From: an uncultured Holophagaceae bacterium
GTDB lineage: Bacteria > Acidobacteriota > Holophagae > Holophagales > Holophagaceae
Assembly (NCBI GenBank): GCA_903927605.1
Contig: CAIYNT010000124.1
Span: forward strand, 1 to 61,539
Direction: 5' to 3'
DNA: 61,539 nucleotides
Program-made: the position numbers and the translations under genes
Part shown: piece by piece, positions 1 to 61,539 of the stretch
How positions within the stretch are numbered: position 1 is the first letter of the stretch
How the letters are laid out: each line of letters opens with the position of its first letter
Notes under the pieces: model-generated
The model's database searches: none
Told to the model about the DNA's origin: nothing
What the model saw: the letters and a program-made list of their open reading frames with translations, nothing else

Positions 1-1203
1 CACGCCGAGGGCGCGGCCCACGCCGAAGAGCACGGTGTAGAAGTCGTACTCGGTGAGGCCGTAGTACCACTGGATCACGCCGCTCTGCGCGTCGACATTG
101 GGCCAGGGGTTCTTGGTCTTGCCGTGCTCGGTGAGCACGCCGGGGGCCACCTTGTAGATCATGTTGACGACCTTGAAGAGCGGATCGTTGGGCAGGTGCT
201 TGAGGCAGAACTCCATCTGGGCGACGTAGCGAGGGTCTGTCTTGCGCAGCACGGCGTGGCCGTAGCCTGGGATGACGTGGCCGCTGTTCAGCGTGTCCCA
301 CAGGGCCTTCTTGACGTTCTCCTCGGTGGGCTCGGCGCCGCCGAGCTTCTCCTTGAATTCCTTGATCCAGTCCAGCACTTCCTGGTTGGCCAGCCCGTGG
401 AGGGGGCCCGCCAGGCCGTTGAGGCCGGCGCTGAAGCTGTAGTAGGCGTCGGACAGGGCCGAGGCCACCAGGTGGGTGGCATGGGCGCTGACGTTGCCGC
501 TCTCATGGTCGCTGTGGAGGATGAAGTACATCCGGGCCACGTCGTCGTAGGGTTTGGCGATGCCCATCATGTGGGCGAAGTTGGCGCCCATGTCGAGGGC
601 TGGATTCGAGGCGATGATGTTGCCGTTCTTGTACTTCAGACGGTAGATGTAGGCCGCGATGTGGGGCAGGCAGGCCACGATGTTGGAGGAATCCTCATAC
701 ATTGGATCCCAGTAGTCGACCTTCTTCATGTCGTGATACTTTGCCGCGAACTGGCTCTCCTTCTGCATGGCCAGGATGGCCGCAGACAGCATCGCCATGG
801 GGTGGCTGTCCTTGGGCATGGCCTTGAGCACGTCGTACACGTAGGCAGGGACCTTGGCGCGGCTCTTGAACTCGGCCACCACCTCATCGACTTCAGCCTG
901 GGTGGGGATCTCGCCCGTCAGCAGGAAGTACCAGAAAGACTCCACGGTGGGGTACTCGCTGCCCGGAGCCTTCGGCAGGGCGGCGAAGGTCTCGGGGATG
1001 TTCATCCCACGGAAGCGGATGCCTTCAACAGGATCCAGGTAGGAGATGTCGGTCACGAGCGTGCGCACGTCGCGCGCGCCGCCGATGCACTGGTCAATGG
1101 ACACTTCATCGATGATGACCTTGCCGTGTTCCTTGATAAGGGCGGTGGTGCGGGGGCGGTGCTCCTGGATCTTCTCCAGCAGGCGAGACTTCAAGCGGGA
1201 CAT
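1..1203 (-). CDS. gltA: Citrate (Si)-synthase, C-terminus cut by window edge
   Basis: Condenses acetyl-CoA with oxaloacetate to citrate, the TCA entry step in the cytoplasm. 401 residues are present with no stop before the window edge. The sequence is of the eukaryotic/mitochondrial type rather than the hexameric E. coli type. Active-site landmarks are in order: the LHSDHESGNVSAH stretch near residue 225, GPLHGLANQE near 265, GYGHAVLRKTDPR near 312 (second catalytic His) and PNVDAQSG near 370 (catalytic Asp). The ATG at 1203 has a GGAG ribosome site just upstream. It diverges from the gene at 1375. Si-type citrate synthases are known in Geobacter and some Acidobacteriota, and that family knowledge supports the call. 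Confidence 0.95.
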   Translation of the reverse strand, partial: MSRLKSRLLEKIQEHRPRTTALIKEHGKVIIDEVSIDQCIGGARDVRTLVTDISYLDPVEGIRFRGMNIPETFAALPKAPGSEYPTVESFWYFLLTGEIPTQAEVDEVVAEFKSRAKVPAYVYDVLKAMPKDSHPMAMLSAAILAMQKESQFAAKYHDMKKVDYWDPMYEDSSNIVACLPHIAAYIYRLKYKNGNIIASNPALDMGANFAHMMGIAKPYDDVARMYFILHSDHESGNVSAHATHLVASALSDAYYSFSAGLNGLAGPLHGLANQEVLDWIKEFKEKLGGAEPTEENVKKALWDTLNSGHVIPGYGHAVLRKTDPRYVAQMEFCLKHLPNDPLFKVVNMIYKVAPGVLTEHGKTKNPWPNVDAQSGVIQWYYGLTEYDFYTVLFGVGRALGV

Positions 1204-1374
1204 GGGTGACTCCATGAAAGATGGTTGAGGGGTGGTGCGTGGAAGGATCGGGGCTGGATCATCATACGGGCATCATCTATCAAACGACCACTATTCTTTA
1301 ATGACCATTGGGGAATTTATCGAGACAGGACCAACCGGGAAAGCAGATTATGGATGTAACGATCAGGAGGTGCC

Positions 1375-2337
1375 GTGACCTGCGTCAATCTGTGGGTGTT
1401 GGGAATCGCAATGGTCGCCACCGGACTGGTGGCTCAGGAAACGCCCCGGCCCAATCGGGTGGCCTGGTTCGAGGGCTTTCCTGAACCCTTGCCCGAGGGG
1501 GTCAACGAACTCGCGATCGAAGCCACGAGCCAGATGCTCCGGCCTGATCTTGAGCGCAGCTCCGATGGGCGAACCTTCGCCCGGCTGGATGGCGAGGAGT
1601 GGCAGCTGGTGGGCGACTGGGCTACCAAAGTCGGGTCCTCTCGGATTAACGTCCGGGCCCGGCTGGCGTCCAGGTCCGGTGGCATTGCGGACCAAGCCAT
1701 GTGGAACTGGCACCAAATCTTCAACCTGCCCCAGGGTGGACGGGAGGCTGCCCCGAAGAACCGGCTCGCCTACCACCTCGAGCGGGATGGCCGGGTGATC
1801 GGGGATCTGTCCCATTCCGGCCTGGCACTCATGGATCTGGATGTGGCCTGGATCAGGCCCTTCGGCACATCCGACGAGGGCGGACGGTTCGGCGGATCGA
1901 TCCAATTGCCCACAGGCAAGCAGTCAGATTTCTCGGGTAGTGGGGGCACCGATGGCATGGTGGGGGCGGCCCTGTGGCGGACTTATGGTCGCTGGCGGCT
2001 TTTCGGGCAGGCTGAGCGGGTCTGGCTGGGGCTCCCAGAGAACAGCCCCTTGCGAACGGTCATGGATAAGACCTCCTTCAGCCGCACCTGGGCCAGCCTC
2101 GACTGGCTGGGAGAGGGGCCGGGATTGATCTCCGGCCTCGGGATCGAAGTCAGCCTGGCTTACGCCGGATCTCCCTACCGAACCGGCCTCTCACGCCTCG
2201 ATCGGGCCGGTTGGCAGCAGCACTGGACCTTCCGGCACACGCGGTTGCCCCGGTGGCGCTTTGGCTTCAGCGAGGAGGCCGGCACCTTCGTCGCTCCGGA
2301 TATCACCGCCTTCGTGGCCTACCGCTTAGGTGAATGA
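1375..2337 (+). CDS. DUF3187-like exported protein
   Basis: 320 residues starting at GTG, with an AGGAGG ribosome site 4-5 bases upstream. The N-terminus is a short hydrophobic signal (VLGIAMVATGLVAQ) with a likely cleavage after VAQ. The middle carries the glycine-rich LPTGKQSDFSGSGGTDG stretch that I associate with DUF3187 proteins. The rest has alternating aromatic/polar residues ending in a hydrophobic Tyr-rich tail (TAFVAYRLGE), as in outer-membrane beta-barrels. An outer-membrane or periplasmic location is inferred and the function is unknown. The lysS promoter overlaps its last codons, so it is probably a separate unit. Confidence 0.7.
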   Translation: MTCVNLWVLGIAMVATGLVAQETPRPNRVAWFEGFPEPLPEGVNELAIEATSQMLRPDLERSSDGRTFARLDGEEWQLVGDWATKVGSSRINVRARLASRSGGIADQAMWNWHQIFNLPQGGREAAPKNRLAYHLERDGRVIGDLSHSGLALMDLDVAWIRPFGTSDEGGRFGGSIQLPTGKQSDFSGSGGTDGMVGAALWRTYGRWRLFGQAERVWLGLPENSPLRTVMDKTSFSRTWASLDWLGEGPGLISGLGIEVSLAYAGSPYRTGLSRLDRAGWQQHWTFRHTRLPRWRFGFSEEAGTFVAPDITAFVAYRLGE

Positions 2338-2354
2338 GCCGCCTCAGCTAAACT
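2326..2354 (+). promoter_or_regulatory. Probable sigma-70 promoter for lysS
   Basis: TTAGGT (2326-2331), 17 bases, then TAAACT (2349-2354), with the lysS ATG 24 bases further on. The -35 box overlaps the end of the preceding gene. The same TAAACT -10 box occurs before rplI and before the cyclase gene at 50622. Confidence 0.4.
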
Positions 2355-2377
2355 AGACGGTTCGTGCCGGAGTCTCC

Positions 2378-3889
2378 ATGCAGCCCAACCAGTACCGCGA
2401 TGTGCGCCTCGAGAAACTCGAGAAGCTGAAGGCCTTGGGCCTGGATGTCTGGCCGCGGAAGGCGATACGCACCCATGGGATTGCGCAGCTGACGGCGGCC
2501 TACGTCGATGCCGAGGCCTGGCCCAATGAAAGGCTGGAGGGTCTGGGCCTCACGGTGTCCGTCATGGGCCGAGTGCTCACCATCCGCGAGATGGGGAAAA
2601 GCGTCTTCGCCCATCTCACGGAGAATGGCGAGAAGATCCAGGCCTTCTTCCGCATGAATGATCTGGCTGAGCCCGGCTGGGACATCCTCAAGCTCCTGGA
2701 CATGGGCGATTTCATCAGCATCACCGGTCCGCTCATGCGCACCAAGACCGGGGAGCTGAGCGTCCGAGTGAAGGAGATCCAGTTCCTCAGCAAAGCCCTG
2801 CTGCCCCTGCCCGAGAAGTGGCATGGACTGCAGGACAAGGAACAGCGCTACCGCCAGCGGTATCTGGACCTCATCTCCAATGGCGATGTGCTCAGGACCT
2901 TCCAGACCCGCTCGCGCATCGTGAGTGCGGTGCGGCGCTTCATGGAGGCGCAGGGCTATCTCGAAGTCGAAACGCCCATGATGCAGCCCATCCCCGGGGG
3001 TGCCACGGCCCGGCCGTTCACCACGCACCACAACGCCCTGGACATGGACCTCTACCTTCGCATCGCGCCGGAGCTGTACCTTAAGCGGCTCATCGTGGGG
3101 GGCTTCGAGAAGGTCTTCGAGATCAACCGCAACTTCCGCAATGAAGGCCTCAGCGTCCGCCACAACCCCGAATTCACCATGATGGAAATGTACGAGGCTG
3201 GCAGTGACCTGCGCGACATGATGGCCCTCACGGAGGCCCTGCTGTCCACGGTCGCGAGGGAGGTGATGGGTTCTGAACAGTTGCCATGGGGTGAGCAGTC
3301 GATTTCCTATGCCCCGTCCTTCCAGCGTTTCACTCTGAAGGATGCCATTGCGAAATACGGCGCCATCGACCGTCACCAGCTGGAGGATGGTGCCAGTGTG
3401 CGCACCCTGGCCAGGGCCATCCACATCGAGGATGTGGATAAAAAGACCGTAGGTACCCTGCTAGGTGATCTCTTTGAGCATCACGCGGAGAAGCAGCTCA
3501 TTCAGCCCACCTTCATCACGGACTACCCCATCGAGTTGTCCCCCCTCACCAAGACCCTGGAAGGCGACGATCGCTTCGTGGACCGCTTCGAGTTGTTCAT
3601 CGGCGGCATGGAGATCGCCAACGCCTACTCCGAACTCAATGACCCCGTCGACCAGATGGGACGGTTCCAGGCCCAGATGGACGAGCGCGAAGCTGGCAAT
3701 GACGAGGCCATGCTCCTCGACCAGGACTTCATCACCAGCCTGGAACACGGCTTCCCGCCCTGCGGCGGCGAAGGCATCGGCATTGATCGCCTCGTCATGC
3801 TGCTGACCAACAGCCAGAGCATCCGCGACGTCATCCTGTTCCCGCTCATGCGCCCGATGAAGTCGTCGGAATCTGAAGAAAAGGAATAA
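2378..3889 (+). CDS. lysS: Lysyl-tRNA synthetase, class II
   Basis: Charges tRNA-Lys with lysine in the cytoplasm. 503 residues is normal for bacterial LysS. An N-terminal OB-fold anticodon-binding region (about 55-150) precedes a class II catalytic core. Motif 2 is visible at about 249-273 (FRNEGLSVRHNPEF, then TMMEMYEA) and motif 3 near the C-terminus (CGGEGIGIDRLVMLL). PIPGGATARPFTTHHNALD is the typical LysRS active-site strand. Its own promoter lies just upstream, and a family A inverted repeat follows its stop. Confidence 0.97.
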   Translation: MQPNQYRDVRLEKLEKLKALGLDVWPRKAIRTHGIAQLTAAYVDAEAWPNERLEGLGLTVSVMGRVLTIREMGKSVFAHLTENGEKIQAFFRMNDLAEPGWDILKLLDMGDFISITGPLMRTKTGELSVRVKEIQFLSKALLPLPEKWHGLQDKEQRYRQRYLDLISNGDVLRTFQTRSRIVSAVRRFMEAQGYLEVETPMMQPIPGGATARPFTTHHNALDMDLYLRIAPELYLKRLIVGGFEKVFEINRNFRNEGLSVRHNPEFTMMEMYEAGSDLRDMMALTEALLSTVAREVMGSEQLPWGEQSISYAPSFQRFTLKDAIAKYGAIDRHQLEDGASVRTLARAIHIEDVDKKTVGTLLGDLFEHHAEKQLIQPTFITDYPIELSPLTKTLEGDDRFVDRFELFIGGMEIANAYSELNDPVDQMGRFQAQMDEREAGNDEAMLLDQDFITSLEHGFPPCGGEGIGIDRLVMLLTNSQSIRDVILFPLMRPMKSSESEEKE

Positions 3890-3894
3890 CTTTT

Positions 3895-3966
3895 AACCAC
3901 GAAGACAGGAAGACCACGAAAACTGATCTCGAAATTTTTTCTTCATGGTCTTCCCGTCTTCGTGGT
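3895..3966. repeat. Dispersed inverted repeat, family A copy 1
   Basis: The left arm AACCACGAAGACAGGAAGAC continues through CACGAA to 3920, and the right arm at 3942-3966 is its near-perfect reverse complement. The loop includes AAAACTGATCTCGAAATT. A second copy with the same arms and nearly the same loop lies at 13091-13204. It immediately follows lysS and could fold as a long hairpin that also serves as a terminator. Confidence 0.85.
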
Positions 3967-4050
3967 GAATCCTTGGCGCCCTGATGGTCGATGTGACGGA
4001 ATCTGGCTTGACCCACTGCCATACTGGAACCCGCGATCTTTGGAGGCCCC

Positions 4051-5178
4051 ATGCCCGTCCCGATGCTTGAACTCGCGCCGCAGAATGCCGCCGTGAAGGC
4101 CAAGGTGCTGGAGGGGCTCTCGGGCCTCATCGACCGCTCGTCCTTCATCCTGGGCGAGAATGTGAAGGGTCTGGAAGCCGAGATCTCCGCCCACGCTGGC
4201 GCGGCCCATGCTGTCGCCATGTCCAGCGGCACGGACGCGCTGCTGGCGGCCCTCATGGCCCTTGGCATCGGCCAGGGAGATGAAGTGATCGTCCCCTCTT
4301 TCACCTTCTTCGCCTCGGCGGGCGTCGTTTCGCGCCTGGGGGCGAAGCCTGTCTTCATCGACCTCGAGCCCGCCACCTTCAACGCCACCGGTGCCCTGGT
4401 AGAAGCGGCCATTACACCGCACACCAAGGCCATCATGCCCGTCCATCTCTTCGGCCAGCTGGCCGACATGCCCGGCATCATGGCCGTGGCAGCGAAACAT
4501 GGGATCCCTGTGCTTGAGGACGCCTGCCAGAGCCTGGGTGCCAAGGGCTGGGGCAAATCCGCGGGTCAGTTCGGTGACATGACCGCCTACAGTTTCTACC
4601 CCACCAAGAACCTCGGTGCATTCGGCGATGCAGGCATGACCGCCATCCGGGACGATGCTGCCCTGGCTGCGCGGGTCCGCCGCATCCGTGTGCATGGCAT
4701 GGAGCCCGTCTACATGCACCACGAGGTGGGCATGAATGGGCGCATGGATGAATTCCAGGCCCTGGTGCTGCGGGCCAAGCTGCCCATGCTGGATGGCTGG
4801 CACGAGGGTCGCCGAAGGCATGCCGCCTGGTACCTGGGGCGCATGAAGGATCTGACGACCGACGAGGTGGTGCTGCCTCAGGAAGTGGTGCCCGAGGGGC
4901 GCCACATCTACAACCAGTTCACCCTCCGCGTGAAGGGCGGCAAGCGTGATGCATTGCAGGCCCACCTGAAGGAGCGGGGCATCGGTAGTGCCATCTACTA
5001 CCCCATCTGCCTCCACGAACAGCCCTGCTTCAAAGATCTCGGTTACAGGCAAGGTCAGTTCCCCGAATCCGAGCGGGCCGCCAAGGAAGTGCTCAGTCTG
5101 CCGGTCTATCCCGAGATGACCGAGGCCATGCGCGAGGAAGTGGCCACGGCGATCCTGGGGTTCTTCGGGAAGAAGTGA
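4051..5178 (+). CDS. DegT/DnrJ/EryC1/StrS family PLP aminotransferase
   Basis: Probably transfers an amino group to a keto-sugar nucleotide in cell-envelope polysaccharide synthesis (family knowledge; the substrate is not readable here). 375 residues, full length. Family landmarks: SSGTDALLAALMALG near residue 55 (PLP phosphate site), PSFTFFASAGVV, VLEDACQSLGA (Asp contacting the PLP ring) and SFYPTKNLGAFGDAG with the PLP Schiff-base lysine at residue 186. The C-terminal part has the typical NQFTLRV and YYPICLHEQPCF segments. A GGAGG ribosome site precedes the ATG. There are no other sugar-nucleotide genes nearby, so the pathway cannot be assigned. Confidence 0.9.
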   Translation: MPVPMLELAPQNAAVKAKVLEGLSGLIDRSSFILGENVKGLEAEISAHAGAAHAVAMSSGTDALLAALMALGIGQGDEVIVPSFTFFASAGVVSRLGAKPVFIDLEPATFNATGALVEAAITPHTKAIMPVHLFGQLADMPGIMAVAAKHGIPVLEDACQSLGAKGWGKSAGQFGDMTAYSFYPTKNLGAFGDAGMTAIRDDAALAARVRRIRVHGMEPVYMHHEVGMNGRMDEFQALVLRAKLPMLDGWHEGRRRHAAWYLGRMKDLTTDEVVLPQEVVPEGRHIYNQFTLRVKGGKRDALQAHLKERGIGSAIYYPICLHEQPCFKDLGYRQGQFPESERAAKEVLSLPVYPEMTEAMREEVATAILGFFGKK

Positions 5179-5186
5179 CGCGGGGC

Positions 5187-5567
5187 TTACTTGGCCTGGG
5201 CCACGTTGGCTGCAGTCACCCAAGTATCCAGGGCCTTCTGGGCCTCGTCATCCATGCCCAGGAACTGGACGCCGATCCCTACCATCTCCATGGGGTCCGC
5301 CGCGGGGCGGCCACCCAAGACATAGGATACGGCTGCGATGATGGGGGCCTTGGGCAGTTCCGGGTGCAGCAGCACCAGATTCTCCAGTACGATCCCCCGC
5401 TCGAAGAGCCGGGCGTCCCGGGCGCCGACCATGGCGAAGCAGCCCCCGACGCTCAGATTGGTGATGCGCACGTCCTGGTAGGCGTGTCCCTTCAACGTGA
5501 AGGCTATGCCGAACTCCGGCCCGACGATGATGCGTCGGGTATCGCGTCGATCAGCGTAGGTGCTCAT
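5187..5567 (-). CDS. PilZ domain protein
   Basis: A single PilZ domain of 126 residues, predicted to bind cyclic di-GMP. Both diagnostic motifs are present: the arginine motif near the N-terminus (RRDTRR, fitting RxxxR) and NLSVGGC, fitting (D/N)xSxxG. The remainder is the expected beta-rich barrel ending in GIGVQFLGMDDEA. There is no output domain, so it probably acts as a stand-alone c-di-GMP adaptor. It is convergent with the DegT gene, only 8 bases away. Confidence 0.85.
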   Translation of the reverse strand: MSTYADRRDTRRIIVGPEFGIAFTLKGHAYQDVRITNLSVGGCFAMVGARDARLFERGIVLENLVLLHPELPKAPIIAAVSYVLGGRPAADPMEMVGIGVQFLGMDDEAQKALDTWVTAANVAQAK

Positions 5568-5595
5568 TCAGGCTCCGCGGAATGGAAATCCTTAC

Positions 5596-5624
5596 TTGGG
5601 TATCGGCCGCTCCTGGGCTAAACT
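5596..5624 (+). promoter_or_regulatory. Sigma-70 promoter for rplI
   Basis: TTGGGT (5596-5601), a spacer of exactly 17 bases, then TAAACT (5619-5624). Transcription would start near 5631 and give a 5' leader of about 144 bases before the rplI ATG. It lies between the divergent PilZ gene and rplI. Confidence 0.55.
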
Positions 5625-5684
5625 GGATTTTCTGATCGGCCTGAACCCATCGGGGGACAGGGCTGGCCCCAAAGGCCTGACCCT

Positions 5685-5703
5685 GACGGCGCAGGACGCC
5701 GTC
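5685..5703 (+). other. Hairpin in the rplI leader
   Basis: GACGGCG, a five-base CAGGA loop, then CGCCGTC: a perfect 7 bp stem in the predicted leader of rplI. No T-run follows, so it does not look like a terminator. It might take part in translational control, but this is only a structural observation. Confidence 0.35.
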
Positions 5704-5774
5704 TCACCCACGCGGGGACAACGCGAACATCTGGCGCTGGCCGACCCCAATCCATCATCCTCCCTGGAGACCCC

Positions 5775-6227
5775 ATGGAAATCCTCCTGATCGAAAACGT
5801 GACCCATCTGGGTGTTCGCGGCGATGTCGTGAACGTCAAGGATGGCTACGCCCGCAACTTCCTTCTGCCCCGCAAGATGGCCCTGCCCGTCACCGCCGGC
5901 AACAAGCGGCAGATTGAGCTGGAGAAGGTGCGCGCCGAGAAGCTCCGCGCCAAGGAACTGGCCGATGCCAAGAGCCTGGCGGAGAAGCTGGAAGCCATCA
6001 GCCTGGCCGTGGCCAAGAAGGCCGGCGAGAATGGCCACCTCTTCGGGTCCGTCACCAATGCGGATGTGGCCGAACTCTTCAAGGCCAAGGGTTTCACCCT
6101 CGACCGCCGCGACATCACCGTGCCCCATATCAAGGACGCCGGCGCCTACACCGTGGATGTGCGCCTCTACAGTGGTGTGCATGCCAAGGTCAGCCTGGAA
6201 GTCAGTGCCACCGCGGCCGCAGAGTAG
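5775..6227 (+). CDS. rplI: 50S ribosomal protein L9
   Basis: Structural protein of the large ribosomal subunit that binds 23S rRNA. 150 residues, normal length. The N-terminal signature is intact: MEILLIENVTHLGVRGDVV, then VKDGYARNFLLPRKMA. A long charged connecting helix follows (about 45-75), then the C-terminal domain ending in YSGVHAKVSLEV. rpsF, ssb and rpsR, which flank rplI in many bacteria, are not here. An HU gene follows 111 bases downstream. Confidence 0.97.
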   Translation: MEILLIENVTHLGVRGDVVNVKDGYARNFLLPRKMALPVTAGNKRQIELEKVRAEKLRAKELADAKSLAEKLEAISLAVAKKAGENGHLFGSVTNADVAELFKAKGFTLDRRDITVPHIKDAGAYTVDVRLYSGVHAKVSLEVSATAAAE

Positions 6228-6338
6228 GCCCAGACCCATTCCCTTTCCCATGTGGCCGGTCCCCGCGGGGGTTGCCGGTCCAGCCGGGACTCGCCCTCCT
6301 GTGGGAGTCCCGCCCACCCCATTCCAAGGAGTCCATCC

Positions 6339-6638
6339 ATGGCCAAGACCTCATCCAAACCAGACACCCTCGGCATCGCCGAACTCGCCGCCAATCTCGC
6401 AGAAGCCCAGGACCTGTCCAAGGCCCGCGCCAAGTCCATCCTGGACGGCGTCCGTGACCACATCGTCGAGACGCTCCTCGCCGGCAACCGCGTCAACCTC
6501 TATGGTCTCGGCACCTTCGAAGTACGCGCCACCAAGGAGAAGATGGGTCGCAACCCCAAGACCGGCGAAAGCATCAAGATCCCCGCCGGCCGGAAGGTGG
6601 TCTTCAAGACCGCGAAGGGCCTCAAGGATCAGATGTAA
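6339..6638 (+). CDS. HU family DNA-binding protein
   Basis: Small histone-like nucleoid protein that bends DNA as a dimer. 99 residues from the ATG at 6339, which has an AAGGA ribosome site; an in-frame upstream extension to 6252 lacks HU character. The helical dimer region (about 10-50) is followed by the HU signature: LYGLGTFEVRATKEKMGRNP, then KTGESIKIPAGRKVVF. It ends TAKGLKDQM. A hairpin terminator follows at 6660. A fragment of a second HU gene sits 180 bases downstream. Confidence 0.93.
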   Translation: MAKTSSKPDTLGIAELAANLAEAQDLSKARAKSILDGVRDHIVETLLAGNRVNLYGLGTFEVRATKEKMGRNPKTGESIKIPAGRKVVFKTAKGLKDQM

Positions 6639-6659
6639 GGAATACCAGGGTACGACACA

Positions 6660-6683
6660 GATGGCCGCCATCTGGCGGCCATC
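6660..6683 (+). terminator. Hairpin terminator of the HU gene
   Basis: GATGGCCGCC, loop ATCT, GGCGGCCATC: a 10-11 bp near-perfect stem 21 bases after the HU stop, followed by GTCGTTT. The short T-run makes it a plausible intrinsic terminator. Confidence 0.7.
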
Positions 6684-6769
6684 GTCGTTTATGGGAAGAC
6701 CACCTTGCGGCCTTGCAAAGTCGTCTTCACCATCCGACCGCAGCCAAAGGCGTAGGGAGGATAGGACGG

Positions 6770-6815
6770 AATCGGCGAAGCCGATTGCAGCCCGAAGGGC
6801 GAGGCGCGGAGCGCC
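6770..6815. repeat. Cluster of three GNA-triloop hairpins
   Basis: Three consecutive perfect hairpins, each with a GNA triloop: AATCGGC-GAA-GCCGATT (6770-6786), GCCC-GAA-GGGC (6790-6800) and GGCGC-GGA-GCGCC (6803-6815). They abut the HU relic at 6818. The arrangement resembles REP-type repetitive extragenic palindromes. A related GAA-triloop hairpin is nested inside the family A repeat at 13125-13143. Confidence 0.6.
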
Positions 6816-6817
6816 GA

Positions 6818-6853
6818 GTCAAGACAGCCAAAGGGCTCAAGGATCAAATGTAA
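6818..6853 (+). pseudogene. Relic: 3' end of a second HU gene
   Basis: In frame this reads VKTAKGLKDQM followed by TAA, matching the last residues and stop of the intact HU gene (FKTAKGLKDQM). Over the 10 shared codons there are five silent base changes and no amino-acid change, so it is not a fresh copy. No HU-like sequence precedes it; the triloop hairpin cluster takes its place. It is followed at 6892 by its own terminator-like hairpin. Best read as the remnant of a diverged HU paralogue whose 5' part has been lost. Confidence 0.65.
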
Positions 6854-6891
6854 GGATCGCCCTCAGCTGTGAACCTGCGGTTCGCAGTTAA

Positions 6892-6919
6892 CCACAGGCC
6901 GCCTTAAGGCGGCCTGTGG
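6892..6919 (+). terminator. Perfect 12 bp hairpin after the HU relic
   Basis: CCACAGGCCGCC, loop TTAA, GGCGGCCTGTGG. The stem is perfect but has no clear T-run after it. It probably served as the terminator of the lost HU paralogue and now shields the downstream flavoprotein gene. Confidence 0.65.
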
Positions 6920-7002
6920 CATGTAGCAACCTCTAGAATTCCTTGGACGCGGATCCCATCAGGTGCTTGACTTAGTCCACTTTCCAGGACAACGGGGGCC
7001 CC

Positions 7003-8463
7003 ATGGCAGTGACGCGGGTGGTGGTATTGGGCGCGGGCGTGGCGGGCCATACGGCCGCGAGTTTCCTGAAGAAGTGGCTCGGTTCCAAGACCGAAGTGAC
7101 GGTGGTGTCCCCGAAGCCCGACTACAACTGGATCCCCTCGAACATCTGGGTGGGCGTGGGCCTGCTGCAACCCAGGCAGGTGTTGTTCCCCCTGGCGCCG
7201 GTCTATGCCCGCAATGGCATCGCGTTCCACCAGGCGAAGGCCCTGGCCATCCACCCGGAGGGAGAGGGGGAAAACGGCCAGGCTTTCGTAGTGGTCGAGT
7301 CCACTCTCGCCGGCGAGGAGGGGAAGCAAAGCCACCTCCCCTACGACTTCCTGATCAACGCCACGGGGCCGAAGCTGTCTTTCGAGGCCACTCCAGGACT
7401 GGGGCCAGGTGGCAACAGCCTGTCCGTCTGCATGGCGGACCATGCCAAAGAGACCGCCGGGGTGCTCGATGAGCTCGTCGAGCGGATGAAGCGGGGGGAG
7501 CGCAAGCGCTTCCTCGTGGGCACTGGCCATGGCTTATGCACCTGCCAGGGGGCCGCCTTCGAGTACATCGTGAACCTTGAATTCGAGCTGCGGGCCCGGG
7601 GAGTCCGCGACAAGGCCGAGATTGTCTACCTCAGCAATGAATACGAGCTGGGCGACCTCGGGATGGATGGCATCCACATCCGGCGGGGTGGCTACATCAC
7701 GCCAAGCAAGATCTTCACGGAATCCCTGTTTGCAGAGCGGGGCCTGGACTGGATCACCCGCGCCCACGTGACAGGGGTGGAGCCCGGAAAAGCGGTCTAT
7801 GAAACGCTGGATGGGGCTGAAGGTGACATCACCTTCGACATGGCCATGCTGTTGCCCCCCTTCCGTGGTGTGGGGCTGAAGGCTTTCGATCGAGTCGGCG
7901 GCGACATCACGGAGCGTCTCTTCGCACCCAGCGGCTTCATGAAAGTGGACGCGGATTACACCGCCAGGCCCTACGAGTCCTGGCGGGCGGCGGACTGGCC
8001 CAGGACCTATCAGAACGGAACCTACAAGAACATCTTCGCGGCCGGCATCGCCTTCGCGCCCCCGCATCCCGTCTCGAAACCGCGGCAGAGTCCCAAAGGA
8101 ACTCCGATCACACCGGCCCCACCCCGCACGGGCATGCCCTCCGCGATGATCGGGAAAGCCGTGGCGAGCAGCATCGTGGACATGATCGGAGGGAGCGCCA
8201 ACCCCACCCACAGCGCCTCCATGGCGGAGATGGGCGCGGCTTGTGTTGCCTCGGCCGGAGCCAATCCCTTCACGGGAACTGCCGCCTCCATCACGGTGTT
8301 CCCCATCGTGCCGGATTTCGAGAAGTACCCGGAGTACGGGCGGGACACTCGCTACACCTTCGGGGAGATCGGCCTGGCGGGCCATTGGATCAAGATCCTG
8401 CTCCACCATCTCTTCCTGCATAAGGCGCGGATGCGCCCCTTCTGGTCCCTGATCCCGGAGTAG
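7003..8463 (+). CDS. Sulfide:quinone oxidoreductase-like flavoprotein
   Basis: Predicted FAD enzyme that oxidises sulfide or a related sulfur compound and passes electrons to membrane quinone. 486 residues. The N-terminal dinucleotide fold reads VVVLGAGVAGHTAASFL (about 5-21), and NWIPSNIWVGVG resembles the SQR substrate loop. Two cysteine regions match places where SQRs have redox cysteines: GLCTCQGAAFEYI (about 180) and GAACVAS (about 410). The C-terminal KILLHHLFLHKARMRP is amphipathic, as in the SQR membrane anchor. A 61-residue ORF follows three bases later. The exact substrate is inferred; another member of the pyridine-nucleotide-disulfide reductase superfamily is possible. Confidence 0.72.
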   Translation: MAVTRVVVLGAGVAGHTAASFLKKWLGSKTEVTVVSPKPDYNWIPSNIWVGVGLLQPRQVLFPLAPVYARNGIAFHQAKALAIHPEGEGENGQAFVVVESTLAGEEGKQSHLPYDFLINATGPKLSFEATPGLGPGGNSLSVCMADHAKETAGVLDELVERMKRGERKRFLVGTGHGLCTCQGAAFEYIVNLEFELRARGVRDKAEIVYLSNEYELGDLGMDGIHIRRGGYITPSKIFTESLFAERGLDWITRAHVTGVEPGKAVYETLDGAEGDITFDMAMLLPPFRGVGLKAFDRVGGDITERLFAPSGFMKVDADYTARPYESWRAADWPRTYQNGTYKNIFAAGIAFAPPHPVSKPRQSPKGTPITPAPPRTGMPSAMIGKAVASSIVDMIGGSANPTHSASMAEMGAACVASAGANPFTGTAASITVFPIVPDFEKYPEYGRDTRYTFGEIGLAGHWIKILLHHLFLHKARMRPFWSLIPE

Positions 8464-8466
8464 CTG

Positions 8467-8652
8467 ATGAATGGTCACAAGTCCTACACGCCGGTTGAAA
8501 TGGCCCAGCTGCGCTCATCCTATTTCGCCACCCGGCCCACCGGCTTCACCCGGTTCCTGCGGACCAGCCTGCTCTGGCAGTTCTTCCGGTTTGTCGTGAT
8601 CAACCTCAAGATGGTCCGCATCATCCGGTTGAGCCACCGGAAACACTCCTGA
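8467..8652 (+). CDS. 61-residue basic membrane-associated protein, SQR partner
   Basis: I do not recognise a family. It starts three bases after the stop of the flavoprotein gene and is almost certainly translated from the same mRNA. The N-terminal half is polar (YTPVEMAQLRSSYFATRP). The C-terminal half is aromatic, hydrophobic and basic (LLWQFFRFVVINLKMVRIIR), ending in RLSHRKHS. It could lie in or on the inner membrane and help the flavoprotein reach quinone. Its stop overlaps the shared hairpin terminator. Confidence 0.65.
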   Translation: MNGHKSYTPVEMAQLRSSYFATRPTGFTRFLRTSLLWQFFRFVVINLKMVRIIRLSHRKHS

Positions 8653-8671
8653 GCGGGGCTGGGCTCAGGAG
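8646..8671. terminator. Bidirectional terminator overlapping two stop codons
   Basis: CTCCTGAGC, an eight-base loop, GCTCAGGAG: a perfect 9 bp stem. It overlaps the end of the 61-residue gene (stop at 8650-8652) and the end of the convergent LysR gene (stop at 8665), so it can serve both. Confidence 0.6.
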
Positions 8672-9570
8672 CCGAACTCTGCCGGGCTCAGGGACTGCAG
8701 GTACTTCGTGAGCAGTTTCTGTTTCTCGTGGCTGGCCTTCACCTTCTTCTGGTAGATAGAGAAGCGGTCCTCAGTGGGGCAGATGGCCGGGAACAGCGCC
8801 ACGAGATCGCCACGCCGGAGTTCCTCCAGCAGGCTGTACCGGGGCACCAGCAGGACGCCCATGCCCTCGATGGCCGCGTGGATCATGGCCCGGATGTGGT
8901 TCACCTCGATGATGCGATCCATCAGGGGCTGCTCGTGCTCCGGTACGGCCATGAGGAAGCGGTTCCACCAGGCTCCGGCCTTGTCGATGGAGAGGACGGG
9001 CACACCGGAGAGGTCCGCCGGGACCCGCAGCTGGTGGATCTTCTGGAAGGCTGGGGCACAGGCCACCACATAGGTTTCGCGGAAGAGGACAACCTTCTTC
9101 AGTGAGGGCAGGGGATGGTCCAGGCAGTCGATGATCAGGTCGAGGTCGTCCCGAAGCAGAGGGGCGAGCAGATCGGGCCGAAGGGTGAAGTCGATCTCCA
9201 GATTCGGATTGGCGGCGAGGAAGGGCTGCATGTGCCGCATGAGGATGCTGCTGCCGAATTCCACCGTGGCGCCCAGCCGGAGCCGGCCCCGGGCATGCAC
9301 CTGGTGCCGCCGCAGATCATCCGCGGCGGCGTCCAGAGTGGCAAACACCTGCTCGCAGGCCAGGTAGAGGCGCCTTCCTTCTTCCGTGAGGCCCAGCTCC
9401 CGGCCCCTGCGATCCAGCAATGGCGCCCCCACGAGGTCCTCCAGCTTGGTCATGGCATGGCTGACCGCGGACTGAGTGCGGTTCAGCCGGCGGGCGCAGG
9501 CCGTGAAACTGCCGGCCTGGGCGAGCGTAAAGAAGGTTCGGAGCTGGGCCAGATCGAGCAGGGGATCCAT
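8665..9570 (-). CDS. LysR family transcriptional regulator
   Basis: DNA-binding regulator of 301 residues. The N-terminal winged helix-turn-helix is typical (LRTFFTLAQAGSFTACARRL, then NRTQSAVSHAMTKLEDLVGA). A linker helix and a LysR substrate-binding domain occupy residues about 90-295. It converges on the flavoprotein operon and diverges from the histidine kinase gene at 9659, so either may be its target; LysR proteins usually act on a divergent promoter. The ligand is unknown. Confidence 0.93.
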   Translation of the reverse strand: MDPLLDLAQLRTFFTLAQAGSFTACARRLNRTQSAVSHAMTKLEDLVGAPLLDRRGRELGLTEEGRRLYLACEQVFATLDAAADDLRRHQVHARGRLRLGATVEFGSSILMRHMQPFLAANPNLEIDFTLRPDLLAPLLRDDLDLIIDCLDHPLPSLKKVVLFRETYVVACAPAFQKIHQLRVPADLSGVPVLSIDKAGAWWNRFLMAVPEHEQPLMDRIIEVNHIRAMIHAAIEGMGVLLVPRYSLLEELRRGDLVALFPAICPTEDRFSIYQKKVKASHEKQKLLTKYLQSLSPAEFGS

Positions 9571-9658
9571 GGGCCTGGATGATATACATGTCGAAGGTTG
9601 GCCGAGTGAATTTCATGGGTTTCCATGGATTCCCGCTAAGCTCGGAGCCACCCCAAGC

Positions 9659-11470
<1,812 letters not shown>

Positions 11471-11548
11471 TATTCATGATTATTGTGAAGCGAATGAATG
11501 GAATCGGAGGTGGGAAAGGCGCTACAAAGGAATCCTGGAGGTGGGGCC

Positions 11549-13063
11549 ATGGAGAAGGTCTTGAAGGTGCTGGGAATCTCGGAGGTGAACCCGGGCGGGT
11601 TTTCCGGTAGCTGGATCGGGAGCGGCAAGTCTCAGGCCATCGTTTCCCCCATCAGTGGCGAGAACCTGGCTTCGGTCACGAACGTCACCCCACAGGAGTT
11701 TGAGGCCACGCTGGCCAAGTGCCATCAGGCCTTTGCGTCCTGGAAGCTGGTGCCTGCCCCCAAGCGCGGCGAGGTGGTGAAGGAGATCGGCGACGAGCTC
11801 CGCAGGAACAAGGAGGCCTTGGCGGAGCTGGTCACTCTGGAGATGGGCAAGACCCTGCGCGAGGGCCTGGGCGAGGTCCAGGAGATGATAGACATCTGTG
11901 ATCTGGCCGTGGGCCTGTCGCGGCAGCTCTACGGCCTCACCATGCCCAGCGAGCGCCGGATGCACCGCCTGCAGGAGCAGTGGCATCCCCTGGGCGTGGT
12001 GGGCGTCATCACGGCCTTCAATTTCCCCGTAGCCGTCTGGAGCTGGAACACCGCCATCGCCCTGGTCTGCGGCGACACCGTCCTATGGAAGCCCTCCTCC
12101 AAGGTTCCGCTCACGGCCATCGCCTGCACCAAGATTGCGGAGAAGGCGCTGCGCAAGTTCGGCTACGACCCGGCCATCTGCAGCCTGGTCATCGGCAAGG
12201 GCAGCGACATCGGTGACCTCATCAACACCGACCCGCGTGTGGCCCTGGTGTCCTACACGGGTTCGGTGCCTGGCGGCCGCCACGTGGGCAAGCTGGTGCA
12301 GGAGCGCTTCGGCCGGCACATCCTGGAGCTGGGCGGCAACAACGCCGTCATCGTGAGCGACAAGGGGGACCTGGACATCGCCCTGCGCTCCATCTACTTC
12401 GGCGCCATCGGCACCTCCGGCCAGCGCTGCACCTCCACCCGCCGCGTCCTCGTCCACGAGGCCATCTACGAGACCTTCAAGACCCGCCTCCTGGACCTCT
12501 ACCGCAGGACCCCCATCGGCGATCCGCGCGAGCACAGATACTTCATGGGTCCGCTGGTGGATACCTCAGCCGTGGACACCATGCTGGCCGCCATCGACAC
12601 CGTGAAGGCCCAGGGCGGGAAGATCCTGTACGGCGGTGAGAAGCTGCCGCAGCCTGGCGGCTGCTACGTGACCCCCTGCATCGCCGAAGTCTCGGGCAAC
12701 CTGCCCATCGTGCAGGAGGAGACCTTCGCCCCGGTCCTCTACCTCATGACCTACCGGACCGTCGAGGAGGCCATCGCGCTCCAGAATGGCGTGCCCCAGG
12801 GCCTTTCCAGCGCCATCATCACCAACGACCAGGGCGAAAGCGAGCTGTTCCTCTCCGCCGCTGGGAGCGACTGCGGCATCGCGAACGTGAACACCGGCAC
12901 CAGCGGCGCCGAGATCGGCGGCGCCTTCGGCGGCGAGAAGGAAACCGGCGGCGGGCGCGAGAGCGGGTCCGACGCCTGGAAGGCCTACATGCGCCGCCAG
13001 ACCAGCGCCCTCAACTTCAGCGGTCAGGTCGAGCTGGCCCAGGGCATCACGCTCGATATTTGA
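11549..13063 (+). CDS. ALDH7-type aldehyde dehydrogenase (aminoadipate-semialdehyde dehydrogenase-like)
   Basis: Probable NAD-dependent oxidation of alpha-aminoadipate semialdehyde (lysine/pipecolate breakdown), by resemblance to antiquitin (ALDH7A1). 504 residues from the ATG at 11549, which has a GGAGGTGG site; the frame opens further upstream without a better start. ALDH7 landmarks: GVVGVITAFNFPVAVWSWN, LELGGNNAVIV (catalytic Glu), GTSGQRCTSTRR (catalytic Cys) and the C-terminal GGAFGGEKETGGGRESGSDA. It lies upstream of an ALDH4-type gene with a family A repeat between them. No lysine aminotransferase is visible in the window. Confidence 0.85.
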   Translation: MEKVLKVLGISEVNPGGFSGSWIGSGKSQAIVSPISGENLASVTNVTPQEFEATLAKCHQAFASWKLVPAPKRGEVVKEIGDELRRNKEALAELVTLEMGKTLREGLGEVQEMIDICDLAVGLSRQLYGLTMPSERRMHRLQEQWHPLGVVGVITAFNFPVAVWSWNTAIALVCGDTVLWKPSSKVPLTAIACTKIAEKALRKFGYDPAICSLVIGKGSDIGDLINTDPRVALVSYTGSVPGGRHVGKLVQERFGRHILELGGNNAVIVSDKGDLDIALRSIYFGAIGTSGQRCTSTRRVLVHEAIYETFKTRLLDLYRRTPIGDPREHRYFMGPLVDTSAVDTMLAAIDTVKAQGGKILYGGEKLPQPGGCYVTPCIAEVSGNLPIVQEETFAPVLYLMTYRTVEEAIALQNGVPQGLSSAIITNDQGESELFLSAAGSDCGIANVNTGTSGAEIGGAFGGEKETGGGRESGSDAWKAYMRRQTSALNFSGQVELAQGITLDI

Positions 13064-13090
13064 GATTTCTGTTCTTTGAAGAAAAAGGTT

Positions 13091-13204
13091 CACCACGAAG
13101 ACAGGATGTTTCAGTTTGTCTCGCGCATCCGCGAAGCGGATGCCGAGAAGACCACGAAAACTGATTTGAAATTACTTCTTCGTGGTCTTACCGTCTTCGT
13201 GGTT
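13091..13204. repeat. Dispersed inverted repeat, family A copy 2, with nested insert
   Basis: Same arms and loop as the copy at 3895, but the left arm is split after CACCACGAAGACAGGA (13091-13106) by about 40 bases and resumes at AGACCACGAAAACTGAT. The right arm runs 13175-13204. The insert carries a perfect 8 bp hairpin with a GAA triloop, GCATCCGC-GAA-GCGGATGC, at 13125-13143. It sits between the two aldehyde dehydrogenase genes. Confidence 0.85.
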
Positions 13205-13321
13205 ATAAGCAGTCCAAGGGTGATGAACGCAGGCTGGCGAAAAACTCCCCCTAGTAATTTGAATTCGTCTTCTATTCAACAGTCTTCCCTTTACATCCTG
13301 ATTGCATGAAGAGGTGAGCCC

Positions 13322-14947
13322 ATGTCCCTCGGCATCTTTAAAGTGCCCAATCCCATCAACGAGCCCGTGAAGACCTATGCCCCGGGAACTCCGGAGCGGG
13401 CCAGCCTCGCGGCCAAAGTCAAGGAGATGGCCGCCCAGAAGATCGAGATCCCCTTGATCATCGGTGGCAAGGAGGTCCGTACCGGCAAGCTGGGCAAGGC
13501 GGTCATGCCCCACGACCACGGCCACGTGCTGGCCGATGTCCACTTGGGCGGTGAGGCCGAGGTGAAGCTGGCCGTCGAGGCCGCCGCCAAGGCCAAGACC
13601 GAGTGGGCCGCCATGCCCTGGGAGGCCCGGGTCTCCGTCTTCCTCAAGGCCGCCGACCTGCTGGCGGGGCCCTACCGCGATGTGCTGAACGCCGCCACCA
13701 TGCTGGGCCAGAGCAAGACCTGCCACCAGGCTGAGATCGACAGCGCCTGCGAGCTGGTGGATTTCTACCGCTTCAACAGCTTCTACTACGAGCAGATCCT
13801 CCGCGAGCAGCCCGAGAGCCTGCCGGGCATGTGGAACCGCCTGGAATACCGGCCCCTGGAGGGCTTCGTCTTCGCGGTGACGCCCTTCAACTTCACCTCC
13901 ATCGCCGGCAACCTGCCCACCGCGCCCGCCCTGATGGGCAACACGGTGCTGTGGAAGCCTGCCAGCACTTCCCTCTACAGCGCCCACTTCCTCATGAAGC
14001 TCTGGCAGGAGGCCGGCCTGCCCGACGGCGTCATCAACATGGTGCCCGGCAGTGGCGCGGCCATCGGCAACCCCGTGCTGGCCAGCCCCCAGCTCGCGGG
14101 CATTCACTTCACCGGTTCCACCAGCGTCTTCAACGGCATGTGGCGCACCGTGGGCCAGAACCTGGAGAGCTACAAGGGCTACCCGCGCCTGGTGGGCGAG
14201 ACTGGTGGCAAGGACTTCATCCTGGCCCATCCCAGCGCCGACCCCATGGCGCTCACCGTGGCCATCGTCCGCGGCGCCTTCGAGTACCAGGGTCAGAAAT
14301 GCTCCGCCGCCAGCCGTGCTTACGTGCCCAGCAACCTCTGGCCGAAGGTGAAAGAGATGCTGGTACCCATGGTCGAGAGCATCAAGATGGGGGATGTCCA
14401 GGATCATTCGAATTTCATGGGCGCCGTCATCGACGCCAACTCCTTCCGTGACCAGAAGCGCGCCATCGATGAGGCCAAGGCCTCCAACGACGCCTCCATC
14501 CTGGTGGGCGGCCAGTACGACGACAGCAAGGGCTACTTCGTGCGGCCCACGGTCATCCTGGCCAAGACGCCCGGCTACCGCACCATGTGCGATGAGCTGT
14601 TCGGGCCCGTGCTTACCCTGCACGTCTACGATGAGGCCAAGTGGGAGGAGACCCTGGAGCTGGTGGACACCACCAGCCCCTATGCCCTCACCGGCGCTGT
14701 CTTCAGCCAGGACCGCTACGCCGTGCAGCAGGCCATCGCGAAGCTGCGCAACGCCGCCGGCAACTTCTACATCAACGACAAGCCCACCGGGGCCGTGGTG
14801 GGCCAGCAGCCCTTCGGTGGCGCCCGCGCCAGCGGCACCAACGACAAAGCCGGCTCCATGCTGAACCTGCTGCGCTGGATCAGCGCCCGCACCATCAAGG
14901 AGACCTTCGTCCCGGCCACGGACTACCGGTATCCCTTCATGGGGTAG
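13322..14947 (+). CDS. pruA: L-glutamate gamma-semialdehyde (P5C) dehydrogenase
   Basis: Oxidises glutamate semialdehyde/pyrroline-5-carboxylate to glutamate, the last step of proline catabolism. 541 residues, the stand-alone ALDH4A1-like form with no PutA proline dehydrogenase domain. Features: FAVTPFNFTSIAGNLPTAPA, GNTVLWKPASTSLYSAHF, VGETGGKDFILAHPSADP (catalytic Glu) and YQGQKCSAASRAYV (catalytic Cys). It ends QQPFGGARASGTNDKAGS, as in this family. A clear terminator follows. No proline dehydrogenase gene is in the window; proC, the reverse biosynthetic step, is at 57270. Confidence 0.92.
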   Translation: MSLGIFKVPNPINEPVKTYAPGTPERASLAAKVKEMAAQKIEIPLIIGGKEVRTGKLGKAVMPHDHGHVLADVHLGGEAEVKLAVEAAAKAKTEWAAMPWEARVSVFLKAADLLAGPYRDVLNAATMLGQSKTCHQAEIDSACELVDFYRFNSFYYEQILREQPESLPGMWNRLEYRPLEGFVFAVTPFNFTSIAGNLPTAPALMGNTVLWKPASTSLYSAHFLMKLWQEAGLPDGVINMVPGSGAAIGNPVLASPQLAGIHFTGSTSVFNGMWRTVGQNLESYKGYPRLVGETGGKDFILAHPSADPMALTVAIVRGAFEYQGQKCSAASRAYVPSNLWPKVKEMLVPMVESIKMGDVQDHSNFMGAVIDANSFRDQKRAIDEAKASNDASILVGGQYDDSKGYFVRPTVILAKTPGYRTMCDELFGPVLTLHVYDEAKWEETLELVDTTSPYALTGAVFSQDRYAVQQAIAKLRNAAGNFYINDKPTGAVVGQQPFGGARASGTNDKAGSMLNLLRWISARTIKETFVPATDYRYPFMG

Positions 14948-14978
14948 CCGCCGGTTCATGGATGTCAGACTCAGATGA

Positions 14979-14998
14979 GTGGCCCCGAAAGGGGCCGC
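14979..14998 (+). terminator. Terminator of pruA
   Basis: GTGGCCCC, a GAAA tetraloop, GGGGCCGC, then TTGTCTT. A compact GC stem closed by a GNRA loop, 32 bases after the pruA stop. Confidence 0.75.
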
Positions 14999-15035
14999 TT
15001 GTCTTGATTACATCGAGGAATGGGGTGCTCCGCTC

Positions 15036-16541
15036 CTAAGGCGTCACCACCACCTGCACCGTGCGGGTGGTGCTGCCGTAGGGGCCTTCGGCCTCCAGGG
15101 TGTAGGTGGTGGTCGTCGTGGGATGCACGGTCGCGGAGGCGCCGGTTACCCAGCCGATCTCGGGCGTGATGAACCAGCGCGTGGCGTTGGTGGTGGTCCA
15201 GCTGAGCACGGCGCTGTTGCCACTGATGAGGCTGGATGGGCTCGCGGCGTAGGCAGTGATGGTGGCCGCCACTCCCGTGGGATCGCTGGTGTAGACCGGG
15301 CCCATCTGCACCACTTCCAGATCCGAGCCCTTGATGCCGGAGAGGGTGGCCAGCTGATCGTTGTTCCAGCGGTCGTCTGGCGCGCCGGAGATGTACCAGG
15401 CGCTGCCATTGTCGGCCAGGATCATGCCGTAGCGCTTGAGGGCCGCCAGCACCATTTGGGCCTGGGCTGGATAGGCGCTGATGTCCACGCTGGCCTTCAG
15501 GCGCACCCGCAGCCCCATGGGTGGGGCGTTCGTGCTGGTGTTGCTGGAGGCCCAGTGGGTGGCGGGCAACACGTAGGCTTTGCGGGTGGTCGGCACCGTG
15601 AAGCGCAGGGCGTGGGTGATGGCGCCGGCGGCCACCTCGTCGTAGCGGGCCAGGCCAGGGAATATAGGCAACCCTGCCGCATCGGCGCTGGTCCAGCCGT
15701 AGGGCCGCAGGGCGTCGCTCTTCAGGTCCCAGATGGCCGTGGAGTCCGCGGTCCAGCTGCCGCTGGCCTGGACATGGGCATTGTAGAGCTCGTAGAGCAG
15801 GCAGGCATCGCGGTCCAGCACCAGGACATGGCGGTCGCCGACCGTGGTGTTATCGCCCGGCGTGGGGGTTCCCTCCACGGGTGCATTGGCGGGTATGGGC
15901 ATGGGGCCTGGATCGCTCTCATCGCCATAGGCCGTGAAGGTCACGGGGACTTTGGCCTGGGACGAGGAGGCCACCACGGTGTAGGGGATGCCGATGGGCG
16001 CGCCCTGCCAGAGGCCCGAGCCAAAATCCGGATGCAGGCCCGTGCCGGCGCCAATAAAGGCGATGATGGCGGCGGAGTTGGGATCCACAGCAGCGCCGGA
16101 GACATCCTGGTTCCAGGGGTTGTCGCTGGGGAAGGGTGTGAAACCCTGGAGGCTGGCCCCGATGCCGAGAGCCGCGCCGTTGCAGGCGCCCGCAGGGGGC
16201 TCGACAGCCACGGACACCGGGGCCTGGGCGGACTTGCTGGTGTCCGCTAGGCTGACGGCCTTCACATGGTAGGTCCCCGCAGTGCCCGGCGTCGTGTAGA
16301 GGCCTGCGGTAGTGACGCTGCCGCCGGAGGTCTCGACCACGCTCCAGGTGACGGCTGTGTTCGAGGTGCCGGTGACGGTGGCCTGAAAGGCCTGGGTGCC
16401 TCCGGTCCAGAGGCTGGCCCCCGCGGGCGAGAGGGACACGCTCACGACCTGGGGTGCCAGCGGCTGAGAGGATCCGCCACTTCCGCCGCAAGCCACGCCC
16501 AGACCAAGGACCAGGCTGGAGATCAAGCCCATTGAACGCAT
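15036..16541 (-). CDS. Surface lipoprotein with Ig-like N- and C-terminal domains
   Basis: About 501 residues from the ATG at 16541, which has a GGGAGG site; longer in-frame starts lack one. The N-terminus is a lipoprotein signal (SSLVLGLGVACGGSGG) with the lipidated Cys in VACGG. An Ig-like repeat (about 30-115; VVSVSLSPAGASLWTGGTQA) is followed by a central domain of about 300 residues that I cannot name (DNPWNQDVSGAAVDP, VLVLDRDACLLYELYNAH, YDEVAAGAITHALRF). A second Ig-like domain closes the protein (ITAYAASPSSLISGNSA). It is probably anchored in the outer membrane. Divergent from the transporter gene at 16658. Confidence 0.75.
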   Translation of the reverse strand: MRSMGLISSLVLGLGVACGGSGGSSQPLAPQVVSVSLSPAGASLWTGGTQAFQATVTGTSNTAVTWSVVETSGGSVTTAGLYTTPGTAGTYHVKAVSLADTSKSAQAPVSVAVEPPAGACNGAALGIGASLQGFTPFPSDNPWNQDVSGAAVDPNSAAIIAFIGAGTGLHPDFGSGLWQGAPIGIPYTVVASSSQAKVPVTFTAYGDESDPGPMPIPANAPVEGTPTPGDNTTVGDRHVLVLDRDACLLYELYNAHVQASGSWTADSTAIWDLKSDALRPYGWTSADAAGLPIFPGLARYDEVAAGAITHALRFTVPTTRKAYVLPATHWASSNTSTNAPPMGLRVRLKASVDISAYPAQAQMVLAALKRYGMILADNGSAWYISGAPDDRWNNDQLATLSGIKGSDLEVVQMGPVYTSDPTGVAATITAYAASPSSLISGNSAVLSWTTTNATRWFITPEIGWVTGASATVHPTTTTTYTLEAEGPYGSTTRTVQVVVTP

Positions 16542-16594
16542 GGATCCTCCCGCGGACGCCTTCTGAATTTCTGAGTGTTTCCGCCCCCGACGGA

Positions 16595-16622
16595 TTGTCA
16601 ACCCGACCGAAAGTACTAGGGT
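16595..16622 (+). promoter_or_regulatory. Probable promoter of the POT transporter gene
   Basis: TTGTCA (16595-16600), 16 bases, TAGGGT (16617-16622), ending 35 bases before the ATG. It lies in the divergent gap between the lipoprotein and transporter genes. Confidence 0.4.
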
Positions 16623-16657
16623 GCGGCGTGGCACACTGGGCGGACCAAGAGGCAGCC

Positions 16658-18022
16658 ATGGATCAGGAAACTCCGTTCCGCGAGAGGTACCGCTTTCCGG
16701 CGAGCTTCTGGAACGCCAACCTCACCGAACTGTTCGAGCGGGCGGCCTACTACTCGATGGCCAGCTTCATCGTCATCTACCTAGGGCGGCTGGGGCTGGG
16801 TGACTACTGGCCGAGCACCCTGAACGGCATCCTCTGGTTCCTGGTCTACTTTCTGCCCATCCTGAGCGGCAGCATCGCGGACCAGATCGGGTTCCGCCGC
16901 AGTCTGCTCCTGGCCTGCGTGCTGCTGGTGGGTGGCTACTTTCTGATGGGCTATCCCGTGTGGTTCGGTGGGCAGCCCCTGGCGCTCCAGGCCGGGAAAG
17001 AGGTCACCGCTGGGATGGGCGTAGTGACTCCCGTGGCTGCAGCGATCCTGCTGATCGGCATCGGCGGATCCTTCGTGAAGCCCTGCATCGCGGGCACGGT
17101 GCAGCGCACGCACCTGGGCAAGGCCACCCTGGCCTTCGCCATCTTCTACACCGTGATCAACATCGGCAGCGTGTTCGGCCGCGTTACGGCCTTCTTCGTG
17201 CGGACGAAGCTGGGCCGGCTCGACACCATCTTCATCGTGTCCATGATCGCGGCGGTGCTGGCCTTCCTGACGGTGCTGCTGCTCTATCGGGACCCCGAAT
17301 CCACGGTGGATCCGAATAAGCCGCGGCGCAGCCTCCCGGACATCCTCATCGGCATGTTCAAGGTGCTGGGCAGTGGCCGCTTCGCCCTGTTCCTGGTGGT
17401 GAGCAGCGGTTTCTACTTCATCTACAACCAGGTCTACAACGTGCTGCCGCTCTATGTGAAGAAGACCGTGGAGCTGAGCCCGGCCATGGACCTTTACACC
17501 ATGGCCAACCCCGTCACCATCGTGCTGTTCCAGTTGCTCATCACGAAGCTCTTCGGCAAGCTGCCGCCCATCAAGTCGATCATCATCGGCACCGTGATCA
17601 TCGGCCTCTCCATGCTGATCAACGTGGCTCCTCTGTTCATGGCAGGTGGGGTGACCCTGCGCGTCTGGCTGCCCCTTGGCAGCCTCTTCGTGGTCATGAC
17701 GGTGGCCCTCATCGCCTTCGGCGAGCTGTTCGCGGCCAGTCGGCTCTACGAGTACATCGGCTCTCTGGCGCCCAAGGGTCAGGAGGGCCTTTTCCTGGGC
17801 TACGCCAACCTGCCCATGGCCATCGGCAGCCTGGTGGGCGGCCCCGCAGGCGCCTGGATCTTCAACCGCATCATGTGCGCCGGCGCCGTGAAGCAGGCGA
17901 ATGGCCTGCTGAAGCTGGACACCCGAGCCGCCGCCACGGGCTGGATCCTCCTCGCGCTGTTCGGCCTCGGCAGCGCCCTCAGCCTGTGGGTCTACAACCG
18001 GTGGCTGCAGCGGCAGGGATGA
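16658..18022 (+). CDS. POT/PTR2-like MFS transporter
   Basis: Probable proton-coupled uptake of di/tripeptides or related solutes across the inner membrane. 454 residues from the ATG at 16658; the frame opens to 16454 but that part has no membrane character. The N-terminus carries NLTELFERAAYYSMASFIV, close to the POT signature around ELFERFSYYGM. About 12 hydrophobic segments are visible, and GGSFVKPCIAGTVQRTH corresponds to the second POT signature region. Peptide uptake would fit the neighbouring amino-acid catabolic genes, but the substrate is inferred. Confidence 0.78.
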   Translation: MDQETPFRERYRFPASFWNANLTELFERAAYYSMASFIVIYLGRLGLGDYWPSTLNGILWFLVYFLPILSGSIADQIGFRRSLLLACVLLVGGYFLMGYPVWFGGQPLALQAGKEVTAGMGVVTPVAAAILLIGIGGSFVKPCIAGTVQRTHLGKATLAFAIFYTVINIGSVFGRVTAFFVRTKLGRLDTIFIVSMIAAVLAFLTVLLLYRDPESTVDPNKPRRSLPDILIGMFKVLGSGRFALFLVVSSGFYFIYNQVYNVLPLYVKKTVELSPAMDLYTMANPVTIVLFQLLITKLFGKLPPIKSIIIGTVIIGLSMLINVAPLFMAGGVTLRVWLPLGSLFVVMTVALIAFGELFAASRLYEYIGSLAPKGQEGLFLGYANLPMAIGSLVGGPAGAWIFNRIMCAGAVKQANGLLKLDTRAAATGWILLALFGLGSALSLWVYNRWLQRQG

Positions 18023-18042
18023 ACCCTGGACCTTTGAATCGA

Positions 18043-18123
18043 AACCGCAGATGACGCAGATGGCGCAGATTGGATTCCCAGGGCCGTGGGTTTTCATCTG
18101 CGAAATCTGCGTCATTTGCGGTT
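18043..18123. repeat. Dispersed inverted repeat, family B copy 1
   Basis: The left arm AACCGCAGATGACGCAGAT continues to 18070; the right arm at 18096-18123 is its near complement and ends in TTGCGGTT. Another copy lies at 57164-57239. It sits between the transporter gene and hmgA and can fold into a long hairpin. Confidence 0.85.
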
Positions 18124-18211
18124 AAACACGCCCTTCAACCCTCGAAGAATTACCCACCCAATAATTGAACTCGATTTTGGAGATAATGGATCCCGCTCCC
18201 GCGAGGTCCCC

Positions 18212-19378
18212 ATGTCCAAGAAGGAAACACCGCTCTTCCCGTTGCGCAAGGGGCTGCACGCCCGGCAGGCGCATGTGGATCTGCCGCCGGGCACCTTCGA
18301 GGAGGAGCACGCCCGCAACGGCTTTTTCGGCCGCACGACCCACCTCTACCGCCTGCATCCAGTCACGGACTGGACGCGCATCGAAGGCCCACTGCGGCCC
18401 CACAGCTACGACCTGAACGGCCTGAAGCCCTCGGGAGAAGAAGCTGTCCGGTCCTCGATGTTCGGTTCCACGGAATCAGCTTTCGCGCCCATCTGCCTCC
18501 TGCACAATGCGGACGTTGCCCTGCATTGGGTCGCGCCGTCGGCCATGGACTTCTTCTACCGCAACGCCGACGGCGACGATGTCTACTACATCCACGCCGG
18601 AGGCGGGAAGCTGGAGACCACCTTCGGTGCGCTCACCTACGCCACGGGCGACTACCTGGTGATCCCGCGCGGCACCACGTACCGCTTCCTTCCGGATTCA
18701 GCCACCGCCGAAAGCGGGCCAGATGTCGCTCAGCACTACCTGCTCATCGAGAGCTTCAGCGAGGTCACCATCCCCGATCGCAACCAGCTGGGGCCCAACG
18801 CCATCTTCGACCCGGCCATGATCGATACGCCGGAGCTGGAGCCCTACGATGCCACGCCGAAAGAGTGGGCTGTCCACATCAAGCGCGAGAACCAGATCAC
18901 GAAGGTGTTCTATCCCTTCAATCCGCTGGACGTGGTGGGCTGGAAGGGGGATCTCACCGTGTGGCGCATCAACGTGAAGGACATTCGGCCCGTGGTGAGC
19001 GCCCGCTACCACCTGCCGCCCTCGGCCCACAGCACCTTCATCGGGAACAACTTCGTCATCTGCTCCTTCCTGCCCCGGCCCTTCGAGGAGGAGGAGGGCG
19101 CCATGCGCGTGCCCTTCTACCACTCCAACATCGACTACGACGAGGTGCTGTTCTATTCCGCGGGCCACTTCTTCAGCCGGGACGGCATCGGCGCCGGCAT
19201 GGTGACCTGGCACCCCCAGGGCATCCACCACGGGCCCCACCCCAAGGCCATCCCCCTCAGCCGCACCAAGGACCGCACGGACGAAGTGGCGGTCATGGTG
19301 GATGCCTTCAGGCCCTTGAAGGCCACGTCGGCCGCGGAGGCAGTTGAGAATGCCAACTACTGGGCTTCCTGGAAGTAG
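18212..19378 (+). CDS. hmgA: Homogentisate 1,2-dioxygenase
   Basis: Opens the ring of homogentisate to maleylacetoacetate in tyrosine/phenylalanine degradation. 388 residues from the ATG at 18212. It is a double-stranded beta-helix (cupin) protein. DDVYYIHAGGGKLETTFG and GDYLVIPRGTTYRF are typical of the first cupin. The C-terminal metal region shows FYHSNIDYDEVLFYS and HPQGIHHGP, where the family has its Fe(II) His and acidic ligands. A fumarylacetoacetate-hydrolase family gene, the likely end of the same pathway, is 1.8 kb downstream on the other strand. The maleylacetoacetate isomerase and HPPD genes are not in the window. Confidence 0.8.
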   Translation: MSKKETPLFPLRKGLHARQAHVDLPPGTFEEEHARNGFFGRTTHLYRLHPVTDWTRIEGPLRPHSYDLNGLKPSGEEAVRSSMFGSTESAFAPICLLHNADVALHWVAPSAMDFFYRNADGDDVYYIHAGGGKLETTFGALTYATGDYLVIPRGTTYRFLPDSATAESGPDVAQHYLLIESFSEVTIPDRNQLGPNAIFDPAMIDTPELEPYDATPKEWAVHIKRENQITKVFYPFNPLDVVGWKGDLTVWRINVKDIRPVVSARYHLPPSAHSTFIGNNFVICSFLPRPFEEEEGAMRVPFYHSNIDYDEVLFYSAGHFFSRDGIGAGMVTWHPQGIHHGPHPKAIPLSRTKDRTDEVAVMVDAFRPLKATSAAEAVENANYWASWK

Positions 19379-19422
19379 CTGACACATGCCTTTTGCGGGC
19401 GTGATCGCCTCTTCGATAACCC

Positions 19423-19457
19423 CGCTCCAGGCGCTCCCCCCCGGGGCGTCTGGAGCG
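19423..19457 (+). terminator. Hairpin terminator of hmgA
   Basis: CGCTCCAG pairs with CTGGAGCG, enclosing a further C-run/G-run pairing, 44 bases after the hmgA stop. It is a strong stem without a T-run. Confidence 0.55.
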
Positions 19458-19482
19458 GACAACAAGGAGCTGGGGACGAGCC

Positions 19483-19593
19483 CTAGCCCCAGCCGAGATA
19501 ACGGCGCAGGAGCGCCTTCAGATCCATATGAAGGAAGCGCCAGGCGCCGCGATGCTTGCGGCGATCGAGCAGATCTGCGGCAGAGCGTGACAT
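19483..19593 (-). CDS. Tiny basic protein, DRRKHRG family copy 1
   Basis: 36 residues from the ATG at 19593, with GGAG five bases upstream; the frame continues to an ATG at 19722, which would give 79 residues. The C-terminal core DRRKHRGAWRFLHMDLKALL followed by RRYLGWG is shared with the ORF at 20001, which reads DRRKHRGPFRILYMDLKSFM then RRYLRIG. Conservation of about 18 of 26 positions between two separate ORFs in one gap argues for real coding. The product is strongly basic and probably an amphipathic helix. I do not recognise the family and assign no function. Confidence 0.5.
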   Translation of the reverse strand: MSRSAADLLDRRKHRGAWRFLHMDLKALLRRYLGWG

Positions 19594-20000
19594 CGGTACT
19601 CCATACCAGCGTGTGGCAATTAAATCATCGTCATATTTGCTGGTACCGCAAGGCGAAATTAAGGAAAAATCGGCATTGATAGTATTTTCAGCATTTAATG
19701 ATCGTGGATCGAAGGGCCTCATTCACGGACCTTGAGGGGCCCCCCCGGGTCCTGGATCTGCTCCTGGGATCCGTGGGGGAGGACGTGTCCAACTAGCCAT
19801 TGGAATCGATTGCCACGGGGCTGATGTTGTCCTGGACCGTGGTCCCCTGGCGCATGCCGGTCATGGAGGCGGTGGTCTGACTGCATCGGCTGATCTGGAT
19901 GACTGGACGTCCTGGAAACAGAAGAGCCCGCCGCCAAACCAGAAGGAGATCCTCTCCTTTTTGGGGCGACACCCATGGTGGCCGACTGATCGGGGACCGT

Positions 20001-20099
20001 TCAGCCCTGGCCAATTCTGAGGTAGCGACGCATGAAACTCTTCAGGTCCATGTAGAGGATCCGGAAAGGCCCACGGTGCTTTCGCCGGTCGACGTTCAT
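20001..20099 (-). CDS. Tiny basic protein, DRRKHRG family copy 2
   Basis: 32 residues (MNVDRRKHRG...), with a strong GGGGAG ribosome site six bases before the ATG at 20099. It shares the core DRRKHRG-x2-R-x-L-x-MDLK-x3-RRYL with the ORF at 19483, on the same strand about 400 bases away. The N-terminus before the core is only three residues, which fixes the minimal conserved unit. It has no cysteine, signal peptide or membrane segment. It is divergent from mscS at 20301. Function unknown. Confidence 0.55.
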   Translation of the reverse strand: MNVDRRKHRGPFRILYMDLKSFMRRYLRIGQG

Positions 20100-20300
20100 G
20101 ACATCTCCCCTGGAATGGGTAGGCGGCTTGAAAGGTAAAGATGGTGATTTCGACTCCCGGGTGCCAGTCCTGACTCCAAAAAAAACTAGGAAAAGTGAAC
20201 ATGATGATTCACCTTCGGGGGCCGCAGGCCAGGCGCCTCCTGGACCAAGCTCTTGAAATCTCCGGACCGGGCTAAGATACGCTAGCTATCTGGATTCGAC

Positions 20301-21179
20301 ATGACCCTGACCATCATGAACTTGCAGGCTCTGGCCCCCCACGGCATCTGGGAGAAGGCCGAGAAACTTGGCCTGGTGCTCATCACCTGCGTGGCCCTGC
20401 TGTGGGGTGTGTCCCTGGTGGTGCGCGCAGTCCGCCGGGCTGTGGATGACGGCAACGATGCAGTGACTACGGATGCTGAACGGCGGGCGGAGACCCTTGG
20501 TTCAGTGCTCACCAATGCGGCCAGGGTGCTGGTGGTGGTCTTCTTCCTGATGATGACCCTGCAGGAATTCGGCGTGAATATCGGACCGCTGGTGGCGGGC
20601 GCCGGGGTGGCTGGTCTGGCTCTGGGCTTCGGTGCCCAGAGCCTGGTGAAAGACGTGATCAATGGCTTCTTCCTGCTCATGGAGAACCAGTTCGGAGTGG
20701 GCGACATCATCAACGTGGATGACAAGAACAGCGGTACAGTGGAGCGCATGACGCTGCGCATCACGCAGCTGCGGGACCCCGAGGGCAGGGCCCACTTCAT
20801 CCCCAACGGCTCCATTCTCCGCGTGGTGGTCCTGTCGAAGGATTTCGCCCGGGCCCTGGTGGAAGTGGAGGTTGGGTACGGCACGGACCCCGACCGGGTC
20901 TTCCAGGTATTGCGGGAGACTGGGCTGGAGCTGCACAAGGACCGGCCTGACCAAGTGCTCGAACCCACGGAGGTGAAGGGGATCGACACGCTCACCCAGA
21001 CCGGATTCGTCATCCGGACCCTCACCAAGGCGGCTCCCGGGGCCCAGTGGGACGTGGCCCGGGAGCTGCGCCGCCGCATTCTCATCGCCTTCCGCGAAGC
21101 CGGCATCGAGATCCCTTACCCGCAACGGGTCGTGCATCATCGCCACAGAATGACACCGGGAGACACGGCAGAAGATTGA
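20301..21179 (+). CDS. Small-conductance mechanosensitive channel (MscS family)
   Basis: Inner-membrane channel that opens under membrane tension during osmotic downshift. 292 residues. Two or three N-terminal hydrophobic segments (LVLITCVALLWGVSLVV and VLVVVFFLMMTLQEFGV) precede the MscS pore helix VAGAGVAGLALGFGAQSLVK, which has the typical Gly/Ala packing. The cytosolic beta domain (FFLLMENQFGVGDIINVDD, IPNGSILRVVVLS) and an alpha/beta C-terminal domain follow. A TTGAAA at 20253 may be part of its promoter, but the spacing to a -10 box is poor. Confidence 0.93.
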   Translation: MTLTIMNLQALAPHGIWEKAEKLGLVLITCVALLWGVSLVVRAVRRAVDDGNDAVTTDAERRAETLGSVLTNAARVLVVVFFLMMTLQEFGVNIGPLVAGAGVAGLALGFGAQSLVKDVINGFFLLMENQFGVGDIINVDDKNSGTVERMTLRITQLRDPEGRAHFIPNGSILRVVVLSKDFARALVEVEVGYGTDPDRVFQVLRETGLELHKDRPDQVLEPTEVKGIDTLTQTGFVIRTLTKAAPGAQWDVARELRRRILIAFREAGIEIPYPQRVVHHRHRMTPGDTAED

Positions 21180-21194
21180 GGCTTCCTTGGTCTG

Positions 21195-22214
21195 TCAGTC
21201 CCCGGCTTCGCCTGTGGGAGAATCGGCGTAGAGGTCAGGCAGGGTTCCACCCAGTAGGCTCGGCGTCACGCCCAGCAGCCGCTCCGGGAAGTGGACGACG
21301 GTATTCACCAGCTTGCCCAGGCGTGCGATCTCCAGAACGACCTCGTCCCCGGCCTTGAGCCAGAGATCATCCGTGATTTTGGAACCGTTGAGTTCCAGCA
21401 GACAGCCGGTTCCGACGGTGCCACTGCCGATGACTTCGCCGGGGTGGATCTGGGTGCCATAGCTGGTGCGCTGGAGGATCTGGGCAAAGGTCCAGTGCAT
21501 GCTGTCGGCATTACCTTTTGACAATAGATGTCCATTTAGATGACAGGTCATATCGGCGTGCAGCACGTTGCCCTGGGGCGAAGCCGCCAGATCCAGCTCG
21601 TCTTTGGTCACCAGCCAGGGGCCCAGGCTGGTCGCGAAATCCTTGCCCTTGCAGGGGCCCAGGGAGAGCTTCATCTCCTCCATCTGGAGCATGCGGGCGC
21701 TCCAGTCGTTCATGATCATGAAGCCGAAGATGGCCTCATCGGCCTCCTCCAGGGTGGCGTTCTTCAGGGGCCGTCCAGTGACGATGGCCACTTCCAACTC
21801 GAAGTCGAGTCGCACCAGGTGGTGATCCTGCACCAGCACTTCGCCCGGGCCGGTGACGGCCAGGTGGTTGGTGAAGTAGGTGACGGGAAAGAGATCGAAT
21901 TCCGGGATCATCTCCAGGCCCCGGTTGCGCCTGGCCGTGGCCGCGTGCTGGCGGAAGGCGTAGCCATCGCGCATGGAGACAGGGCAGGGGATGGGCGCCA
22001 GGAGGGTGACTTCATGCGGTTCGAGGCGGGCCGAGACTGGAGCTTGGGCCACGACCTCACGGGCGATCGGCAGCAGACGATCCTGCTCGCGGATGAGGTT
22101 GAGCATGTCCACGGCGAGGCGGGCGTCCACCGCACCGAAATCGAGGATGAGGCCATCCACCATGACGGCGCCGATCTTCTCCGCTCCGGCCTGCAGGAAA
22201 GTCACCAGCTTCAT
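21195..22214 (-). CDS. Fumarylacetoacetate hydrolase family protein
   Basis: Likely cleaves fumarylacetoacetate to fumarate and acetoacetate, the final step after HmgA; related 2-keto acid hydratases cannot be excluded. 339 residues from the ATG at 22214, preceded by GGAGGAAG; the ATG 18 bases further upstream has no such site. The metal-binding catalytic domain has LDFELEVAIVTGRPL (Glu ligands) and FGFMIMNDWSARMLQ (Asp ligand), then LGPCKGKDFATSLGPW. GSGTVGTGCLLE is the typical late strand. It lies 57 bases downstream of bioA on the same strand and could be read through from the bio operon. Confidence 0.82.
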   Translation of the reverse strand: MKLVTFLQAGAEKIGAVMVDGLILDFGAVDARLAVDMLNLIREQDRLLPIAREVVAQAPVSARLEPHEVTLLAPIPCPVSMRDGYAFRQHAATARRNRGLEMIPEFDLFPVTYFTNHLAVTGPGEVLVQDHHLVRLDFELEVAIVTGRPLKNATLEEADEAIFGFMIMNDWSARMLQMEEMKLSLGPCKGKDFATSLGPWLVTKDELDLAASPQGNVLHADMTCHLNGHLLSKGNADSMHWTFAQILQRTSYGTQIHPGEVIGSGTVGTGCLLELNGSKITDDLWLKAGDEVVLEIARLGKLVNTVVHFPERLLGVTPSLLGGTLPDLYADSPTGEAGD

Positions 22215-22271
22215 CGCTTCCTCCAGAGCCATGGGCCAGTGTAATGCGCCTGGAAAATCACTCCCGCATCA

Positions 22272-23636
22272 TCATTCAGCCAGCAGGCGGAGCAGCGTCT
22301 CCGCCGCCTCGGCGATCCGGGCCGGCGGGGTGCTGAAGGGCGGCATCAGGTACAGGCAGTCTCCAATGGGCCGCACCAACAATCCCTGGTCGAGGGCTCG
22401 GCGATGCAGACGCCAGCCGAAACGCGCCTCGGGAACATGTGTGCTCCCCGCGGTGGGATCCACCAGGCGGCAGGCGCCGATGGTGCCCAGTACCCGGGCC
22501 TCTCGCACGGCGGGATGGGACGCCAGACGGGTGAAGGCTACCCGCGTGGCTTCGCCCAACCTGGCGGCATTCGCCAATACTGGCTCGTCGTCGAAGAGGG
22601 CGAGGCTGGCGCAAGCGACTGCACATGCCGTTGCATTGGCGGTGTAGCTGTGGCCGTGGAGGAAGGCCCGACCCGAGGAAGGCTCCCCCCAGAAGTGGCC
22701 GTAGATCTCCTCCGTGGCCCAGGTCATCGAGAGCGGCAGGGTGCCGCCGGTGAGGCCCTTGGAGAGGCAGAGCAGGTCCGGTGCCACGCCTGCCTGTTCG
22801 CAAGCGAGAAAAGTTCCTGTCCGGCCGAAGCCCGTGGCGACCTCATCGAGGATGAGATAGACGCCGTGGAGGTCGCACTGGGCCCGCAGTTCCTGGAGCA
22901 GTTCCGGCGGCCACATGCGCATGCCCCCGGCGCACTGAATGAGCGGCTCCGCAATGAAGGCCGCGAGGCGCTGGCCGTGCTGCGTGAAGAAAGTGCAGAC
23001 CTCCTGGCGGGCGCCTTCGAGCCGTTCTGGCCAGTCGGTCAGATCGGGGTGGAGCTCACAGCGCGGATCCCCGGGCACGTCCAGCCGTTCGCAGGCCAGC
23101 AGCAGGGGCCGAAACAGCCCGGTCATGAAGTTCTCCAGCTCCCCCACGCCCACGGCACCCAAGGTGTCGCCGTGGTAGCCGCCCCGCAGGGCGCCGAAGC
23201 GATCTCGGCCCTTCTCGCCGCGCTGAAGCTGGGCCTGGAACGCCATCTTCAGCGCCACTTCCACCGCCGTGCTGCCATCGTCGGAAAAGAAAGCCCGGGT
23301 GAGATTGCTGGGAAGCCTGGTCCGCAACCGCGCCACCAACTCCAAGGCCGGTTCGTGGGTGAAACCCGCGAACATCCCGTGGTCGAGCCTGGCGGCCTGG
23401 CGCTCCAGGGCGCTCACCAGGCGTGGCTGCCCGTGGCCGTGGAGGCAGGTCCACCAGCTGGAGATGCCATCCAGCACCCGCTCGCCATTGGCCAGCAGCA
23501 GGTCGCAGCCTTCGGCGCCCACGAGGGGCACCGGCGGATCGGCCTCGTGGACCTTCATCTGGGTGAAGGGATGCCAGACATGGGCGCGGTCCAAGGCGAG
23601 ACGAACGGACCAGTCGGAAGGCAGGGGCGATGGCAT
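22272..23636 (-). CDS. bioA: Adenosylmethionine-8-amino-7-oxononanoate aminotransferase
   Basis: Converts 7-keto-8-aminopelargonate (KAPA) to 7,8-diaminopelargonate (DAPA) with SAM as amino donor, in biotin synthesis. 454 residues. BioA features: VWHPFTQM near the N-terminus, SSWWTCLHGHGQP, FFSDDGSTAVEVALKMA and LILDEVATGFGRTGTFLACE. The PLP-binding lysine is in LCLSKGLTGGTLPLS. It starts four bases after bioD ends, so the two are translationally close. Confidence 0.95.
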   Translation of the reverse strand: MPSPLPSDWSVRLALDRAHVWHPFTQMKVHEADPPVPLVGAEGCDLLLANGERVLDGISSWWTCLHGHGQPRLVSALERQAARLDHGMFAGFTHEPALELVARLRTRLPSNLTRAFFSDDGSTAVEVALKMAFQAQLQRGEKGRDRFGALRGGYHGDTLGAVGVGELENFMTGLFRPLLLACERLDVPGDPRCELHPDLTDWPERLEGARQEVCTFFTQHGQRLAAFIAEPLIQCAGGMRMWPPELLQELRAQCDLHGVYLILDEVATGFGRTGTFLACEQAGVAPDLLCLSKGLTGGTLPLSMTWATEEIYGHFWGEPSSGRAFLHGHSYTANATACAVACASLALFDDEPVLANAARLGEATRVAFTRLASHPAVREARVLGTIGACRLVDPTAGSTHVPEARFGWRLHRRALDQGLLVRPIGDCLYLMPPFSTPPARIAEAAETLLRLLAE

Positions 23637-23640
23637 GGAA

Positions 23641-24249
23641 TCAGTCTAGGACGTGGATGGGCAGCGGCAGAAATCCCCGAAGGAGTTCTGCGTTTTCCTC
23701 TGCCACCTCAGGCCGGGGACCATCCGCTCCGGGGTTCACCAGCACAGCCTCGATGCGCCAGCCTCGTAGCATGAGCGCTTCGGCCGACAGCAGCGTGTGG
23801 TTGAGGGTGCCTAGGCCACCGAGGGCCACCAGCACGCAGGGGATCTTCAGATCCGTGGCCCAGGCGAGGAAGTGGACCTTGGGTGCGAGGGGTACCATGA
23901 GGCCGCCCACGCCTTCCAGCAGCACGCGACCCTGGACGGGTCGCAGGCACCAGCGGGCGGTGGCCTGGAGGTCAAGAGCCCGGCCTTCCCGCTGCGCCGC
24001 CGCCAGGGGAGACAAAGGCTCCCGAAGCAGGATGTGGCTTTCGGCGGCGATGCCCTGGCCGTTCAGGATCGTGGCATCGGCGCCGGGGTGGTCAGCCCGA
24101 TCCACGCCGGTCTGGAAGGGCTTGCGGTAGGTCACCGGGCCGACCATCGCCCAGGCTCGCGCGATGCGGGCCGACACGAAGGTCTTGCCGACGCCTGTGC
24201 CTGTGCCGAGCACCCACAGGGGGCTGGGGAGGGTCTCGAGGTTCAGCAT
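23641..24249 (-). CDS. bioD: Dethiobiotin synthetase
   Basis: ATP-dependent ureido ring closure of diaminopelargonate to dethiobiotin. 202 residues. The P-loop WVLGTGTGVGKTFVSARIA lies near the N-terminus, followed by YRKPFQTGVDRADHPGAD. VLLEGVGGLMVPL is the conserved Mg/substrate loop. Gene order on the minus strand is TPR protein, bioD, bioA. Confidence 0.95.
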   Translation of the reverse strand: MLNLETLPSPLWVLGTGTGVGKTFVSARIARAWAMVGPVTYRKPFQTGVDRADHPGADATILNGQGIAAESHILLREPLSPLAAAQREGRALDLQATARWCLRPVQGRVLLEGVGGLMVPLAPKVHFLAWATDLKIPCVLVALGGLGTLNHTLLSAEALMLRGWRIEAVLVNPGADGPRPEVAEENAELLRGFLPLPIHVLD

Positions 24250-24280
24250 CGTGTTAGGGAGTTGCTGGCATTCATGCTCA

Positions 24281-24898
24281 CTACTTCTTGAGTTGGCTCA
24301 GCATCTGCCGGGCCTGGGCAGCCTGGTCGCTGGCGGGGGCCAGGGTCAGCACCTTGTTCCAGACCTTGGCGGCTTCGTCGGGCTTATTCAGGTCATTCGC
24401 GTAGACGATGCCCATGTTGAACAGGCTCTGGACGTGGCTGGGCTGGAGCCGGTTGGCCTTCTGGAAGGTGGCCAACGCCTTGTCGAACTGGTTGAGCTGG
24501 CGGTACATCACGCCCTGGTCCGTGAGCACATTGGGATCCTCAGGCTTGAGGGCGAGGGCTTTGTCATAAGCCTCCACGGCCTTCTGGGCCTGATGGGAAT
24601 CGAAGTACTCGTTGCCGAGGGCAACCCAGGCGTCATGGTCCTTCGGATTGGCCAGGACTGCGGCTTCGATGCGGGTGATACGGGCCTGCACTTCCGCGCT
24701 GGGCAGGATCGGGCCACTGGGCAGCGCCCCGGCGGCCCCGGGCATACCACCACCCAGGGAAGGTGCGGGCATCACGGGTGCGGCGTTGACGGGAGTTGCC
24801 CCGGCAGGATCCCTGGACTCGCCGCCGAAGACGAAGTACCCCGCGATGAATCCCACGGCGAGCCCTCCAGCCAGGGCGAACATGATGTTGCGGTTCAA
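24281..24898 (-). CDS. Membrane-anchored TPR protein
   Basis: About 205 residues. I choose the TTG at 24898 because GGGAGGTG lies six bases upstream; the ATG at 24928 would add ten residues without a better site. One N-terminal membrane segment (IMFALAGGLAVGFIAGYFVF) is followed by a Pro/Ala-rich linker and three to four TPR units from about residue 95 (DHDAWVALGNEYFDSHQAQK, PNVLTDQGVMYRQLNQFDKA, VQSLFNMGIVYANDLNKPDE). It probably scaffolds a complex on the periplasmic side. It is first in the apparent bioD-bioA unit, though no link to biotin is evident. Confidence 0.82.
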   Translation of the reverse strand: MNRNIMFALAGGLAVGFIAGYFVFGGESRDPAGATPVNAAPVMPAPSLGGGMPGAAGALPSGPILPSAEVQARITRIEAAVLANPKDHDAWVALGNEYFDSHQAQKAVEAYDKALALKPEDPNVLTDQGVMYRQLNQFDKALATFQKANRLQPSHVQSLFNMGIVYANDLNKPDEAAKVWNKVLTLAPASDQAAQARQMLSQLKK

Positions 24899-25003
24899 GC
24901 GGCACCTCCCTTGGACCCTGAGATCCACAGGAATTCTCCCACAGGCCAGAAGTGACGATGATTACTTGGATGGGGATTCCAACCGGGAGACCCATCTGCG
25001 AGC

Positions 25004-27646
25004 ATGAACTCACCTGTTTCCACCCCGGACAACCTGATGCCAGCACGGACCGGACCCACCTCCCACCTGCCATTCCGGGGGCGCCTGAGCATCCTGATGG
25101 TGCTTCTGGTTGGGCTGGTCTTCTCCCTGTTCGGCTTCTTCTTCACCCGAATTTTGCATCGTCGGCAGGTGGAGGCACAGTTCAATGCAGTCGCGCGGGA
25201 ACGGGCCGAGAGCGTCATCCACGGGTTCGAGACGGGCTTCGAAGATGTCACGCTCCTGCGGAATTTCTTCGAGGCTAGCGACGAGGTCACCAGGAAGGAC
25301 TTCGATCTCTTCGTGGATCCGATCCTCACCCGGCATCCCTACATCCAGGCCTTCCAGTGGCTGCCAGAAGTGACTCCCGGGAACCGGGCCGCACTGGAAG
25401 CAGAGGCCCGTCGCACTCATCCCGGGTTCCGGTTCTTCAGCAGGGACAGCGCGGGGCAGGACGTGGCCCTGGCGCCCGATGCGGTCTTCCATGCCATCCT
25501 CTTCGTCGCACCGTTTCAAGGGAACGAGGTCACCCTAGGCTACTCGGCCCAAGGGTTGCCGACTCGGCAGGAGGCACTGGGTCGGGCCCTCCGGACTGGT
25601 GCCCTGGCGGCCAGTGGGCGGGTCCGGCTCATCCAGGAACCGGGCAATCAGGCCGGCATGCTGGTGATGTGCCCGGTGCGGGGGAAGGACGGCCGCCCCA
25701 TGGGTGTGGTGCAGGGGGTCTTCCGAATGGGGGACATGGTTCGGAAATCTCTGGCGTTGCTGGAACCCGAGGGCGTCGTGTTGAGGCTTCTCGATGCCAG
25801 TGCCCCTGATTCGGAGGCCCTGCTCCACGAGGAACCTTCGCCACTGCCTGTGATCGGGCGCCCGAAGGATGAAAGGCTGGGCCTGGTCCGGACCTTTGAG
25901 CTGGCGGGCCGCACTTGGACTCTGGTGGTGACTCCGGCCGGAGGCCAGTTTGCCCTGGGCACCCCTGGGCGGGCCTGGGCGGTGCTGCTGACCGGGCTGG
26001 CCTTCTCAATCCTGTTGGCCGGGTATCTGAAGGCCCTGTTGGCTGGTCAGGCGGAGGTCCGTACTCAGGTGGAGGCTCGCACCCACGAGTTGGCGCTGGA
26101 GACCGAAAGCCATCGTCTGGATGCTCAGGCCCTGCGCGAAAGTGAGGCGCGCTTCCGGCACCTGGTCGAGGTGATGGGGGAAGGGCTCTGGGTGGTGGAT
26201 GCCCAGGGAACGACGACGTTTGTGAACCATCGTATGGCGGAGATGTTGGGCTTTGAACCCTCCGACATGGTTGGCCGATCGTTGTTCGACTTCATGGCCG
26301 AGGCTGACATCGCCCAGGCGAAGGCGAACATGGCGGATCGACGAACGGGTAATGTTGCCCAGCACGACTTCCGGTTTCAGCGGAAGGATGGCAACGAACT
26401 CTGGACCATCGTGACTGGGACTCCCCTGAAGGACGATGAAGGCAAGGTGGTAAGCGTGCTGGGCGTGGTTACCGACATCACGGAGCGGCGGCGGCAGGAG
26501 CAGTCCCTGCTCCAGAGCCAGAAGCTGGAGAGCCTCGGGGTTCTGGCGGGCGGCATCGCCCATGATTTCAACAACCTGCTCACCACGCTCCTGGGGAACA
26601 TTAACCTGGCGCAGCTCTGCCTGCCGGAGGTGTCTCCGGCCTGGCCCTTCCTTGAAACCATGGAACTGACCGTCCAGCGGGCCACAGACCTCACCCGCCA
26701 GATGCTGGCCTACTCCGGCAAGGGACGTTTCGTGGTGGGTCCTGTGGATCTGAACCAGGTCGTGGAGGAGATGTCCCACCTGCTGAGCGTATCCATCTCG
26801 AAGAAGGTGGCTCTCAGATATCAGCTGCAGGAGAAGCTCCCCGTCCTCCTGGCGGAAGCCACCCAGATCCAACAGGTCGTGATGAACCTGGTCACCAATG
26901 CCTCCGAGTCCATCGGGGACACTGAGGGCATCGTATCGATCCGAACTGGGATACAGGTCTACGACAAGGAGGATCTGACCAGGGACTTCCCCGGCCAACC
27001 CATCGAACCGGGAACCTTCCTCACCCTTGAAGTGTCCGATACGGGCAAGGGCATGCCTCCGGAGGTGCAGGCCAGGATCTTCGAGCCCTTCTTCACCACC
27101 AAGTTCACGGGCCGGGGCCTGGGTCTGGCGGCCATGCAGGGCATTCTGCGCGGCCACAAAGGCGGGATACGGGTCTACAGCGAAGTGAGCAAGGGCAGCA
27201 CCTTCAAGCTCATCTTCCCAGCGGGTTCCGGGGAGGCGGCGGCAGTGGAGACCACCGGCGAAGCGACCGATTGGATGGGCACCGGAACCATCCTGGTGGT
27301 GGATGACGAGGAGGGAGTGCGCCTCGTGGCGGCGGATCTCCTGAAGTCCATGGGCTTCGATGTGATCACGGCTGAGGATGGGCTGCAGGCCCTGGAGCGG
27401 TTCCGCGAAAGTTCGGACCGGATCAAGGCCGTGCTCATGGACCTGACCATGCCCCACCTCGATGGCGTGGAGACCTTCCGGGAACTGCGCCGCCTGGACC
27501 CCGGCTGCCGGGTGGTCCTCACCAGCGGCTACAACGAGCAGGAGGCCATCCAGGATTTCCTCGGCAAGGGGCTGGTGGCCTTCGTGCAGAAGCCCTTCCT
27601 CCGGAGGGATCTCATGGCGGCGATCCAGAAGGCCGTGGAAGATTGA
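25004..27646 (+). CDS. CHASE-PAS hybrid histidine kinase
   Basis: 880 residues. One N-terminal membrane helix (LSILMVLLVGLVFSLFGFFF) precedes a periplasmic CHASE sensor domain (about 75-280; VTLLRNFFEASDEVTR, HPYIQAFQWLPEV). A second membrane helix follows near 325-345 (AWAVLLTGLAFSILLAGYLK). Next come a PAS domain (about 380-500), HisKA with GGIAHDFNNLLTTLLG and the phospho-His at about 520, and an ATPase domain with VMNLVTNASE and GRGLGLAAMQGI. A receiver domain with phospho-Asp at about 813 (LMDLTMPHLDG) and Lys in QKPF ends the protein. No response regulator or HPt gene is adjacent. It lies between two sets of biotin genes by position only. Confidence 0.93.
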   Translation: MNSPVSTPDNLMPARTGPTSHLPFRGRLSILMVLLVGLVFSLFGFFFTRILHRRQVEAQFNAVARERAESVIHGFETGFEDVTLLRNFFEASDEVTRKDFDLFVDPILTRHPYIQAFQWLPEVTPGNRAALEAEARRTHPGFRFFSRDSAGQDVALAPDAVFHAILFVAPFQGNEVTLGYSAQGLPTRQEALGRALRTGALAASGRVRLIQEPGNQAGMLVMCPVRGKDGRPMGVVQGVFRMGDMVRKSLALLEPEGVVLRLLDASAPDSEALLHEEPSPLPVIGRPKDERLGLVRTFELAGRTWTLVVTPAGGQFALGTPGRAWAVLLTGLAFSILLAGYLKALLAGQAEVRTQVEARTHELALETESHRLDAQALRESEARFRHLVEVMGEGLWVVDAQGTTTFVNHRMAEMLGFEPSDMVGRSLFDFMAEADIAQAKANMADRRTGNVAQHDFRFQRKDGNELWTIVTGTPLKDDEGKVVSVLGVVTDITERRRQEQSLLQSQKLESLGVLAGGIAHDFNNLLTTLLGNINLAQLCLPEVSPAWPFLETMELTVQRATDLTRQMLAYSGKGRFVVGPVDLNQVVEEMSHLLSVSISKKVALRYQLQEKLPVLLAEATQIQQVVMNLVTNASESIGDTEGIVSIRTGIQVYDKEDLTRDFPGQPIEPGTFLTLEVSDTGKGMPPEVQARIFEPFFTTKFTGRGLGLAAMQGILRGHKGGIRVYSEVSKGSTFKLIFPAGSGEAAAVETTGEATDWMGTGTILVVDDEEGVRLVAADLLKSMGFDVITAEDGLQALERFRESSDRIKAVLMDLTMPHLDGVETFRELRRLDPGCRVVLTSGYNEQEAIQDFLGKGLVAFVQKPFLRRDLMAAIQKAVED

Positions 27647-27648
27647 CT

Positions 27649-28791
27649 TTATCCGGCGTCCAGCGTCTTCAGAAGGGTCTGGATGAGGGCTTCGACCTGG
27701 GCGTCCTCCAGGTGGGCTCCCGTGGTGATCCGCAGTCGGGCCGAGCCTTCAGGCACCGTGGGAGGCCGCACCGCCCGGACATCGAAACCGCATGACTGGA
27801 GTGCCTCGGCGAGGCGCACGGCCTCGGCGTCTTCGCCCACCGGGACAGGCACGATGGCAGACGGGTGGCTGGGCTGCCCGAGAACCGCCCGGAGCTGGTC
27901 CGCGAGGGCCAGGGCCCGTTGCCGCCGCCAGGGCTCGGCGCGGGCGAGGCGGACGCCCTCCAGGGCGGCCCCGAGCACGGGTGGGGGCAGGGCGGTCGAA
28001 AAGATGAAGCCCCGGGCCGTGTTCAGGAGATGGTCGCGGAGCAGCGTATCGCAGCAGACGAAGGCCCCGAAGGCTCCGAGGGCCTTCCCAAGGGTGCCCA
28101 TGACGAGGGGGACGCGGCCATGGACGCCTTGCAACTGGGCCAGCCCCGCACCATCGGCCCCCAGCAGACCCGTGGCGTGGGCCTCGTCGATGAGCAGCAG
28201 GGCCCCGTGTCGTTCGCACAGGTCCAGCAGGGCCGGGAGGTCGGCTGCATCCCCGTCCATGCTGAACACGGCGTCCGTGGCCACCAGAGCCAGGGCTGCC
28301 GCCGGGGCGCCAGTGCGCCAAGCCGCCAGCTGCGTGGCCAGATCCTGGAGATCCAGATGGCGATAGATGCCCACGTGCGCTCCACCAGCCCGGGCCATGC
28401 GGCAGCCGTCCACCAGGGAGGCATGGTTGAGCGCGTCGGAGAACACGGCATCGCCCGCCCCCACCAGGGCCGGAAGCAGGGTGGCGTTGGCCTGGTAGCC
28501 CGTGTTGAAGAGCAGGCAGGCCGCAGTACCCTTCCACCGGGCCAGGGTGGCCTCCAGCTCCTCGTGAAGGGGGCAGGTGCCCCGGAGGAGGCGGGCGGCT
28601 CCAGCGCCCGCGCCATGGGTCCTGGCGGCGACCGCAGCGGCCTCGGCCAGACGGGGATCCCGCCGCAGGCCCAGGTAGTCGTTGGAGCACACATCGACAC
28701 CGACGGCCAGGTGGATGGCCCGGTTCCGCCCCAGGGTCCGGCGGTGCGTGGCCTGCTGTTGGAGTCGGTCCTGCCAGGAAGGGGGAATCAC
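27649..28791 (-). CDS. bioF: 8-amino-7-oxononanoate synthase
   Basis: Condenses alanine with pimeloyl-ACP/CoA in biotin synthesis. 380 residues from the GTG at 28791 (VIPPSWQDRLQ), with GAGG five bases upstream; the frame runs to 28884 but would overlap the divergent gene. Features: VCSNDYLGLRRDPRL, GAGAARLLRGTCPLHEELE, LLLIDEAHATGLLG and the PLP lysine in MGTLGKALGAFGAF. It is separated from bioA/bioD by the TPR and histidine kinase genes and ends only two bases from the convergent kinase gene. Confidence 0.93.
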   Translation of the reverse strand: MIPPSWQDRLQQQATHRRTLGRNRAIHLAVGVDVCSNDYLGLRRDPRLAEAAAVAARTHGAGAGAARLLRGTCPLHEELEATLARWKGTAACLLFNTGYQANATLLPALVGAGDAVFSDALNHASLVDGCRMARAGGAHVGIYRHLDLQDLATQLAAWRTGAPAAALALVATDAVFSMDGDAADLPALLDLCERHGALLLIDEAHATGLLGADGAGLAQLQGVHGRVPLVMGTLGKALGAFGAFVCCDTLLRDHLLNTARGFIFSTALPPPVLGAALEGVRLARAEPWRRQRALALADQLRAVLGQPSHPSAIVPVPVGEDAEAVRLAEALQSCGFDVRAVRPPTVPEGSARLRITTGAHLEDAQVEALIQTLLKTLDAG

Positions 28792-28882
28792 GGAACCTCG
28801 GGGGCAGTCATGACAGGGATAGGGTGGGGGGAATGTTAGGATCTGAGGGGGATCCGCTTCCGGATCTCCCTTGGAGCGTCGC

Positions 28883-29563
28883 ATGGATCTTCAGCAGTCG
28901 TGGCAGGGGACATCGACGGGAGCGCAATCCCGGGTTGATTTTGTCCGAAACGTATACCTTTGGCTCATGGGCGGGTTCGCCGTAGCGGCCCTGGGGGCCC
29001 TCAGCGCCCCCTTCGTGGCCATGGCCCTCGTGCCCGTGGCCGGGCGCTTCCTCGGCTGGGTGCTCTTCGGGATCCAGTTCGGGACGCTGATGTTTGCCTC
29101 CTCGGTCAGCCGCCGGAAGCCGCTGAACAAGATCGCCTACGGCCTGTTCACCTTCGTCTCGGGCGTCATTGCGGGCATTGTTGCCCTGATCGTCGCCCAG
29201 GGGGCGGGCTTCAAGCCGGTGTTCATGGCCTTCGGGCTCACCGGCGCGGTCTTCATGACGCTGACGGTGACCGCTTTCGTATCCAAGAAGGATTTCAGCT
29301 TCCTCCGTAACTTCGTCATCGTCGGCATCGCCGTGATGTTCTTCGGCAGTCTGGCCGCGGCCATCTTCCACCTGGAGACCTTCGGCCTCATCATCTCGGG
29401 CGTGGCGGTCATCGCCTGCTCGGCCAAGCTGCTCTGGGATACCTCGGCCATGCTGCGCACCGATGATTTCAGCGATCCGGCTGGCTTCGCCCTGGCCCTC
29501 TTCGTGAGCCTCTACAACATCTTCATCGCCCTGATGAATATTCTCGGCGGGCGGCGCCGTTAG
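28883..29563 (+). CDS. Bax inhibitor-1 / YccA family membrane protein
   Basis: 226 residues from the ATG at 28883, with GGAG at good distance. It has seven hydrophobic segments: WLMGGFAVAALGALSAPFVA at the start, ending in a segment around YNIFIALMNIL. The conserved late acidic/hydrophobic motif SAKLLWDTSAML, then FALALFVSLYNIFIALM, matches the BI-1/UPF0005 family. Members are thought to act as pH-sensitive calcium leak channels or FtsH modulators (YccA). The exact role here is unknown. Divergent from bioF. Confidence 0.88.
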   Translation: MDLQQSWQGTSTGAQSRVDFVRNVYLWLMGGFAVAALGALSAPFVAMALVPVAGRFLGWVLFGIQFGTLMFASSVSRRKPLNKIAYGLFTFVSGVIAGIVALIVAQGAGFKPVFMAFGLTGAVFMTLTVTAFVSKKDFSFLRNFVIVGIAVMFFGSLAAAIFHLETFGLIISGVAVIACSAKLLWDTSAMLRTDDFSDPAGFALALFVSLYNIFIALMNILGGRRR

Positions 29564-29691
29564 GGCCCGCCTGGAAACCACCATTGATCCTTCAAATTGA
29601 TTCCGCTACGGCCCCTTATGCCGCCGAAGACGTGAGATTAACAGGTAGTTTTTTTAACAGCGGCCTAGCGCCCCGGCATCCAAGGACACCC

Positions 29692-30759
29692 ATGCTCCGT
29701 GCTTCCCTGATCTCTCTCATCGCCCTCGGTGTCGTCGCCCAGGAACCGGCGAAGACGCAGGCTCCCACGTCTTCGTCAGCCCCTGTTACCGCCCCCGCAC
29801 CCGTTGCCGCTCCCACGTCCGTTGCCCCCGTTGTGGCGCCTGCCCCCAAGCCTGAGGAGGTGGTGCTCGCCAAGGTGGGTGATGAGATCGTCACTGAGGC
29901 TGACTTCCAGGCGGCCTTCCGCCTGCTTGGGCAGCAGGAGCAGATGCAGGTCCTCATGGTCCAGGGTGGCAAGGATGAATTCGTCAAGCGCATGGCCGAG
30001 AGCAAGCTGCTTTCCGTGAAAGCAAAACGGATGGATCTGGACAAGACGCCGGACTACACGCGGGCCCTGGACCGCGCCAAGGATGATCTGCTGGCCCGGG
30101 AGTACCTGTCCAAGGAGGGACCGGCCCTCCAGAAGAAGCTCAAGGTCGATGAAGCCGATGTGAAGGCCTACTATGACAAGCATCCCGATCGATTCAAGCA
30201 GCCGGACCTGGTGTCCGTGCGCCACATCCTGGTGACTGTGAAGCAGGGCGAAGGGAAGCAGGGACTGAGTGATGTCGAGGCCAAGGCCCGCATCGCGAAG
30301 ATCCAGGCTGAGCTTAAGAAGGGAGCCAAGTTTGAGGCTCTGGCCAAAAAGTACAGCGACGACCCGGGCAGCAAGGAGAATGGCGGCCTCTATGCTGATG
30401 CCGATCCCTCGGGCTGGGTTCCCGAATTCGGTGCCGCGACCCGCACTCAGCCTGTGGGCAAGGTGGGCTCACCGGTGAAGACGACCTACGGCTACCACCT
30501 GATCAAGGTAGAGAGCCGCAAGCCCTCCCGTCAGGTTCCCTTTGAAGAGGCCAAGGGGCCTGCCGAGAAGATGGCTCAGCAGGAGCGCCAGGCGATGGTA
30601 TGGAACGAGCTGATGGATGGCCTCCGCAAGGAGATCCCCTTCGAGCTGGTCAAGCCCGCTCCTGTTGCGAAGGCGGCGGCCCCTGCCACGTCAACGAAGG
30701 CCCCGAATTCCGCGGAACCCGCTAAGGCCCCTGAAGCTGGAAAGGGAGAAGCCAAGTGA
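29692..30759 (+). CDS. Periplasmic parvulin-type peptidyl-prolyl isomerase
   Basis: Likely chaperone/prolyl isomerase for exported proteins, PpiC/SurA class. 355 residues from the ATG at 29692. A signal-like N-terminus (RASLISLIALGVVAQ) and a low-complexity Ala/Pro/Val linker (about 20-60) precede a SurA-like helical region and one parvulin domain (about 170-270): VSVRHILVTVKQGEG, AKKYSDDPGSKENGGLY, TYGYHLIKVE. The C-terminal tail is Ala/Lys/Pro-rich. It overlaps the next isomerase gene by four bases (GTGA), so the pair is co-translated. Confidence 0.88.
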   Translation: MLRASLISLIALGVVAQEPAKTQAPTSSSAPVTAPAPVAAPTSVAPVVAPAPKPEEVVLAKVGDEIVTEADFQAAFRLLGQQEQMQVLMVQGGKDEFVKRMAESKLLSVKAKRMDLDKTPDYTRALDRAKDDLLAREYLSKEGPALQKKLKVDEADVKAYYDKHPDRFKQPDLVSVRHILVTVKQGEGKQGLSDVEAKARIAKIQAELKKGAKFEALAKKYSDDPGSKENGGLYADADPSGWVPEFGAATRTQPVGKVGSPVKTTYGYHLIKVESRKPSRQVPFEEAKGPAEKMAQQERQAMVWNELMDGLRKEIPFELVKPAPVAKAAAPATSTKAPNSAEPAKAPEAGKGEAK

Positions 30760-31850
30760 GAAGGCTCCTCCTCGTTTCCCTCTTGGCGTTGCCGATTGCC
30801 TGCAGAAAGCCCCAGGTCAAGCCCGGGCCCAGCAGTCCAGCCACGCCGGAAGTCACCAAGTCCAGTGCCGTGGCGCCGCAAGGTGGCAAATCCGATGCCG
30901 CATCGCCGGAAAGCAAATCCAAGACCGATGTTCGCGAGGAGATCCTCGTGGTCGTCAACAAGCACATCATTACGCGCCGGGGGCTCAATCAGGCCGTGGA
31001 GCAGCAGCACGCCGCACTCTACCGCCAGTATTCCGGGAAGGAGCTGGACGAGAAGCTGAAGGATGCCCGCGAAAAGACCCTGCAGGGGCTCATGGATGCC
31101 TTCCTCCTGGAAGACAAGGGTGATGAGTTGGGCTCCCCGGTCACGGATGACTACGTCCGCGCCAGCATCGATGGCATCAAGAAGGAGAACAACTTCGCCA
31201 CGGATGCCGACCTCGAGCGGGCCCTCAAGGGAAGCCTGGGCATCGGTCTGCCGGAGTTCCTCAAACGGCAGAAGCAGCAGGCCACCCAGCAGTTCGTCCT
31301 CCAGCGCGAAGTCTACTCAAAGGTGGCCGTCGAGGATAACGAACTGCGCGCCTACTACGAGGACCACAAGGATGAATACCGCATGCCAAGCCGGTTCCGC
31401 ATCCGGGAACTGGTGCTCGCCAAGGGCGCCACAGCAGAAGATCAGGCGGAGGCCAGGAAGAAACTGGAGACGGTCCAAGCCGAGCTGAAACGCGGCAAGT
31501 CCTTCGAGGAACTGGCCCGCCTCTACTCCACCAGTCCCAGCAAGGCCACCGGGGGTGATCTGGGTTGGATGAACAAGGGTTTCCTCCGCGCCAGCATCGA
31601 GGACGCGGCCGTGCGACTCAAGCCCGAGCAGGTTTCCGCGCCCATCGAAACGGACAAGGACTTCTACCTGATCCAGCTCATGGCACTCGAGGATGCACCC
31701 ATGAAGTCCTTTGCCGACGTGAAGGCGAAGATCCTGGAGAAGCTCCAGGAACCGAAGGCCCAGAACGCCATCGAACAGTACCTGGCGAATCTGCGGATGC
31801 GTGCCAACATCCGTTATCTGGTGCCCAAGGATCAGATCCTGAAGGGGTGA
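30756..31850 (+). CDS. Parvulin-type prolyl isomerase lipoprotein (SurA/PrsA-like)
   Basis: 364 residues starting at a GTG that overlaps the previous stop. The signal RRLLLVSLLALPIACRKP has a lipobox ending in Cys, so it is lipidated and probably sits at the inner leaflet of the outer membrane or at the inner membrane. A helical SurA-like N region (about 50-190; VVNKHIITRRGLNQAVEQQ) precedes one parvulin domain (about 200-310; FRIRELVLAKG, FEELARLYSTSPSKATGGDL). With its neighbour it forms a two-isomerase cassette for envelope protein folding. Confidence 0.88.
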   Translation: MRRLLLVSLLALPIACRKPQVKPGPSSPATPEVTKSSAVAPQGGKSDAASPESKSKTDVREEILVVVNKHIITRRGLNQAVEQQHAALYRQYSGKELDEKLKDAREKTLQGLMDAFLLEDKGDELGSPVTDDYVRASIDGIKKENNFATDADLERALKGSLGIGLPEFLKRQKQQATQQFVLQREVYSKVAVEDNELRAYYEDHKDEYRMPSRFRIRELVLAKGATAEDQAEARKKLETVQAELKRGKSFEELARLYSTSPSKATGGDLGWMNKGFLRASIEDAAVRLKPEQVSAPIETDKDFYLIQLMALEDAPMKSFADVKAKILEKLQEPKAQNAIEQYLANLRMRANIRYLVPKDQILKG

Positions 31851-31854
31851 TGCT

Positions 31855-32178
31855 TTGAGGCTCGACACCTTTCTCAAGAAGAGCCTGCTCATCAAACGGC
31901 GGGAGCTGGCGAATCAGCTCTGTGACGAGGGGATGGTGCGGGTGAACGGCATTCCCCGGAAGGCCAGCCAGGACGTGAAGGCCGAAGACGAGCTGGAGTT
32001 CCCGCTCTACAACCGGGTGCTGAAGGTCCGGGTGCTGGCGCTGCCTGAAGGCAACGTGAAGAAGGGGGACCAATGGTCACTCTTTGAAGTGCTTGAGGAC
32101 AAGCGGGTCCCCCTGGAGCTGGGGTACGGCGACGAGGACCCCTTCGCCCCGCCTCCAAAGGTTCCCCGCAACCACTAG
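31855..32178 (+). CDS. S4-domain RNA-binding protein
   Basis: 107 residues starting at a TTG four bases after the preceding stop. A single S4 domain occupies the N-terminal half: RLDTFLKKSLLIKRRELANQ, then CDEGMVRVNGIPRKASQDVK. The size and layout resemble Hsp15 (HslR) or the YabO/RqcP group, which bind rRNA or stalled 50S subunits. Which one it is cannot be decided from sequence alone. It is the third gene of the isomerase operon. Confidence 0.8.
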   Translation: MRLDTFLKKSLLIKRRELANQLCDEGMVRVNGIPRKASQDVKAEDELEFPLYNRVLKVRVLALPEGNVKKGDQWSLFEVLEDKRVPLELGYGDEDPFAPPPKVPRNH

Positions 32179-32230
32179 ACAGCCACTGTCGCCTCGGCTA
32201 CCCCAGCCTGATGAACCGCATGGAGTCCCG

Positions 32231-33229
32231 ATGCCCGACCAGCCCCTCATCCGGAATCTGAAGGAGGGCGAAACCTTCCAGGGCTTCCTCCTGGCCCAGG
32301 AGGCCGTCTATAAGGTCAGCACCAAGGGGAGCGAGTACCTGGAGCTGAAACTATCGGACGCCTCCGGCGACCTGAAGGCCTTTCTCTGGGACCTGCGGGC
32401 CATCGAAGGCGATATGGAAGCCATCCGTGCGGACGTCTTTGTGCGTGTCAAGGGCGCTGTGACGACTTACAACGGGCGTCTCCAGCTCAGGCTGGACAAG
32501 GTCCGGTTCGCGCTGGATACGGAGATCGCAGACTTCTCGGCGTTCTTCCCCGTGAGTGCCCGACCCGTACCAGAGATGCTGGCGGAGCTGGACGGGTACA
32601 TCGACTCCGTGAAGGACCCCTGGATCCGTCGGTTGCTCACGGACCTGTTCGTAGAAGACGGGGACCTGCGTGCCGCCTTCGCTCTGGCACCTGCCGCCAA
32701 ATCCATGCACCATGCCTACCTCGGCGGATTGCTGGAGCACACCCTGTCTGTCCTGGGCATGGCGGAGCGGGCCTGTGGGCATTACCGGAGCCTGAACCGG
32801 GATCTGGTGTTGGCCGGGGTCTTCCTCCACGATGTGGGCAAGACTGCCGAATTGAGCTACCAGCGCAGCTTCGGGTACACCGATGCGGGCAATCTGCTGG
32901 GCCACATCGCCCTGGAAGCCGAATGGATCGGTCGCGCAGTGGGCAAGATCCCCGCATTTCCCGAGGAGCTGCGCCTGCAGATCCTGCACATCGTTCTGAG
33001 CCACCATGGCCGTCTGGAATTCGGATCCCCGGTGCTGCCGAAGACTCCGGAAGCCCTGCTGGTCCATTACCTCGACGACCTTGACGGCAAGCTGGAAGTC
33101 ATGTTCAGGGCAGTGCAAGATGAGACCTCGGGCGGTTCTTGGAGCACCTTCAGCCGGGCCTTGGAACGCACGGTCTACCGAAGGCGATGGCCGAAAGTGG
33201 GAACGGAAGACCTCCCTGTTCAGAATTGA
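32231..33229 (+). CDS. YhaM-like 3'-5' exoribonuclease (OB-fold + HD domain)
   Basis: 332 residues from the ATG at 32231, with TGGAG upstream. An N-terminal OB-fold nucleic-acid domain (about 10-95; DASGDLKAFLWDL) precedes an HD phosphohydrolase domain (about 155-290). The metal ligands are visible as HHAYLGGLLEHTLSVL, VFLHDVGKTAEL (HD pair), GHIALEAEWIG and HIVLSHHGRLEFGSP. This order matches YhaM/CBF1, which degrade single-stranded RNA or DNA from the 3' end. A palindrome covers its stop codon. Confidence 0.87.
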   Translation: MPDQPLIRNLKEGETFQGFLLAQEAVYKVSTKGSEYLELKLSDASGDLKAFLWDLRAIEGDMEAIRADVFVRVKGAVTTYNGRLQLRLDKVRFALDTEIADFSAFFPVSARPVPEMLAELDGYIDSVKDPWIRRLLTDLFVEDGDLRAAFALAPAAKSMHHAYLGGLLEHTLSVLGMAERACGHYRSLNRDLVLAGVFLHDVGKTAELSYQRSFGYTDAGNLLGHIALEAEWIGRAVGKIPAFPEELRLQILHIVLSHHGRLEFGSPVLPKTPEALLVHYLDDLDGKLEVMFRAVQDETSGGSWSTFSRALERTVYRRRWPKVGTEDLPVQN

Positions 33230-33234
33230 ACAGG
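33215..33234. other. Perfect 8 bp palindrome across the YhaM stop codon
   Basis: CCTGTTCA, a GAAT loop, TGAACAGG, with the stop TGA inside the right arm. It may be a weak terminator (followed by CTGCTTCTTG) or an operator. A related AATCGAACAT occurs about 20 bases later. Confidence 0.4.
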
Positions 33235-33370
33235 CTGCTTCTTGCCTGACCAGAATCGAACATAGCCCGAGCTTCCGGGGGAACTTCTGGGCAGGTACCG
33301 CTGGGCAAGATTCGCGAGGAAGTGCTTATAAATCAAGAGCTGTGCCCGTTCTGTCGGGGTAGAAAATTCC

Positions 33371-33386
33371 TGGCACGGCTCTGGCT
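33371..33386 (+). promoter_or_regulatory. Probable sigma-54 (-24/-12) promoter
   Basis: TGGCACGGCTCTGGCT differs from the consensus TGGCACG-N4-TTGCW at one position only, and the GG and GC dinucleotides have the required spacing. It lies 31 bases before the ATG of the coiled-coil gene at 33418, in a non-coding gap, on the correct strand. Confidence 0.6.
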
Positions 33387-33417
33387 CAGTGGGTTATCCG
33401 ACCTCCTGAGGTGTTCC

Positions 33418-33903
33418 ATGAAGCTGTCCCGCAAAGCCAAACGCTACGACGACTCGGTCCTTCCCGGCGAATTCCAGGGGTTCGAGACCTTCCACCAGAC
33501 GGACCTTGAACTGGATGGGACCCTGGATGGCTTCCTGCGCCGGGCAGGGGATGGCGTTCAGCTGGGAGAGATGGTCCTGGAGCGCCACATCCCGAAGAAG
33601 CTCAGCTTCGCCAAGCTGAAGACCAAGGCTGAGAAGCTCTCCGAGCAGGTGAACTACCTGAAGGAGCGCCTTGAGATCGTGGATCATGACCGGCGAGGGA
33701 TGTACATCCAGCTCCGCAGTCTGCCGCCCTACAAGGACGACACTCAGATCCAGTTCAACGAGATCAGCATCGGCAAGAACAAGATCGTGGTGAAGCGCAT
33801 CGCCTTTTATCGCAAAGAGGAGGTCAAGCAGCAGGTGCCTCTCCAGCTCTCGGAGTTGGAACTCAAGCGCCTCCTGTTCGATATTCGACAGGCGATTGCT
33901 TAG
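33418..33903 (+). CDS. Hypothetical coiled-coil protein behind a sigma-54 promoter
   Basis: 161 residues from the ATG at 33418, with GAGG upstream. I do not recognise a family. A basic N-terminus (MKLSRKAKRYDD) is followed by an acidic segment, a Lys-rich helix with heptad character (about 60-88; KLSFAKLKTKAEKLSEQVNY) and a mixed alpha/beta end (IQFNEISIGKNKIVVKRIAF). It has no signal peptide and is probably cytoplasmic. The sigma-54 promoter suggests expression under a specific enhancer-binding activator, which is not in the window. Confidence 0.65.
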   Translation: MKLSRKAKRYDDSVLPGEFQGFETFHQTDLELDGTLDGFLRRAGDGVQLGEMVLERHIPKKLSFAKLKTKAEKLSEQVNYLKERLEIVDHDRRGMYIQLRSLPPYKDDTQIQFNEISIGKNKIVVKRIAFYRKEEVKQQVPLQLSELELKRLLFDIRQAIA

Positions 33904-33906
33904 TAA

Positions 33907-33996
33907 GCTATCAGCTGTCAGCGATCAGCTTCCAGTCAAAGAGGGGCGCCCTGGGGTGCCCCTAAAACTGATAGCCGACAGCTGATGGCTGACAGC
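33907..33996. repeat. Dispersed inverted repeat, family D copy 1
   Basis: The left arm GCTATCAGCTGTCAGCGATC runs to 33936. It contains an inner GC hairpin near 33942-33962 (GGGGCGCCC...GGGTGCCCC). The right arm runs 33967-33996 and ends GATGGCTGACAGC. It starts right after the coiled-coil gene and ends just before the convergent lapB stop. Related copies lie at 35408 and 55216. Confidence 0.8.
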
Positions 33997-34003
33997 CAGA
34001 GCA

Positions 34004-35368
34004 TTACATCATCGCCATCCAGCTTCCTGATTCGCCACGGATGGGACCTTCGGGAAGATCGCTTTCCTTGAACATGAAATGACTGCTGTTCCAGCTTCCG
34101 CAGCTGTCGCAGCGGTCGCTGAAGTCCTGGGTGCGGTGCCCGCACACGGCGCACTCGTAGCGCAGCTTCAGGATGCCCAGGTTGCGGAGGAGCTGACGGT
34201 ACTCGTTGAGGGCGGCGTCCAGGCGGGCGCGCCGGCTGTGGATCTTGGCCATGAAGAAGAACAGGATGGGACTGTAGACCACCTGGCTGCGCACTTCCTG
34301 AAAAAGGTCCAGGGCCTCATCAAGAATTTCGAGACGGTAGAGCATCTTGCCCAGGAAGAACTTGGCCGTCGTGGCGTGCCTGGAGGTGGCGGCTACGCGC
34401 CGCATGAGGGCCAGCCCGTCCTCCGGTCGCCCCAACTGGATGAAGTAGTCTTCCAATTCCTGAAGGAAGGTCCCTTCGCCGGTCTTGCGGAAGCCTTCGA
34501 GCAGGATCTCCAGCCCCTGGGCCTCCTGGTCCTGCAGGATCATGCAGCGGCCCAGGCTGAGGTAGGCCGGCACGAAGTCGGGCTCGTCCTTGATGACCTG
34601 CTGGAAGATCTGCGCCGCATCCTTGAACTGATCCGCCTCCACCTTGGCCATGCCCACCTGGTAGGTCAGGGCTGAGCCCTGGGCCTTCTCGCCCTGAGTG
34701 AGTTCGTTGGCAAAGAGGGTCGTGAGCTTCTTGTGGGCCTCCAGGGCCTCCTCCCACCGCTGGCCTTCCATGTGGATGGCCCGCAGGCGCCGCCAGGCGC
34801 GCAGGGCCTTCTTGGACTGATCGGCAGCCAGTTTCTTCAGCACTGCAAGCGACGCTTCAGGGTTCCGCACGGCCATCAGGGCCTCGGCCAGCTGGTAGCG
34901 AGCCTCGATCTGGTCCGGCTCATCCTCGCACAGGGATTTGAACAGCTTCACGGCCTCATCGGCGCTCCCGGTCTTGAGGAGGATCTCGCCCAGCAGGATC
35001 CGTGCAGGGATGTGTTCCTTGCGCTGTTCGAGGATGCTATCCAGAATGACCTTCGCCTCCCGGGGGAGCCCATGGGCCACCAGGTCGCGGGCGTCCTGCA
35101 TGCGCTCCGAGATGCGCTTCACCAGCCGGGTGTCAGCAGAATCGTTCAGTCCCCGCACCAGCCGGATGATCTCCATGATGCCCGTGTAGAGGACGTTCAG
35201 GAGAAATCCAAGCAGGAACGTGATGAGGATGACGCTCTGTAGTTTGATGCTTTCGCCAAACACGACGACTTCGCGAACCAGGAGATCGTGGTTGGTGAGG
35301 TACAGGTTGCCCAGCACCATCAGGACCAACAGCAGCAGGACGATGAAAAACACATTGACGAGACGCAT
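34004..35368 (-). CDS. lapB: LapA-LapB fusion: membrane-anchored TPR regulator of LPS synthesis
   Basis: 454 residues from the ATG at 35368 (GAGG seven bases upstream; the in-frame TTG at 35374 is too close to it). Residues about 1-75 carry two membrane helices separated by a short strand: VNVFFIVLLLLVLMVLGNLY, then VILITFLLGFLLNVLYTGIM. This is the layout of LapA (YciS). TPR repeats follow from about 85 to 400. The C-terminus is the rubredoxin-like zinc module of LapB (YciM), YECAVCGHRTQDFSDRCDSC. In E. coli LapA and LapB are separate proteins that direct FtsH to degrade LpxC. Conserved function here is inferred. Confidence 0.85.
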   Translation of the reverse strand: MRLVNVFFIVLLLLVLMVLGNLYLTNHDLLVREVVVFGESIKLQSVILITFLLGFLLNVLYTGIMEIIRLVRGLNDSADTRLVKRISERMQDARDLVAHGLPREAKVILDSILEQRKEHIPARILLGEILLKTGSADEAVKLFKSLCEDEPDQIEARYQLAEALMAVRNPEASLAVLKKLAADQSKKALRAWRRLRAIHMEGQRWEEALEAHKKLTTLFANELTQGEKAQGSALTYQVGMAKVEADQFKDAAQIFQQVIKDEPDFVPAYLSLGRCMILQDQEAQGLEILLEGFRKTGEGTFLQELEDYFIQLGRPEDGLALMRRVAATSRHATTAKFFLGKMLYRLEILDEALDLFQEVRSQVVYSPILFFFMAKIHSRRARLDAALNEYRQLLRNLGILKLRYECAVCGHRTQDFSDRCDSCGSWNSSHFMFKESDLPEGPIRGESGSWMAMM

Positions 35369-35407
35369 GGGCAATCCTCAAATGCTGCGCCTAGCATGAC
35401 ACAGGTG

Positions 35408-35444
35408 AGCTCTCAGCCCTCGGCCCTCGGCTGTCAGCTGTCAG
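35408..35444. repeat. Partial family D repeat at the 3' end of the glycosylase gene
   Basis: GAGCTCTCAGCC, then CGGCTGTCAGCTGTCAGC: the family D arm motif in a truncated form. It runs into the end of the uracil-DNA glycosylase gene, so the last few codons (ADS and stop) are formed by repeat sequence. Confidence 0.6.
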
Positions 35445-36246
35445 CGGGGCGGTCGATCCATTCCTTGGCGGCTCGGAGGTCTTCCCACACGGCGCGGCGG
35501 ACTTCCTGGGTGTACTGGCGGAGCACGTAGGCGGGGTGGAAGGTGGGCATGATCGGGATCTCACGGTTGCCGACCCGCACCCGCCGCCACTGCCCCCGGG
35601 CCTTCGTGATGCCCTCGTTGACGCCTGCGAACTCGCGCAGGGGCGTGGCGCCGAGGGTGACAATCACGGCGGGGCGGATCAGCTCGATCTGGCGGTGCAG
35701 GTAGCCGAGACAGGCCCGGGCTTCATCGGGTGTCGGCGTGCGGTTGTCCGGGGGGCGGCATTTCACTACGTTTGCGATGTAGGTTTCCTCGCGCTTCAGG
35801 CCGATGGCGCCGATCATCTTGTCCAGCAGCTCGCCGGCCTTGCCCACGAAGGGGCGTCCCTGCAAGTCTTCGTCTCGGCCGGGCCCCTCGCCCACGAACA
35901 TGAGCCTGGCCTCGGGGTGCCCTTCGCCGAAGACGAACTTCATGCGGCCTGGGCCCAGAGGGCAGGCCAGACAACCTCTGATGGCCTGGTCGAGGTCGGG
36001 CAGGGTTGGCGCGGCAGCCACGAGCTCGGGTGGTGGACAGGCAATGGGGTCGGAGGGCGGCACAAAGACTGTGGGTGGGGGGGTGGCTGGTTTTTGCACG
36101 GGCTGAGGCGCAGGCGGGCGCGGGGGGGAGGTGGCGGAAAGTTGCGCCGCAGGTGCATTCTGGGCGGCAGGAATTGGCTCGCGAACCAAACCCATCACCC
36201 CCAGTTCCTCCAGGGTGTCGCGCCAGACGTGCAGAGGGTGTTCCAT
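35434..36246 (-). CDS. Family 4 uracil-DNA glycosylase (Fe-S type)
   Basis: Removes uracil from DNA in base-excision repair. 270 residues. A poorly conserved Pro/Ala-rich N-terminal arm (about 1-75) precedes the glycosylase fold. GEGPGRDEDLQGRPFVGKAG is the family 4 motif. The four cluster cysteines fit GCLACPLG, VVKCRPPDNR and ARACLGYL. IMPTFHPAYVL is the second catalytic motif. Family 4 enzymes bind a 4Fe-4S cluster. The gene end has been overwritten by a dispersed repeat. Divergent from the sigma factor gene. Confidence 0.92.
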   Translation of the reverse strand: MEHPLHVWRDTLEELGVMGLVREPIPAAQNAPAAQLSATSPPRPPAPQPVQKPATPPPTVFVPPSDPIACPPPELVAAAPTLPDLDQAIRGCLACPLGPGRMKFVFGEGHPEARLMFVGEGPGRDEDLQGRPFVGKAGELLDKMIGAIGLKREETYIANVVKCRPPDNRTPTPDEARACLGYLHRQIELIRPAVIVTLGATPLREFAGVNEGITKARGQWRRVRVGNREIPIMPTFHPAYVLRQYTQEVRRAVWEDLRAAKEWIDRPADS

Positions 36247-36309
36247 ACCCTTTCAGCGTAGCCCGGAACTTCCTCCCGGCTTCGGGCATCCTAGGGTTGG
36301 AGCCCATGC

Positions 36310-36825
36310 ATGGCGCAGTCTCAACCGGAAACCCCGTTCGGCACTCAGGAGGCCTTCCACGCCGCCTTTGCTGAGCTATATCCAAGACTGGTGAGTTACG
36401 CCCGTCGTTATGGGGCCAATTTCCCGGAGGACATCGCGCAGGAGGCCTTCGTCATCCTCATGCAGCGGGAAGTGGCAGTGGAGCATCCCACCGCTTTTCT
36501 CTATGGCACTGTGCGGACCCTTTCCCTCACTGAGCGTCGTCCCATGAAGAACCAGAATCTCAGCCTGGAAGTTGTCAGCGAACCCGGCCTGGCCGGTGGC
36601 GCCGATGACCAGGTGCTGAACCAGGAAGTGCGGGAGCGCATGCGGATGCTCTCGCCCACCTTCCGCGAAGCCCTTTGGCTTTTCGTGGTCGAGGGTCTCT
36701 CCATCCGCGAGATCGCGGACATCCTCGACATTCCCGAGGCTACCGTGAAGACCCGCATCCACCGGGCCAAGGCCCAGCTCAAAGATCAGCTCAACCCTTC
36801 AGGAGGCGTCCATGTCCTGGTCTGA
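36310..36825 (+). CDS. ECF-type RNA polymerase sigma factor
   Basis: 171 residues. Sigma region 2 is near residues 18-75 (FAELYPRLVSYARRYG, DIAQEAFVILMQRE). Region 4 is near 105-160, with helix-turn-helix GLSIREIADILDIPEATVKT followed by RIHRAKAQLKDQL. The linker is short, as in ECF factors. Its end overlaps by 14 bases the start of the next gene, a membrane protein that looks like its anti-sigma factor. No autoregulated promoter could be identified in the short divergent gap. Confidence 0.9.
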   Translation: MAQSQPETPFGTQEAFHAAFAELYPRLVSYARRYGANFPEDIAQEAFVILMQREVAVEHPTAFLYGTVRTLSLTERRPMKNQNLSLEVVSEPGLAGGADDQVLNQEVRERMRMLSPTFREALWLFVVEGLSIREIADILDIPEATVKTRIHRAKAQLKDQLNPSGGVHVLV

Positions 36826-37333
36826 TCCCGCCCGGCGATTCGAACCCGCCGAGGATGTCCAGCTGCGGGCTGAACTCCGCGATCTCCTGGGCCTGGGGCC
36901 CATGATGGTCCCCAGTGCTGCTGAACCTACCGCGGAATTGACGGCCTTGGCCAATGACCTCCGCCGGGAGGCCCAGCGCCGTAGCCGGACCGAGCGGAAA
37001 CGCCCCACCTGGGGTCTTCTGGCCGCTGCCGCCCTGCCGCTGCTGGCCGCTCTGGTCGGCCTGGGCAGCTGGGGCTTCCAGCAGAAGCACCGGGCCGATG
37101 ATCTGTCCGTCCAGGCCCAGCGCCAGGAGCAGGAACTGACCCACCTTGCTGCCACCCACGCCACAGAGTTGGCCAGGGAACGCCAAGCCAAGGAAGAAGT
37201 GCAGCAGAAACTTCAGTTGGCCTCGCGAAGGGAGACCCGGAAGAGTGAGCCCTTCCTGGTGATCCCGGTGGAAAAGCCCCTCAAGGTGATGGGCGACGAC
37301 TATCAGCGCGTGAAGCAGGCTCCCCAACATTAA
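36812..37333 (+). CDS. Putative anti-sigma factor with one membrane helix
   Basis: 173 residues with an AGGAGG site inside the sigma gene's last codons. A cytoplasmic N-terminus of about 60 residues is followed by one membrane helix (LLAAAALPLLAALVGLGSWG), a periplasmic coiled coil (about 95-140, rich in Gln/Glu/Lys) and a short tail. There is no cysteine, so it is not a zinc-type (ZAS) anti-sigma factor. The role is inferred from the overlap with the ECF gene and the topology. Confidence 0.65.
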   Translation: MSWSDPARRFEPAEDVQLRAELRDLLGLGPMMVPSAAEPTAELTALANDLRREAQRRSRTERKRPTWGLLAAAALPLLAALVGLGSWGFQQKHRADDLSVQAQRQEQELTHLAATHATELARERQAKEEVQQKLQLASRRETRKSEPFLVIPVEKPLKVMGDDYQRVKQAPQH

Positions 37334-37381
37334 TAGCCCTGATCGGCACGGTCCTGGCAATCTCAAGGGCAAGGTGTGCCC

Positions 37382-37669
37382 ATGGCCAGCAATCCTCTGC
37401 TTCTCCTCATCCTGCTGCTTTCGGCCCTCGCCACGGTTCTGGCGGGCATGGGTGTTTTCGGCAACAGCCGCCCCCCTGATCCGAGGTTGAACTCCCTGCT
37501 CAATGATCTTGATGACATGAAAGGGATGTTGTCCCAGCTGCAGAAATCGGTCCTTCAGACCGAGCGCAAGCTGGAAAAGGAAATCCAGGCCTCCCGTACC
37601 GAAGGCCGTGAAGTGGTCGAAAAACTGGCGGATGTCCTCGACAAGCGGATGAAGGATCTGGTCGGGTAG
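37382..37669 (+). CDS. Small membrane coiled-coil protein
   Basis: 95 residues from the ATG at 37382, with AAGGTG upstream. One N-terminal membrane helix (LLLLILLLSALATVLAGMGV) is followed by a charged coiled coil (about 35-85; DDMKGMLSQLQKSVLQTERK). It follows the sigma/anti-sigma pair by 48 bases and may be the third gene of that unit. No known family recognised. Confidence 0.7.
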   Translation: MASNPLLLLILLLSALATVLAGMGVFGNSRPPDPRLNSLLNDLDDMKGMLSQLQKSVLQTERKLEKEIQASRTEGREVVEKLADVLDKRMKDLVG

Positions 37670-37734
37670 TCCCCGGGCGGGATTTCTGGAACATGTAAAC
37701 AGATCAGGGCTTGGTCATGATCTGCGCGGGGGCC

Positions 37735-37884
37735 CGGGGGGAGGCTCCAGGTCCGCGCGCGTCCCGCGCGTGGGAGCAACGCAAAGCGTTGCGTCACCTG
37801 GAGGCGCGCAGCACCCTCCGTCTGATGCGGTCTCCTCAGGAGGCCGCTCCCGCTCCTTCGTCGCGGAGTCGGAGCCTCCCCCCG
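37735..37884. repeat. 150-base structured element closed by a perfect 14 bp stem
   Basis: CGGGGGGAGGCTCC (37735-37748) is exactly complementary to GGAGCCTCCCCCCG (37871-37884). Inside are further hairpins, including GCAACGC-AAA-GCGTTGC (37776-37792), a CGCGCG-TCC-CGCGCG pairing and an alternative pairing of CTCCAGGT with ACCTGGAG. It fills the gap between two convergent genes. No open frame of interest. It could be a REP-type element, a structured RNA or a shared terminator. Confidence 0.65.
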
Positions 37885-37891
37885 GAGAGGA

Positions 37892-39802
37892 TTACCCAGC
37901 TTGGCTGTGGTTGGCAGGTGTCCAGCCCCGTTCGTTGAGCAGCTTCACACCCTGGATGCGGGTGAGGCGGAAGGCCATTTCCTCCTGGTGGAGGTGGCAG
38001 AAGGCCAGCAGGTGGTCCTCCTGGATGGTGCGGGGGGAGACGCGCCGAAGCTGGGTGCGATGGGCCGCCGGGGGCAGATAGGTGAGCTCCACCATGAGGG
38101 TGTGCCCCGCGGCGTATTCGAGAATGCGTTGCACTTCTTCGGCCAGTTGGTCCTCGCCGCCCAGGTGCAGCATGGGGATGCGCCGCAGGACTTCCTGGTA
38201 GAGAGACGGGTCCTCGTCATGGAGGCGCTGGATGGCCGAGCGGACCATCTGCTGCACGGGCTCCAGGTGGTGGTTCATGCCCTTCTCATCCACGAAGGCC
38301 AGAGCCGCCAGAGCCCACAGGTAGAGCTTCTCGTCCCCATCCACGCTGAGGGCGAGGAAGCGGCCGGGTTTAGGCATGAAGCCGGCCTGCTTGAGCAGGG
38401 CGTGGGCATTGCCATCTCCGCGCACTTCCAGGACGGTATCCGAGAGCGACCGCAGCTTGAGGGGGGCCAGTTCGGGCCGCAGCTTGAGCTCGTCCGCCAG
38501 ATGGGTCGTGCGGGCCCGCACCAGCCGCACGCCCTGATGAACCTCCACCTCGCCCACTCGGCGGGAGAGATCCTCCAGCAGCTGGAGCAGGGGCTGGGGC
38601 AGAGTCTGGGTCGTGGCGCCCAGGCGCTGGCCCAATTCTTCGAGCGGCACGCCCGCATCGATGGCACGCACCAGGGTGGCGTGACTCACCCGGAAGGTGC
38701 CCATGGCATCCAGGGCTTCCACATCCGCCAGCTGGGCCAGCTGGAGCAGCCGATGGGGGTTCTGCAGCAGTGGCGTCAGCAGTTCCAGTGTGGGCTGCAG
38801 GATCATGGCCTGATCCTGCTCCAGGGGCTCCCAATGGGCCGCAGTGCCCTTCAGATCACGAAGCAGGTACTCGTGGGCCAGCGCCTCGCCATGTTCGGTG
38901 AGTCGGAGATGCGTGTAGCCCTCGTCTCCCTGGATGATGCCTACGCGGCCCAGGAAGGGGAGGAACACCTCACGGGTGCGATCCTCATCCAGGGGATGCA
39001 GGGTCTTGAGGAAGGCCAGGAAGGATTGGACGGCCAGGGTCTGGCCTCGGCGCTCCAGCAGGTGCTGCATCAGGAAGTGCCGATCCTCGGCCGGAGGCAT
39101 GCCCCAGGCCTTGAGGTCATGTTCCAGCAGGCTGGCGAAGGCGCGCTCTGCCACCCAGCGGGGCGGATGGCTGGTCACGGCGGGCAGTAGTGTCTCCACG
39201 CGACCATCCCGGTTCCACAGGAGGCCCAGCCGATGGAGCAAGGTGAACAGCAGGGTCGCATCCTGCTCCTCCTGGAGCATGGCGTTCCGCTGCATGAGTT
39301 GGCCCAGCTCCTTCTTGGCAGGGAGGCCTCCCTTCAGCACACGCAGGCCGGCCACGCAACGCAGCAGCACGCTGGTAAGGGCCAGGGAGAAGCGGAAGGG
39401 CTCGACAGCTTTCAGCTTCACTTCAGCAGGGGCCTGGAAGCTCAGGGCGCACTCGTCAAAATCCTCCAGGGCATCGGCCACCCGCTCGGCCACGGCCCAG
39501 CTGGCGCCGGATGGGAGGATCAGCCCCAGGTCCCGCAGAACCTCGAGCACCGGGGCTGCAGGCAAAGCCTGATCGTTGACGAGGTGCTTCAAGGCCACCA
39601 GGGACTCACTGTCCAGGTCCGCCAGAGTGTCCGACAGGCGCTTGTGGTCCTCCAGGTGGAAGACCATGGTCTTCAACAGGCGCATCCGCCCTTCGCCGCA
39701 GTCCTCCCATCGGATGGGGATGGGCAGGCGTCGCCGCTCACAGATGGTTCGGAGCTGCTCATCAGAGCAGTTCGAGAGAAGCTGGAAATGCGTGTGCGGC
39801 AT
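37892..39802 (-). CDS. Helicase-associated (XPB N-terminal-like, Helicase_C_3) protein
   Basis: About 636 residues; the start could also be the GTG at 39808. No helicase motifs are present. The middle contains the Helicase_C_3-type segment FRVSHATLVRAIDAGVPLEE, then TLPQPLLQLLEDLSRRVGEV, seen in XPB-associated proteins. The C-terminal 100 residues (MVELTYLPPAAHRTQLRRVS) resemble a WYL-like module. In mycobacteria a protein of this kind (Rv0862c) is encoded beside the XPB helicase Rv0861c. Here the XPB helicase gene is 2.9 kb away, so a shared repair or transcription role is inferred. Confidence 0.75.
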   Translation of the reverse strand: MPHTHFQLLSNCSDEQLRTICERRRLPIPIRWEDCGEGRMRLLKTMVFHLEDHKRLSDTLADLDSESLVALKHLVNDQALPAAPVLEVLRDLGLILPSGASWAVAERVADALEDFDECALSFQAPAEVKLKAVEPFRFSLALTSVLLRCVAGLRVLKGGLPAKKELGQLMQRNAMLQEEQDATLLFTLLHRLGLLWNRDGRVETLLPAVTSHPPRWVAERAFASLLEHDLKAWGMPPAEDRHFLMQHLLERRGQTLAVQSFLAFLKTLHPLDEDRTREVFLPFLGRVGIIQGDEGYTHLRLTEHGEALAHEYLLRDLKGTAAHWEPLEQDQAMILQPTLELLTPLLQNPHRLLQLAQLADVEALDAMGTFRVSHATLVRAIDAGVPLEELGQRLGATTQTLPQPLLQLLEDLSRRVGEVEVHQGVRLVRARTTHLADELKLRPELAPLKLRSLSDTVLEVRGDGNAHALLKQAGFMPKPGRFLALSVDGDEKLYLWALAALAFVDEKGMNHHLEPVQQMVRSAIQRLHDEDPSLYQEVLRRIPMLHLGGEDQLAEEVQRILEYAAGHTLMVELTYLPPAAHRTQLRRVSPRTIQEDHLLAFCHLHQEEMAFRLTRIQGVKLLNERGWTPANHSQAG

Positions 39803-39906
39803 GAGCACCCGGGTACAGACGATCTTTCAGTATCCCATGAAAAGGCTATTTGCTCACGCGGAAATAGCGCCCGCCATGCTGGGCGCAGGAAGGTCTCCTG
39901 GGCATG

Positions 39907-40497
39907 TCACTGGGCTGTGAGAGTGCCCACCGTGACGGAGATGGGGGAGAGAGAACCCGTGCCATCGAGCACCTGACACTTGGTGCCGTCAGCACTGAGC
40001 GTGATGACCGTGCCCGGTGTGAGTCCCAGGCCGGATTTCAGATCCAGGGCAACCTGGAGCAGGGTGCCGTTGAGGGAAGCGGGTGGGGTGGGATTTTTCT
40101 GGGCCACGGCGGCTTGAAGTCCATTGCCGGTGGCCTTCGCCCTCTGGATGGGGAGGCCGCTGCCCGGGTCGAATTGGGTGCCATTCTTCATGAGCGAGGC
40201 CGTGGTGCCGCCGGCGGGAATGTCCACCCACGCCACCTTGGTGGTGTCTGCGCTGAGGGCGATGGCAGCACCCATGGCCGTGCCCGAGCTGGGGCCCAGG
40301 AGGTCGAGGATGAGGTGAGAGCCGGAACTGGAGGCATTCTTCACCAGCTTGAAGGCGCCGGTGGTGGGGTCGGCGTAGGCAAGGCTTGTGGCCGTGGCCG
40401 TGGGCGCTGGGGCTGGCGCAGAACTGCCGCCCCCGCAAGCGAGAAGAGCTGCCAGTGTGAGCGCCGCGGCAACTGAGAGCAGTGGGTTCGTGGTCAT
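39907..40497 (-). CDS. Small lipoprotein of unknown function
   Basis: 196 residues from the ATG at 40497, with GAGGGAA upstream. The signal LLSVAAALTLAALLACGGGS has a clear lipobox Cys. After a Ser/Ala/Pro linker the rest is beta-rich with repeated short strand/turn units (LSADTTKVAWVDIPAGGTT; LSADGTKCQVLDGTGS). No family recognised. It lies between the helicase-associated gene and the protease gene, all on the minus strand, 11 bases downstream of the protease stop. Confidence 0.7.
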   Translation of the reverse strand: MTTNPLLSVAAALTLAALLACGGGSSAPAPAPTATATSLAYADPTTGAFKLVKNASSSGSHLILDLLGPSSGTAMGAAIALSADTTKVAWVDIPAGGTTASLMKNGTQFDPGSGLPIQRAKATGNGLQAAVAQKNPTPPASLNGTLLQVALDLKSGLGLTPGTVITLSADGTKCQVLDGTGSLSPISVTVGTLTAQ

Positions 40498-40508
40498 GGT
40501 CGCTTCCC

Positions 40509-42506
40509 TCACATGCCGGCGAGAAGGAGGGCGAGGTCGGCGTCGCTCACAGTGCTGTCTCCGCTGAAGAGGCAACTGGCATTGGTGGTGCCGTAGTTCC
40601 TCGCAAAGGTAAGCAAATCGAGAGGATCGACCACATCATCACCATTGAGATCCAGGGTGACCACACCGACCATGGCCGTACCAGCTCCTGCATCGAAAGT
40701 CAGGGCCAGATCATCCAACCGCCAGGCGGTCAGGTTCGAGGCGTTCTCGCTCCAGTCGGCCCGTAACTGGATGGATTGTCCCTTGAGGTCACTGACGTCA
40801 AAGGTGTCCCGGGTCCAGAGGAGGTGATCCACATTCTGGTTGCTGTAGGCCTTGAGCGTCTTGAGGGTGTTCCCGGAGGCATCCAGGATCCGCATCGTGA
40901 GCGTATCAAGCACGGCATTCGGGGGTTTTTGGCCAGTGATCTGTCGAATCCAGTACCCCAGGGAGACCGAGCCCGCTCCGGTCGGAACGTTGATGGTCTG
41001 TTCGAGGGTGCCGTAGCTGCCGGAATCCACGCCATCCCAGTACCCGAGATAGGTGTAGTAGACCCCACTGTGGGGATTGGTCGTATTGTTTCGGAAGGGA
41101 CTTGCTTTGGCATTGGAGAGATTGGTCGTCCAAGTCCAGGCCCCGCTGTCCCCTTCCTCGAAGCCCGGATTCGCGAGGAGCTGCTGGCCATTGACGGAGA
41201 AGGTCACTGGAGGAGCAGTGGCCGCTCCAGACGCGTTGGTGACGACCACGTCGTACAAGTGGCCACCATCCGAGGGGTTCAGATAGGGAATCGTGTAGAT
41301 GGCCCAAGTGGCCCCAGCGATGGGGCTCCCATCCTTTCTCCACTGATAGGTGAAGGGTGGGGTGCCAGTTACAGTGGCTTTCAACTCCAGGAGTTGTCCG
41401 ACCGCCAGCCGCGTTGTGGGTGATGATATGGAAACGGAGGGGCCTGCAGGAACTGGTGGGGACATCGTGAGGGTGAGGGTCTCGAACTGGTAGCAGCCGT
41501 AGCTATGCCCGGAGTCCTGGAATGTGGCCCCGTAGTTCATCAGCATCGGCAGCCGGAGCTGGCCATTCGGGCGGTTCGTGGTGAGTCCCCATTGATTCCT
41601 GACGATCCAATAGTGCTTGGTGGCGTCGGCATCGTCCTCGTTGTAGCCCATGATCGTGATCATGTGCCCGCCCCAGGTGGCATCGCTCCAGGTGCCCCCT
41701 TCATAGGAATTGACCCATAGTGTCGCTTCGGCCTGGTTGTCCCAGAAATCGTAGAATCCACCGGGAGCACTGAAGTCGGTGAAGAAGCTGAAACCCACCG
41801 CCTGGCCCTGGTTGAGGGCGGTCTTGATGGCAGCGATCATCTGCGCTTGGCTCAGCGTGGAGTTGTTGATCTGTGCAGGTGTGATCTTGGCAATCGCGTA
41901 GTTCGGTGTCGTGCCGATGATGGATGGATTCACCAGGCTCGATGAGCAGTACGCATTGACCGCCCCGTCCTGGTAATCGGCATGGGGGTTCGACCAGGGG
42001 ACCAAGATCTTCTTGGAATTGTAGAAATCGGCAAAGGTGGACAGATCCCCGCCAGTGCAGGTGTAACTGTCTGCGTTGGATTGGAGGAATTGGGTCGAGA
42101 GAAAGTCCTTGATGCCGTAGGTGTGGGACAGAGCCACTTCGAGCATGGCCGTGGAGGCGAAGACCCAGCAACTGCCGCAGGCCCCCTGGTTCCATTGGGA
42201 CGGAACATAGGTCAGGTCCAAGAAAAGGTCCATGGAGGTCGAAGTGGAGGCCAGGACCGAGGCGGTCAGCCGACGTTGAACCCCTGCGTCGAACGTTGGG
42301 TTCGGGAGGCCTTGATGATTTCTCCTCCACAGCTCCCGGGTGGCGAAGTCGGGGTGCATCACCGGGTATCTGAAGCCCCCCAGGATAGGGCGGCCTTCGT
42401 CCAGCCCGTCTGCCTGAGGGGAGGGCTGCGCACCCGCGGGCAGGCCGAGGAAGGCCACCCACAGGACCGTACGTATGAACAAACCAAAATGGTGCCGGGA
42501 GGGCAT
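40509..42506 (-). CDS. Secreted papain-like (C1) cysteine protease with Ig-like and dockerin-like domains
   Basis: 665 residues from the ATG at 42506, with AGGAG upstream. A signal peptide (FIRTVLWVAFLGLPAGAQ) precedes a C1A protease domain (about 95-335): oxyanion Gln107, catalytic Cys113 in NQGACGSCWVFAS, His281 in WGGHMITIMGY, Asn304 in YWIVRNQWG. Next come an Ig-like domain (about 350-430) and a jelly-roll region resembling a carbohydrate-binding module (about 440-590; LLANPGFEEGDSGAW). The C-terminal DLNGDDVVDPLDLLTFARNY and SGDSTVSDADLALLL are two dockerin-type calcium loops. It is probably secreted or surface-held for protein degradation. Confidence 0.85.
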   Translation of the reverse strand: MPSRHHFGLFIRTVLWVAFLGLPAGAQPSPQADGLDEGRPILGGFRYPVMHPDFATRELWRRNHQGLPNPTFDAGVQRRLTASVLASTSTSMDLFLDLTYVPSQWNQGACGSCWVFASTAMLEVALSHTYGIKDFLSTQFLQSNADSYTCTGGDLSTFADFYNSKKILVPWSNPHADYQDGAVNAYCSSSLVNPSIIGTTPNYAIAKITPAQINNSTLSQAQMIAAIKTALNQGQAVGFSFFTDFSAPGGFYDFWDNQAEATLWVNSYEGGTWSDATWGGHMITIMGYNEDDADATKHYWIVRNQWGLTTNRPNGQLRLPMLMNYGATFQDSGHSYGCYQFETLTLTMSPPVPAGPSVSISSPTTRLAVGQLLELKATVTGTPPFTYQWRKDGSPIAGATWAIYTIPYLNPSDGGHLYDVVVTNASGAATAPPVTFSVNGQQLLANPGFEEGDSGAWTWTTNLSNAKASPFRNNTTNPHSGVYYTYLGYWDGVDSGSYGTLEQTINVPTGAGSVSLGYWIRQITGQKPPNAVLDTLTMRILDASGNTLKTLKAYSNQNVDHLLWTRDTFDVSDLKGQSIQLRADWSENASNLTAWRLDDLALTFDAGAGTAMVGVVTLDLNGDDVVDPLDLLTFARNYGTTNASCLFSGDSTVSDADLALLLAGM

Positions 42507-42632
42507 CTCGACTCCTGATGGATTCCGATTCCGGCAATGAATGTCACCTGGAACCTTGATTATGGCCCGGCTTGCCGGATTTTCCCATGTCCGATCTTCC
42601 TGGTCTCCTCTGCCTTGGGTGGAATTCGAACA

Positions 42633-42661
42633 TTGACCAGGTTCCGGTCGCCCCCTAATCT
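42633..42661 (+). promoter_or_regulatory. Sigma-70 promoter of the XPB helicase gene
   Basis: TTGACC (42633-42638), exactly 17 bases, TAATCT (42656-42661). The predicted start is about 15 bases before the GTG, so the leader is very short. This is the best sigma-70 match seen in the window. Confidence 0.6.
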
Positions 42662-42681
42662 CAATCATTTAGGCCGTTGCC

Positions 42682-44427
42682 GTGATCGCCCTCCGCCCCG
42701 ACAATCCCCTGATCGTCCAGAGCGATCGCACGCTGCTGCTCGAAGTGGCACACCCGCAATTCCAGCAGGTGAGGGACGAACTGGCCCGCTTCGCGGAGCT
42801 GGTGAAGAGTCCCGAACACATCCACACATACCGCATCACGCCGCTGAGCCTGTGGAACGCATCCGCCTCCGGTGTCAGCTGCACGGAGATGATCGAGACC
42901 CTGAACACCTGGTCGAAGTATCCTGTTCCGCAGAACCTGCTTCAGGAAATCGAAGACCACGGCACCCGCTATGGCAAGCTCCGCCTGGTGGCCAAGGGGG
43001 ATCGTCTGGCCTTGGAAATGAACGACCGGGGCCTCTTCTGGGAGCTGGAGAACCAGAAGTCCCTGCAGGGCCTGCTGGCGGAGCCCTACCCCGACGAGAG
43101 GGGCATCTTCCTGAACACGGGCATGCGGGGCGAAGTGAAGCTGCAACTCATCCGCCTGGGCCACCCCGTGCAGGACATGGCCGGCTACAAGCCCGGTGAT
43201 CCACTGCCCTTCGAGCTGGCGCCGACCCTGAAGCAGAACGGCAGGCCCTTTGGGCTGCGCCACTACCAGCAGGCCGCGGTGGATGTCTTCCACGCGGGAG
43301 GAGGGCCGGATGGGGGCGCAGGCGTGCTGGTGCTGCCCTGCGGAGCCGGCAAGACGGTCATCGGCATCGGCTGCATGGCCAGCCTCCAGACCCACACCCT
43401 GGTGCTCACCACCAACGGCACCGCCGTGAAGCAGTGGAAGCAGGAGCTGCTGGACAAGACCTCCCTCACCGAGGACCAAGTCGGCCTCTACACGGGCGAC
43501 ACCAAGGAGATCAAGCCCGTCACCATCGCCACCTACCAGATCCTCACCTACCGCCGCAGCAAGACCGGCCCGTTCGAGCACTTCAAGCTCTTCGAGGCGG
43601 CCAACTGGGGTCTGGTGATCTACGACGAGGTGCACATGCTTCCTGCCCCGGTCTTCCGCGCCGTGGCGGAGCTGCAGGCCAAGCGGCGCCTGGGCCTCAC
43701 GGCCACGCTGGTGCGGGAGGACGGCAAGGAAGAGGATGTCTTCAGCCTCATCGGCCCCAAGCGGGTGGACGTCCCCTGGAAGATGCTGGAGAAGGACGGC
43801 TTCATCGCCACGGCCCACTGCCTCGAGATCCGCGTGCCCCTGCCCATGGACGAGCGCATGGAATACGCGGTGGCGGACCAGCGCCAGCGCTTCCGCATCG
43901 CCTCGGAGAACAGCCTGAAGATGGTCGTGATGGACGAGCTGCTGGCGGGGCATCCCAGCGACAACATCCTCATCATCGGTCAGTACCTTGAGCAACTGCG
44001 CATCATCGGGGAGCGGCTGAATGCGCCGGTGCTCACGGGCCAGACGCCGGAGAAGGAGCGGGAAAGCCTGTTCCGGCAGTTCCGTGAAGGCCAGCTCCGC
44101 GTGCTTATTGTGAGCAAAGTGGCCAACTTCGCCATCGACCTGCCCGATGCCTCTGTGGCCATCCAGGTGAGCGGCACTTTCGGCTCCCGGCAGGAAGAAG
44201 CCCAGCGTCTGGGCCGCATCCTGCGGCCCAAGGACGCCCGGAACCTGAGCTACTTCTACTCGCTCATCAGCAGCGAAACCACGGAGCAGGAGTTCGCCCG
44301 CAACCGGCAGCTGTTCCTTACCGAACAGGGCTACCGCTACCTCATCGAGAGCCGCCGCTTCGACGAGCACCACCGGCTCAGCGAACCGGTCGTCTGGAAG
44401 CAGCTGCGCCTGGAGACCTCAGGCTAA
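42682..44427 (+). CDS. XPB-type superfamily 2 DNA helicase
   Basis: 581 residues starting at GTG. ATP-driven DNA helicase/translocase related to XPB/Ssl2/Rad25. An N-terminal damage-recognition-like part (about 1-190) precedes RecA-like domain 1: Walker A LPCGAGKTVIG with Lys224, and DEVH at 315-318. The RED motif typical of XPB is present (TLVREDGKEEDVF). Domain 2 has SRQEEAQRLGRILRPK. No Bax1 nuclease, the usual archaeal/bacterial partner, is nearby. Its stop overlaps the convergent pgpA stop by four bases. Confidence 0.93.
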   Translation: MIALRPDNPLIVQSDRTLLLEVAHPQFQQVRDELARFAELVKSPEHIHTYRITPLSLWNASASGVSCTEMIETLNTWSKYPVPQNLLQEIEDHGTRYGKLRLVAKGDRLALEMNDRGLFWELENQKSLQGLLAEPYPDERGIFLNTGMRGEVKLQLIRLGHPVQDMAGYKPGDPLPFELAPTLKQNGRPFGLRHYQQAAVDVFHAGGGPDGGAGVLVLPCGAGKTVIGIGCMASLQTHTLVLTTNGTAVKQWKQELLDKTSLTEDQVGLYTGDTKEIKPVTIATYQILTYRRSKTGPFEHFKLFEAANWGLVIYDEVHMLPAPVFRAVAELQAKRRLGLTATLVREDGKEEDVFSLIGPKRVDVPWKMLEKDGFIATAHCLEIRVPLPMDERMEYAVADQRQRFRIASENSLKMVVMDELLAGHPSDNILIIGQYLEQLRIIGERLNAPVLTGQTPEKERESLFRQFREGQLRVLIVSKVANFAIDLPDASVAIQVSGTFGSRQEEAQRLGRILRPKDARNLSYFYSLISSETTEQEFARNRQLFLTEQGYRYLIESRRFDEHHRLSEPVVWKQLRLETSG

Positions 44428-44972
44428 CGCCAGAGCTCTGGATGCAACAGGGATTGGGCGCCCAGCCAGCGATCCAGGGGCCAGGTGATGAGGGCTGCGA
44501 GCAGGCCCGCCAGCACGTCGTCCATGACCACGCCCCAACCCCCGGGCAGGTCCTGGGCCGCGTCGACGAGCCCCGGCTTCCAGATGTCGAAGAGGCGGAA
44601 GAGCATGAAGGGTGCCACCAGTCGTGCCAGCCACAGCAACCATGGTTGGGGCTGCAGGGTGATCGTAAACAGCAGGGGCGTCAGCGCGAACCAGATGCCC
44701 GCCCATTCGTCGACCACGATGAAGGAGGGATCCGTCTGGCCGGTCTCCTTCACCACGCGATCCGCGGCCCATACCGCCACCAGGGTCAGCACTGATGGCG
44801 CAGAGAGCAGAATCCATTGTGTGGGCCGCCAGGGACTACCGCTCAATCCGCCCACCATCAACAGCCAGGCGAGCAACCCCGCCAGGGTTCCCCAGGTGCC
44901 CGGCGCGGGTTTCAGATACCCGCTGCCAAAGCCCGTAGCGAGCCACCAGGCGATGCGAGGCGCCTTAAACAT
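44424..44972 (-). CDS. pgpA: Phosphatidylglycerophosphatase A
   Basis: Dephosphorylates phosphatidylglycerol phosphate to phosphatidylglycerol at the inner membrane. 182 residues. PgpA signatures: WWLATGFGSGYLKPAPGTWG at the N-terminus and FIVVDEWAGIWFAL in the middle (acidic metal-binding residues), then FRLFDIWKPGLVDAAQDLPG and GVVMDDVLAG. Three to four membrane segments are visible. It overlaps the upstream permease gene by eight bases and is the last gene of the ABC operon. Confidence 0.93.
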   Translation of the reverse strand: MFKAPRIAWWLATGFGSGYLKPAPGTWGTLAGLLAWLLMVGGLSGSPWRPTQWILLSAPSVLTLVAVWAADRVVKETGQTDPSFIVVDEWAGIWFALTPLLFTITLQPQPWLLWLARLVAPFMLFRLFDIWKPGLVDAAQDLPGGWGVVMDDVLAGLLAALITWPLDRWLGAQSLLHPELWR

Positions 44973-46209
44973 GCCGCAACGCCTCTACGATGCGCAGCCG
45001 CGCGGCCTTCAGCCCCGGGAACAGGGCGCTCACCTGGATCGTGGCCTGGAGGCCGATGGCCACGACGAGGTAGACCATCGGCACGAAGTGGATGTTCAGC
45101 TCGTAGCCGTGGCTGGTGCCGGGTGGGGCGGGCATCTGGAGGTGCAAGGCGTTCAGGCCAGCCCGCAGCAGCAGTGTGGCGGCCAGACCCAGGGTGCTGC
45201 CCAGGAGGCCCAGGAAGGCACCTTCCCACTGCAACAGCGACAGCAATTGTCTTGGCTGGAGGCCCATGGCCCGCAGGACGCCGAACTCGCGCACCCGCTC
45301 CATGACCGACATGAGCAGGGTGTTCGCCGTGGCGAGCAGCACCACGAGGAACAGCACCAGGCCCATGAAGCCGAAGATGGCGAAGTAGAGGAGCTTCACC
45401 TGCCGGTAGAAGGAGGCCAGCTCGAACCATGGTTTGACCGATGTTCCCGGCAGTTCGGCCTGCACTCGCGCTTGCGCGCGAGTGATATCCTGCGGACGCT
45501 TGAGCACCACACTCAGGCGCGAACGCGCCTGAGCCGCGCCCAGCAGTTGGTCCGCGGTAGCCAGGCTGATGGTGAGGAACCGGTCGTTCAATTCCCGCAG
45601 TCCGAGATCCTGGAGGCCGGCCACCTCCACATCCACGGCATTCAGCGCCCCGTCCCGGGTGGTGGACATCAGCGTGAGGGAACTGCCTACCGAGGCGCCC
45701 AGGGCCCGGGCCAGGCCCACGCCGAGGATCACCTCCCGGGCCGCCGGATCGGCGGAAAGCCAGTGCGATCCCGTGCCACCGGAGGCCTGGGCACCCCCCA
45801 TCAGGGCCTCCGTGCAGGCCATGAACTTCGGTTCGAGAGCGGGATCCACGGCCGTGCCAAGGAAGGCCACACTCTTGGCACCGCTGGAGAGCAGCCCCAT
45901 GAACTGGATCCGCGGCAGCACTTCGGCCACGGCCGGATCCTGGCGGAGCCGCGCGGCCAGCGCTTCGCCATCCGGCAGAGATTTCTCAAGGCTCTGGGCC
46001 TCGTCGCCCTCCATGGCACCGGCTGGTAGCACCTGAAGGTGGCCGAGCCCGCCGCGGATGGCCGCGTCGGACAGCCCCTGGAAGGTCTGGGCCATGAAGC
46101 CACCCGCCAGACTCAGCGCCAGGAAACCCGCCACCACCACCATCAAGGTGAGAGCCGTGCGGCGCCGCTGGCGCAGCAGGTTCCGGAGGGCCAGCCGGGC
46201 GAGAATCAC
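44965..46209 (-). CDS. ABC transporter permease (LolC/E-MacB, FtsX-like)
   Basis: 414 residues. An N-terminal membrane helix (ALTLMVVVAGFLALSLAGGF) is followed by a large periplasmic domain (about 45-265) and three C-terminal helices of the FtsX domain (FAIFGFMGLVLFLVVLLA; VREFGVLRAMGLQPRQLLSL). This is the type VII/mechanotransmission architecture that moves lipoproteins or other substrates in the periplasm rather than across the inner membrane. It overlaps the ATPase gene by four bases. The substrate is unknown. Confidence 0.88.
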   Translation of the reverse strand: MILARLALRNLLRQRRRTALTLMVVVAGFLALSLAGGFMAQTFQGLSDAAIRGGLGHLQVLPAGAMEGDEAQSLEKSLPDGEALAARLRQDPAVAEVLPRIQFMGLLSSGAKSVAFLGTAVDPALEPKFMACTEALMGGAQASGGTGSHWLSADPAAREVILGVGLARALGASVGSSLTLMSTTRDGALNAVDVEVAGLQDLGLRELNDRFLTISLATADQLLGAAQARSRLSVVLKRPQDITRAQARVQAELPGTSVKPWFELASFYRQVKLLYFAIFGFMGLVLFLVVLLATANTLLMSVMERVREFGVLRAMGLQPRQLLSLLQWEGAFLGLLGSTLGLAATLLLRAGLNALHLQMPAPPGTSHGYELNIHFVPMVYLVVAIGLQATIQVSALFPGLKAARLRIVEALRHV

Positions 46210-46880
46210 TGGCGTTCCTCGCCGATGAGCTTCCCGTCCATGAGGCGAAAGACGCGGTGGGCGCGTGAAATCACGGATGGATCGTGGCTGGCGGCCAGGA
46301 AGGTGACGTCGCGCTCCTGGGCCAGCTCGGCCATGAGGTCCATGAGCGGGCCCCCGTGGGCATGATCGAGGCTGGCGGTGGGCTCATCCGCGAGGACCAG
46401 CAGGGGCTCCGGCGCCAGGGCTCGCGCGATGGCCGCACGCTGCTGCTGACCGCCACTAAGTTGGTTCGGTCGGTGGTGCATGCGGTCCGCGAGGCCAACC
46501 CTGGCTAGCGAGCCTTCGGCTCGGCGCCGGGCCTCTTCGTCGGCCATGCCCTGGAGCTGGAGGGGCAGCATCACGTTCTCCAGCGCCGACAGCACTGACA
46601 CCAAGTTGAAGGCCTGGAACACGAAGCCCAGGCGACGAAGGCGCAGGTCACAGCGGGCTTTTTCGGGCAGGTTGGACACAGCCTCACCATCAAGCAGGAC
46701 CTCGCCGTCATCTGGCGTGTCGAGCAGTCCCGCCAGCTGCAGCAGGGTGGTCTTGCCGCTGCCGCTGGGCCCCGCCAGCACAGCCAGGCAGCCCTTCGGA
46801 ACACTCAGCGACACGCCGAACACCCCGGCGCGTTCGCCGCCCAGTTCATAGGCGCGGGTGAGGTTGCGGACTTCGAGCAT
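46206..46880 (-). CDS. ABC transporter ATP-binding protein (LolD/MacB-like)
   Basis: 224 residues, the ATPase of the permease encoded next to it. Walker A is LAGPSGSGKTTLLQLAG, the signature is NQLSGGQQQRAAIARALA and Walker B is LLVLADEPTASLD, with a switch His in FLAASHDPSV. The length and LSGGQQQR form match the LolD/MacB group. It is the first gene of a tightly overlapping set: ATPase, permease, pgpA. Confidence 0.93.
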   Translation of the reverse strand: MLEVRNLTRAYELGGERAGVFGVSLSVPKGCLAVLAGPSGSGKTTLLQLAGLLDTPDDGEVLLDGEAVSNLPEKARCDLRLRRLGFVFQAFNLVSVLSALENVMLPLQLQGMADEEARRRAEGSLARVGLADRMHHRPNQLSGGQQQRAAIARALAPEPLLVLADEPTASLDHAHGGPLMDLMAELAQERDVTFLAASHDPSVISRAHRVFRLMDGKLIGEERQ

Positions 46881-46901
46881 CCGACCAGTGTAGCCGTGGC
46901 G

Positions 46902-49079
46902 CTAGAACTGTACGGCGTAGGCCATCTTCGCAAAGAGACCCCGCTCCACCATCCGTTCCGAGGGAATGATGGCCGTGGGATCCCGGTGTCGCTGGCCGGA
47001 CCATCCCACATAGGCGTTGGTGAACGCGTTGGGCTGCCAACCCACAAAGGCCTTGAGAAATTTGTCGACGCTCTCCACCTCGGTGCCGTCGTAGCGCACG
47101 ACGAAGGCCTGGGTCTTCACATAGAAGGAAAGGGGGAACTGCCAGCTGCCCGAGGCGACGATCTCCCGAGCCCGGATGAGACGAAGCTCATCTGCCTCGC
47201 GGTTGAGGTCCGACTGCTGGCCCGAGAGGCTGTAGGAGATGGACCCGACCGTGCCGTAGAGGTTGAGAGAGACAGACTGGAGCTTGGCGGGGTCGCCCGA
47301 GGGCAAGTCGATGGTTCGGGCCCGGGTGGCGTTCCAGCCCACCTGGAGGGGGGAGAGCTGCCGCCAGTTGCCACCGAGGGTGACGGACCGGGCTGCTGCC
47401 GATAGCGCATGGTCATCGGCCCAGGTGCGCCCGGCCACATCCCAGTTGATGAAGAAACTCAGGCGACCAGCGGTTTCGAGGTACCCGTCGAAGCCGACGG
47501 CGCGATCCATGGGGTCGCCGTTCCACCAGCTGAGGTCCCGCCAGCGCAGAATGGCATAGGCCCGAGCGAGCCGACCTTCGTTCCAGTTCTCCCGCCACAT
47601 GAAGCCTGCGTTGTCACGACGGTAGCCCTGGAGATCCGTGAAGCCCGAGAGCAGCACCAGATCGGGGCTGGTGGCCTGGGTGGTGACCCAGGCTGACCAG
47701 TTGCGGGTGTTCCAGTCCAGCTCCGCGGAGGTTGCGGTGCCCCGCTGTGACAGCAGCGAATCATCGGCCTGGGGCAGGTGCGACTCGGAATTCATGGCAC
47801 TGCCGATGAAGTGGAATTCAGAGCCCAGGTACTGGTCCAGGTAGATGCCACTACTCTGCCCACCGACGCGGGGGGGGCCGCCCAGCAGTGTCTTATCAGT
47901 GCCCAGGAGGGAGATTCCCGAGCCGCGGTCATCGGTCTGGAACTTCACCGCCGCCGCCGTGTCCCGGGTGGGAAGGCCGTCTACTCCAGCGGCGTCGTTG
48001 GCGCCGAGCATCAGGCCGCCATCCAGGTCTTTGGCATTGAGCACCGTCCAACTGGCGAAGGAGGCCTGCCCAGAGGCCTTCACGCCGTAGAGGGGATTTT
48101 GGATGGTGCGGCTGAAGAACTGGCGCTGGGCGCCCTGCACACCCAGGAGGTCCATGCCTTCGAGAAAGAAGGGCCGCCGCTCCGGGTAGTAGACCTTGAA
48201 AAGGCTGTTGATCTGCAGGGGGTCTACGTCAGCGTCCGCCGTGGCGAAATCGGGCCGGTAGGTCCCTTCCAGCGTAAGGGCCGTGGTGGCGTAGCGGAGG
48301 TCCATGCCCAGGCGGGTCTGGCTCCTGGTGGGTGCCCCAGGATCAGGATCCAGCGTCTGAGTGCGGTTGAAGGTGGCAAAGGGGATGAGGAGAAAGGGCG
48401 AGCCCGGCTTGTCCACCGGTGCCCCGGAAACCCGGGCCATCTGGCAGATGTCACACTGCACATCCTTGCTCATGGGCGGCCAGGCGATGCCATAGCGCCG
48501 CTCCCGCGGGATGATCCGGATGATCCGGAAGGGCCATTCGCCCGGCATGCGGCGCAGGCTGTTGTAGGGAATGCGGATCTTCACCACATAGCCGTCGGCC
48601 GTGAGCACCCCCGTGGAATCCCAGAGGAGGTCGTAGGAGGCGTTCTCGCCAGTGCTGTCGGAGGCGATCTCGTCGATCTGACCGCCCAGGGGCGTCACAA
48701 AGAAGCGGATCATGGTCTGGCCCTTGCCCGAAGGATCAAGGTCCACACCCACGAAGTCGAAGTCGCCGCTGTTGGTGTCGCGCATATGGCGAGCGGCACG
48801 GATCTTCGCCGGCTCAGGGTCGATGGCCTCGATGGCGACGTAGAGCGCATCAGGACCCCAGCCGGCGTGGACGATGGTGGGCCACCGGTTCTGCCCCTTG
48901 TCATCGGGCATGATCATGCCGAAATCGGTGATGCGCAGGGCCCCGTCCCAGGTGGAAAGGTCCGCGTCCCGGGTCATGGAGGGCGCCTGGACCAATCTTG
49001 GAATGGCCACGTGGGGCGGGTTGGGCGACTGGGAGGCCAGGATGGGCAGGCACAGGAGTGCCAGGGTCTGGAGGCGCAT
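46902..49079 (-). CDS. DUF5916-type outer-membrane protein with CBM9-like domain
   Basis: 725 residues. A signal peptide (LQTLALLCLPILAS) is followed by a carbohydrate-binding family 9-like domain (about 35-220; VHAGWGPDALYVAIEAIDPE, DGYVVKIRIPYNSLR). The rest is a beta-barrel-like domain of DUF5916 type, with FKVYYPERRPFFLEGMDLLG as its characteristic motif and a C-terminal aromatic residue (VQF). A CxxC pair lies in KDVQCDICQMARVSG. Members are often annotated as outer-membrane proteins of unknown substrate. The ABC operon ends 22 bases upstream on the same strand. Confidence 0.82.
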   Translation of the reverse strand: MRLQTLALLCLPILASQSPNPPHVAIPRLVQAPSMTRDADLSTWDGALRITDFGMIMPDDKGQNRWPTIVHAGWGPDALYVAIEAIDPEPAKIRAARHMRDTNSGDFDFVGVDLDPSGKGQTMIRFFVTPLGGQIDEIASDSTGENASYDLLWDSTGVLTADGYVVKIRIPYNSLRRMPGEWPFRIIRIIPRERRYGIAWPPMSKDVQCDICQMARVSGAPVDKPGSPFLLIPFATFNRTQTLDPDPGAPTRSQTRLGMDLRYATTALTLEGTYRPDFATADADVDPLQINSLFKVYYPERRPFFLEGMDLLGVQGAQRQFFSRTIQNPLYGVKASGQASFASWTVLNAKDLDGGLMLGANDAAGVDGLPTRDTAAAVKFQTDDRGSGISLLGTDKTLLGGPPRVGGQSSGIYLDQYLGSEFHFIGSAMNSESHLPQADDSLLSQRGTATSAELDWNTRNWSAWVTTQATSPDLVLLSGFTDLQGYRRDNAGFMWRENWNEGRLARAYAILRWRDLSWWNGDPMDRAVGFDGYLETAGRLSFFINWDVAGRTWADDHALSAAARSVTLGGNWRQLSPLQVGWNATRARTIDLPSGDPAKLQSVSLNLYGTVGSISYSLSGQQSDLNREADELRLIRAREIVASGSWQFPLSFYVKTQAFVVRYDGTEVESVDKFLKAFVGWQPNAFTNAYVGWSGQRHRDPTAIIPSERMVERGLFAKMAYAVQF

Positions 49080-49136
49080 GAAAGGTTTCCGGTCGGGTCA
49101 GTACAGACTGGCTTACGAGAGGATTCGGAGCGGCGT

Positions 49137-50522
49137 TTAGGGGCCTGCTGGGCATCTCGCCCGGAAAGCGGCTTCATAGGCTGCCGTGCTGGCCTCTAGG
49201 CCACCCTCCTCTACCTCGCCGATCAGGTCATAGGCATGGGCCTTCACGATGCGCACCCGCTGGATGGTATTTGCTTGGGGCACACCGTCCACCAGCAGCA
49301 CGTTGCCGTCGATCTCGGGGGCCTGGCCCTGGTGGCGGCCCTTGACAATGAGGTCAGTCTCCTCGTGCGCGCCCTCCACCAGCACGTCGAGGACCTGACC
49401 GACCTTCTCCTGGTTTTTCTCCCGAGCGATTTTCTGCTGCAACTCCAGGAGCCGCCGCTTGCGGGCCTCCTTGGTGCGCTTGGGGATGGGATCGCCCAAG
49501 GCGTAGGCTGAGGTGCCTTCCTCGGGGCTGTAGGTGAAGACGCCCACATGCTCGAATCGGGCTTCCCTGACGAAGGCCTTCAGCTCCTCGAAAGCGGCCT
49601 CGTCCTCGCCGGGGAACCCCACAATGAAGTTCGAGCGGATGGCGATGCCGGGCACAATGCGGCGCACCTTTTCGATGAGCTTCAGGAAGGCTGTGCGGCT
49701 GCCCCCCCGGGCCATGGCCTTGAGGATGACGGCATCGGCATGTTGGAGCGGCATGTCCAGGTAGCGCGCACAGTTTGGTGTTTCCGCCAGGGCGCGCAGC
49801 AGGCCGTCGGTAAGGCGGTTCGGATAAGCGTAGTGGATGCGGAACCAACGGAGCCCTTCGACTTGCCCTAGGGCGCGGACCAGCCTCTCGAGCGCATCGG
49901 GATCACCGAAATCGCGGCCGTAGTCTGTGGTGTCCTGGCCCACCAGGCTGATCTCCAGCACCCCCTGGGCCACCAGGTTCTTCGCCTCGGCCACCACGCT
50001 ATCAATGCTGCGGCTCCGCTGGTGGCCGCGGAGCTGGGGGATCACGCAGAAGGCGCAGGCGTGATCGCAGCCCTCGCTGATCTTCAGGTAGGCGCTGGCC
50101 CTGGGAGTGGTGAGCAGGCGGGGGCTGGCCTCGCTGTAGAGGTAGCCGGGATTGGGATCCAGCTGGAAGGCTGCGCCAGCACCAATGATTTCGGCGATCT
50201 GCTCGATGTCCCGGGTGCCCAGGCAGGCATCGATCTCCGGCATCTCGGCCATCAGCTCGTCCCGGTACCGCTCCACCAGGCAGCCCGCCACGATGAGCTT
50301 CTCGCAGGCGCCCTGCTGCTTCATGGCGGCCGCCTGGAGGATGGCCTCGACACTCTCCTGCTTCGCTGCATCGATGAACCCGCAGGTATTCACCACCAGC
50401 ACCTGGGCTTCCTCCAGCACCGGCGTGATCTGGTAGCCCTTCAGCCGCAGGTGGCCCAGCATGACCTCGGAATCCACGAGGTTCTTGGGGCAGCCCAGGG
50501 ACATGAATCCGACTTTGGTCAA
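49137..50522 (-). CDS. rimO: Ribosomal protein S12 methylthiotransferase
   Basis: Radical-SAM enzyme that adds a methylthio group to an Asp of ribosomal protein S12. 461 residues from the TTG at 50522, which has GGAGG four bases upstream; the ATG at 50555 has no site. The UPF0004 domain carries three cluster cysteines (MSLGCPKNLVDSE, VVNTCGFID, AGCLVERY). The radical-SAM motif is CDHACAFCVIPQLRG. The TRAM domain lies at the end. FMSLGCPKN distinguishes RimO from MiaB. Confidence 0.93.
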   Translation of the reverse strand: MTKVGFMSLGCPKNLVDSEVMLGHLRLKGYQITPVLEEAQVLVVNTCGFIDAAKQESVEAILQAAAMKQQGACEKLIVAGCLVERYRDELMAEMPEIDACLGTRDIEQIAEIIGAGAAFQLDPNPGYLYSEASPRLLTTPRASAYLKISEGCDHACAFCVIPQLRGHQRSRSIDSVVAEAKNLVAQGVLEISLVGQDTTDYGRDFGDPDALERLVRALGQVEGLRWFRIHYAYPNRLTDGLLRALAETPNCARYLDMPLQHADAVILKAMARGGSRTAFLKLIEKVRRIVPGIAIRSNFIVGFPGEDEAAFEELKAFVREARFEHVGVFTYSPEEGTSAYALGDPIPKRTKEARKRRLLELQQKIAREKNQEKVGQVLDVLVEGAHEETDLIVKGRHQGQAPEIDGNVLLVDGVPQANTIQRVRIVKAHAYDLIGEVEEGGLEASTAAYEAAFRARCPAGP

Positions 50523-50591
50523 CGAGCCTCCAGCCCCTATCGGGGTGAACCTCATAGGCTACCGCGTAACGTCGATAAGGTCAGCAGCGCA

Positions 50592-50600
50592 TGCTAAACT
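50592..50600 (+). promoter_or_regulatory. Extended -10 promoter candidate for the cyclase gene
   Basis: TGCTAAACT: an extended -10 (TGn) with the TAAACT box also seen before lysS and rplI. No good -35 box is present at 16-18 bases. It ends 21 bases before the cyclase ATG. Confidence 0.3.
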
Positions 50601-50621
50601 CACCACCCTTCCGGATTGTCC

Positions 50622-52241
50622 ATGAAACTCACCCTCCAGGTTGACGGTGCCCTGCATCCCGTGACCCTCACCGAGGAGGGCGTGACCATCGGCCGGGGCG
50701 ATCAGGCCACCATCAAGATCCAGGCGAATGCTGTCAGCCGGATCCATGCGCGGGTGTTCCTCAGGGATGGACAGCCGTTTGTGATGGACATGAAGTCCCT
50801 CAACGGCACCTCGCTCAACGGCAAGGCGCTGTCCGAACCAGCCCCCCTGCATCCTGGCGATACGGTGCTCCTGGGCGAGGCCACGGTGATGTGGGTTCCG
50901 GAAGGCGGCCTGCCGGCCCCGGCGTCTGGCCTGAATCTGAACCTGGCCCCCAAGGCGGTAGCCTCGAGAATCTCGTTGGAGGATCGCGCCTTCGATGCCT
51001 CCGGTTCGATCCTGGTACCCCACGCCAGCCTGGAGGCCATGCTGGCCCAGGCCAGCGGCCAGCACCCCGCCGGTGAGGCCGTCACCCTCTTTCAGCGTCT
51101 GGCGAGCATGGCCGGAACCCTGCTCCGGGCGGCAGGCCTGACGGAACTTCTCGATTCCGTGATGAGTCTGGTTACGGCCCAGATCCCCTGTCAGCGCGGC
51201 TTCATCCTATTGGCCGACCCGGCTGGAGAGCTGGTGCCCGAGCTGGTCTGGGAGGAACAACCGGGATTGCACACCAATCCCATCAGCCGCACCATCGCCC
51301 GCACGGCCATGGACAACCGGGTGGCCATCCTTACCACGGATGCCCGCATGGACCCGCGCTTCAGCGCCGGGGAGAGCATCAAGATCCATGGCATCACGTC
51401 GGCCCTTTGCGCGCCGCTCATCGTGGAGGAGAAGGCCTTCGGTGTGATCTACCTGGAGACCAGCCTCAACAAGGGCGGCTTCAAGCGCGAGGACGAGCAT
51501 CTGCTGAGCGCCATGGCGAACTTCGCCGCCGTGGGCATCCAGCGGGAACGCGAGGCCAAGTTCCGGCAGCGCCTGGAGCGGTACCACAGCCCCCAGGTGG
51601 TGGACCAGATCCTGAAGTCCAGCCAGAGCAAGGAGGCCCCCGCGCTCCAGGCCCAGCGCTGCCAGATCAGCGTCCTCTTTGCCGACATCTCCGGCTTCAC
51701 GCGCATGAGCGAGGGCATGGAGCCGCTGGTGCTGGCGGGCATCCTGAACCGCACCTTCGAGGTCATGACCGACCAGATCTTCAACTGTGGCGGCACCCTC
51801 GACAAGTACATCGGCGATGCCATCATGGCTTTCTTTGGCGCGCCCAATCCTGATCCCGACCATGCGCGGCACGCCGTGGCAGCGGCCGTCGCCATGCAGG
51901 AGGCCCTGTACGCCTTGAACGCCGCGCGGCCCGCGGGCTACCCCGAACTGCGGATGCGCATCGGCATCAACAGCGGGGAAGCCTTCGCTGGTGACATCGG
52001 CTGCGAGAAGCGCATGGACTACACGGTGATGGGCAGTACCGTGAACCTGGCCTCACGCCTGGAGAGCGCAGTGGCCCGGCCCGGCCAGATCGTGGTAGGA
52101 CCAAGCACGGCGGAACTCATCGGCCAGGAGCATCTAAGGCAACTAGGCGCCTTCTCCCTCAAGAACATTGAGCAAGAGGTAAGGCCCTTTGAAGTGCTCT
52201 GGGCCCACGATGCGCCCACGATGGTCCACGGGCCGAAATAG
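50622..52241 (+). CDS. FHA-GAF class III adenylate cyclase
   Basis: 539 residues from the ATG at 50622. An N-terminal FHA domain for phospho-threonine binding (about 1-90; TIGRGDQATIKIQANAVSRI) is followed by a GAF sensor domain (about 165-310) and a short linker helix. The class III cyclase domain (about 340-525) has metal Asp355 in LFADISGFTRMSE and Asp399 in LDKYIGDAIMAFF. Lys395 in DKYIGD and the T-V-N-x-A-S-R motif in MGSTVNLASRLES predict ATP rather than GTP use. It should produce cAMP in response to a phosphoprotein and/or small ligand. Confidence 0.93.
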   Translation: MKLTLQVDGALHPVTLTEEGVTIGRGDQATIKIQANAVSRIHARVFLRDGQPFVMDMKSLNGTSLNGKALSEPAPLHPGDTVLLGEATVMWVPEGGLPAPASGLNLNLAPKAVASRISLEDRAFDASGSILVPHASLEAMLAQASGQHPAGEAVTLFQRLASMAGTLLRAAGLTELLDSVMSLVTAQIPCQRGFILLADPAGELVPELVWEEQPGLHTNPISRTIARTAMDNRVAILTTDARMDPRFSAGESIKIHGITSALCAPLIVEEKAFGVIYLETSLNKGGFKREDEHLLSAMANFAAVGIQREREAKFRQRLERYHSPQVVDQILKSSQSKEAPALQAQRCQISVLFADISGFTRMSEGMEPLVLAGILNRTFEVMTDQIFNCGGTLDKYIGDAIMAFFGAPNPDPDHARHAVAAAVAMQEALYALNAARPAGYPELRMRIGINSGEAFAGDIGCEKRMDYTVMGSTVNLASRLESAVARPGQIVVGPSTAELIGQEHLRQLGAFSLKNIEQEVRPFEVLWAHDAPTMVHGPK

Positions 52242-52253
52242 GCCGCCGCCTGG

Positions 52254-52526
52254 TCAGTTCCGCTGACCCGCAGGCCAGGTCCCGAAGGCGAGGATGCAGA
52301 GGACGATGATCATGCCGATGCCGGGAATGAGGCACAGCAGCGCCATCGCGCCGTTGAAGCCGGCCTTGGCGAAGATCCGCCAGAAACAGAAAATCGGGAA
52401 GATGACCATCGCCAGGATGACCACGAGCCAGACCATGCACCCGGCGGCCGCCAGACCCGCTAGCGCGGCATCGTTGGCATGGGGCTGCAGGAGCCCGAGA
52501 AGAGGAAGGGCGGCCACCATGGGCAT
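52254..52526 (-). CDS. Small membrane protein
   Basis: 90 residues with GAGGTGATCC before the ATG at 52526. It has an N-terminal signal-like segment, then two membrane helices (MVWLVVILAMVIFPIFCFW; ALLCLIPGIGMIIVLCILAF) joined by RIFAKAGFNG, and a short polar tail. No family name can be given with confidence. It lies between dcd and the convergent cyclase gene. Confidence 0.75.
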   Translation of the reverse strand: MPMVAALPLLGLLQPHANDAALAGLAAAGCMVWLVVILAMVIFPIFCFWRIFAKAGFNGAMALLCLIPGIGMIIVLCILAFGTWPAGQRN

Positions 52527-52564
52527 GGATCACCTCGAAGAAGGGTTGCCGTGATTCTAGGGGA

Positions 52565-53110
52565 TCAGCCTTCACCTTCCACGACATCTTTCACGAAATC
52601 CTTCCACAGCATCGAAGGCTGGATGCCGGAGTTGCGCTGGTACTTGCCGGAGTCGTAGCTGTCGTAGTCGCCACTGACGGTGTGGTAGAAGATCTGACAG
52701 ATGGCCACGCCCGCGTAAATGCGTACGGGCTGGATGCAGCTGATCTCCAAGGTCCAATAACCGCAGAAGCCGATGTCGCCAAAGCCCGCGGTGACGTGGA
52801 CGAAGAGGCCCAGGCGGCCGACGCTGCTGCGCCCTTCGAGCATGGGCACCATGCCGCGGGTCTCCGTGTATTCCAGCGTACGGCCCAGGTAGAGTGTCCC
52901 GGGCTGCAGCAGGAGACCCTCGGCGGGGATCTTCAGGAACTCGATGCCATTGGGCCGGGCCATGTCGAGTTCGTGGTCGGTGTAGACCGCCAGATCCTCG
53001 CCCAGGCGCAGATTGTAGCTGTTGGGGTTCAGCTGGGCGTCGCTCCAGGGATCGATGCGGATGCGCCCCTCGGCTTTTGCCGCAAGGATCTGGCGCCCGG
53101 TAAGGATCAT
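52565..53110 (-). CDS. dcd: dCTP deaminase
   Basis: Deaminates dCTP to dUTP on the way to thymidylate. 181 residues, full length. Landmarks: LNPNSYNLRLGEDLAVY, the trimer-interface/phosphate motif LEGRSSVGRLGLFVH and the catalytic region GFGDIGFCGYWTLEI with the conserved Glu. The C-terminal YDSGKYQRNSGIQPS tail closes over the active site. Whether it also has dUTPase activity cannot be read from sequence. Confidence 0.94.
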   Translation of the reverse strand: MILTGRQILAAKAEGRIRIDPWSDAQLNPNSYNLRLGEDLAVYTDHELDMARPNGIEFLKIPAEGLLLQPGTLYLGRTLEYTETRGMVPMLEGRSSVGRLGLFVHVTAGFGDIGFCGYWTLEISCIQPVRIYAGVAICQIFYHTVSGDYDSYDSGKYQRNSGIQPSMLWKDFVKDVVEGEG

Positions 53111-53129
53111 GCGATCTCCCCAAATGGGC

Positions 53130-53151
53130 GGCGCCCGCAGGTGCGGGCGCC
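53130..53151 (-). terminator. Hairpin terminator between the FHA-RDD gene and dcd
   Basis: GGCGCCCGCA and TGCGGGCGCC form a perfect 10 bp stem with a two-base loop. On the minus strand it follows the stop of the FHA-RDD gene by about 20 bases and precedes dcd. Confidence 0.6.
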
Positions 53152-53172
53152 GGGCCCTGGTTTAGACCATCA

Positions 53173-54207
53173 TCAGCGGTCGACCTTGATGACGATGGAT
53201 TTGGAGATCATGTCCTGCAGACCTTTGCGCTCGCTGCCGAGGATGATGAGGTAGGGCAGGCCCAGCAGAATGCCGTTGACCAGGTGCCCGACCATGCGGA
53301 GTACCGCTGCGCTCACGTCGATGCGTCCGGTCGGATTATCCTCGGGCACAATCCGCAGCTTCATCAGCTTCTTGCCGGGGCTGGCGCCGAACTTGATCCA
53401 GCAGTAAGGGAGGAAGAACCATGCGTAGCCAAGGGCGACCACGAAGTGGAGGAGCCCGATCAGAGCCGACACGAGGCAGGCGCCGGGGCCGAGGATGGAA
53501 CCGAGAACGAGCTGCAGGCCGAAGATGAGGACCCAGAGAACCACCAGGGGCACGATATCAATGAGGTAAGCCAGGAGACGCGTGACGAAATCACCTCGCT
53601 CGCCGGTGGGCTGGGCATCGTCCGGAGTCGGGGGCAGGTAGGCCGAGAGGAAGCCCGGGATGGGAGCAGCGGAGACGGGCGCTGCCGGCGCGGGCCTGGG
53701 TGCCGATGGCGGCGCAGGGGGGGGAATGGGCGGCTTGGCTGGGGTTGGCACGGGTCCCGTGGCGAGCTGCTCCTGGACCTCGATCTTCGGTTCCGGTGCT
53801 GGTTCGCCGGCGGGCTTGCCGGTGTGGATGGCGGCCAGTTCGTCGGCGGACATGCGCACGGTGCCACTGGGCACTGCGGGGGAATCCTGGATGTTGAGGG
53901 CCACGGTGGCGCCAGTTTCGGGGCGGGGGTCCTGGAAGGTGAGCTGCACCTGGCCCAGGGTGATGCGATCGCCGTCGCGCAGGGGGGAGGACTGGACCCG
54001 GTTGCCGTTCACCAGCACCCCATTGCTGCTCTGGAGGTCCTGGATCTCGAAACCGCCGCCCACCTTGCGGATCACGCAGTGGTGGCGGCTGATGCTGGGG
54101 TCCGGCAGGCGGAGCGTGTTATCCAGCTCCCGCCCCATGTGGACTTCGTTGTCGATGATTTCGAACTCTCGGACGCCCGCGCTTTCGTGCACCAGCAGTT
54201 TGGCCAT
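53173..54207 (-). CDS. FHA domain-RDD membrane protein
   Basis: 344 residues from the ATG at 54207, with GAGG upstream; the frame opens to 54384 without coding character. An N-terminal FHA domain (about 1-95; MGRELDNTLRLPDPSISRHH) is followed by a Pro/Ala-rich linker (about 105-190). An RDD domain with three or four membrane helices follows (DFVTRLLAYLIDIVPLVVLW; GASPGKKLMKLRIVPED). The RDD family may transport small solutes. The FHA suggests control by Ser/Thr phosphorylation. Divergent from mglA. Confidence 0.85.
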   Translation of the reverse strand: MAKLLVHESAGVREFEIIDNEVHMGRELDNTLRLPDPSISRHHCVIRKVGGGFEIQDLQSSNGVLVNGNRVQSSPLRDGDRITLGQVQLTFQDPRPETGATVALNIQDSPAVPSGTVRMSADELAAIHTGKPAGEPAPEPKIEVQEQLATGPVPTPAKPPIPPPAPPSAPRPAPAAPVSAAPIPGFLSAYLPPTPDDAQPTGERGDFVTRLLAYLIDIVPLVVLWVLIFGLQLVLGSILGPGACLVSALIGLLHFVVALGYAWFFLPYCWIKFGASPGKKLMKLRIVPEDNPTGRIDVSAAVLRMVGHLVNGILLGLPYLIILGSERKGLQDMISKSIVIKVDR

Positions 54208-54343
54208 TGGGGACCCTCGGGGAGGTGGGATGGGCGGAAGTGTAGCGCATCTCTGCTTCCTGATGGTAGATCCGTGGACACGCTTCTTCCTTGACGGGCC
54301 GGGGTGGACCCGCCAATCTTCCCCAACGAGATAGGGTGCAGGC

Positions 54344-55216
54344 ATGGTGCTTTTCAACGCGGCCACCAAGGAATTGACGGCCAAGATCGTCTACTACGGC
54401 CCCGGCCTGTGCGGGAAGACGACCAACCTCCAGCATGTCTACGACACGCTGCCTGGCGAGGGTCGTGGCAAGATGCTGTCCCTGGCCACCCAGACGGACC
54501 GGACCCTCTTCTTCGACTTCCTGCCCATCGAGCTGGGCACCATCCGGGGCATGAAGACCCGGATCCAGCTGTACACCGTGCCCGGTCAGGTCTTCTATGA
54601 CGCCACCCGCAAGCTCGTGCTGCGGGGTGCCGATGCCGTGGTGTTCGTGGCCGATTCCCAGGCCCCGGCCCTGGAGAGTAACAAGGAGAGCTTCCAGAAC
54701 CTGATCGTCAACCTCAAGGATCAGGGCACGGACCTGGAGAAGATCCCCCACGTGATCCAGTGGAACAAGCGGGACACGCCCAATGCCCTGCCTGTGGAGA
54801 CCCTGGAACGGGAGATCAACCTCTTTGGTGTTCCCACTTTCGAGGCTTGTGCCATGCGCGGCGAGGGTGTCAAGGAGACGCTGACGGGCGTCGCCAAACT
54901 GGTGCTCAAGAGCCTGGCGGAGCGGTATGGCGGTGGCGTCGTGGAAGAACCACCCGTGTTCCTGGGCGGCGCTCCCCCCCCGCCGATCCGGCGGTCCACG
55001 GAATCCACCAAGCCTCTGGAGGTCGAGGAGCTGTCTGCCGGGGAACTCCTCGATGAGATCGACGAGATTCCCATCGAATCCGGCCAACCCGCCCATGTCC
55101 CGGCGCCCTCGCACATGCCCCACAGCAGTGTGGTCGAGGTTCCCGTGGTTTTGGATCGCAGCCTCTTCAGCGGCGATTCCCCGGTGGAGATCCGATTGAA
55201 GCTGTATATTAAGTAG
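54344..55216 (+). CDS. mglA: MglA-type Ras-like GTPase with C-terminal extension
   Basis: Polarity/motility GTPase of the MglA family. 290 residues, whereas typical MglA is about 195. The GTPase fold (about 1-195) has the P-loop YGPGLCGKTTNLQHVY, the unusual switch LYTVPGQVFYDATRKLVLRG with Thr where most Ras proteins have Asp (a hallmark of MglA), and QWNKRD for guanine specificity. The last 95 residues are Pro/Glu-rich (FLGGAPPPPIRRSTESTKPL, ELLDEIDEIPIE) and end in a short strand (PVEIRLKLYIK). No MglB gene is in the window. Confidence 0.88.
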   Translation: MVLFNAATKELTAKIVYYGPGLCGKTTNLQHVYDTLPGEGRGKMLSLATQTDRTLFFDFLPIELGTIRGMKTRIQLYTVPGQVFYDATRKLVLRGADAVVFVADSQAPALESNKESFQNLIVNLKDQGTDLEKIPHVIQWNKRDTPNALPVETLEREINLFGVPTFEACAMRGEGVKETLTGVAKLVLKSLAERYGGGVVEEPPVFLGGAPPPPIRRSTESTKPLEVEELSAGELLDEIDEIPIESGQPAHVPAPSHMPHSSVVEVPVVLDRSLFSGDSPVEIRLKLYIK

Positions 55217-55299
55217 GCTGTCAGCCGTCAGCTCTCAGCTGTCTGTCGGGCGCCCTGGGCGCCCGATGCTTTTCCGGATGGCCGACAGCTGAAAGCCGG
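55216..55299. repeat. Dispersed inverted repeat, family D copy 2
   Basis: It begins at the last base of the mglA stop: GGCTGTCAGCCGTCAGCTC and onward, an inner hairpin GGGCGCCCTGGGCGCCC (55248-55264), and a right arm ending GCCGACAGCTGAAAGCCGG. It has the same layout as the copy at 33907, including a GC-rich inner hairpin. It lies directly before gltX. Confidence 0.8.
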
Positions 55300-55306
55300 A
55301 GTCCGC

Positions 55307-56779
55307 ATGTCCCGTCAGGTCGTCACCCGTTTCGCCCCATCCCCCACCGGCATGCTCCACATCGGTGGAGTGCGGACGGCGCTGTTCTGCTGGCTCTTCG
55401 CCCGCCGGCACGGGGGGCGCTTCATCCTGCGCATCGAAGACACGGACCTCTCCCGCAGCACCGACGACAACATCCGCATCATCGAGGACGGCATGGCCTG
55501 GTGCGGCCTGGACTGGGACGAGGGCCCCATGCTGGGCGACCCCGGCAGCTGGAAGGGCCCTCACGGCCCCTACCGCCAGATGCAGCGCATGGACCTCTAC
55601 CGGGCCAAGATCCAGGAGCTGCTCGACAAGGGCCTGGCCTACCGCTGCCGCTGCTCCCGGGAGACCATCGAGGCGCGCCGGAAGACCGTCGAGGCCGCCG
55701 GCAAGGTCTTCCAGTACAACCGGGGCATGGATCGCGGAAAGGGCTGTGCCGAGGCGAACCATGACGCCAGCCAGCCCGCCGCCATCCGGTTCCGCATGCC
55801 CGAAGACGGCGACATCGTGGTGCCTGATCTCATCAAGGGTGACACCCGCTTCCCGGCCGACAGTCTGGACGACTGGATCATCGCCCGTACCGGCGAGGGG
55901 CCCGGCGTGATCGGGGTGCCCACCTACAATTTCTGCGTGGTGGTGGACGACACTGCCATGGAAGTGACCCATGTGATCCGCGGCGACGACCACCTGAACA
56001 ACACACCCAAGCAGATTCCACTCTTCGCGGCTTTCGGCACGGACCTGCCGGCCTTCGCTCACGTGCCCATGATCCTGGGCGCGGACGGGGCAAAACTCAG
56101 CAAACGCCATGGCGCCACCAGCATCACCGAGTATCAGGCCATGGGCCTGCTGCCCTCCGCCGTGCGCCTGGCCCTGGCGCGGCTGTCCTGGACGCCCAAG
56201 ATCGATGGAAAGGCCGTCGAGACGGCCGAAGAAGAGTTGCTCACGGACGAGCAGATGATCCAGCTCTTCGATCTGGCGGACTGCCAGAAGAGCGCCGCCC
56301 GCTTCGACATGGACAAGCTGCAGTGGCTGAACCAGAAGCTCATCCAGCGGTCCACTTGGCAGGAACTGGAGCCGCACCTGCGTCCCTTCATGCCCGAGGC
56401 CTGGCTTTCAAAACCGGATGCCTGGAAGGCCCAGGCCATCCAGGCAACGCAAAAGGGCAAATCGCTGACAGACATGGCCGAAGCCCTGCGTTTCGCCTTC
56501 GAGCGTCCCGCCGCCTTCGACGAGAAGGCCCTGGAGAAGTTCCTGACGCCGGCGGTGAAACCGGCCCTGGCGGAAGTGGCGGCGCTCGCGGACTACACAC
56601 ACGATGGCCTGGAAGCCGCCTTCACCGCCATCCTGGAAAAGCATGGCCTCAAGACCAAGGACTTGGCCCAGGCACTGCGCGTGGCTCTCTGCGGCCGACC
56701 CGTCAGCCCTGGCATCTATGACACCCTCATGCTCGTGGGGCGGGACGAGGTCGTGTCCCGGCTGGAAAGGTGGTTGTGA
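55307..56779 (+). CDS. gltX: Glutamyl-tRNA synthetase
   Basis: Charges tRNA-Glu. 490 residues. The class I HIGH motif lies in FAPSPTGMLHIGGVRT and KMSKS in GAKLSKRHGAT. The N-terminal RFILRIEDTDLSRST is typical of GltX. The C-terminal anticodon-binding domain is all-helical. With glnS at 58268 encoding a dedicated GlnRS, this enzyme is probably discriminating (tRNA-Glu only), which is inference. It overlaps the next ORF by one base (TGATG). Confidence 0.96.
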   Translation: MSRQVVTRFAPSPTGMLHIGGVRTALFCWLFARRHGGRFILRIEDTDLSRSTDDNIRIIEDGMAWCGLDWDEGPMLGDPGSWKGPHGPYRQMQRMDLYRAKIQELLDKGLAYRCRCSRETIEARRKTVEAAGKVFQYNRGMDRGKGCAEANHDASQPAAIRFRMPEDGDIVVPDLIKGDTRFPADSLDDWIIARTGEGPGVIGVPTYNFCVVVDDTAMEVTHVIRGDDHLNNTPKQIPLFAAFGTDLPAFAHVPMILGADGAKLSKRHGATSITEYQAMGLLPSAVRLALARLSWTPKIDGKAVETAEEELLTDEQMIQLFDLADCQKSAARFDMDKLQWLNQKLIQRSTWQELEPHLRPFMPEAWLSKPDAWKAQAIQATQKGKSLTDMAEALRFAFERPAAFDEKALEKFLTPAVKPALAEVAALADYTHDGLEAAFTAILEKHGLKTKDLAQALRVALCGRPVSPGIYDTLMLVGRDEVVSRLERWL

Positions 56780-57123
56780 TGGACCTTCAGGAATTCACCC
56801 AGCTCACCCTTGCCGTGCTGGAGGACCAGGGCACAGCAGCCTATGCACCCACAATCATTTCGGACGAGACCGTCCAGGTGATCCAGGGCATTCCCGAAGG
56901 GCTGGATCATCGGGAAGCTCTCCAGGAGACGGTTCTTCGTCTTGGTCTCGAACAGTCCAATTTCTTCTTCGGTGTCAAATCCGGCCCCAGCGAGATCACC
57001 ACGGGCTTCCATACGGCCGTCGATACACGATTCCAGCGCATCTCGGAAATGCGCCAGGGTTTCGTCGTGTCGGATCTGGCAGACTGCGCCTGGTGGACCC
57101 TGGGCCAAGGCCGGGACCAGTAG
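56779..57123 (+). CDS. Hypothetical 114-residue protein coupled to gltX
   Basis: It starts at the ATG within the TGATG overlap with the gltX stop, so translation is coupled. Features: MDLQEFTQLTLAVLEDQG, then AYAPTIISDETVQVIQGIPE; the C-terminus ends DLADCAWWTLGQGRDQ. It has no membrane segment and a mixed alpha/beta composition with an acidic bias. I do not recognise the family. A family B repeat follows. Confidence 0.65.
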   Translation: MDLQEFTQLTLAVLEDQGTAAYAPTIISDETVQVIQGIPEGLDHREALQETVLRLGLEQSNFFFGVKSGPSEITTGFHTAVDTRFQRISEMRQGFVVSDLADCAWWTLGQGRDQ

Positions 57124-57163
57124 CTCTCCCGGAGCGGCAGCCTATCCGGACGAAGGGACAATT

Positions 57164-57239
57164 AACCGCAGATGACGCAGATAACGCAGATAAAGTACGG
57201 ATCTGCTTTTCATCCGCGAACCCTGCGTCATCTGCGGTT
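57164..57239. repeat. Dispersed inverted repeat, family B copy 2
   Basis: The left arm AACCGCAGATGACGCAGAT continues AACGCAGAT to 57191. The right arm at 57211-57239 contains CTGCGTCATCTGCGGTT. The first 19 bases are identical to the copy at 18043. It lies between the hypothetical gene and proC. Confidence 0.85.
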
Positions 57240-57269
57240 TCAACTCTATTTCTACTTCAGGGGGCAACC

Positions 57270-58085
57270 ATGAGCCACCATCCCAAGCTCGCCATCGTCG
57301 GCTTCGGCACCATGGGCCAGGCCATCAGTGCCGGCCTGGTGGAAGCCTCGGGCTATCCGGCCGACCACATCCACGCCGCCACTAGGCACCCCGCCTCGGC
57401 CCGGGCCCGGGCTGAGGCCCTCGGCATCCGCCTGTCAAACGAGATCGAAGCCGCCGTGAAGGAGGCTGAGGTCGTGCTGCTCTGCGTGAAGCCCAAGGAA
57501 TTGAAGGGACTGCTGGCGGGGCTGACGGCGGCGGGGGCGCTGGAACACCGTCCCCTGGTGGTGTCCATCGCTGCAGGGACCACCCTCGATTTCCTCGTGG
57601 CCCATACGCCTTCAGGCACCCCCGTGGTGCGGGCCATGCCCAACACACCCTGCTCCATCCGCCGGGGGATGACCGTGCTGTCGGTGGGTCAAGGGGTGAC
57701 CGAGGCCCAGCTGGCGACGGCCCGGGCCCTCTTCGAACCTTTGGGCCGGGTCATGGACCTGGACGAGAAGCACATGGATGCCGTCACCGGCCTCAGCGCC
57801 AGCGGGCCGGCCTTCATGTTCGTCATCCTGGAATCCCTGGCGGAGGGCGGAGTCCTGTGCGGCCTGCCGCGAGCCGTGGCTCTGGAACTGGCGGCCCAGA
57901 TGACCCTCGGCGCCGCCTCCATGGTGCTGGAGACCGGCAGGCACCCGGCCGCCCTCAAGGACGAGGTCACCACCCCCGCCGGCTGCACCATCGCGGGCCT
58001 TCTGGCCCTGGAGGATGGCCGCATCCGCTCCGTCGTCGCCCGGGGCATCGAGCGCGCCGCCCAGGTGGCGGGGGGATTGGGCTGA
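57270..58085 (+). CDS. proC: Pyrroline-5-carboxylate reductase
   Basis: Last step of proline biosynthesis, reducing P5C with NAD(P)H. 271 residues from the ATG at 57270; the frame extends far upstream through the preceding gene and is not real there. The Rossmann motif AIVGFGTMGQAISAGLVE is at the N-terminus. VRAMPNTPCSIRRGMTVL and the C-terminal signature VTGLSASGPAFMFVILESLA, then TTPAGCTIAGLLALEDG, identify ProC. Confidence 0.95.
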   Translation: MSHHPKLAIVGFGTMGQAISAGLVEASGYPADHIHAATRHPASARARAEALGIRLSNEIEAAVKEAEVVLLCVKPKELKGLLAGLTAAGALEHRPLVVSIAAGTTLDFLVAHTPSGTPVVRAMPNTPCSIRRGMTVLSVGQGVTEAQLATARALFEPLGRVMDLDEKHMDAVTGLSASGPAFMFVILESLAEGGVLCGLPRAVALELAAQMTLGAASMVLETGRHPAALKDEVTTPAGCTIAGLLALEDGRIRSVVARGIERAAQVAGGLG

Positions 58086-58102
58086 ACACTATATGCTTTT
58101 TT

Positions 58103-58208
58103 AACCACGAATGACGCGAATGATCGCGAATTGCCCAGCCATGGAATCATGCGGCGGCCCAGGCTAAAGCATTCTTTTGATTCGCGTCTATTCGCGTCAT
58201 TCGCGGTT
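58103..58208. repeat. Dispersed inverted repeat, family C
   Basis: The left arm AACCACGAATGACGCGAATG continues ATCGCGAAT to 58131. The right arm at 58180-58208 has ATTCGCGTCATTCGCGGTT. The loop of about 48 bases includes ATGCGGCGGCCCAGGC. It shares the AACC...GGTT arm ends and general design with families A and B but differs in sequence. It lies between proC and glnS. Confidence 0.8.
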
Positions 58209-58267
58209 CCAAATGCTTTTGTGGCCTTCAGCTTGGTATCTTTGAGATTTGCATCCTGTGAGCCCTG

Positions 58268-59977
58268 ATGTCTGCTGAACTGCCCATTCCCGAATCCAAG
58301 AGCCTCCACTTCATCGAGGAGATCGTCGAGGCCGATCGCGCTTCGGGGAAGCATGGTGGGCGGCTGCTGACACGGTTTCCGCCGGAGCCCAACGGCTACC
58401 TGCACATCGGTCACGCCAAGAGCATCTGCCTGAACTTCGGCCTGGCGAAGGCCTACGGCGGCGCCACCAACCTCCGCTTCGACGACACCAACCCCGTGAA
58501 GGAGGATGTCGAGTACGTGGACTCCATCCGGGAGGACGTCCAGTGGCTGGGCTTCCAGTGGAAGGGTGAGCACTACGCCTCGGACTATTTCCCCTTCATG
58601 TACGACTACGCGGAATACCTGATCCAACAGGGCAAGGCCTACGTCTGCGACCTGACCGAGGCGGAGATCCGGGAATACCGTGGCAACTTCCACAATCCCG
58701 GCAAAGAGAGCCCCTACCGGAGCCGCACTCCCGAGGAGAATCTGGACCTGTTCCGGCGCATGAAGGCCGGGGAGATCCCGGACGGGTCCCGGGTGCTGCG
58801 CGCGAAGATCGACATGCGGAGCGGCAACATGAACCTGCGGGATCCGCTCATGTACCGCATCCGGCGGGCGCACCACCACCGCACCGGCGATACGTGGTGC
58901 ATCTATCCCATGTACGACTTCGCCCACGGCGTATCGGATGCCATCGAGAGCATCACCCATTCCATCTGCACGCTGGAATTCGAGGATCATCGGCCGCTCT
59001 ATGACTGGTTCCTGGAGCAGGATGAGGAGGGGAGGTTCTTCCAGCACCCCCTCCCGCGACAGATCGAGTTCGCCCGCCTGAACCTCACCTACACCGTCAT
59101 GAGCAAGCGGCGGCTGCTGCAGCTCGTCCAGGATGGCATCGTGCGCGGCTGGGACGACCCCCGGATGCCCACCATCTGCGGCCTTCGGCGCCGGGGCTAC
59201 ACACCCGAAGCGGTGCGCGCCTTCGCCGAGAAGGTGGGCGTGGCCAAGCGCGACATGGTGGCTGATGCGGGTCTGCTGGAGTTCTGCATCCGCGAGGACC
59301 TGGAGAAGCGCGCCCTCCGCCGCATGGCCGTCCTGCGGCCCCTCAAGGTGGTTATCACCAACATGGCCGAGGCCGATGCCTTCGAGGTGGAGGTGGCCAA
59401 CCACCCCGAGGATGCCTCCCTGGGCAGCCGGAAACTTCCCTTCACGCGGGACCTCTTCATCGACCAGGAGGACTTCCGCGAAGAAGCCCCCAAGAAGTGG
59501 TTCCGGTTGGCTCCGGGAACCGAAGTGCGGCTACGTGGCGCCTGCCTCATCACCTGCCGGGAGGTCATCAAGGACCCGACGGGGAACGTGGTGGAACTGC
59601 GCTGCGAATGGGATCCCGCCAGCAAGGGCGGCAACGTGCCCGATGGCCGCAGGGTGAAGGGAACGCTCCACTGGGTGAGCGCCCGCCACGCCGTGAAGGC
59701 TGAAGTGCGGCTCTATGAGGCCCTCTTCACCCAGGAGAACCCCATGGATGTGGCCGAGGGCCAGGACTGGAAAACCCTCCTCAATCCTGGAAGCCTCGAG
59801 GTCCTGACCGAGGCCCGCCTGGAACCCAGCCTGGCCCAGGCTGTTCCGGGAGAGCGGTTCCAGTTCGAGCGTACGGGCTACTTCTGCGCGGATGCTGACA
59901 GTCGGCCCGGGGCGCCTGTTTTCAACCGGACCGTTGGGTTGAAGGACAGCTGGTCCAAGATCGAGGCAAAAGGCTGA
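58268..59977 (+). CDS. glnS: Glutaminyl-tRNA synthetase
   Basis: Charges tRNA-Gln directly. 569 residues. The HIGH motif is in [18 protein letters not shown] and the KMSKS equivalent is [29 protein letters not shown] and the [20 protein letters not shown] block are specific to GlnRS. Two C-terminal beta-barrel anticodon domains are present, with [19 protein letters not shown] at the end. Its presence implies Gln-tRNA-Gln does not depend only on the amidotransferase route. Confidence 0.96.
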
Positions 59978-60011
59978 AAAATCCCGGGCTGCGTCCTCGA
60001 TTTTTCTAGAG

Positions 60012-60026
60012 CGCGGCTATGCCGCG
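60012..60026 (+). terminator. Terminator of glnS
   Basis: CGCGGC, loop TAT, GCCGCG, then a T-rich tract (TAGAATTTCTGTCTTTTTG). A classical intrinsic terminator 35 bases after the glnS stop. Confidence 0.7.
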
Positions 60027-60050
60027 TAGAATTTCTGTCTTTTTGTCATA

Positions 60051-60072
60051 GGCCAAAGCCCCAGCTTTGGCC
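60051..60072. terminator. Second hairpin downstream of glnS
   Basis: GGCCAAAGC, loop CCCA, GCTTTGGCC: a perfect 9 bp stem about 25 bases after the first terminator. There is no T-run on the plus strand, so it may be a backup terminator or part of the nuoH upstream region. Confidence 0.4.
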
Positions 60073-60196
60073 CGGGGTGTGACCCAAGTCGCATCGGGCC
60101 TCCCGGGGTAGATTCCCTCCATGTCCGCAAGGGCGGGGCTCTGCTAGGCTCGATGGGTTGGGCCTCCCCGCGGACGGCCCCGCCGGGAAGCCGCCC

Positions 60197-61258
60197 ATGG
60201 ACAAGCTCGCGAGCATGCTTCACATGACCCCCGCCATCTTCTGGATGGTGGCCAAGGTCGTCATCGTCTTCTCCGCCATCATGCTCCTCGCGTCCGTCTG
60301 GACCTGGGTGGAGCGGCGGGGATCGGCCATGATCCAGGACCGCATCGGGCCCAACCGGGCGGCGATCTTCGGAAAGATCCGCATCATCGGTCTGGCCCAG
60401 CTGCTGGCCGACGGCATCAAGTTCTTCTTCAAGGAGGACCTCGTCCCGGAGGAGGCCAACAAGGGCCTCTTCTGGCTGGCGCCCTTCCTCGCCTTTGTCC
60501 CGGCCCTCATCGGCTTCGCCGTCATTCCCTTCGGCAAGAGCTTTGTCAGTGGCGGCGTGACCTACCATCTCTCCGTGCTGGATCCAGGCAATGGCATGGG
60601 CCTGCTCTATCCTCTGGCCATCGGTGGCATGGCCGTCTACGGCGTGTTGCTGGCCGCCTGGTCCAGCAACAACAAGTGGTCGATCCTTGGCGGCATGCGG
60701 GCCTCGGCGGCCATGGTGAGCTATGAAATCGGCATGAGCCTGGCTGTGGTCAGCATCTTCATGACCACGGGCGGCTACGATCCCGCCGAGGTGATCAAGG
60801 CGCAGGGGCATCTTCCCTGGGCCTGGAACATCGTCCGCCAGCCCCTCGGGTTCATCGTGCTCTTTACCTGCATGTTCGCTGAGACGAACCGCCTGCCCTT
60901 CGACTTCGCCGAGGGTGAGAGTGAGATCGTGGCGGGCTTCAATACCGAATACGGCAGCATGAAGTTCAGCCTGCTGGCCCTGGCCGAGTACTCGCACCTG
61001 ATGACGGCCTCGGCCCTGGTGGCCACCCTCTACTTCGGCGGCTGGCAGGTGCCCTTCGTGCAGAACCCCACGGTCATGCTGTCCGTGGCCAGCTTCCTCC
61101 TGAAGATGCTGTTCTTCGCCTGGGTCTTCGTCTGGGTCCGGTGGACGCTGCCGCGGTTCCGCTATGACCAGCTCATGCATCTCGGATGGAAGGTGATGCT
61201 GCCGATGTCCATGGTCAACCTGATCTTCCACGCCTGGCGCATGAGCCAGGGACACTGA
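60197..61258 (+). CDS. nuoH: NADH-quinone oxidoreductase subunit H
   Basis: Membrane subunit of complex I that helps form the quinone-binding chamber. 353 residues from the ATG at 60197; an upstream in-frame TTG at 60158 is less likely. Eight membrane helices are expected. Key sequences: ERRGSAMIQDRIGPNRA, LAQLLADGIKFFFKED, a conserved acidic loop AETNRLPFDFAEGESEIVAG and a C-terminal RYDQLMHLGWKVMLPMS. nuoI begins ten bases after its stop. The rest of the nuo operon is presumably beyond the window. Confidence 0.95.
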   Translation: MDKLASMLHMTPAIFWMVAKVVIVFSAIMLLASVWTWVERRGSAMIQDRIGPNRAAIFGKIRIIGLAQLLADGIKFFFKEDLVPEEANKGLFWLAPFLAFVPALIGFAVIPFGKSFVSGGVTYHLSVLDPGNGMGLLYPLAIGGMAVYGVLLAAWSSNNKWSILGGMRASAAMVSYEIGMSLAVVSIFMTTGGYDPAEVIKAQGHLPWAWNIVRQPLGFIVLFTCMFAETNRLPFDFAEGESEIVAGFNTEYGSMKFSLLALAEYSHLMTASALVATLYFGGWQVPFVQNPTVMLSVASFLLKMLFFAWVFVWVRWTLPRFRYDQLMHLGWKVMLPMSMVNLIFHAWRMSQGH

Positions 61259-61268
61259 GGAGGGGGCG

Positions 61269-61539
61269 ATGGGCGTCGTCGTCAAGAAAGTCGAGCTGGG
61301 CTGGCTGGATCGCACCTATGTCTGGCCCGTCATGAAGGGGATGTCGATCACCTTCCAGCATTTCATCAGAAACCTGTTCACGCCCACCTCAAAGCGCTAC
61401 ACCATCCAGTACCCCGAGATGAAGAAGGAGATTCCCGAAGGCTACCGAGGCCTCCATGAACTGAAGCGGTTCGAGGACGGGGCCATCAAGTGCGTGGCCT
61501 GCTTCATGTGCCAGGAGGCCTGCCCCGCCCGCTGCATCA
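61269..61539 (+). CDS. nuoI: NADH-quinone oxidoreductase subunit I, N-terminal part
   Basis: 90 codons before the window edge. It carries two 4Fe-4S clusters in the full protein; the first ferredoxin motif is visible as CVACFMCQEACPARC. The N-terminal KGMSITFQHFIRNLFTPTSK and TIQYPEM match NuoI. GGAGGGGG precedes the ATG. It is translationally close to nuoH. Confidence 0.95.
   Translation, partial: MGVVVKKVELGWLDRTYVWPVMKGMSITFQHFIRNLFTPTSKRYTIQYPEMKKEIPEGYRGLHELKRFEDGAIKCVACFMCQEACPARCI

Follow-up and report, generated by a model that had tools for sequence, protein, structure and literature searches.

The 922-base gap between hmgA and an mscS-type channel gene in the 61,539-nt stretch of DNA analysed here (the window, from an uncultured Holophagaceae bacterium) raises the question of whether an interval in which no gene of ordinary size fits is nevertheless occupied by protein genes and, if so, what their products might do. 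The window is Geothrix-like, with an hmgA that is 90-91% identical to hmgA of several Geothrix and Holophagaceae genomes. An initial annotation, made from the letters alone, had proposed that the gap holds two related minus-strand ORFs of 36 and 32 codons (sORF1 and sORF2), each with a ribosome site and with shared residues at identical spacing. Both ORFs and both Shine-Dalgarno-like motifs are indeed present (Table 1), and a BLASTP alignment of the two products runs ungapped over 28 columns with 18 identical and 23 positive residues (41.2 bits; E 4e-13 as a single comparison). When silent and replacement changes between the two copies are compared, synonymous differences are near saturation (15.2 of 17.7 sites) and nonsynonymous ones are few (10.8 of 57.3 sites), so that sORF1 and sORF2 are old paralogues under protein-level selection rather than recent duplicates; no direct DNA repeat of at least 14 nt was found between them. 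The frame of sORF1 is open further, up to an ATG at 19722 (79 aa), and relatives match it only from the ATG at 19593 onward. A ribosome-site motif of the same kind is found in 20 of 26 upstream regions of the related genes described below (group I) and is absent from 6.

Table 1. Features in and around the hmgA-mscS interval, with positions in the window.
Feature	Position	Strand	Size	Remarks
sORF1	19483..19593	minus	36 codons + stop	MSRSAADLLDRRKHRGAWRFLHMDLKALLRRYLGWG; reads 19593 to 19483
sORF2	20001..20099	minus	32 codons + stop	MNVDRRKHRGPFRILYMDLKSFMRRYLRIGQG; reads 20099 to 20001
hmgA (homogentisate dioxygenase)	18206..19378	plus		PF20510, synteny; convergent neighbour marking the locus
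mscS-type channel gene	20301..21179	plus		PF00924, PF21088, PF21082, synteny; divergent from sORF2
Shine-Dalgarno-like GGAG	19599..19602	minus		5 nt before sORF1 ATG, by eye
Shine-Dalgarno-like GGGGAG	20105..20110	minus		5 nt before sORF2 ATG, by eye
Promoter-like TGCCG-N18-CTTG ... GATGAT	19624..19675	minus		upstream of sORF1, common to some relatives
Inverted repeat	19422..19458	unassigned	16-nt arms, 88%	between converging hmgA and sORF1

The suggestion that these ORFs represent a real micro-protein family was borne out by copies elsewhere. When about 5.8 billion proteins were searched, 15 small ones (30-48 aa) came back, each at E <= 1e-10 (for example MSSIDRRKHRGPFRILYMDLKSFMRRYLNIG), one of which (P0002) may be the window's own cluster; P0001 is a close relative of sORF1 (32 of 36 residues alike by eye), and relatives of sORF2 include P0003-P0007. 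A family profile built from these 15 proteins and the window ORFs was searched against the six frames of 77 Holophagaceae genomes and found free-standing group-I copies in 27 of them (E <= 7.9e-8 per genome) without internal stops, although some of these sequences had been rows of the query profile and the copy in genome G034 is truncated by a contig end. The proposed synteny with hmgA and mscS also holds in that the free module (30-38 aa) is encoded at much the same chromosomal locus in most carriers: 24 of the 27 ORFs point at hmgA (17) or a POT/MFS transporter gene (7), at a distance of at most 0.5 kb in 23 cases and of 1.1 kb at L092, and mscS lies on the opposite side, divergent, at 18 of the 27 loci. 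The other three loci comprise one with mscS only and two with neither neighbour (one at a contig end).

Within Geothrix the free gene is dispensable, since it is absent at the hmgA locus in 8 of 9 named or strain-coded isolates among the loci compared; G. fermentans, G. paludis, and G. campi are among the isolates without it, and G. limicola Red804 carries it (L010; peptide stretch MANGVSLDRRKHRGPFRILHMNFADFVKRFFLRGALRR). In a 37-row hmgA tree, every one of the 12 ORF-bearing rows falls inside one clade of 23, and ORF presence needs three changes (3-5 in bootstrap trees). Because well-supported branches of this tree force only one change, a single gain followed by losses is possible. Two copies that retain just the C-terminal half (L126 and L127) look decayed. 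Two contigs in the set (L021 and L022) are labelled Bacillota and Deltaproteobacteria, yet their hmgA groups with Holophagaceae hmgA and their genomes were placed in the Holophagaceae set, so that these record names look wrong.

The pattern of conservation identifies what is being selected. The module spans about 27 residues, roughly [DE]RRxH-x(3-4)-R-[ILFV]-L-[YFW]-[MI]-D-xxx-[FL]-xx-R-x-L, with H and D varying in the hemerythrin-borne forms described below. We compared 28 cores (27 distinct) from 26 loci and the two window ORFs, excluding the truncated G034 copy. Pooled pN is 0.196 against a pS of 0.535 over the 27 distinct cores, pN is below pS in 350 of 351 pairs, and third codon positions account for 3760 changes vs 2134 and 1429 at the other positions. 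The family thus displays codon-level conservation instead of the frameshifts expected of a spurious one; the module is under protein-level selection, and the free ORFs are protein genes. As the cores were chosen by a pattern demanding R2, R3, H5, G7, and R10, constancy at these positions is partly by construction; DRR, H5, G7, and R10 also occur in 27 of 27 copies found by the profile, for which no pattern was used. R22, which lies outside the pattern's demands, is Arg in all 27 cores, whereas positions 4, 17, and 21 show both K and R, from which we infer that the fixed arginines serve specific recognition rather than charge alone.

It is accordingly hardly credible that the conserved thing is an RNA or DNA element and not a protein. 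Such an element could explain the upstream block common to some relatives and the inverted repeat next to sORF1, but it would not explain why third codon positions change most, why residues are kept and not bases, or why the same protein core is found in three different gene settings, and an Rfam scan of 19300-20350 gave nothing above the gathering score. The block TGCCG-N15-19-CTTG occurs in 10 of 26 upstream regions vs 0.16 expected from dinucleotide shuffles, a count that ignores shared ancestry and uses a pattern chosen after viewing the sequences; together with a GATGAT-like part it occurs in 6 of 26. In front of sORF1, TGCCG-CTTG lies at 19675-19649, and a sigma-70 consensus scan found no site at this promoter-like block; the region upstream of sORF2 is of a second type (ttttttttggagtcaggactggc, by eye). 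The inverted repeat folds at -31.1 kcal/mol (z -2.42, a stability matched by 6 of 200 shuffles) and is possibly a shared terminator of hmgA and sORF1, though it was not among the predictions of a terminator scan. A role as leader or attenuator peptide was rejected, as the genes that come next in this direction are just sORF1 and then hmgA, which converges.

The second setting of the core is on hemerythrins. Weaker profile matches with frames of about 200 aa are hemerythrin-domain proteins that carry the module at the N-terminus (for example ALDRRKNGRFRILYMDFRSFWLRLIL), before a variable linker modelled as unstructured. When matches were scored on residues 1-40 of a fusion protein, a search returned 11 proteins, all with a precomputed PF01814 tag, of which ten carry a complete module and one, P0026, just the end of it, and a Pfam scan confirmed PF01814 in four genome-derived module-carrying proteins. 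The public record of P0026 (L080 1033-1581) begins MDFRSFW, inside the module, and the annotated protein lacks the first 18 residues encoded by the module-bearing frame. When the entire fusion served as the profile, matches at E <= 1e-15 came from 62 of 77 genomes; among the matches listed, nine hemerythrins, forming the top rows, span the module, and the remaining ones begin no earlier than column 27, for the most part near 58. The free gene occurs in all nine fusion genomes (9 of 27 carriers vs 0 of 50 others, among the matches listed), an association with a hypergeometric probability of 2.9e-5 computed as if genomes were independent of kinship. Module and bacteriohemerythrin domain (PF01814) are therefore combined in nine proteins in 77 genomes among the matches listed, whereas the window ORFs, which have no Pfam match, lack the domain and the other hemerythrins among these matches lack the module.

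In the type-A fusion rows, the N-terminal segment looks more alike than the linker (by eye), and the histidine of the module is lost in most hemerythrin-borne forms. An AlphaFold model of a fusion has a confident four-helix domain, whose best PDB match is DcrH-Hr (E 7.8e-3, probability 1.00), a linker at residues 32-59 with pLDDT < 50, and low confidence in the N-terminal module segment itself. The first iron-ligand motif of hemerythrins is usually DxQH, and because the type-B fusions L081, L113, L114, L116, L083, and L162 have DEQY, DEGN, or DEQN at this position, the metal site of these hemerythrins may be altered. Extra ends on hemerythrins as such are common: according to PMC4919030, 56.9% of long O2-binding hemerythrin architectures carry terminal regions for which Pfam offers no clear homologue. 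Use of the module as an encapsulin cargo tag was considered and rejected: PF04454 is present in 4 of 10 genomes searched and in 3 of 9 with fusions, and it is missing from fusion genomes G026 and G039, with contig C1 covering the whole listed genome, so that encapsulin targeting is unlikely. Outside the hemerythrins, a sensor-kinase-like protein (L128, G045:C15) begins SVDRRLGRGMFKILFLPFRAL right before a hydrophobic segment (E 0.049), which is possibly another use of the module and possibly chance. Stand-alone ORFs of 27-28 aa at L120 237-317 (minus) and L076 1492-1575 (plus) are closer to the hemerythrin-type than to the hmgA-locus-type module.

The third setting is in phages. A broader profile found more small relatives, such as MRLDRRTHTRFRILFIDVADLWFRILRPRIFGGAA, with matches in 39 of 93 genomes of the class (E <= 0.005) and 19 of 396 genomes of the phylum (E <= 0.001), counts that are partly by construction because many profile rows came from the same genomes. 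Among them are genes in phage early regions. Ten neighbours from four phage-type loci were scanned and nine match Pfam or PHROGs, among them DUF3164, GemA, a sigma factor, a D12 methylase, an exonuclease, and DUF5131, and eight phage-type loci have one neighbour gene in common. L165, which has both DUF3164 and GemA, is Mu-like as marked by GemA, and common neighbours suggest that the other phage-type loci may be Mu-like as well. Small relatives are also found on six IMG/VR contigs. The ORF start overlaps the upstream gene as ATGA at L178 (by eye), the frame continues well beyond the module at L180, and a hydrophobic stretch follows the module at L170. Near the micro-protein gene, L165 (2128-2964) and seven other phage-type loci encode a conserved phage protein of about 250 aa; its L165 copy, the one scanned, has no Pfam or PHROG match. 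Four loci (L169, L174, L175, and L177) have an ORF of 57-58 aa (REAGTERRALRS..DRRRH..; E 5.8e-4 to 4.9e-3), at three of them adjoining a YchJ-like (SEC-C) gene by eye, that is at best a distant and weakly supported relative of the module. Searching IMG/VR with the group-I profile gave 34 pattern matches of which 0 were confirmed, the phage-type peptide had 8 partial matches in an annotated phage collection (all E >= 3), and tblastn with sORF2 gave one chance match in phages (E 3) and none in plasmids.

That the family had been called unnamed agrees with our searches. The window ORFs have no Pfam match and no NCBIfam match (NCBIfam was run on these two), and 25 members searched at E <= 0.001 gave nothing in Pfam (one stray ARPP-2 in one member, E 0.056) or PHROGs (one stray phrog_19967 in one member, E 0.4); a PDB sequence search gave nothing convincing (best E 0.28). 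Outside Acidobacteriota, the module was found in 0 of 368 and 0 of 191 genomes of two phyla and in 0 of 8 single genomes, in scans that scored few candidates per genome and ran without a positive control. Open-licence literature on Geothrix small proteins, micro-proteins, or smORFs yielded nothing on this family, and DRRKHRG was not found in open-licence literature, which is no proof of absence from print.

What the module does may be approached from its settings. Since the core also fronts hemerythrins and occurs in phages, a portable element for attachment or ligand binding is the probable reading. A point against it is that homology of the chromosomal, hemerythrin, and phage forms rests on 27-38 columns. 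Our preferred reading, to which we give somewhat less than an even chance, sees in both ORFs true micro-protein genes from a portable-module family that encode a putative docking or ligand-binding peptide. In the module, a short helix would come after an arginine cluster; the fixed arginines would grip an anionic partner and the helix would pack against the same partner. Fused to a hemerythrin, the module would bring the O2-binding or di-iron domain to this partner; when free, it would fill or control the same site, and phages would use the module to reach or block it. The peptide is strongly basic as the initial annotation had it (net charge +2 to +11 over 38 small members; +6 and +7 in the window ORFs). 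It had also been called probably helical, and AlphaFold places a helix at residues 11-26 of the free peptide, as a prediction with modest support (mean pLDDT 70.3, pTM 0.27) that is less firm than this wording.

The same charge and short helix would also suit a membrane-surface anchor, with a basic head on acidic lipid and an interfacial helix that tethers a hemerythrin (or nothing, if free) to the inner membrane. The phage-type L170 continues into a hydrophobic stretch, and a bacteriohemerythrin has been reported to supply O2 in vitro to particulate methane monooxygenase membrane fractions (PMC12607906). Yet Lys never takes the place of Arg22 in 27 cores and the free form always has His5, neither of which lipid binding needs, the mean hydrophobicity of the helix is near zero (-0.09 and -0.10 in the two window ORFs), and the 19-residue Kyte-Doolittle maximum of the 38 small members (-0.27 to 1.27) never exceeds 1.27. 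Since the predicted helix is weakly amphipathic and its column moment not significant (0.47, p 0.117), we keep membrane anchoring only as a rival, and an unlikely one. By analogy, the arginines could instead bind a cyclic dinucleotide, making the free form a small sink or receptor and the phage form a sponge. The precedent, described in PMC5677366, is the Cle ARR, an arginine-rich region of 28 residues of which peptides suffice for c-di-GMP binding and which sits mostly on CheY-like domains and, in a small number of proteins, alongside hemerythrin or other domains; 5% of matches carry no known domain. Our module is likewise of about 28 residues, arginine-rich, portable, and found on hemerythrin and domain-free; PDB 6sft shows YVGPDRRRFNSADYKGPRKRKAD, loosely like DRRK-HR-GP-xR...D, and c-di-GMP is probably made in carriers, as all 3 carrier genomes that were searched have 12-14 GGDEF matches apiece. 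However, the tandem [YF]xGP[DE][RK]R is absent from 38 of 38 small members and 20 of 20 fusions (0/58), strict or loose, so that the module is not a Cle ARR member, and none of the 20 fusions has GP within its first 40 residues. The module also differs in its N-terminal position on hemerythrin and its predicted helix and is likened to the Cle ARR in logic only. Phage cyclic-nucleotide sponges do exist (Tad1, Tad2, Acb2, and Acb4) and offer a possible analogy for the phage copies, but the 25 members have no PHROG match at E <= 0.001. We regard second-messenger binding as a decidedly unlikely reading.

The nucleic-acid or ribosome binding raised by the initial annotation, for example in the manner of bTHX, would fit a very basic peptide with fixed arginines, and we take the DRRxxRG-like stretch of the module to resemble this tiny basic ribosomal protein. 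Pfam has a bTHX model, but a scan of 25 members gave no match to it, with nothing at E <= 10 except the stray ARPP-2 already mentioned, and identity with bTHX was rejected; as the N-terminal position on hemerythrin is also hard to explain by such binding, we hold this function to be improbable. Size, charge, a stand-alone gene, and phage relatives would likewise be in keeping with a small toxin or membrane-active peptide, such as a type I toxin, were it not for the fusion to a soluble domain and the lack of any transmembrane-strength hydrophobic stretch in the 38 small members (a set without L170), which leave this very improbable. Returning to the docking or ligand-binding peptide, its most far-reaching form would be a targeting or ligand-binding module of about 27 residues that acts as free micro-protein and hemerythrin tag in one bacterial family and as mimic or sponge in its Mu-like phages, with a ligand that may be a nucleotide second messenger; we think this rather unlikely as a whole.

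The tiny-protein family is thus confirmed as real and apparently had not been described before, and its unusual trait is one core common to a host micro-protein, a hemerythrin, and phage. Besides flagging genes omitted by annotation, this matters because free micro-proteins are usually orphans without a clue to function. Finding the same short core on a domain of known chemistry and in phage early operons turns such an orphan into a testable case and would show that phages and their hosts share a very short protein module.
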